A stretch of DNA of 22,913 nt from a virus. The notes below the pieces were generated by a model, which had not been told where the DNA came from, did no database searches, and saw only the letters and a list, made by a program, of their open reading frames with translations. The position numbers were made by a program, and so were the translations under genes. Shown in pieces: positions 1 through 22,913 of the stretch. The stretch's first letter is position 1. The number at the start of each line of letters is the position of its first letter. The stretch lies in IMG/VR virus record IMGVR_UViG_3300019752_000191, positions 1 through 22,913 of that record; one strand, written 5' to 3'.

Positions 1-438
1 TCTGCTGCTCGTTTTTCTACGATACAGCATTATGCCGATATTCCTGGCACCTATTGGGCAGATGCTTCAACGCTGGATGCTCCTGGTGGTGATTATCAAG
101 TACTTGACTACTTACGACCCGTCTTAAAAGCCTGTCGTGCAGTACGAGTGCTTGCTGTTCGCCAAGTGGCTAACCGCAATTTGAATAATACACCAGAGTC
201 ATTAGCTTATCACACAGGCTATTTTGCTCGCCCCTTACGTGAAATGAGCAAAAGCAGCACTGTGACAGTAGGAGGGCAAACATTAATACTAGTGGGTGAC
301 ATTGAACCACCCGAAAAGGATGCCGTAACCATTGTTTGGCAAGATAAAAAAAGTGTTGCCATCAGTTTAGCAGTGAAACCTTATCATTCACCCAAGCGCA
401 TTACAGTCAATGTAGTGCTGGATCTTAGCGCGGAGTAA
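1..438 (+). CDS. Phage contractile tail sheath protein, C-terminal part (DUF2586/gpL-like)
   Basis: The reading frame is open from base 1, so the start lies outside the window and only the last 145 residues are seen. A GTG at 148 exists but is internal: the residues before it (with GTYWADASTLDAPGGDYQ) read as continuous protein. The segment GYFARPLREMSKSS followed by a compact beta-rich end fits the C-terminal domain of DUF2586-type sheath proteins. The sheath surrounds the tail tube and contracts during infection. It lies 3 bases upstream of a tube-like gene, the standard sheath-tube order of contractile tails. The family call is from memory of conserved patterns and gene order. The sheath role is fairly secure; the exact family less so. 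Confidence 0.75.
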   Translation, partial: SAARFSTIQHYADIPGTYWADASTLDAPGGDYQVLDYLRPVLKACRAVRVLAVRQVANRNLNNTPESLAYHTGYFARPLREMSKSSTVTVGGQTLILVGDIEPPEKDAVTIVWQDKKSVAISLAVKPYHSPKRITVNVVLDLSAE

Positions 439-441
439 TTC

Positions 442-900
442 ATGAGTGTTCAACGCATTAGTGGTAAGGATGTACGCACCTATGTGGGTGTTGCCGAAGT
501 CATCGCAGCAAAGATCAGTATCAAAATCGATGATAAGCGAGAGGTTGCTTACTCTCGCGGTGTTGCAAATGGCTATGTCGATGGTGAGTGTACCGCAGAT
601 GGCTCAATTACCCTTGATTCACAGCAATTCAGTCAATTGAAAGACGTGTTGTTGGCGGGTGTTTCAAGTTGGAAAGACATTGAAACACAAGATATTCACT
701 TATTCGCAGCCGCCGGTGATTTATCAAAAGATATCAAGGCCTTTGGCTGCTTGCTAAAAATCTCTGACCTATGGGATTCGGAGGATAGTGGCGGCAAGAA
801 AACAGAGCATGTAATTCCATTCCAAGTGACGAGTCCAGATTTTGTGCATATTGATAATGTTCCCTATTTGTCACTCAAGGAAACACGCGGCATTTTTTAA
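442..900 (+). CDS. Phage tail tube protein (DUF2597-like)
   Basis: This 152-residue protein starts at ATG 442 with GGAG just upstream, 3 bases after the sheath stop. It opens with MSVQRISGKDVRTYVG and contains the run YVDGECTADGSITLD, as in small phage proteins of the DUF2597 type. Its size, beta-rich character and place between sheath and tail chaperone fit the inner tube of a contractile tail, through which DNA passes. It is probably translated with the sheath. The alternative is another small tail-completion protein, but the position makes tube by far the likeliest role. Confidence 0.75.
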   Translation: MSVQRISGKDVRTYVGVAEVIAAKISIKIDDKREVAYSRGVANGYVDGECTADGSITLDSQQFSQLKDVLLAGVSSWKDIETQDIHLFAAAGDLSKDIKAFGCLLKISDLWDSEDSGGKKTEHVIPFQVTSPDFVHIDNVPYLSLKETRGIF

Positions 901-925
901 ACAATAATTCTAGGAAGTTCAAGCT

Positions 926-1249
926 ATGAGTAAGACCCTACAACTGACCATCGGTGTCATTGATCCTGAAACCTTTGTAGAAAAGGACTTTGCATTCACC
1001 ATTGATACCGACAAATACAACAAGTTGCGTAATGCACTAACTGGTAAAGATAAAATCACACCTATTCATAACTTTGTTGTGGTGTGCTGTGATAAGGATC
1101 AACGTGCTGACTTAGTGGGTATTTTACGTGCTGAGCAGGGCTTAGCCGATAAAATCATAGAACCGCTGCTAGAAGAGTGGGATACCAAAGTTGAGATTAT
1201 TGTAAAAAAGCCCAAGCCCACGCCGATTACGTTGCCAGCCACGCCTTAA
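926..1249 (+). CDS. Phage tail assembly chaperone, short (zero-frame) form
   Basis: The protein has 107 residues, starts at ATG 926 with AGGAAG upstream, and has an acidic helical middle (ILRAEQGLADKIIEPLLEEWD) and a Pro/Lys-rich end. It lies directly between the tube and tape-measure genes, where long-tailed phages encode the G / G-T type assembly chaperones that keep the tape measure soluble while the tube polymerises around it. Codons near the end form a canonical slippery heptamer (1204-1210), so this is likely the short member of a frameshift pair. The family assignment (putative tail assembly chaperone, DUF2765-like) rests on position and general pattern. Confidence 0.7.
   Translation: MSKTLQLTIGVIDPETFVEKDFAFTIDTDKYNKLRNALTGKDKITPIHNFVVVCCDKDQRADLVGILRAEQGLADKIIEPLLEEWDTKVEIIVKKPKPTPITLPATP
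1204..1210 (+). promoter_or_regulatory. Programmed -1 ribosomal frameshift site (A AAA AAG)
   Basis: The zero-frame codons here are GTA AAA AAG, so the heptamer reads A AAA AAG in exactly the X XXY YYZ register. A shift of -1 enters a frame that is open from 1195 to 1410. Such sites are conserved in the tail chaperone genes of long-tailed phages. I see no convincing downstream pseudoknot, only a weak stem around 1231-1255. Confidence 0.75.
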
Positions 1250-1413
1250 GCCAACTGGAAGCAATCACCTTGAAACACTTTCCTACTATTCCAATCATTG
1301 AACAAACGCCTGAACAATTCGGGCTTGCTTTGTACCTTGAGCAGCAATACTGGACAAACATGAGCCACGCAGTAGCCAACGGTATTGCTTTAGCGTTTGA
1401 AGGTGATGAATGA
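1210..1413 (+). CDS. Tail assembly chaperone, -1 frameshift extension
   Basis: After slippage at 1204-1210, translation continues from codon GCC at 1210 for 67 codons to TGA 1411-1413. The fused product would be 162 residues (95 zero-frame plus 67). The extension contains PIIEQTPEQFGLALYLEQQY and ends ALAFEGDE. It fills the otherwise empty gap between the short chaperone and the tape-measure gene, and its stop overlaps the tape-measure start (ATGA at 1410), so translation is probably coupled. This is the standard layout of a G-T fusion. No plausible independent start with a ribosome binding site is seen for it. Seen: open frame and heptamer. Inferred: frameshifting. Confidence 0.7.
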   Translation, partial: AQAHADYVASHALSQLEAITLKHFPTIPIIEQTPEQFGLALYLEQQYWTNMSHAVANGIALAFEGDE

Positions 1414-4205
1414 GCAACAGAACATCACGCCTTGAGTTTTTATTATCTCTAGTTGACCGAGTGTCTAGCCCACTGGCTCGTATCACTCAACGCTTTGAAA
1501 GCCTACAGCAACACGCTATGGGTGGTATTACAAAAATTGGGGCGGGACTCGCTGGGTTAGCGGGTACAGGTGCTGCTGTGGCCAATGGCATACAACCCGC
1601 ACGGGATGTGGCAGCAAGCTTGGGGGAAGTGCAAAGCCTTGGAGTGGCATCGGATGAACTGAAAAAGTTAGAGAACCAAGCACTGCTATCCAGTGCAAAA
1701 TATGGGACAGCAGCTGCTGAATTTATTGGGGCATCTTACGATATACAATCGGCAATTAGTGGGCTTAAACCGGGGCAATTAGGCGTTGTTACTGCCTCCA
1801 TGGACGCATTGGCAATAGCGACAAAGGCTGATGTCGCGGATATGACCAGCCTAATGGGTGGCATGTATGGAATATTCCAAAACAGTGCCGATAAGATGGG
1901 GGTGGGCAAATTTTCGCAGCAGGTTGCAGCATTTACTGCCAAGTCTGTGCAAATGTTTAAAACCACGGGTAAAGGCATGGAGGATGCTTTTCGGTCGGTA
2001 GGATCGTTAGCACAAGCTAATGGAATAGCAATGGCTAATCAGTTTGCAGTAATGGGAACGTTGCAAGCAACTATGCCAGGTGCAGAAGCTGGTACAAAGT
2101 ATAAAGCATTTTTGGCAGGTGTTCTAAATGCCCAAGATAAGTTAAAAATGAAGTTCACCGATACCAAAGGCGCAATGTTGCCAATGGTCGATATCTTAGA
2201 AAAAATTAAAGCCAAGTATGGTGACTTGGATGCAACTGACATATCAAAACTTTCTAAAGGATTTGGTAGTCAGGAAGCTGTGATGGTCATTACGGGCCTT
2301 ATTGATAAGACCGATCAACTGAGAAAGAGTATTGCTAGTGTCAGTAGTGCTGATTTTGGCTTGGTTGAAAAGATGGCACTCTCTATTGCTGACCCTTTTG
2401 CTAAAGCAGAGACCGGTATTGAGTCAGTAACAGCTAAACTTGGTTTGCTGTTTTTACCTCAAATCAATGGTGTGATGGATAACATCGCAACACTTACCCA
2501 GCGTATGATGTCTTGGATTGATATTAATCCAGAGCTATCAAAGACTTTAACCAAGGTCGGTTTTGGTATGTTGGCTGTCATCGCAAGCATTGCAACTTTA
2601 GCCCTTATTGCAGGTGTCGCTCAGTTAGCCATGGCAGGAGTAGGCTTAGCCTTTTCAGCGCTACTCGCCCCTGCTGCTTTTTTAGTGGCAGGTGTGGCAA
2701 CACTGGCATTTATGTGGGGTGAGTTATCCAAAAGGTCGAGTAGTGCTGATGGCTTAATTGCGGGTGTTAAATATTTAGCGGGTGTCGCTTGGAAACAGAT
2801 GGCAGCATTTTTGGAAACCATTGGTGATGGTTTTAGGTCAGTACTGACCCCGCTATTAGACTTAATTCCTGCCAGTAATAATTTATTGCGCTCTCTCTTT
2901 AGCTTGGGGAATGCTTTGGATGGCCCAACGAGTAATGCCAGATTTTATGGGAAAATATTTGGCAAGGTATTGGCTTATTTAGCCATTGGAGTGATTGCAC
3001 TTAAAGTCGTTACGATCAGCGCAATGTTAGCCAGTAAAGCGTGGGCTGTTTCCTTGTATGCCTTAGCCATAGCAAAGAGAGTTGTAGCCTTTGCGGGCAT
3101 CGCTTGGAATGCAGTTATGGGTATTAGCCGTGCATTACTGTTAGCCACACTGATCCAAGTTCGGCTATTACGCATTTCAACACTGGCATTGGCCACTGCC
3201 CAGAAGGCAGCCGCATTTTCCAGCTTTTTACTCAATAGCGCACTGGCTGCGGGCCGACTGCTGCAGGTCATCGCTAATACTATTCGGTTAACTGCTGTAA
3301 CTTGGGGGTTAATAGCCGCACAAAAAGCAACTGCGCTTTCTAGTTTATTATTTAATAAGTCCATGGCTGCTGCCCGATTAGCCATGCTTGGCTTGGCGGC
3401 AGGTGCTGGGATTTTGAAGGCCGGTTTATTATTGGCATTGAGTCCTGTTGGCTTGTTAGTGGGTGCCGTAATTGGCTTAGTCGCAGCCGGTGTATGGTTG
3501 TATAAAAACTGGGAAAGTGTGAAAGCAACATTTTCTGACATGTCTTGGAGTGAAATATTAAATAAGGCGCTCTCCTTCATTGTTACGCCTATTGGTAAAT
3601 TTAATGGGTTACTGAAACTGCTTCAGTCAATTTGGGGGTCGGTGACGGAAGGCTTAAGTAATACTTCGTGGGGAAAGCCCATTTTAGAGGTTATTGATAA
3701 AATCTCTGGTGCAATCCGTAAAGCCCTTGGGCCATTAAAAGAATTAAAATCCTTTGCCAACGACAAAATTGAGGGTGCTGTTAATGGTGTCAGCAATTTT
3801 GCTAGCTCTGTAACCACTGAAGTCACGGGCTTTTTTGGCTGGAGTGATGACTCTCCTAAACTGGGTTCTCCCAGAGCACGGGGGGGTGATGTTCGCTCAG
3901 GGTATATGCACCGAGTGAATGAGCATATGCCTGAGTTACTAAGCATTTCGGGACAGACTTTTCTGATGATGGGTGACTATGATGGAAAGGTGCAGCCATT
4001 ACATGAAAAAAGCAGCGGTAACTTACTCTCTGTTGCGCGTAAAGAAAGCCATTTACGAGAATCAATGATGATGCAAAAACAACAGAGTAAAGCTCCTAGC
4101 ACCCGCCCTGCTCGCTCTTTATCGGTCACTGAACTACACGTACACACCCAAGCTCAAGATATTGACCCTCAAACCCTCCTTGCTGCTATGAATCAGGCTT
4201 TTTAA
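1410..4205 (+). CDS. Phage tail tape measure protein
   Basis: This 931-residue protein is by far the longest structural gene here. The N-terminal part (about residues 60-330) has the TP901-type tape-measure core pattern: repeated Ala/Gly-rich helices, with MGGMYGIFQNSADKMG and GFGSQEAVMVITGLID typical of it. Hydrophobic helical stretches lie at about 383-434, 515-640 and 675-705, the last including ALSPVGLLVGAVIGL. They would interact with the host membrane as the protein leaves the tail. Residues about 540-660 contain roughly 40-residue degenerate repeats with AxxAFSS / AAxRL themes. The C-terminus is hydrophilic. It sets tail length and follows the chaperone pair with an ATGA overlap and AAGGTG as ribosome binding site. 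Confidence 0.92.
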   Translation: MSNRTSRLEFLLSLVDRVSSPLARITQRFESLQQHAMGGITKIGAGLAGLAGTGAAVANGIQPARDVAASLGEVQSLGVASDELKKLENQALLSSAKYGTAAAEFIGASYDIQSAISGLKPGQLGVVTASMDALAIATKADVADMTSLMGGMYGIFQNSADKMGVGKFSQQVAAFTAKSVQMFKTTGKGMEDAFRSVGSLAQANGIAMANQFAVMGTLQATMPGAEAGTKYKAFLAGVLNAQDKLKMKFTDTKGAMLPMVDILEKIKAKYGDLDATDISKLSKGFGSQEAVMVITGLIDKTDQLRKSIASVSSADFGLVEKMALSIADPFAKAETGIESVTAKLGLLFLPQINGVMDNIATLTQRMMSWIDINPELSKTLTKVGFGMLAVIASIATLALIAGVAQLAMAGVGLAFSALLAPAAFLVAGVATLAFMWGELSKRSSSADGLIAGVKYLAGVAWKQMAAFLETIGDGFRSVLTPLLDLIPASNNLLRSLFSLGNALDGPTSNARFYGKIFGKVLAYLAIGVIALKVVTISAMLASKAWAVSLYALAIAKRVVAFAGIAWNAVMGISRALLLATLIQVRLLRISTLALATAQKAAAFSSFLLNSALAAGRLLQVIANTIRLTAVTWGLIAAQKATALSSLLFNKSMAAARLAMLGLAAGAGILKAGLLLALSPVGLLVGAVIGLVAAGVWLYKNWESVKATFSDMSWSEILNKALSFIVTPIGKFNGLLKLLQSIWGSVTEGLSNTSWGKPILEVIDKISGAIRKALGPLKELKSFANDKIEGAVNGVSNFASSVTTEVTGFFGWSDDSPKLGSPRARGGDVRSGYMHRVNEHMPELLSISGQTFLMMGDYDGKVQPLHEKSSGNLLSVARKESHLRESMMMQKQQSKAPSTRPARSLSVTELHVHTQAQDIDPQTLLAAMNQAF

Positions 4206-4287
4206 TTTCAAAACTCAGCACGCTATTTGAAACTGATGCCAATATTAAATGTACCGCTAGGCTAAGATTTTCCTATTGATTTACTAG

Positions 4288-4638
4288 GTGTACATTTTGA
4301 CTGATACAGCAACCCACAACGGACAACACTTTGACCTTCGGGTTGTTGCTGAAGATATCTGCTTTGATGGCATTGATACATTACAGACCACCGATGGCCG
4401 CCCAAGTATTGCCCAAGATGTGGTGCATGCAATTATTGAGTCCCAGCTACTTAAAAAGTTAATAGCCCAACGTGACTTCATGACGCGCAGGTCTATTTAT
4501 GTGCAGATTGAAACACTGGTCGAAAATGATCAACGTATTGTTCCAGGTACTGCACAAGTTTCGGAGTCAACAACAGAGACAACCATCTGGGTTCAAGCTA
4601 AAACATACGACTATCAGGATATTGCCTTTCACTTATGA
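4288..4638 (+). CDS. Phage baseplate-region protein (DUF2590-like)
   Basis: A protein of 113-116 residues with SIAQDVVHAIIES and QRDFMTRRSIYVQIETLVE, as in small DUF2590-type phage proteins encoded just before baseplate J. Its position suggests a wedge role like gpW/gp25, but that is inferred. The start is uncertain. GTG at 4288 has no ribosome binding site. TTG at 4297 has AGGTG (4286-4290) at good spacing and may be the true start. The stop overlaps the next start (ATGA at 4635). The 82 bases upstream (4206-4287) hold nothing I recognise. Confidence 0.65.
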   Translation: MYILTDTATHNGQHFDLRVVAEDICFDGIDTLQTTDGRPSIAQDVVHAIIESQLLKKLIAQRDFMTRRSIYVQIETLVENDQRIVPGTAQVSESTTETTIWVQAKTYDYQDIAFHL

Positions 4639-5801
4639 TTGATTTCAAAAAGGTCTTAGCAAATAGCGGAATACCTACAGATGAAGCAGCAGCAACGGCT
4701 CTTTTTCGTGGTATGGCTCATGCTGAAAGCTCGCCGTTTAATAATCAATCGCCTTATTCCCCGTTTTGGCGTCTTGTATCTGCCTTTGCAGTTAAGCCGG
4801 TACTCTTTCTATCAGACTTACTCGCCAATGAGGTACTCCCCTCTTTATTTCTAAAGACAGCAGCAGGCCAATGGGTTGATCTATTTGCGTGGCAACTAGG
4901 ATTAGAGCGCAAGCAGTCAACTAAGGCTATTGGGCGCATTACGCTAAGTCGTTATTCAAAAGAATCCACACTCACTGTGCCTAAAGGCACTGTTATTCAA
5001 AGTGCATCAATCGGTGGTGATGTCTTTCGTTTGATCACGGTATCAGATATCAGCTTTGCACCAGGTGATACGGAAATACAAGTGCTGGCAGAAGCTGAAG
5101 AACCAGGTACACGTTACAACTTAGCCAATGGCTTTTATGCCCTGATCGCAACTGATCTGGCGGGTATTGCATCGGTCTCCAATAAAGCTGATTGGCTTGT
5201 GGTGCCAGGTACAGATATTGAAGGTGATACAGCGCTAAAGGCTCGCTGTCGTAATCAATTTGCTGCTGTCAATGCATGGCATATCAACCAAGCTTACATT
5301 GGCATGGTGACACAGTGGGCGGGTGTTGATGTTGCTGATGTATTTATTGACAGCAATGCCCCCAGAGGAGCTGGTACTGCAAACATCTATATTTTGTTTG
5401 ATCAGTCGGAGCCTGCACAGACATGGCTTGATGAAATGAATGCATTTGTGATGGCTCAAGGTAATCATGGCTTCAGCGATGATGTCGTGATTGCCGCCAT
5501 TCCTTACTTTGACATTGAGCAATCTGCAAAAATTGAGCTGAGTTCGTCACTTGATGAGACAAGCAAGACGAGATTGCTTACTGATATTGAGTCATTTATT
5601 CGCGTTGCATTTCGCCAGTTACCTAACACCACATTCAAGCCAACCCGAACAAAACCACACAAGCGCTTCAGATGGTCAAAGCTAATCTATGAACTTCACA
5701 GCACGTTCGGTGACCTAGAGTCCATTGATTTTAGTCATGATGAGGATCTATCAGCACAATTAGCCCAGCCGCGCTTATCTAAACTAGTGGTGACCCTATG
5801 A
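4635..5801 (+). CDS. Baseplate J-like protein
   Basis: At 388 residues, this has the length and pattern of baseplate J family proteins (gpJ of P2, gp47 of Mu), which form the wedges that link hub and fibres. Family-like segments include QWVDLFAWQLGLERK (N-terminal), PKGTVIQSASIGGDVFR, the middle VPGTDIEGDTALKARCR, and PRGAGTANIYILFD. Start ATG 4635 overlaps the preceding stop and the stop at 5801 overlaps the next start (5798), so the three baseplate genes are tightly coupled. The identification is strong from the repeated family patterns and from gene order (small wedge protein, J, then I). Confidence 0.88.
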   Translation: MIDFKKVLANSGIPTDEAAATALFRGMAHAESSPFNNQSPYSPFWRLVSAFAVKPVLFLSDLLANEVLPSLFLKTAAGQWVDLFAWQLGLERKQSTKAIGRITLSRYSKESTLTVPKGTVIQSASIGGDVFRLITVSDISFAPGDTEIQVLAEAEEPGTRYNLANGFYALIATDLAGIASVSNKADWLVVPGTDIEGDTALKARCRNQFAAVNAWHINQAYIGMVTQWAGVDVADVFIDSNAPRGAGTANIYILFDQSEPAQTWLDEMNAFVMAQGNHGFSDDVVIAAIPYFDIEQSAKIELSSSLDETSKTRLLTDIESFIRVAFRQLPNTTFKPTRTKPHKRFRWSKLIYELHSTFGDLESIDFSHDEDLSAQLAQPRLSKLVVTL

Positions 5802-6688
5802 TGGGTAAGCTGCCAATCTGGATGGATGGCTCAAATGCTCAGGCATTTAAAGAAATCATGTCAAATTGGTGGGAGCAGGTAGGGCTTTGGGCACGTTTAC
5901 CCAACACTACATTTGATGTGCTTGAGTGTGATCTTGAGTTTGTTAATTTAATTGCATTCCAGCGCGGAATCGATCGTTATGCAGGTGAAGATGAAGGGTT
6001 TTACCGGTTGCGTGTATATCATGCATTGCGTAATGCCAGAGCCGCAGGGACACCATCAGGAACACAGCAGATACTGAGTAATTTACGGTTACCTACTGCT
6101 TCATTTGACGAGCGGGTAAGTAAATATGAGTGGGATACGACCAAGGTTACTTTCTCTGGACGTGAATTTGTGCCGTTGGCAGATGAGATCCGCTTTGCAT
6201 TGGATTTCTACTGGCGTACATGTCGTCGTTACCATATTGCGTTGAACACTGAGGCACAAACGCAATACGGCCCCGCAAATACCTTTACTCGACGGGGCCG
6301 TGCTCAGTCATCAATCACACCGGCCACGATTCAACCCCGTTCACAGCACAATAGTATTCCTCTCGCTAATACACTGACAAGGCGGGCACAACGTAGCAGC
6401 ACGTCCACACCTGTAGGCATTCAACCCCGCGGGGTATCCAGCGTGATCGGGGCATCCAATACCCTGACCAGACGGGTGCAAAACAGCAATATATCCACAC
6501 CTGTAGGTATTCAACCTCGTAGGGTATCCAGTGTGATCGGGGTATCTAATACCCTGACCAGACGGTTACAACACAAGATAAAAACTAAACCAGTGGGTAT
6601 TCGTGCGCGGGTTTCTCAATTAAACATCCCAGCATTAAGTAATGTGCTGAGTGTTAGATATAAACATAGCAGGAGCTTTACAGTATGA
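5798..6688 (+). CDS. Phage tail protein I (gpI-like) with C-terminal tandem repeats
   Basis: The 296-residue product follows baseplate J with an ATGA overlap. Residues 1-159 look like a gpI-type tail protein: the N-terminus is rich in Trp (MSNWWEQVGLWARLPN), followed by FVNLIAFQRGIDRYAGEDEG and a region ending FYWRTCRRYHIALN. Members of this family cap the wedge and connect the tail fibre. From residue 160 to about 280 the protein has four copies of a 30-31 residue repeat (SNTLTRR...TPVGIQPR...SSVIG), basic and rich in Ser/Thr, then a short related tail. Such an end is not a normal part of gpI. Its stop overlaps the fibre start at 6685. Confidence 0.78.
   Translation: MMGKLPIWMDGSNAQAFKEIMSNWWEQVGLWARLPNTTFDVLECDLEFVNLIAFQRGIDRYAGEDEGFYRLRVYHALRNARAAGTPSGTQQILSNLRLPTASFDERVSKYEWDTTKVTFSGREFVPLADEIRFALDFYWRTCRRYHIALNTEAQTQYGPANTFTRRGRAQSSITPATIQPRSQHNSIPLANTLTRRAQRSSTSTPVGIQPRGVSSVIGASNTLTRRVQNSNISTPVGIQPRRVSSVIGVSNTLTRRLQHKIKTKPVGIRARVSQLNIPALSNVLSVRYKHSRSFTV
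6275..6637 (+). repeat. Four in-frame tandem repeats of about 90 bp inside tail protein I
   Basis: Units start at 6275, 6365, 6455 and 6545. The first three are exactly 90 bases and the last 93. Each encodes [AS]NT[FL]TRR, then a variable Ser/Gln/Asn-rich stretch, then TPVGIQPR or similar. Units 2 and 3 are the most alike, especially in their second halves, and look like the most recent duplication. Units 1 and 4 are more diverged. Confidence 0.9.
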
Positions 6689-9000
6689 GTGATGTACTGA
6701 TTCCACAGATTTTACGCGCGGGTCTTACTGAGTTACTGAACTTACCTGATGGTATCAAGCAGGCAATTACCCATATTGGTCTTGGCACAGGTCAGTTTGA
6801 GCAAACCGATGAAGCAGCTGTTAGTGATACATCTGACCAAGTGCTTTTAGTGCCCATTTCAGATGCAATTGAGACCTCGCCAGGGACGGTGATGTTTTAT
6901 GGTCAAGCTGAGTGGGACGGGGAATTCACGCCGATTTATTCGATTCGTTTCTATCTTGAAACGGGCACAATTTTAGCAGCGTATAGTTCGACAGAAGTTG
7001 AAACCGCGCTGGTTAAGGGTCAAAGCAACGACCTCTATTATACGCTTGTACTTGATGCGATTCCTGCGGATAAGATCAAGATTGTGAACACTCAGGTTGT
7101 GTTTAATCCAGATGTTGAAGAGTCACTACAGATGATGGCAACGGAAGTCATTACCGCAAAACTCAAGCAGGCGCAAAACCATGTGGCACTGCGTGCCGAG
7201 TTGGATGAAAAACATATTGAATCCACTCAGCAGTTAAGTAGCTTTGAGTCACGATCAACCGCTCGACTTAAGGATGCTGAAGAAAGAGAAGCTGATAGGT
7301 CGGTAAAAGTCGAGAAGCTTCTAGAGCGAACTGAGATATTGACCTATGCAAGCTGGTCTATGTTTGACTACATGACGGACATTAACCGCATTCACTTTAG
7401 CTCAGGCGTTACGCATGCCCGAAGTTATATGTATGGTGGTGACAGTCCTCATAACTCCCCTACAACCATCGGCTATAGCGCATACAATGGGCATGACCAC
7501 GGAAATATTGAAAATCTAGTGGGGACGGCTGAGTTTGGCATCATGTGGAACGGAATTTACTTCCGGTTACGCCATAATGATGATGGCCTTTATCGCCATG
7601 CTAATGTCGGTGCCGCTAGTTTTGATGAGCGCGTACCATTGCTCCCTCCCGCTGAGCCATCCGATATTGCCGCCGCTACAACAGCTGCTGAAAAATGTGA
7701 TCTAGCTGAAAAATATATTCGCATTATGGCGGGGGAGCTCCCTCAAGATGCGGTAACAGATTACGCTAACTCTGCACGATGGATTATGACCGGCGTAGAA
7801 GTTTATCCCGAGGTGTATTCTCACGGTGAAGAACTTAGAGACCCGTTCCCTGGTCATCGACATCAGATAAACGTGAACTCTGTTCCTGAACTACTAAAAC
7901 AAGAGCAGTTTTACAATAACGGTGGTCATAAGAATATTCGTGAGAATAGTGTCGGCATTGCCATAGCAATTAATGATATCGACGATGAGGGCAACCCTGT
8001 TGTTGTGCTTTGGCGCTATCGTTTTATCAGTGCAGATGTGGGGTCGCTTGCTGAGTATCCAATTAATGACACGCTTGACTACTACGCTGATACTGCATAT
8101 AGCGCACGATACGGTCAGACTATTGAGCAAATAAAAGCCTCAAGATCCTGTCGATTTAGAGTTAAACAGCGCCTTGGTCAGGGTAATCTTGATAACTTTT
8201 ATGCCCCTGAATTAATTGATGAAATGATTGCTAAAATTCCTGGTCTGAATGGTCATGGGAATACGCTCACAGAAGAATACCAATACTACGGGGCTAATGA
8301 TCAACTCAAGCAATTTGGTGATGCTAGTACGCCACTGAAAGCAGGTTACTACAATCGCTTTTATACAATGACTGGGAATGATGCCTCTAATCGTCGCAAT
8401 GCTAAACGTGGGTTCTCTGATGACCGCCTCTGGGTGGCTCGCACGACTGATTCACGTATCAAACAAACCAAATTTGGCAATACTGTTTTAGGCTTCTCTG
8501 GGTTTGTCCCGCTAGAACTAAACATTCAAAGTTTTCTGAATGGTAATTTCAATCCGCATGGCATTAAAGATGTTAGTGATCAGTATTCACGTCAAGAATT
8601 CATGAACATGGTAAATGTGGAAGGGTATGGAAAAACTCAGGATAAGCCACTCCCCGGTCATAACAATTTATTTTTTTTCTACAAAAGCCCAGCAGATATT
8701 TTTGACGGTGAAACACCCACTGATCCAGCTGATACCACGGTTGCTGGTGGGCTTTGGATTACTTGCGCAGATGGTCTTGCACGAAAGCACTTCCCTTCAG
8801 GTTATCGGCATTTTTTACCCACGAAAGGGTTGATTGGGGAGCAGTTGCGAACGCGCTACCCCATTTATTACGCGGCTGAAGAAGGCTCGGAGTCATTTAA
8901 ATATTTAAGTGCCGTACAAAAGCAACAAGAAACACTGTTAACTCACGTCATTGGAAATAAATTAGACGTGGCTAAGCTACAAAAGCAAATCACTGCATAA
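6685..9000 (+). CDS. Large phage tail fibre protein (tail-collar fibre N-terminus)
   Basis: A 771-residue protein. Residues 1 to about 155 fit the tail-collar fibre N-terminal domain (DUF3751-like): it starts MSDVLIPQILRAGLTEL and has AITHIGLGTG and PIYSIRFYLETG. This part attaches the fibre to the baseplate. A charged coiled coil follows (about 155-215, AELDEKHIESTQQL to ERTEIL). Residues about 220-750 form a large domain rich in aromatic residues and Asn (GHDHGNIENLVGTAEFGIMW, FRLRHNDDGLYRH) that I do not recognise. A short heptad-like tail (LSAVQKQQETLLTHVIGNKL) may help trimerise it. The gene directly follows gpI, the usual place for the host-recognition fibre. The receptor is unknown. 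Confidence 0.8.
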   Translation: MSDVLIPQILRAGLTELLNLPDGIKQAITHIGLGTGQFEQTDEAAVSDTSDQVLLVPISDAIETSPGTVMFYGQAEWDGEFTPIYSIRFYLETGTILAAYSSTEVETALVKGQSNDLYYTLVLDAIPADKIKIVNTQVVFNPDVEESLQMMATEVITAKLKQAQNHVALRAELDEKHIESTQQLSSFESRSTARLKDAEEREADRSVKVEKLLERTEILTYASWSMFDYMTDINRIHFSSGVTHARSYMYGGDSPHNSPTTIGYSAYNGHDHGNIENLVGTAEFGIMWNGIYFRLRHNDDGLYRHANVGAASFDERVPLLPPAEPSDIAAATTAAEKCDLAEKYIRIMAGELPQDAVTDYANSARWIMTGVEVYPEVYSHGEELRDPFPGHRHQINVNSVPELLKQEQFYNNGGHKNIRENSVGIAIAINDIDDEGNPVVVLWRYRFISADVGSLAEYPINDTLDYYADTAYSARYGQTIEQIKASRSCRFRVKQRLGQGNLDNFYAPELIDEMIAKIPGLNGHGNTLTEEYQYYGANDQLKQFGDASTPLKAGYYNRFYTMTGNDASNRRNAKRGFSDDRLWVARTTDSRIKQTKFGNTVLGFSGFVPLELNIQSFLNGNFNPHGIKDVSDQYSRQEFMNMVNVEGYGKTQDKPLPGHNNLFFFYKSPADIFDGETPTDPADTTVAGGLWITCADGLARKHFPSGYRHFLPTKGLIGEQLRTRYPIYYAAEEGSESFKYLSAVQKQQETLLTHVIGNKLDVAKLQKQITA

Positions 9001-9015
9001 CAGGAGAAAGATATT

Positions 9016-9717
9016 ATGGCAGGTGTTGTATCGCCCGAGTTGATGGGCAAAATTGATGAGGTTCTGGAGTTTGGAAAGCAGACTCCAGCAGCAAATAGAA
9101 AAGCGGTAGCTGATGCGCTAAAGCCTCTTCAGAACCATCGCGCAGAGTACCCTTTTGTTCGTGTTACGCCGAACCAAGCACTAGTTGACAGCAATAATAA
9201 TGGACGCCCTGATGGCTGGATTATTGGCTCACACATTCAGTGCGATGTCGTTGATTCGATAGTTACAGCTAAACCTTGGGATGAAAGAAGCGCACTAGAG
9301 CGTGAAATCATCACGGCGTGTGGAGGAGCTGAAGGTTTACATTATTGGCAAGCAAACAATGCAAATGTTTGGCGTTTAAGTTGGAGCAATGTGCCACAAG
9401 CAGATATTGATGAAGCAAAAGGATCAACCTTTTTATTTTATTTACCTTATCAGGGGCTTACTGCGCTTAGTCAGCGGGCGGTAACAAAAATCGAAGCCGG
9501 ATCAATTACAGATGCATCATTTACACGAGGCGCTGAAGTGGGAACTGCAAAACTGACTGGTTTTCACGGTAAGCCTGCAAATCGATATACCTCAACAACT
9601 AGTCGTGTCACCAGCACATCGGGTTCTGTATTGATTGCATTACCTGCGATTTTAAATGGAGTACACCCAGATGACCGCTGGGGATATTTTGGCGCAACAG
9701 CTAACGGAGTTGAATAA
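9016..9717 (+). CDS. Tail-fibre-associated protein of unknown function
   Basis: The protein has 233 residues, starts at ATG 9016, 15 bases after the fibre stop, and has AGGAGAAAG as ribosome binding site. No signal peptide or membrane segment is visible. The N-terminus (SPELMGKIDEVLEFGKQTPA) is helical. The rest looks like a beta-rich ligand-binding domain (NQALVDSNNNGRPDGWIIGS, YWQANNANVWRLSW), a style seen in carbohydrate-binding modules. Because it lies between fibre genes, a second receptor-binding or fibre-tip protein is likely, but the family is not recognised and the function is inference from context. Confidence 0.55.
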   Translation: MAGVVSPELMGKIDEVLEFGKQTPAANRKAVADALKPLQNHRAEYPFVRVTPNQALVDSNNNGRPDGWIIGSHIQCDVVDSIVTAKPWDERSALEREIITACGGAEGLHYWQANNANVWRLSWSNVPQADIDEAKGSTFLFYLPYQGLTALSQRAVTKIEAGSITDASFTRGAEVGTAKLTGFHGKPANRYTSTTSRVTSTSGSVLIALPAILNGVHPDDRWGYFGATANGVE

Positions 9718-9720
9718 AAA

Positions 9721-10113
9721 ATGGCTATTTACAAACAAAATGGCGTAGAAATTTTACGTGGAGCATTGGTTCCGCTTCAGCAAATTTCAGATGATCTCGA
9801 TATTCCACTGCATGAATTAACGGTTGGCGCTGAAACTGACGCAGAAAAACAAGCTGAGCGCAGAGTTGCAAAGCTGGCAGGCGTTGAATTTAACGGCGTC
9901 ATGTGCTCAGCAACATCTGAAGATCAGCATGGTTTGTCAGGTATCTGGATGCAGTTCGCGCTTGCAAAAATGCAAGGTCAAGAAATGCCGCCTGTTAACT
10001 TTCATTTTGAAAATGGCAGCAAGCTAGTGCTAACAACAGAAAACTTGGATGACTTCAAAGCGGTTTGGCTGCCGTTTCGCATGTCGTTCTTTCCAATGCC
10101 AGCTGCCGAGTAA
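9721..10113 (+). CDS. Small fibre-region protein (DUF4376-like pattern)
   Basis: The protein has 130 residues and starts 3 bases after the previous stop. The second half (AGVEFNGVMCSATSEDQHGLSG, then FENGSKLVLTTENLDDF) resembles the short domain found in many small phage proteins next to fibres: a G-x-F-x-G strand, then a helix, then a strand and helix resembling the DUF4376 type. These often act as fibre caps or assembly factors, but the role is not established. The domain link is a pattern impression and a profile search could fail to confirm it. That the gene is real is well supported by spacing and codon structure. Confidence 0.5.
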   Translation: MAIYKQNGVEILRGALVPLQQISDDLDIPLHELTVGAETDAEKQAERRVAKLAGVEFNGVMCSATSEDQHGLSGIWMQFALAKMQGQEMPPVNFHFENGSKLVLTTENLDDFKAVWLPFRMSFFPMPAAE

Positions 10114-10179
10114 TTTCAGATTAAAACACACTTCACTTTGGGCTAAGCCCTCATACACTAAAGCAATAGGAGCAACACA

Positions 10180-10851
10180 ATGGATGCTAATACACCAAAA
10201 ATTAGTACAGTAATGGAAACATTCGGTTATCAAGCCGGTTACGCGATTGACCAGCGCTTAAAAAGCATGGACCAAGCGTTAAAAACTAAAATTGACCAAG
10301 AGGTTGCTGTACTCACTGGTAAAGATGAAAACTTCAACACCCTAATTAATAACCTGCTTCGCATTTCTGATGCTGAACCAGGCACGCCAGATTGGGATGA
10401 AGGTCAGAACCTTTACACGTTGATGACTAACAACTACATCGCGCTGGGTGACCGTATCACGGCGAATGAAGATGCTGTTGCTGCGATTAACACCTGGAAA
10501 ACAACCTTTGTTTCCCAGTACAACACCGCTATTGCAAACATCAATACCCGTATTGATGATGAAATTGCAGCACGTCAGGCTGAGATCACCCGCATTGAAG
10601 CGAAGGTTGGACAAAACGCGCTGAAAGGCAATGCTAATGAAGTTGAAATCACAGCAGCAAAGCAACGCTTGGATGCCGCTGAAGTTGCGATTAGTCAGCT
10701 ACAGACCACACAGACGCAGTATGGCGAAGATATTGCATTCATTAAAAGCCGCTTTGCTGATCTGGGTACATCGGACGCAATGCCACACTTTATGGAAGGT
10801 CTGAATGGGGCCGACTCTTCAGCGGGTTACTCGCCTTACGCACCTGCATAA
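10180..10851 (+). CDS. Coiled-coil phage structural protein, unknown
   Basis: This 223-residue protein starts at ATG 10180 with a clear AGGAG at 10168-10172. From about residue 85 to 195 it is almost wholly helical, with heptad-like spacing (IANINTRIDDEIAARQAEIT, then AAKQRLDAAEVAISQLQTTQ), and it ends with a short Gly/Ser/Pro-rich tail. It has no signal peptide or membrane helix. It is the last gene before a strong terminator, so it closes the fibre block. A trimeric stalk, fibre connector or tail-tip spacer would fit. No family is recognised. Confidence 0.55.
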   Translation: MDANTPKISTVMETFGYQAGYAIDQRLKSMDQALKTKIDQEVAVLTGKDENFNTLINNLLRISDAEPGTPDWDEGQNLYTLMTNNYIALGDRITANEDAVAAINTWKTTFVSQYNTAIANINTRIDDEIAARQAEITRIEAKVGQNALKGNANEVEITAAKQRLDAAEVAISQLQTTQTQYGEDIAFIKSRFADLGTSDAMPHFMEGLNGADSSAGYSPYAPA

Positions 10852-10892
10852 GCGTTAACACAGTACGGTTTTTTAAACCGGTAGCAGTACAG

Positions 10893-10920
10893 AAAGCCCG
10901 GCATTGTTCGGGCTTTTTTT
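10893..10920 (+). terminator. Rho-independent terminator after the tail fibre block
   Basis: AAAGCCCG (10893-10900) pairs with CGGGCTTT (10909-10916) around an 8-base loop, and the T run extends to 10920. A second small hairpin (CGGTTT/AAACCG, 10866-10880) lies just upstream. The next gene starts only 20 bases downstream. Confidence 0.88.
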
Positions 10921-10939
10921 GTTTAGTGAAGGTAGCTGT

Positions 10940-11467
10940 ATGAGTTTTAAAGATAATTATCACAGAGATATGTACCGCGCAGGTTTAGAAATCAGAAGGC
11001 TAATGCTTGGGTTAAATGGCAAGGCAAGTCAGGAGGATTTTGAAACAATTGTTGGCTCTTCTAAGGCAGGTATCACCCATTACCATGACGCATTCATTGC
11101 AAGTAATTCACCCCTCGCATTTAGCTTACCTGCTGCTGCCGAGTGGGTTACACAGACTATTCAGCATTACCCTGATTTTGATGCGGTACTGTTGCGGGTC
11201 TCTGGCAGTGATTGGCAGCTATTACATGACCAGTTAGCAGCAATTGCTCCTAAGTATCCTGCATTTAATGAAACCCTGAACCTTTGCCGTCAACGTTTTG
11301 GGCTGACCCACCCAGATGTGGTGGTCGATACTGAACCCGAAAAGCTACTGTTATTAAATTGGGATTTAACCCCTATGAGTCACTATTTAACACAATATGA
11401 CCAAGTGCAAACAGCCGTCTTATTGCAACTCTGGCCCAAGGGACAGATACCAGAGGTGTGGCTATGA
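10940..11467 (+). CDS. Phage protein of unknown function, first gene of the baseplate hub block
   Basis: I place the start at ATG 10940, preceded by GAAGGT (10928-10933), giving 175 residues. An upstream in-frame start at 10904 would lie inside the terminator hairpin and is rejected. The protein is soluble and mostly helical (MYRAGLEIRRLMLGLNGKAS, then FETIVGSSKAGITHYHDAF). No known domain is recognised. Its stop overlaps the start of the next gene (ATGA at 11464), and the three genes that follow are baseplate hub parts, so a role in baseplate or tail completion is likely but unproven. Confidence 0.55.
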   Translation: MSFKDNYHRDMYRAGLEIRRLMLGLNGKASQEDFETIVGSSKAGITHYHDAFIASNSPLAFSLPAAAEWVTQTIQHYPDFDAVLLRVSGSDWQLLHDQLAAIAPKYPAFNETLNLCRQRFGLTHPDVVVDTEPEKLLLLNWDLTPMSHYLTQYDQVQTAVLLQLWPKGQIPEVWL

Positions 11468-11940
11468 ATACACAATTGATGATCGACGGTAAAGCGATCC
11501 ATGGCCATGACTTAAACGTATCCTCTGTGCTGATTATGCCAAAAGCCGATTTGTCAGGGCAAAGCTCTGCAACAGATCAAGCAGACCTTGGTATAAAGCC
11601 TAAAAAAGTCACCGTGTCACTATCTATACCCTTTCTAGAGAAGCAGTGGCTCAGAGAGATCGTACAGCTATCAGAACAACGAGACAGTAAAGGCAGTGCA
11701 CAACCTTATGTCATTGTTGATTTACTCTGTGACGCACTGAATATTCGACAAGTGACGTTTTCAGACTCGGTTAATATCTTTGAACGTGATCAGGTTAGAG
11801 CATGGGAGGTGACGTTTACCTTATCTGAATACAAGTCACCGGCTGAAGTCGCAGAGAGTCGAAATAGTAGCCGAGGCGATTCAGGCTTAGGGTCTAGCTT
11901 TGAGGCCATTGCGGCACAGATTGACAAGGTGGTTGCATGA
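11464..11940 (+). CDS. Putative baseplate complex protein
   Basis: A 158-residue protein. I choose ATG 11464 because it overlaps the upstream stop (ATGA) and has AGAGGTG at the right distance. A GTG two codons earlier is also in frame. The fold looks beta-rich, with an early LMIDGKAIHGHDLNVSS, then KPKKVTVSLSIPFLEKQWLR and a C-terminal VRAWEVTFTLSEYKSPAEVA. This pattern resembles small baseplate complex proteins found before the gpD-like hub in some myoviruses. The genes after it (hub and spike) support that reading. Confidence in a baseplate role is moderate; the exact family is not confirmed. Confidence 0.6.
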   Translation: MNTQLMIDGKAIHGHDLNVSSVLIMPKADLSGQSSATDQADLGIKPKKVTVSLSIPFLEKQWLREIVQLSEQRDSKGSAQPYVIVDLLCDALNIRQVTFSDSVNIFERDQVRAWEVTFTLSEYKSPAEVAESRNSSRGDSGLGSSFEAIAAQIDKVVA

Positions 11941-12623
11941 AACTGGAACGACGTTTGTTTATTGGTGGAGTCGAATACCCAATTATTAAGTCTGATGCGA
12001 CATTACAACTGTCTAGCATTGGCCGTGCTGTGTTCATTGTTAGATCCAAGCAAAAGCCTACAGGCATTGTGTCGTTTCAAGCAGGCTATACCACTGGTAC
12101 ATGGTTTCATTATTTTTTGGGCATCATTAAAAACGCTGAGCGACGAGATAAGGGCAGCTGGATCGTAGACTGTAAAGAGTTATCAGAAGCTTTGTTACTG
12201 CCCTGCACTATTTCTTTACGTGACTGCTCAGTAGTCGATGTTGCGGCAGATATGCAGCGCAAAATAGGCATAAGCTTTGACCTACCTTCTGCTGATTATA
12301 CTCGCAACAGAATCCCTCGCTTTGCAAATACCACCGATGCATTGAGTGCCATACAAAATATTGGCCGTGCATTTAATATCCAGCAATTTATTTGGCAATT
12401 AATGCCTGATGGCCAAGTGTGGCTGGGGGATCACTCGGATAGCAAACATGCCAAGCAAGGCAGTATAAACATTCCGGAAAACTTATTCACAAAACAGAAA
12501 AGTAGCGGTCTGGCCACCCTACCCGCTTTGCCTGCTCTACGGGCAGGTATGATTGTAAATAATAAAACGTTGGATAGAGTCAGGCTCATTGAAATGGAGA
12601 CACACATCCAGTGGAGTTCATAA
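11937..12623 (+). CDS. Baseplate hub protein (gpD/gp27-like)
   Basis: A 228-residue protein overlapping the previous gene by 4 bases (ATGA at 11937). The start MKLERRLFIGGVEYPI, the strand pairs that follow, and the segments SEALLLPCTISLRDCSVVDV and GRAFNIQQFIWQLMPDGQVW resemble hub proteins of the late control D / gp27 type, which form the trimeric base on which the spike sits. At 228 residues it is shorter than P2 gpD, so it may be a reduced version. Its place just before the spike gene, overlapping it by 13 bases, is the usual hub-spike arrangement. Confidence 0.65.
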   Translation: MKLERRLFIGGVEYPIIKSDATLQLSSIGRAVFIVRSKQKPTGIVSFQAGYTTGTWFHYFLGIIKNAERRDKGSWIVDCKELSEALLLPCTISLRDCSVVDVAADMQRKIGISFDLPSADYTRNRIPRFANTTDALSAIQNIGRAFNIQQFIWQLMPDGQVWLGDHSDSKHAKQGSINIPENLFTKQKSSGLATLPALPALRAGMIVNNKTLDRVRLIEMETHIQWSS

Positions 12624-13207
12624 AAAATGCAATTCGTAAGTTTTACCCTGAAATTGCTAGCAGGCATCATTTGCCGCAATGGGCGCAAGTTCATCGAATA
12701 CCAGGGAATATTGTAGATGGCCAACTTTCAACCGAACTGGAGCCTGCTTATGCTGTGGATATTGTTGTATTAGATAAAAAGGGTAATCCAACAAAAACGG
12801 TCTATGAGTCCGTACCACTTCCTATTACGGGGGCTGGCCACTCACGCGGCATGTACTGTTTTCCTCCTGCTGGCACCTTGGTATTAATCCAGTTTGTTGA
12901 CGGCTCTCCCCAACACCCTGTGATTACAGATATTTACGCAACCGGTAAACACTTACCCGCACTTGCGGATAAAGAAACACTGATCCAGCAATCAGCTGCA
13001 ACTTATCTTCGCGCAACGATAGATGAAAGCTGGGATCTAAGAGCCAGAAATAAGGTTAGGATTGGTAATGCAGAAGTGGATTTAGTTGAAGAGGTTAGAC
13101 GGTTGGCTGACATCTTATCAACTCATACTCACCCAAAAGTTATGCCGCCCAAGCAGCAAGCAAGTATCAAGGCTATTGCCAACAATGTGGAAAAGATTAC
13201 ACGCTAA
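12611..13207 (+). CDS. Baseplate assembly protein V, tail spike (gpV/gp5-like)
   Basis: The 198-residue protein starts at GTG 12611, inside the end of the hub gene. Residues about 25-115 look like the OB-fold of gpV-type spike proteins: RGMYCFPPAGTLVLIQFVDG followed by HPVITDIY is close to the family signature. Near the C-terminus is an HxH motif (H172, H174 in STHTHPKV), of the kind that binds a metal ion at the tip of such spikes. The short length indicates a simple piercing spike without a lysozyme domain. It is the last late gene and is followed by a terminator at 13320-13361. Confidence 0.85.
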   Translation: MEFIKNAIRKFYPEIASRHHLPQWAQVHRIPGNIVDGQLSTELEPAYAVDIVVLDKKGNPTKTVYESVPLPITGAGHSRGMYCFPPAGTLVLIQFVDGSPQHPVITDIYATGKHLPALADKETLIQQSAATYLRATIDESWDLRARNKVRIGNAEVDLVEEVRRLADILSTHTHPKVMPPKQQASIKAIANNVEKITR

Positions 13208-13263
13208 AGTGTCCCACTTGGTCACACTGTCCCACCCCTACCCCTAAGCGATCAAACGCACAC

Positions 13264-13297
13264 AAAAAAGCCGCAGAGCCAACAGCCATGCGGCTTT
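13264..13297 (-). terminator. Terminator for the lysogeny operon (- strand)
   Basis: GCCGCA (13270-13275) pairs with TGCGGC (13289-13294). With flanking A/T pairs the stem reaches 9 bp around a 13-base loop. Read on the - strand, the stem is followed by six T (the A run at 13264-13269), so it ends transcription leaving the SEFIR gene. Confidence 0.75.
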
Positions 13298-13319
13298 CAG
13301 CCGTGTCATTCTGAACGAG

Positions 13320-13361
13320 CGGCGGGTGATCTCGCACTCCTCCTCACTTGCCGGCTTTTTT
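13320..13361 (+). terminator. Terminator for the late baseplate block (+ strand)
   Basis: CGGCGGGTGA (13320-13329) pairs with TCACTTGCCG (13344-13353), a 10-bp stem with two G-U pairs, followed by GC and six T (13356-13361). A second T run lies at 13364-13370. With the - strand terminator it separates two convergent operons. The rest of the 195-base gap (13208-13402) shows nothing else. Confidence 0.65.
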
Positions 13362-13402
13362 CATTTTTTTCTGCGATCTGAATCCTACAGCAATAAACCT
13401 TG

Positions 13403-14872
13403 TTAACTGCTTCCCAATTCGTCCAACATTAGTAACCGTTCAACATTTATAGAATCAAACCCTCTTACCTTCACACTTCTCTCTCTTTCAGGTAACTTGC
13501 GAATCTGATTTGCTAGCTCCTGCAAGCTTTCCACTCCAAAGATAGGTAGCAACTTATTCAAAAATTCACGATTACCCGCTCGCTGGATAACTTCAAAAGA
13601 GGCCTCCCGATATCCACAATACGACAACATAATGGGGAACCAATGCTTACCTTCATACCCAGATGAATTAAGGGCATATTCCCCCCTATAAAACCCAATG
13701 CGCTGACGAACATAAAGAATAAAATCAGCTTGCATCAAATGCTCAAGTGTTACATCTCCCTTCAAGCAACGTTTCTTAATTAAAGCTTCGCGAAGATGGT
13801 CTCTACGACCCTCATTCAATGACTCCAAATAAGGATAGAAAACGTCAAACCCGTAAGATCGCTTTTGGTGTGAATGCCGTCGATGGACGATGTGGAGTTT
13901 ATGTGTGGTCAAATAAGAAACGACTGTAAACCTGTGCTCTTTCAAGAAAGCAGCTACACAGCACAAAAATGCTTCATGCAAAAAAAACTTATAATTATCA
14001 TGCAAGATATTATGGCGACTATTGAAACCATCTTCCGGCCAAATATAGGGATAAAAATCTTCAAAAAAGCGATGCAACCTTTCAGCTATTTCTTCAGTAG
14101 CACTGTACCGAGCTAATAGAACAAAGACTTCAACAAGTTCATCTCTATAAGGCTGAAAAGCCTCAATACTTTTGACTATTTCGTCACGGAAATCACTAGC
14201 ACTTTTTGACGAATACTCATCTGGTATTCTAAATTCCTTCAGCCCACCTAATAGGGCATGAAAATACTCATCTAGTGCGCTTTTCATATAAGGACGAGCA
14301 CTTTTAATTGCATCGACTAAGCGCCTATGGGCTACTCCAGTATTTATGGTTATGAGGTTATCTTCTTCAAGGAAAGCGGGTGGCTTGTCTGCCAATGCAG
14401 GTTTTTTATAATACGGCTTATCGTAAATCCATCGGACTAAGCGCTCGTACTCATCTACATATTTGGAATCATCAGATAAATCGATGCATAGATTTTGTTT
14501 AGCATAGATCGGAATACAAAGCTCGTTATTCTCATCACGTTCATCTACAACAACAACAAACTTATTTTGCTTAGTTTTATTATAGATTTCCGATGAAATA
14601 ATCTGAGACTCAGACCCTACACCACCATCTCTAGAGTTTGCTTTTCTCGCATATTCCTTGTCACTAAAAATAATAACTTTATCAATATTTTTATCAGATA
14701 CCATTTGTTCCATGAAATGCGAAATATCATGGCCGGGCTTCAAATCCCAGACATCTAACCTAACATCAACACGTTGACTAGTAAGGTTCTCTGCAAACTG
14801 CACAACTTTTTTTTGATGTGCATCATTTGTCCAGCTATATGAAATAAATACTGTTGGTACGCTTATAGGCAT
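13403..14872 (-). CDS. SEFIR (TIR-related) domain protein, candidate anti-phage defence effector
   Basis: A 489-residue protein. Residues about 5-155 are a SEFIR domain: FISYSW (9-14), then LDVWDLKPGHDISHFMEQM (39-57), then GGVGSESQIIS (83-93). E88 lies where TIR-type NADases carry key residues, but that match is inferred. Residues about 165-489 are a mostly helical region with no family I recognise and no membrane segment; it may sense phage or oligomerise. Bacterial SEFIR proteins are known defence genes that deplete NAD+ and abort infection. It is last in the repressor operon, 43 bases behind a secreted-protein gene, a typical cargo position, and a terminator follows. Expression from the repressor promoter in the lysogen is inferred. 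A separate promoter in the 43-base gap cannot be excluded. Confidence 0.8.
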   Translation of the reverse strand: MPISVPTVFISYSWTNDAHQKKVVQFAENLTSQRVDVRLDVWDLKPGHDISHFMEQMVSDKNIDKVIIFSDKEYARKANSRDGGVGSESQIISSEIYNKTKQNKFVVVVDERDENNELCIPIYAKQNLCIDLSDDSKYVDEYERLVRWIYDKPYYKKPALADKPPAFLEEDNLITINTGVAHRRLVDAIKSARPYMKSALDEYFHALLGGLKEFRIPDEYSSKSASDFRDEIVKSIEAFQPYRDELVEVFVLLARYSATEEIAERLHRFFEDFYPYIWPEDGFNSRHNILHDNYKFFLHEAFLCCVAAFLKEHRFTVVSYLTTHKLHIVHRRHSHQKRSYGFDVFYPYLESLNEGRRDHLREALIKKRCLKGDVTLEHLMQADFILYVRQRIGFYRGEYALNSSGYEGKHWFPIMLSYCGYREASFEVIQRAGNREFLNKLLPIFGVESLQELANQIRKLPERERSVKVRGFDSINVERLLMLDELGSS

Positions 14873-14915
14873 TGCTTATTAAACCTTTTGACTACGACCA
14901 AATCATTACATGACA

Positions 14916-15386
14916 TTAAGATGGGTTATCTTCAATCAGGTGCTCAAAGCCCTGATCAGTAATTAATAAACGGGCGTCATTTAGCTCAAAGTATTCATCA
15001 CTGCTTGGCTCTACCAGCTTTAGTGAGACGCTAACCTCAGCCTTTTTCGCCTCTTTATCCAAAGACAAGATTTCTATATTCAAGCCAGTTGGGTGTTTTG
15101 AAGATTGCACAAAGTGCTTCTTATCCCAAGTACAAGAAATACTGGCATCCTTATCACTTCTCTGAGTCGATGAGAACTTAAAAGAATCTGAAACAGACTG
15201 ACGAAGTACGGTAAGAGAACAGTAGTTATAATCAGAAGCCCCAAAAATCACACTAACAGCCTGTTGCTCATTTAATGTGAAACTGTAATCGCTGACACTA
15301 ACAACTTTCATCGCTTCAGCATCAGCCCAAGCTGCTGGCATAGACAGGACACACATCACACCGGCCGACAATAAAAACTTTTTCAT
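14916..15386 (-). CDS. Secreted (periplasmic) protein of unknown function, prophage cargo
   Basis: The 156-residue precursor has a clear Sec signal peptide: MKK, a hydrophobic core to about residue 16, then a likely cut after AWA (residue 21). The Cys at 12 sits inside the hydrophobic core with no lipobox, so I expect a soluble periplasmic protein, not a lipoprotein. The mature part has two Cys (C56, C85), possibly a disulphide, and alternating strands. Its start is 3 bases after the repressor stop with AAGGA as ribosome binding site, so it is co-transcribed with the repressor. No family is recognised. A role in superinfection exclusion or as partner of the SEFIR protein is possible but inferred from context. 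Confidence 0.6.
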   Translation of the reverse strand: MKKFLLSAGVMCVLSMPAAWADAEAMKVVSVSDYSFTLNEQQAVSVIFGASDYNYCSLTVLRQSVSDSFKFSSTQRSDKDASISCTWDKKHFVQSSKHPTGLNIEILSLDKEAKKAEVSVSLKLVEPSSDEYFELNDARLLITDQGFEHLIEDNPS

Positions 15387-15389
15387 TCC

Positions 15390-15890
15390 TTATCCTTTAT
15401 TCACTTTCCACTTCTTAAACTCAGGCACAGCCCGCTCTATTTGCTTCTCAAGCCACACACGATCATCTTCATCGTGTGTGTCCATCCAATCATTAATAAA
15501 ACCTACGAGACGAGCACCCCGCCCCCCATGCTTTTTTCCGTCATCCCTAACATCAATTGAGCCGTGGTTGTTGTGCACGGCGACAGAGTTGTTCTCATAG
15601 TTGTAGTTATTATTATTTCCGTCACTTGAGGCACGGTATGAGCGTTTATCTACTGGACTAATTTGCCCTGTTTCTGGAGTGGTCTGGTTGGTCATTAACC
15701 ACAATGTGTACTCAGGGAATGCGTTGCAAACCTTTTGAATAATTTCAAGGTTAGGCTTTCTTTCAAGGCGTTCTATTTTTGTCATCGTTGATGTAGACAC
15801 ATCAAGCAACTTGCAAAATTCAACTCTATTCAGGCTTTCAGTCTCACGAAGGACTGCTATTTTCTCAACGAACGTATTGACTTTACTCAT
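15390..15890 (-). CDS. XRE-family phage repressor (CI-like, no peptidase domain)
   Basis: From ATG 15890 the protein has 166 residues. An in-frame GTG at 15902 would add four. Neither start has a good ribosome binding site. The N-terminal helix-turn-helix is clear (NRVEFCKLLDVSTSTMTKIE and on to FPEYTLWLMT). A linker rich in Asn (SDGNNNNYNYENNS) follows, then a short C-terminal helical segment (INDWMDTHDEDDRVWLEKQI). It lacks the S24/LexA-type self-cleavage domain, so RecA-driven autocleavage is unlikely. It heads the - strand operon and faces the early operon, and inverted repeats lie directly upstream. A lysogeny repressor is the best reading. Confidence 0.75.
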   Translation of the reverse strand: MSKVNTFVEKIAVLRETESLNRVEFCKLLDVSTSTMTKIERLERKPNLEIIQKVCNAFPEYTLWLMTNQTTPETGQISPVDKRSYRASSDGNNNNYNYENNSVAVHNNHGSIDVRDDGKKHGGRGARLVGFINDWMDTHDEDDRVWLEKQIERAVPEFKKWKVNKG

Positions 15891-15904
15891 TCGGGTATGC
15901 ACAA

Positions 15905-15925
15905 TTGGGTTTACCCAAATGGGTA
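15905..15925. promoter_or_regulatory. Overlapping inverted repeats, candidate repressor operator
   Basis: TTGGGT (15905-15910), ACCCAA (15913-15918) and TGGGTA (15920-15925) form two overlapping palindromes that share the middle arm: TTGGGT-TT-ACCCAA and TACCCA-AA-TGGGTA. A further GGGTA lies at 15893-15897. They sit 15 bases upstream of the repressor ATG, in the divergent control region, and suit autoregulation. Which protein binds is inferred. Confidence 0.6.
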
Positions 15926-15978
15926 TATATAAACATTAATAAAACCTATGGCGCATATACGCGCATATATAAACATTA
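15925..15978. repeat. 14-bp direct repeat and 10-bp tandem repeat in the early control region
   Basis: ATATATAAACATTA occurs at 15925-15938 and again at 15965-15978, exactly 40 bases apart. Between them GCGCATATA[CT] is repeated in tandem (15951-15960, 15961-15970). The TATATA cores are plausible -10 elements for promoters on either strand. I see no good -35 box. They may be binding sites for the Cox-like protein or the repressor. Confidence 0.6.
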
Positions 15979-15997
15979 GCACCGGAGAGTATAGCAA

Positions 15998-16207
15998 ATG
16001 AACATTGTTTTCAATGTGCCCTTTATGACCATCGCCCAGTTTGCTCAGCACACTGGCCTTAGTAAGTCTTATATCAGCAAAAAAGCACAAGACGGCACTT
16101 TTCCAACACTTCCAAAGAAAAGCCCTCGTGAGTCTGTCTTAATTAACTTGGTGCAGTTGACAGAAAATATTAAGCGTTTTGAAGAAAGTCAGGCAGCCGC
16201 AGCATGA
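15998..16207 (+). CDS. Small DNA-binding protein, Cox/excisionase-like
   Basis: The protein has 69 residues, starts at ATG 15998, and has GGAGAG (15984-15989) upstream. Residues 10-40 form a MerR/AlpA-like helix-turn-helix (MTIAQFAQHTGLSKSYISKK followed by AQDGTFP), as in Cox and other small phage excision and control proteins. It is the first early gene and faces the repressor across the divergent control region, exactly where P2-like phages place cox. It would shut off the repressor promoter and promote excision by bending DNA at the attachment site. A Cro-like role alone is the main alternative. Confidence 0.65.
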   Translation: MNIVFNVPFMTIAQFAQHTGLSKSYISKKAQDGTFPTLPKKSPRESVLINLVQLTENIKRFEESQAAAA

Positions 16208-16296
16208 AACAAGCCACCCGCTGTAAGCCATTCACACAAGCAACATATAAGGAGAAATACGACACAGAAATGAGTCCAGCGCGAGCCGCTGTATAA
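16204..16296 (+). CDS. Possible 30-residue small ORF after the Cox-like gene
   Basis: ATG 16204 overlaps the Cox-like stop (ATGA) and opens a 30-codon frame, starting MKQATRCKPF and ending MSPARAAV, with its TAA in the loop of a hairpin (16285-16301). The overlap suggests coupled translation. It may be a short leader peptide for the structured region that follows, or simply chance. No family is recognised. Confidence 0.3.
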   Translation: MKQATRCKPFTQATYKEKYDTEMSPARAAV

Positions 16297-16461
16297 GCGG
16301 TCTGGCGAGTGCTACCAACACTTCACCAGACCTGCAACCGAAGTAACAGTAATACCTCGGAAGCCACAGGAACAAAGACAGTTGTTGCCTGCGCGTTCAT
16401 TATAACGCGTCTAAACGCCCTTTGCCCTGTGTTCCGACCAAAAACGTAAAACAGGAACACA
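16285..16461 (+). ncRNA. Structured leader or regulatory RNA upstream of the early operon genes
   Basis: The gap 16208-16464 holds several strong foldbacks. GCCGCT/AGCGGT lies at 16285-16301. A long hairpin at 16299-16332 has GGTCTGG paired with CCAGACC, then GAGTG with CACTT. An imperfect long hairpin spans 16357-16437: CGGAA-CACAGG with CCTGTG-TTCCG, CAAAG with CTTTG, and an inner CGCGTT/AACGCG. Its 3' arm (16428-16435) is also perfectly complementary to GGAACACA at 16454-16461, which holds the ribosome binding site of the next gene. This fits a translational switch. A small immunity RNA or a single-strand replication origin are alternatives. No known RNA family is recognised. Confidence 0.5.
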
Positions 16462-16464
16462 AAT

Positions 16465-16710
16465 ATGTTAGATGCAAGACAATTCGTTTCCGCCCTGCAC
16501 AGTCTGCTAGCAGAGCACCAATTAGATGCACTTCAATTTATCGCGGCAAAAGATGGCGATACAGTTGATGCAGTCAATATCACTTTTGATTCTACTAACC
16601 CCGATGTTCAAGAAAAGTTTGAATCCGAAATTCTAGAAATTGCTGTGAAATTATTAGATGCCAAAGGCGAAGCCACACTAGCCAACCGCCTCTGGGAGGT
16701 CATCTCATGA
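16465..16710 (+). CDS. Small early phage protein, unknown
   Basis: The 81-residue acidic protein starts at ATG 16465 with AGGA at 16453-16456. That ribosome binding site lies in the arm of a potential hairpin with bases 16428-16435. Two helices flank a strand pair (QFVSALHSLLAEHQLDALQF, then VDAVNITFDS). No domain is recognised and there is no signal or membrane segment. The stop overlaps the next start (ATGA at 16707), so it belongs to the early operon. Its function is unknown. Confidence 0.6.
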   Translation: MLDARQFVSALHSLLAEHQLDALQFIAAKDGDTVDAVNITFDSTNPDVQEKFESEILEIAVKLLDAKGEATLANRLWEVIS

Positions 16711-16970
16711 GCCGCAGCCTCTTCATTAATATGCTAAGCGCAGCTGGCCTAATTACAGCGAGCTTATCGCTCACTCCCTCAGGCTGGAATGCAGAGCCAA
16801 GTACCACCCTATTAACACTGGCACTATTTATACCCGTATTCACATTAGTAGTTGTGCTGTTTGTATTAGCAAAAATCGACCTAGTCGTTTGGGGCATGTT
16901 TGTCTTTTTTACTAACCTTGCCGTTGTGTCGATTACGCTAGCCTCTACTGTAGCGGGGGACTTGTTATGA
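16707..16970 (+). CDS. Small membrane protein, unknown
   Basis: The 87-residue protein has an N-terminal hydrophobic stretch (LFINMLSAAGLITASLSL), then two strong membrane helices (TLLTLALFIPVFTLVVVLFV and VWGMFVFFTNLAVVSITLAS). The first stretch could be a signal anchor. It overlaps both neighbours by 4 bases (ATGA at 16707 and 16967) and lies directly before a larger membrane protein, so the two probably act together in the inner membrane. No family is recognised. Confidence 0.6.
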   Translation: MSRSLFINMLSAAGLITASLSLTPSGWNAEPSTTLLTLALFIPVFTLVVVLFVLAKIDLVVWGMFVFFTNLAVVSITLASTVAGDLL

Positions 16971-18544
16971 ACTACAACGAACTGCAAGATAATCGGCACC
17001 GCGTATTTGTTGGAACTGCAACAATCTACTTAATACTAGCGGTATCATTCGCCGCAACGATTGCATACTGGGTAGTCTTGTCGGGCCTTGAAAACAGCAG
17101 CGATCTATCGACAGGCTGGCACTTTCTCCTTTGGCTAATCGTAGGCGTCGGTGCAGTATCCGAAATCATAAAAAAGGTCACTTTATCGACCTACCGTCAT
17201 GCAGGTATCTGGTTTGTTGCAACAGCAGTATCAGTCCTCACGGTCATGGGTACGTATGCAATCCTAAACGCTGACCGGCAAGACAAAATCAACAAGGCAA
17301 GTGACAACTACCAGTCAGGCAAAATCATGCAACAACGTGGCATGGATGCAGCCGCAAACTATGCCCACGCAGCCGCGTATGACCTAAAGGCACTACAGCA
17401 ACAATTAGATGATGTCGTGTGCGCACGAGCAGCAGACTGCGGCGGTGGGCGTTCTATCAGCTACGCTGTCTACCTTAAGCAAAAGTCATCCCTGAAAAGC
17501 AAAATAGCTGACGCACAAGCGTACCAGCGAGCCATGGGCACCGTAGCAATGGGTAAGCAGCAAATGGCCGGTGGCGGTACAAATGCCAGCAGCAACCCCC
17601 TACTTTCAGATGTTGCAAGTTACACAGGCGCATCCGAAAAAATGCTGATTAACCTATTTTACCTTGCAGTGACATTGCTACTGGAGTTCGCAGCCTATTA
17701 CATCGGTGGCAAAGTTGAAGAGCAACGACAAGCACAACGCTATACAGAGATTGAGCTACTTGAACGCAAAAACAAATCAACATTTGGTGTGACCGTTGGC
17801 GAACTCATGGGGATTGAAGACGCCTTACAGATCGAACCAGTTAAGCCTGTGGAGGCTAAAAAGTTCACCCCCCCTCCCCCTGCTGAACCCATGATTACAG
17901 CCCCAACAACACCCAGAAATCAGCCCGAAAAAACAGATAAAAACAAGCCAGTCACGGCATCCGCTAATGAGACTATAAGCCAGCCAAAAAAGGAGGTCAC
18001 ATCAACGACTGAAACAGTCAAACAAGAGCCACAGGCAGAAGTCGAAAAAGTACCGTTTGGTTTCTCACCAAAACCAAAGCCAGCCGCAAAAGCATACAGC
18101 ATGGCAGGTGCTTCAGAGGTCACCGCTAAGCGCGTACAAGGTACTGAACACACAGACTTAAAAGTAGGGAAAACAGACAAACAAGCACCACCAAAACACA
18201 CCGAACACACAAGCCAAAAAGCGCGTGTTTCTAAGTGCGCCCACATAGAACACACAGGAAACACACAGAATCCAAACACGCAAAACACACAGGATACTGA
18301 CACGCTATACCACGACTGGGAGCAAGCCATCAGGACTGAAAAAATTCGCCCCGTAGCTCGTGAATCCCGTGTGTTTATTCAAAAACGAATCAGTGGTGAT
18401 CAACGTCACAAAACCTCAATGACCATCAAACAATGCGGCGATATATCCAAAGTATTTATGATGAAAGCATTGATAAAAGGGGTGTTGATTGAGAACCCAA
18501 AAAAGGCCGCAAATCAGCCAAAATATTTACTTAAAAAGGATTAA
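16967..18544 (+). CDS. Four-helix membrane protein with C-terminal winged-helix-like segment
   Basis: The protein has 525 residues. Membrane helices lie at about 13-38, 51-67, 80-100 and 226-247. A 125-residue loop (101-225), partly coiled-coil, with C152 and C158, lies between helices 3 and 4. With four helices both ends face the same side, presumably the cytoplasm. Residues about 255-445 are a long Pro/Thr/Lys-rich linker with a TPPPPAEP run and repeated EHT motifs. Residues about 447-525 resemble a winged helix (SMTIKQCGDISKVFMMKALI then GVLIENP...PKYLLKK). It lies two genes upstream of the primase-helicase. Tethering of replicating DNA to the membrane is a hypothesis. No family is recognised. 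The gene also holds an iteron-like cluster. Confidence 0.6.
   Translation: MNYNELQDNRHRVFVGTATIYLILAVSFAATIAYWVVLSGLENSSDLSTGWHFLLWLIVGVGAVSEIIKKVTLSTYRHAGIWFVATAVSVLTVMGTYAILNADRQDKINKASDNYQSGKIMQQRGMDAAANYAHAAAYDLKALQQQLDDVVCARAADCGGGRSISYAVYLKQKSSLKSKIADAQAYQRAMGTVAMGKQQMAGGGTNASSNPLLSDVASYTGASEKMLINLFYLAVTLLLEFAAYYIGGKVEEQRQAQRYTEIELLERKNKSTFGVTVGELMGIEDALQIEPVKPVEAKKFTPPPPAEPMITAPTTPRNQPEKTDKNKPVTASANETISQPKKEVTSTTETVKQEPQAEVEKVPFGFSPKPKPAAKAYSMAGASEVTAKRVQGTEHTDLKVGKTDKQAPPKHTEHTSQKARVSKCAHIEHTGNTQNPNTQNTQDTDTLYHDWEQAIRTEKIRPVARESRVFIQKRISGDQRHKTSMTIKQCGDISKVFMMKALIKGVLIENPKKAANQPKYLLKKD
18147..18292 (+). repeat. Iteron-like cluster of AACACACA[G/A]
   Basis: Five copies begin at 18147, 18204, 18249, 18260 and 18284, with partial copies near 18195 and 18274. 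They lie in the linker-coding part of the membrane protein gene, about 650 bases upstream of the primase-helicase start. Many phages keep their replication origin as repeats inside a gene next to the replication protein. The low-complexity His/Thr-rich coding could also explain the repeats. Confidence 0.4.
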
Positions 18545-18549
18545 TAGCG

Positions 18550-18780
18550 ATGTCTCAAAATACACTAAATAGCAAGGCAACTGTTGCGGCATACCGTGAT
18601 CATTTCTGGGTAGCCGACATCCAGTTAGCAGTCACAGCAGACAAGATAAAAGCCTTTGGTTCAGGGCATAAGCTTGTTGAGTTTGAGCAGCAGTGGATCG
18701 ACCAACCAGAAGATTTTGAAGCAGAGATAATGCACGCAATTGATCATGCATTTGATGTTGAGCAGGTTACAGAGAACTAA
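18550..18780 (+). CDS. Small early phage protein, unknown
   Basis: The 76-residue acidic protein starts at ATG 18550, 5 bases after the membrane protein stop, with AAGGAT upstream. It has the look of a small alpha/beta protein (YRDHFWVADIQLAVTADKIK, then a helical end PEDFEAEIMHAIDHAFDVEQ). No domain is recognised. It sits between the membrane protein and the primase leader and is likely part of the replication block. Confidence 0.55.
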   Translation: MSQNTLNSKATVAAYRDHFWVADIQLAVTADKIKAFGSGHKLVEFEQQWIDQPEDFEAEIMHAIDHAFDVEQVTEN

Positions 18781-18792
18781 AGGAAGTTTAAA

Positions 18793-18943
18793 AGCGGCAG
18801 CCACCGAATCACCACAATTGCTAGCTGCCGCTCACATACAGACCTTGGGAGTCTGTGCCCGAAGTATAGGGACTGACTCTCAAGCAACGCAAATACAGTC
18901 AGATAATAGGCGTGATAATAAGCCGTTATCCATTAGGAGTCAG
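18793..18943 (+). promoter_or_regulatory. Structured leader of the primase-helicase gene
   Basis: The 164 bases between the small gene and the primase hold two clear hairpins: AGCGGCAGC/GCTGCCGCT (18793-18801 with 18824-18832) and ACAGAC/GTCTGT (18838-18843 with 18851-18856). CTGACTC (18873-18879) can pair with GAGTCAG (18937-18943), which overlaps the ribosome binding site, or alternatively with AGTCAG at 18897-18902. No T run follows the first hairpin, so it is not a simple terminator. Confidence 0.4.
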
Positions 18944-18944
18944 C

Positions 18945-21737
18945 ATGAAACGTGATGATTTAATACCGGATATTCAAGCAAAATTGAAAGAAGCACCATA
19001 CCATTGCAAGCTAAAAGGCAAACACTTAGAACAAGGTGTCTGCCCACAGTGCAACAAAAAAAGCTTGTGGACTTGGAATGAGCAACCTTGGAACGTGCAA
19101 TGTAATAAAAAGAACAGCTGCGGTTACACAGAGCGCGTTGAAAAACTCTTCCCAGAAATCTTCACCGAGCTAAGCAAACGCTATATTCCTACTGATGAAA
19201 ACCCCAATGCAACAGCTGATGCTTACCTAAAGTATATCCGTGGACTGGATCACAACTTATTGCGTGGCCAATATCAACAGTCAGTCATTTTCAACAGCGA
19301 CAACCGGAATATCACCGCACCCAGTATTCGTATTTTCCTTGATACTGAAAAAACCCGTTACTTTGAACGGGTGATAGAGGATGAAAAAGCCGTGGGTAAA
19401 AAAGCCCACTTTGGTGGTAAGCGCAAAGCCGACGGCAGTTTATTCAAAGGTGACGTGTGGCAACCACAAACCCAGAATTTACAAGCAGGTGACCGCATAC
19501 ATATTGTTGAAGGGATCTTTGATGCCATTGCACTGTGCCAAGCAGGTTACAAAGCAATCAGCTGTCTCAGCGCCGGCATGTTTCCATACGAATTCATCAA
19601 AGCAAACGACGACTTCACAAACTCAAAAAGGTATGAATGGGTCTGGGCACTAGATAACGACAAAGCTGGCATTAACGCCGCCATCAAGCACATGAAAACC
19701 ATGTCGGAAACGTTCGGCATTGACTCCAGCTGCATACTCCCTGAAAAGGGCAGTGACTGGAACGACCTATTAAACGCTGGCAAGCTCACCAAACACAAAG
19801 ACAGTAACGGCAGATCCACCAAGCCAACACCCGATGCAGAAAGCTATCGGCGATATAAGTTTTATGGCGACTGTGCAACCGCTGAAACAGCCGAAGAAAA
19901 GGCAATGATCATTTATGCATACCGTGGCCGGTCGTTTTTCACATTCGACTTTGCCAAGCGCATGTACGGCTTTGAACTGGATATGACCGCGTTCAATGAC
20001 AAAATGTCAGACCTTGAAACCGCTTATAAAAAAGACAACGGTCTGGAAGAGCAGGACAAAATACCCCGTGATGAAGTCGAAAAACTGAGAAACCTTGCAC
20101 TAAAGCAAAGCACCTCGGTCATGGAAATTGCAAACTGTGTACCAGAGTTCCTTTACACCCAGCGCAACCCAGCAGCCGATGAACTCGCTTATTTCTACCG
20201 CGTCTCCATGCCTAATGGCAAAGTGTACAAAGACACTTTCAGCAATGCCCAGCAGCAAACGGCTAACAAATTCAACGAGCGCCTTGGATCATTCGCAGCC
20301 GGTGCCATGTTTGATGGTGGAGCCAACTTCTATAGCAACCTACGAAAAAGCTGGATGTATGACGTGCAAGAGATCCGAGCCATCGACTTTGCAGGCTATG
20401 ACGCCACCAGCGGTGGGTATGTTTTCCCAGAGTTCGGCGTATTCAACGGCGAAGTCCACAAGCTGAACAATGAGGAATTCATTGATACAGGCAAGGTGCA
20501 GATCAAAAGCAGCTATCACAACGTCGATATCAAATGTAATACCGACCTAAACGACTACTCAGACGAATGGTTTCACAAAGTCCATGAAGCTTGGGGCATG
20601 AATGGACTTATCGCAGCCTGTTACTTCACGGGGGCTGTGTTTGCTAACCAGATCCGCGACCGCTTGCAAAACTTCCCATTTTTAGAATTGGTCGGTGATC
20701 CCGGTACAGGTAAATCAGCCTTGCTCAAAGGTCTATGGGAAGCCTTTGGCAGACGTGGGCACGAAGGCACCAACCCCGGTGGCCGTAAAGGCACCGCCAA
20801 GTTTTTACCCCGTGTACTGGCACAAACCACCTTACCCACGGTATTTGTGGAAGGAGACAGCGGAAGTGATAACGAAAAAACCAAAAGTAGCGGTGTGAAC
20901 TGGGACGATTTCAAGGATTTATATGGCGGTATTGGTCTGTACGGTAAAGCCAATATGTCAAATGACAATCAAATAAAAATCTCAGACTTTCGTGGATCAC
21001 TGGTCATTGCACAGAACTATCCAGTGAAAGACGCACAACCCGCATTCCTTCAACGTATTGTGCAATGCTGGTTTGACAGCAGAAACAAAAGTGAAGATAC
21101 ACGCAAAGCTGCCGAAGCCTTGTACCAGTTGGACAGCGACAATATGAGTGGCTACCTCATCAAAGTCATTCAGAAAGAAAAGCAATTCCTTGAGGTATTT
21201 TTCAAAGTACAAAAGGAAGCCGAACAACGACTATTACAAGATCCTAATATCAAAATCCAACGAATTGCCTTTACCCATAGCGTGATTATGGGACTGATTA
21301 AGGCATCTTGCATGCTACTACCCATCAAAAAAGAAACGGCGGACCAAGCACTGTTACACGTTCGCAACATGGCACAAGACCGGCAAGTGTTTATCAATAG
21401 CGAAGACCCACGCGTAGAAGCGTACTTTGATGCTATCGACTTCATGAGCAATATGCGCCACAACCCCACCTCATTTAACCATTCCAAAAATGACGACTTG
21501 CTAGCCATTGACCTTGCGCATGTTGAAAGTGAGGCACGGAGACACGGTGTGAATGTGTTACCTGTTGTTGAGATAAAGCCATTACTAGAACGCTCACAAG
21601 CGTTTGTTAAAAAGAACCACCCCGTAGCATCCGCAATATTAGGTAAAACCAAAAAATGCTGGGTATTCAAGGCACGCCCCAAGCTGACATCTGATGATGC
21701 AATGGAATTAGATGGACTACTGGAGGGGAGTGTATGA
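18945..21737 (+). CDS. Phage DNA primase-helicase (zinc finger, Toprim, P-loop ATPase)
   Basis: I start at ATG 18945, which follows AGGAG (18935-18939); an upstream in-frame codon at 18912 lacks such a site. The 930-residue protein has an N-terminal primase zinc finger (C33, C36, C53, C59), a Toprim-like domain (IHIVEGIFDAIALC with E189 and D193, then ALDNDKAG at 235-242, then DWND at 271-274), and a C-terminal ATPase with Walker A GDPGTGKS at about 584-591 and a probable Walker B (TVFVEGDSG, about 630). This is the plan of combined primase-helicase proteins of phages and mobile elements, which open the origin and prime synthesis. It sits after a structured leader and before the integrase. 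Confidence 0.85.
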   Translation: MKRDDLIPDIQAKLKEAPYHCKLKGKHLEQGVCPQCNKKSLWTWNEQPWNVQCNKKNSCGYTERVEKLFPEIFTELSKRYIPTDENPNATADAYLKYIRGLDHNLLRGQYQQSVIFNSDNRNITAPSIRIFLDTEKTRYFERVIEDEKAVGKKAHFGGKRKADGSLFKGDVWQPQTQNLQAGDRIHIVEGIFDAIALCQAGYKAISCLSAGMFPYEFIKANDDFTNSKRYEWVWALDNDKAGINAAIKHMKTMSETFGIDSSCILPEKGSDWNDLLNAGKLTKHKDSNGRSTKPTPDAESYRRYKFYGDCATAETAEEKAMIIYAYRGRSFFTFDFAKRMYGFELDMTAFNDKMSDLETAYKKDNGLEEQDKIPRDEVEKLRNLALKQSTSVMEIANCVPEFLYTQRNPAADELAYFYRVSMPNGKVYKDTFSNAQQQTANKFNERLGSFAAGAMFDGGANFYSNLRKSWMYDVQEIRAIDFAGYDATSGGYVFPEFGVFNGEVHKLNNEEFIDTGKVQIKSSYHNVDIKCNTDLNDYSDEWFHKVHEAWGMNGLIAACYFTGAVFANQIRDRLQNFPFLELVGDPGTGKSALLKGLWEAFGRRGHEGTNPGGRKGTAKFLPRVLAQTTLPTVFVEGDSGSDNEKTKSSGVNWDDFKDLYGGIGLYGKANMSNDNQIKISDFRGSLVIAQNYPVKDAQPAFLQRIVQCWFDSRNKSEDTRKAAEALYQLDSDNMSGYLIKVIQKEKQFLEVFFKVQKEAEQRLLQDPNIKIQRIAFTHSVIMGLIKASCMLLPIKKETADQALLHVRNMAQDRQVFINSEDPRVEAYFDAIDFMSNMRHNPTSFNHSKNDDLLAIDLAHVESEARRHGVNVLPVVEIKPLLERSQAFVKKNHPVASAILGKTKKCWVFKARPKLTSDDAMELDGLLEGSV

Positions 21738-21811
21738 AGCCTGAAAAAACATGGACTGATCATTGTATTAGGAAAAACCTAAGCCACAAACTATATGAGG
21801 ATGATAGCTGA
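21734..21811 (+). CDS. Possible 25-residue small ORF between primase and integrase
   Basis: ATG 21734 overlaps the primase stop (ATGA) and has a strong purine-rich site (GGAGGGGAG) just upstream. The frame encodes 25 residues (MKPEKTWTDHCIRKNLSHKL and five more) and stops at 21811, beyond the first possible integrase start at 21795 and just before another at 21816. It might be a leader that couples integrase translation to the primase. No family is recognised and it may be chance. Confidence 0.3.
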   Translation: MKPEKTWTDHCIRKNLSHKLYEDDS

Positions 21812-22913
21812 CTCAATGAAACGCAAAGAAGGTTTAATACCCCCAACTAATAAAACCCCATATTACCAGTGCCGTTTCTATAACAGCACTGGTGAACTAT
21901 GCCGTCGATCTACGGGTAAAACTGACTACCATGCAGCATGGCATGTTTACCAAAACTTGCGTAAAGGGCATGAGCAAGCCCCTGATACTGATGACAGCTA
22001 TACGCTTGGTGGCATTATTGCGGACTATGAAGGGCAAGCACTGTCACGCATCAAGTCCAAGCGCTCACACGCAACTAGCTGTAAGGCGCTCTATCGCTAC
22101 TGGGCACCCAGCACCCCTTGGTCTGAAATCTGTAATGCCAAGGGGCCGAACTCTATTAATCAATATCAAGAATGGAGAGCGGAACAAGTCAAAGCCAGTA
22201 CCATACGCCGTGAACTAGCGGTACTCAGTGCGGCTGCTGAACATGCTATTCGCAGCGGTTTAGACATTCGCAACCCACGCAATATGATCAAAATCAATAT
22301 TACCAAAACCACTTATTATTACCTGACCCACGATCAGGCCAGCCGACTGCTAGAAGCGACCCTGCAAAGTACCAGCGCGGCAGAAAACAAACTGGCTTTG
22401 CATGACTTCACAAAAATATCCTTGTATACCGGCATGCGAACTGGAGAAGTGTTACACCTAACCACCAACCGTGTTTCATTCACACACAGATACCTCTATT
22501 TGGATGACAGCAAAGGCAATAAACCCCATGCCATTCCTATATCCGAAGAGATTGAAGCGTGCCTGCAACGCCGTATTGAGTGGGCCAAACACAATGACAG
22601 TGATTTTTTATTTGTAAATCCCAAAACCAAAACGGAAGACCAACCCGCTAAACCCTTTGGTAGCTTCATTACGCCGTTTAAATCGGCCTGTAAACGGGCA
22701 GGCATTCCAGTAAGCTCCAAACATGCGAAAACACGCGGAATGCGGGTGTATGACTTACGCCATACCTTTGCGACTTGGTTGGTTCAGGATGGTGTGAGCA
22801 TCGAACGTGTCAGTGATATGTTGAACCATTCGGACATTAAGACCACACAGGTTTATGCACATCATAGCCCCACGGGTAGGGCTAGTACGGTGAAGCGGTT
22901 GCCTAAGCTGTGA
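21795..22913 (+). CDS. int: Tyrosine recombinase, phage integrase
   Basis: A 372-residue protein from ATG 21795. In-frame ATGs at 21801 and 21816 are alternatives, and none has a good ribosome binding site. The N-terminus (YQCRFYNSTGELCRRSTGKT) is an arm-binding domain, residues about 75-165 a SAM-like core-binding domain, and the rest the catalytic domain. Active-site residues are visible: R215 (TGMRTGE), a Lys at about 240-243, R322 in YDLRHTF, H345 (MLNHSD) and nucleophile Y354 (VYAH). It inserts and excises the prophage at the attachment site. The gene ends on the last base of the window, so the att site, if adjacent as usual, is just outside. It follows the primase on the same strand, an unusual place for int. 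Confidence 0.93.
   Translation: MRMIADSMKRKEGLIPPTNKTPYYQCRFYNSTGELCRRSTGKTDYHAAWHVYQNLRKGHEQAPDTDDSYTLGGIIADYEGQALSRIKSKRSHATSCKALYRYWAPSTPWSEICNAKGPNSINQYQEWRAEQVKASTIRRELAVLSAAAEHAIRSGLDIRNPRNMIKINITKTTYYYLTHDQASRLLEATLQSTSAAENKLALHDFTKISLYTGMRTGEVLHLTTNRVSFTHRYLYLDDSKGNKPHAIPISEEIEACLQRRIEWAKHNDSDFLFVNPKTKTEDQPAKPFGSFITPFKSACKRAGIPVSSKHAKTRGMRVYDLRHTFATWLVQDGVSIERVSDMLNHSDIKTTQVYAHHSPTGRASTVKRLPKL

Follow-up and report, generated by a model that had tools for sequence, protein, structure and literature searches.

Alternative predicted folds of a non-coding leader ahead of the early operon in a fragment of a P2-like temperate phage

Control elements placed between cox and the early operon are a frequent arrangement in phages. 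In the P4 CI and P1 C4 immunity RNAs the Shine-Dalgarno (SD) sequence is repeated upstream and an anti-SD lies between the two copies, and the C4 antisense RNA is a stable small RNA processed by RNase P. The lambda cIII mRNA exists as an equilibrium of SD-covered and SD-open folds (PMC10226581, PMC2777011), and for the isrK-orf45 leader of Gifsy-1 the predicted energies of the two forms are -85.66 and -84.21 kcal/mol (PMC4825925). Here we analysed a virus record of 22.9 kb (the whole stretch is referred to as the window) in which the defining property of a bistable leader, namely two exclusive folds of similar stability with one covering the SD, was found by computation only. A search of the window with the isrK-family model gave no match, including at E<=10.

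Gene neighbourhood and the non-coding leader

The window covers part of the genome of a P2-like temperate phage and contains tail genes, a tape measure whose N-terminal part resembles that of Vibrio phage K139, a repressor gene that runs divergently (15390-15902, minus strand), a Cox-like regulator, a primase/helicase (PHROG 1139; likely start 18946) and an integrase. The best primase matches listed in public phages, in viral contigs and in 84,980 genomes reached up to about 35% identity, and when Cox, orf81, orf525, the primase and the repressor were each used in single-protein scans, no close kin appeared among the matches listed; the phage is an orphan without a close known relative. Between the divergent repressor and cox, an exact 14-bp direct repeat, ATATATAAACATTA, occurs at 15925 and 15965, and GCGCATATA is also repeated within the same interval (15903-15997); both repeats are probable operators. 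A gene on the minus strand near the prophage repressor (13403-14872) encodes a SEFIR/TIR-domain protein with a strong match to the bSEFIR anti-phage defence family (PADLOC E 1e-99), and a SIR2-like gene occupies a similar position near the repressor of Vibrio phage L009.

From 16204 onward, the gene order is orf30, a non-coding leader, orf81, orf87, orf525, primase/helicase and integrase. The cox-like excisionase/repressor gene 5' of the leader (15998-16207, plus strand; PHROG 575, E 8e-16) overlaps at its stop codon (ATGA) with orf30, a frame of 30 codons (16204-16296, plus strand) whose codon score of 0.124 is like that of the window genes and which is likely the last frame before the leader to be translated. 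The first gene of the early operon, orf81 (16465-16710, plus strand), belongs to no known family and is the presumed regulated gene; it is followed by orf87 and orf525 (16707-18544, plus strand), each of which begins in the stop codon of the preceding gene (ATGA). Residues 444-521 of orf525 (18296-18529) resemble the C-terminal parts of two proteins from another genome (L175 and L176, ~29% identity), and no protein match was found for orf525 outside these C-terminal 78 residues.

The leader comprises the 168 nt between orf30 and orf81 and is, by its codon usage and similarity searches, non-coding. Frame 16297-16449 remains open for 51 codons after the orf30 TAA, in frame with it and right through the hairpin described below, but its codon score of -0.091 resembles that of wrong frames (-0.070) rather than that of genes (0.171 +/- 0.080). 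Searching Pfam, PHROGs, NCBIfam and phages with this frame gave nothing, and its plasmid matches were weak (E 0.7 or worse). A coding role for it was ruled out on the basis of the wrong-frame-like codon score together with the lack of a convincing match. No internal promoter or terminator was found when the leader was scanned for them.

Pairings and predicted folds of the leader

Strong hairpins occupy most of 16299-16437. The first of them (GGTCTGG...CCAGACC, 16299-16332, plus strand) lies just 3' of the orf30 stop and has no T run, and folding places a weak hairpin (CCGA...CTCGG, 16338-16360, plus strand) next to it as a competitor of the base of the long hairpin. The long hairpin itself (16357-16437) had been proposed in a preliminary description with an outer stem of 11 bp and an inner hairpin of 6 bp; it exists, with an outer stem of 12 bp arranged as 6 + 6 (UCGGAA 16357-16362 with UUCCGA 16432-16437; CACAGG 16365-16370 with CCUGUG 16426-16431) around a GC bulge at 16363-16364. 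The proposed stem extension (CAAAG 16373-16377 with CUUUG 16420-16424) was recovered unchanged, and the inner hairpin (GCGCGTT/AACGCGT, 16391-16410, plus strand) pairs 16391-16397 with 16404-16410 through 7 bp, one of them G-U.

The elements that compete for pairing, all on the plus strand, are denoted here A, B, B' and C. Element A is the 5' arm of the long hairpin (16357-16377), and the 3' arm (16420-16437) carries element B (TGTGTTCC, 16428-16435) followed by CCA and can pair with either A or C. Element C (ACAGGAACACA, 16451-16461) includes the SD of orf81 (AGGA, 16453-16456, 8 nt before the ATG at 16465). As the preliminary description had stated, the target sequence is present in both competing partners: ACAGGAACA forms an exact 9-nt direct repeat with one copy in A (16366-16374) and the second in C (16451-16459). 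B can form 6 bp with GGAACA in A and 8 bp with GGAACACA in C, the latter being the perfect helix claimed earlier between UGUGUUCC (16428-16435) and GGAACACA (16454-16461); no other perfect helix in 16300-16470 is as long, and the downstream strand of this one overlaps the orf81 SD. A fourth strand, B' (TTGTTGCCTG, 16382-16391), was absent from the earlier account: when A is free of B, it pairs as UUGUUGCCUG with CAGGAACAA in A (16367-16375) with one bulge, and in the full-leader fold this pairing has a probability of about 0.8-0.9.

Two exclusive folds are predicted from these pairings, A:B, which leaves the SD free of B, and A:B' plus B:C, which covers it; the 7-bp inner hairpin belongs to the A:B state and keeps 6 bp in the B:C state. 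In thermodynamic models the gap between the folds was 0.3-3 kcal/mol in leaders retaining the region around 16338. Constrained energies for the 263-nt leader (16208-16470) were -66.7 kcal/mol for A:B and -69.6 kcal/mol for B:C (gap 2.9), and in shorter contexts retaining that region the gap was 0.3-1.1 kcal/mol (-50.8 vs -51.9 kcal/mol for 16297-16470 and -39.9 vs -39.6 kcal/mol for 16312-16500); the corresponding energies for 16346-16470 were -31.1 and -26.7 kcal/mol. The minimum-energy fold of the 263-nt leader is A:B' plus B:C, with a B:C probability of 0.95, and the A:B probability reaches 0.98 for RNA from about 16345 to 16470. For A:B to prevail, the RNA must either be nascent and stop short of 16461 or have its 5' end near 16345; as the transcript lengthens, A:B' appears first, A:B is dominant while the 3' end lies at 16438-16455, and from 16461 B:C gains ground or takes over. 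The barrier between the states is about 13 kcal/mol, so that slow switching would be allowed, and in the models the balance is almost independent of temperature in whole mRNA. In longer RNA extending into orf81, the models give the SD partners inside that gene, and it is mostly paired even with A:B formed (SD unpaired 0.23); A:B need therefore not mean an open SD.

The preliminary description had interpreted the competing stems as a translational switch for the whole downstream operon. The competing stems at the ribosome binding site (RBS) are real and their energies are near balance, but the system has four strands, not three, and the SD-covered state dominates in the intact leader (B:C probability about 0.95). 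Control of the whole operon would be favoured by the ATGA overlaps of orf81, orf87 and orf525, and is weakened by the small ORF and 165-base gap that precede the primase.

Chance, processing and antisense RNA as alternatives

There is a substantial possibility that the arrangement arose by chance, with a strong hairpin in an intergenic leader that happens to hold an anti-SD 8-mer and no regulatory switch. Two near-equal folds are common in random RNAs. An SD helix of at least 8 bp was found in about 2% of shuffles, an SD complement of this kind was present at 0.8% of 1357 real gene starts (starts with an SD in fetched related loci), and the feature was chosen after many leaders had been read; furthermore, accessibility of the AGGA core was ordinary, being no lower than in shuffles (P 0.29). 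Against chance, the long hairpin (z about -4.2) was equalled by 1/1000 shuffles, the SD helix and the stem occurred jointly in about 0.4% of shuffles (P 0.004), and 9 nt of the SD region recur exactly in the competing arm. An SD complement combined with an upstream copy of the target was present at 0.3% of the 1357 gene starts, and within the window the orf81 start was the only one to pass the SD-complement/repeat test. The GGAACACA stretch was less accessible than in shuffles (P 0.005). The arrangement is thus unusual, yet not overwhelming for a feature chosen after reading the sequence, and it speaks for design with moderate weight.

Homologues of the leader were sought with the leader DNA, with the repeat-hairpin-SD pattern and through the Cox, orf81, orf525, repressor and primase proteins. 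The matches listed included no homologous leader from which covariation of the pairs could be read, and consisted of distant relatives of single proteins, none with a leader in common; because the sampled genome searches covered a few hundred genomes per group, its absence is weak evidence. With no relatives of the leader among these matches, chance stays a serious rival.

It is rather unlikely that the region is instead a processing or stability element between cox and the operon (an RNase III-type site, a 5'-end stabiliser or a pause) to which the SD complement is secondary. Such an element would fit the strong hairpins over most of 16299-16437, and cleavage upstream of about 16345 alone would favour A:B; however, neither hairpin has a terminator-like T run after it, and the exact anti-SD and the repeated SD sequence would be left unexplained.

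The logic of the locus equals that of C4 RNAs. In P4, N15 and L008 one C4 element (CCTGTGAA, CTTCTTGT or CTTGTAGA) is complementary both to a copy upstream and to the SD region of the gene that follows, and the anti-SD in the window can likewise pair with both an upstream copy and the SD of the following gene. Scanning 5.5 Mb of strand with a strict detector for the repeat/anti-SD logic gave 18 matches, among them P4 and four further loci (L037, L071, L089 and L109), these five all being Rfam C4 RNAs. A looser detector flagged the window together with one true C4 and three further starts. Searching for a repeated SD plus anti-SD recovers C4 loci without any model. The same four loci, whose primases are of the window's family, carry C4 antisense RNAs (two in L109), and most of them also have isrK or c4-a1b1 elements.

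The window had no match to the C4 (RF01695) and C4-target models at gathering or E<=10; P4, N15, L008 and others were matched as positive controls for the C4 model. No second element (a') with a1 and a2 targets was found, a single repeat being common to the A and C regions, whereas P4, N15 and L008 each have two C4 elements. Opening B costs 13.8 kcal/mol, as compared to 0-2.6 kcal/mol for C4 controls, and the net energy of B:C pairing in trans is +3.4 to +4.9 kcal/mol, as compared to -1.5 to -8.2 kcal/mol for the C4 RNAs of six loci; with B locked in the stem, trans pairing is unfavourable. Membership in the C4/CI antisense RNAs was rejected on the covariance model, the missing second element and the pairing energy. 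In these models action in trans would be unlikely and action in cis natural. It is accordingly improbable that the hairpin is excised as a C4/CI-type antisense RNA, in which case B would bind the A and C copies of newly made transcripts, block the RBS and keep the early operon off in lysogens, despite the matching place between regulator and replication genes and the RNase P-like ACCA at the end of the stem, the P4 counterpart of which is GCCA.

A possible cis-acting switch and its known counterparts

We tentatively favour the reading that the leader is a cis-acting two-state RNA of the lambda cIII / isrK-orf45 kind that would set orf81 translation. Its demonstrated part is the sequence complementarity, the computed energies and the location; formation of the states in the cell, their effect on translation and what would tip the balance between them are inferred. 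In state 1, A would pair with B in the long hairpin, so that B would not hold the orf81 SD; in state 2, A would pair with B' while C is taken up by B, which would hide the SD and the sequence after it to within 3 nt of the start codon. As the RNA is made, A:B' would form earliest, A:B would be preferred after B emerges, and B:C would be preferred once the SD is made; a new transcript could be translatable at first and then shut off. Alternatively, cleavage within the 5' part of the leader, or binding of a factor there, could keep the transcript open, and candidate triggers are transcript age, cleavage near 16340 and a bound factor. Within 16368-16405, the upstream SD copy in A precedes TTG TTG CCT GCG CGT TCA TTA TAA (16382-16405), and a mini-ORF could in principle start after this copy, its translation blocking A.

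The ATGA overlaps suggest that orf81, orf87 and orf525 are probably translationally coupled, in which case translation of orf87 and orf525 would follow that of orf81. An effect of the leader on the primase is less certain, because the likely primase start at 18946 lies beyond a small ORF (18550-18780) and a further 165 bases. The small ORF begins ATGTCTCAAAAT, and the likely primase ATG has its own AGGAG. If the cis-acting switch is true, the early operon of a phage would have a leader governed by alternative RNA folds, with C4-like repeat logic operating in cis; if it is not, the locus would warn that a hairpin can contain an 8-bp match to the SD by chance at about the percent level.

The leader resembles the C4/P4 CI RNAs (RF01695, RF03163) in its upstream SD repeat with an anti-SD between the copies, in its site between a regulator and the replication operon, and in the RCCA-like end of its long stem. 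In contrast to the C4 core, in which a long P1 encloses P2 and P3, it has no two-hairpin P2/P3 core; its anti-SD is locked in a stem with a single target element, whereas that of C4 is exposed in a loop with two elements, and its spacing is compact (B is 37 nt before the start, as compared to about 83-99 nt in the C4 loci found). We regard it as quite unlikely that the leader is a compact one-element C4/CI derivative or independent analogue that has its anti-SD strand in the stem and acts in cis; were it so, the age or cleavage of the nascent transcript, without a separate RNA, would decide early-operon translation. The two-state switch that we favour has a counterpart in Gifsy-1 isrK-orf45-anrP, also an operon leader with two exclusive folds of near-equal predicted energy, in which most wild-type RNA takes the silent fold and the first small ORF is under translational control; it differs in that IsrK additionally acts in trans, as an sRNA that opens the leader (PMC4825925). 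Like the lambda cIII mRNA, the transcript considered here would be an early phage mRNA with alternative SD-covered and SD-open folds, which in the window are predicted.
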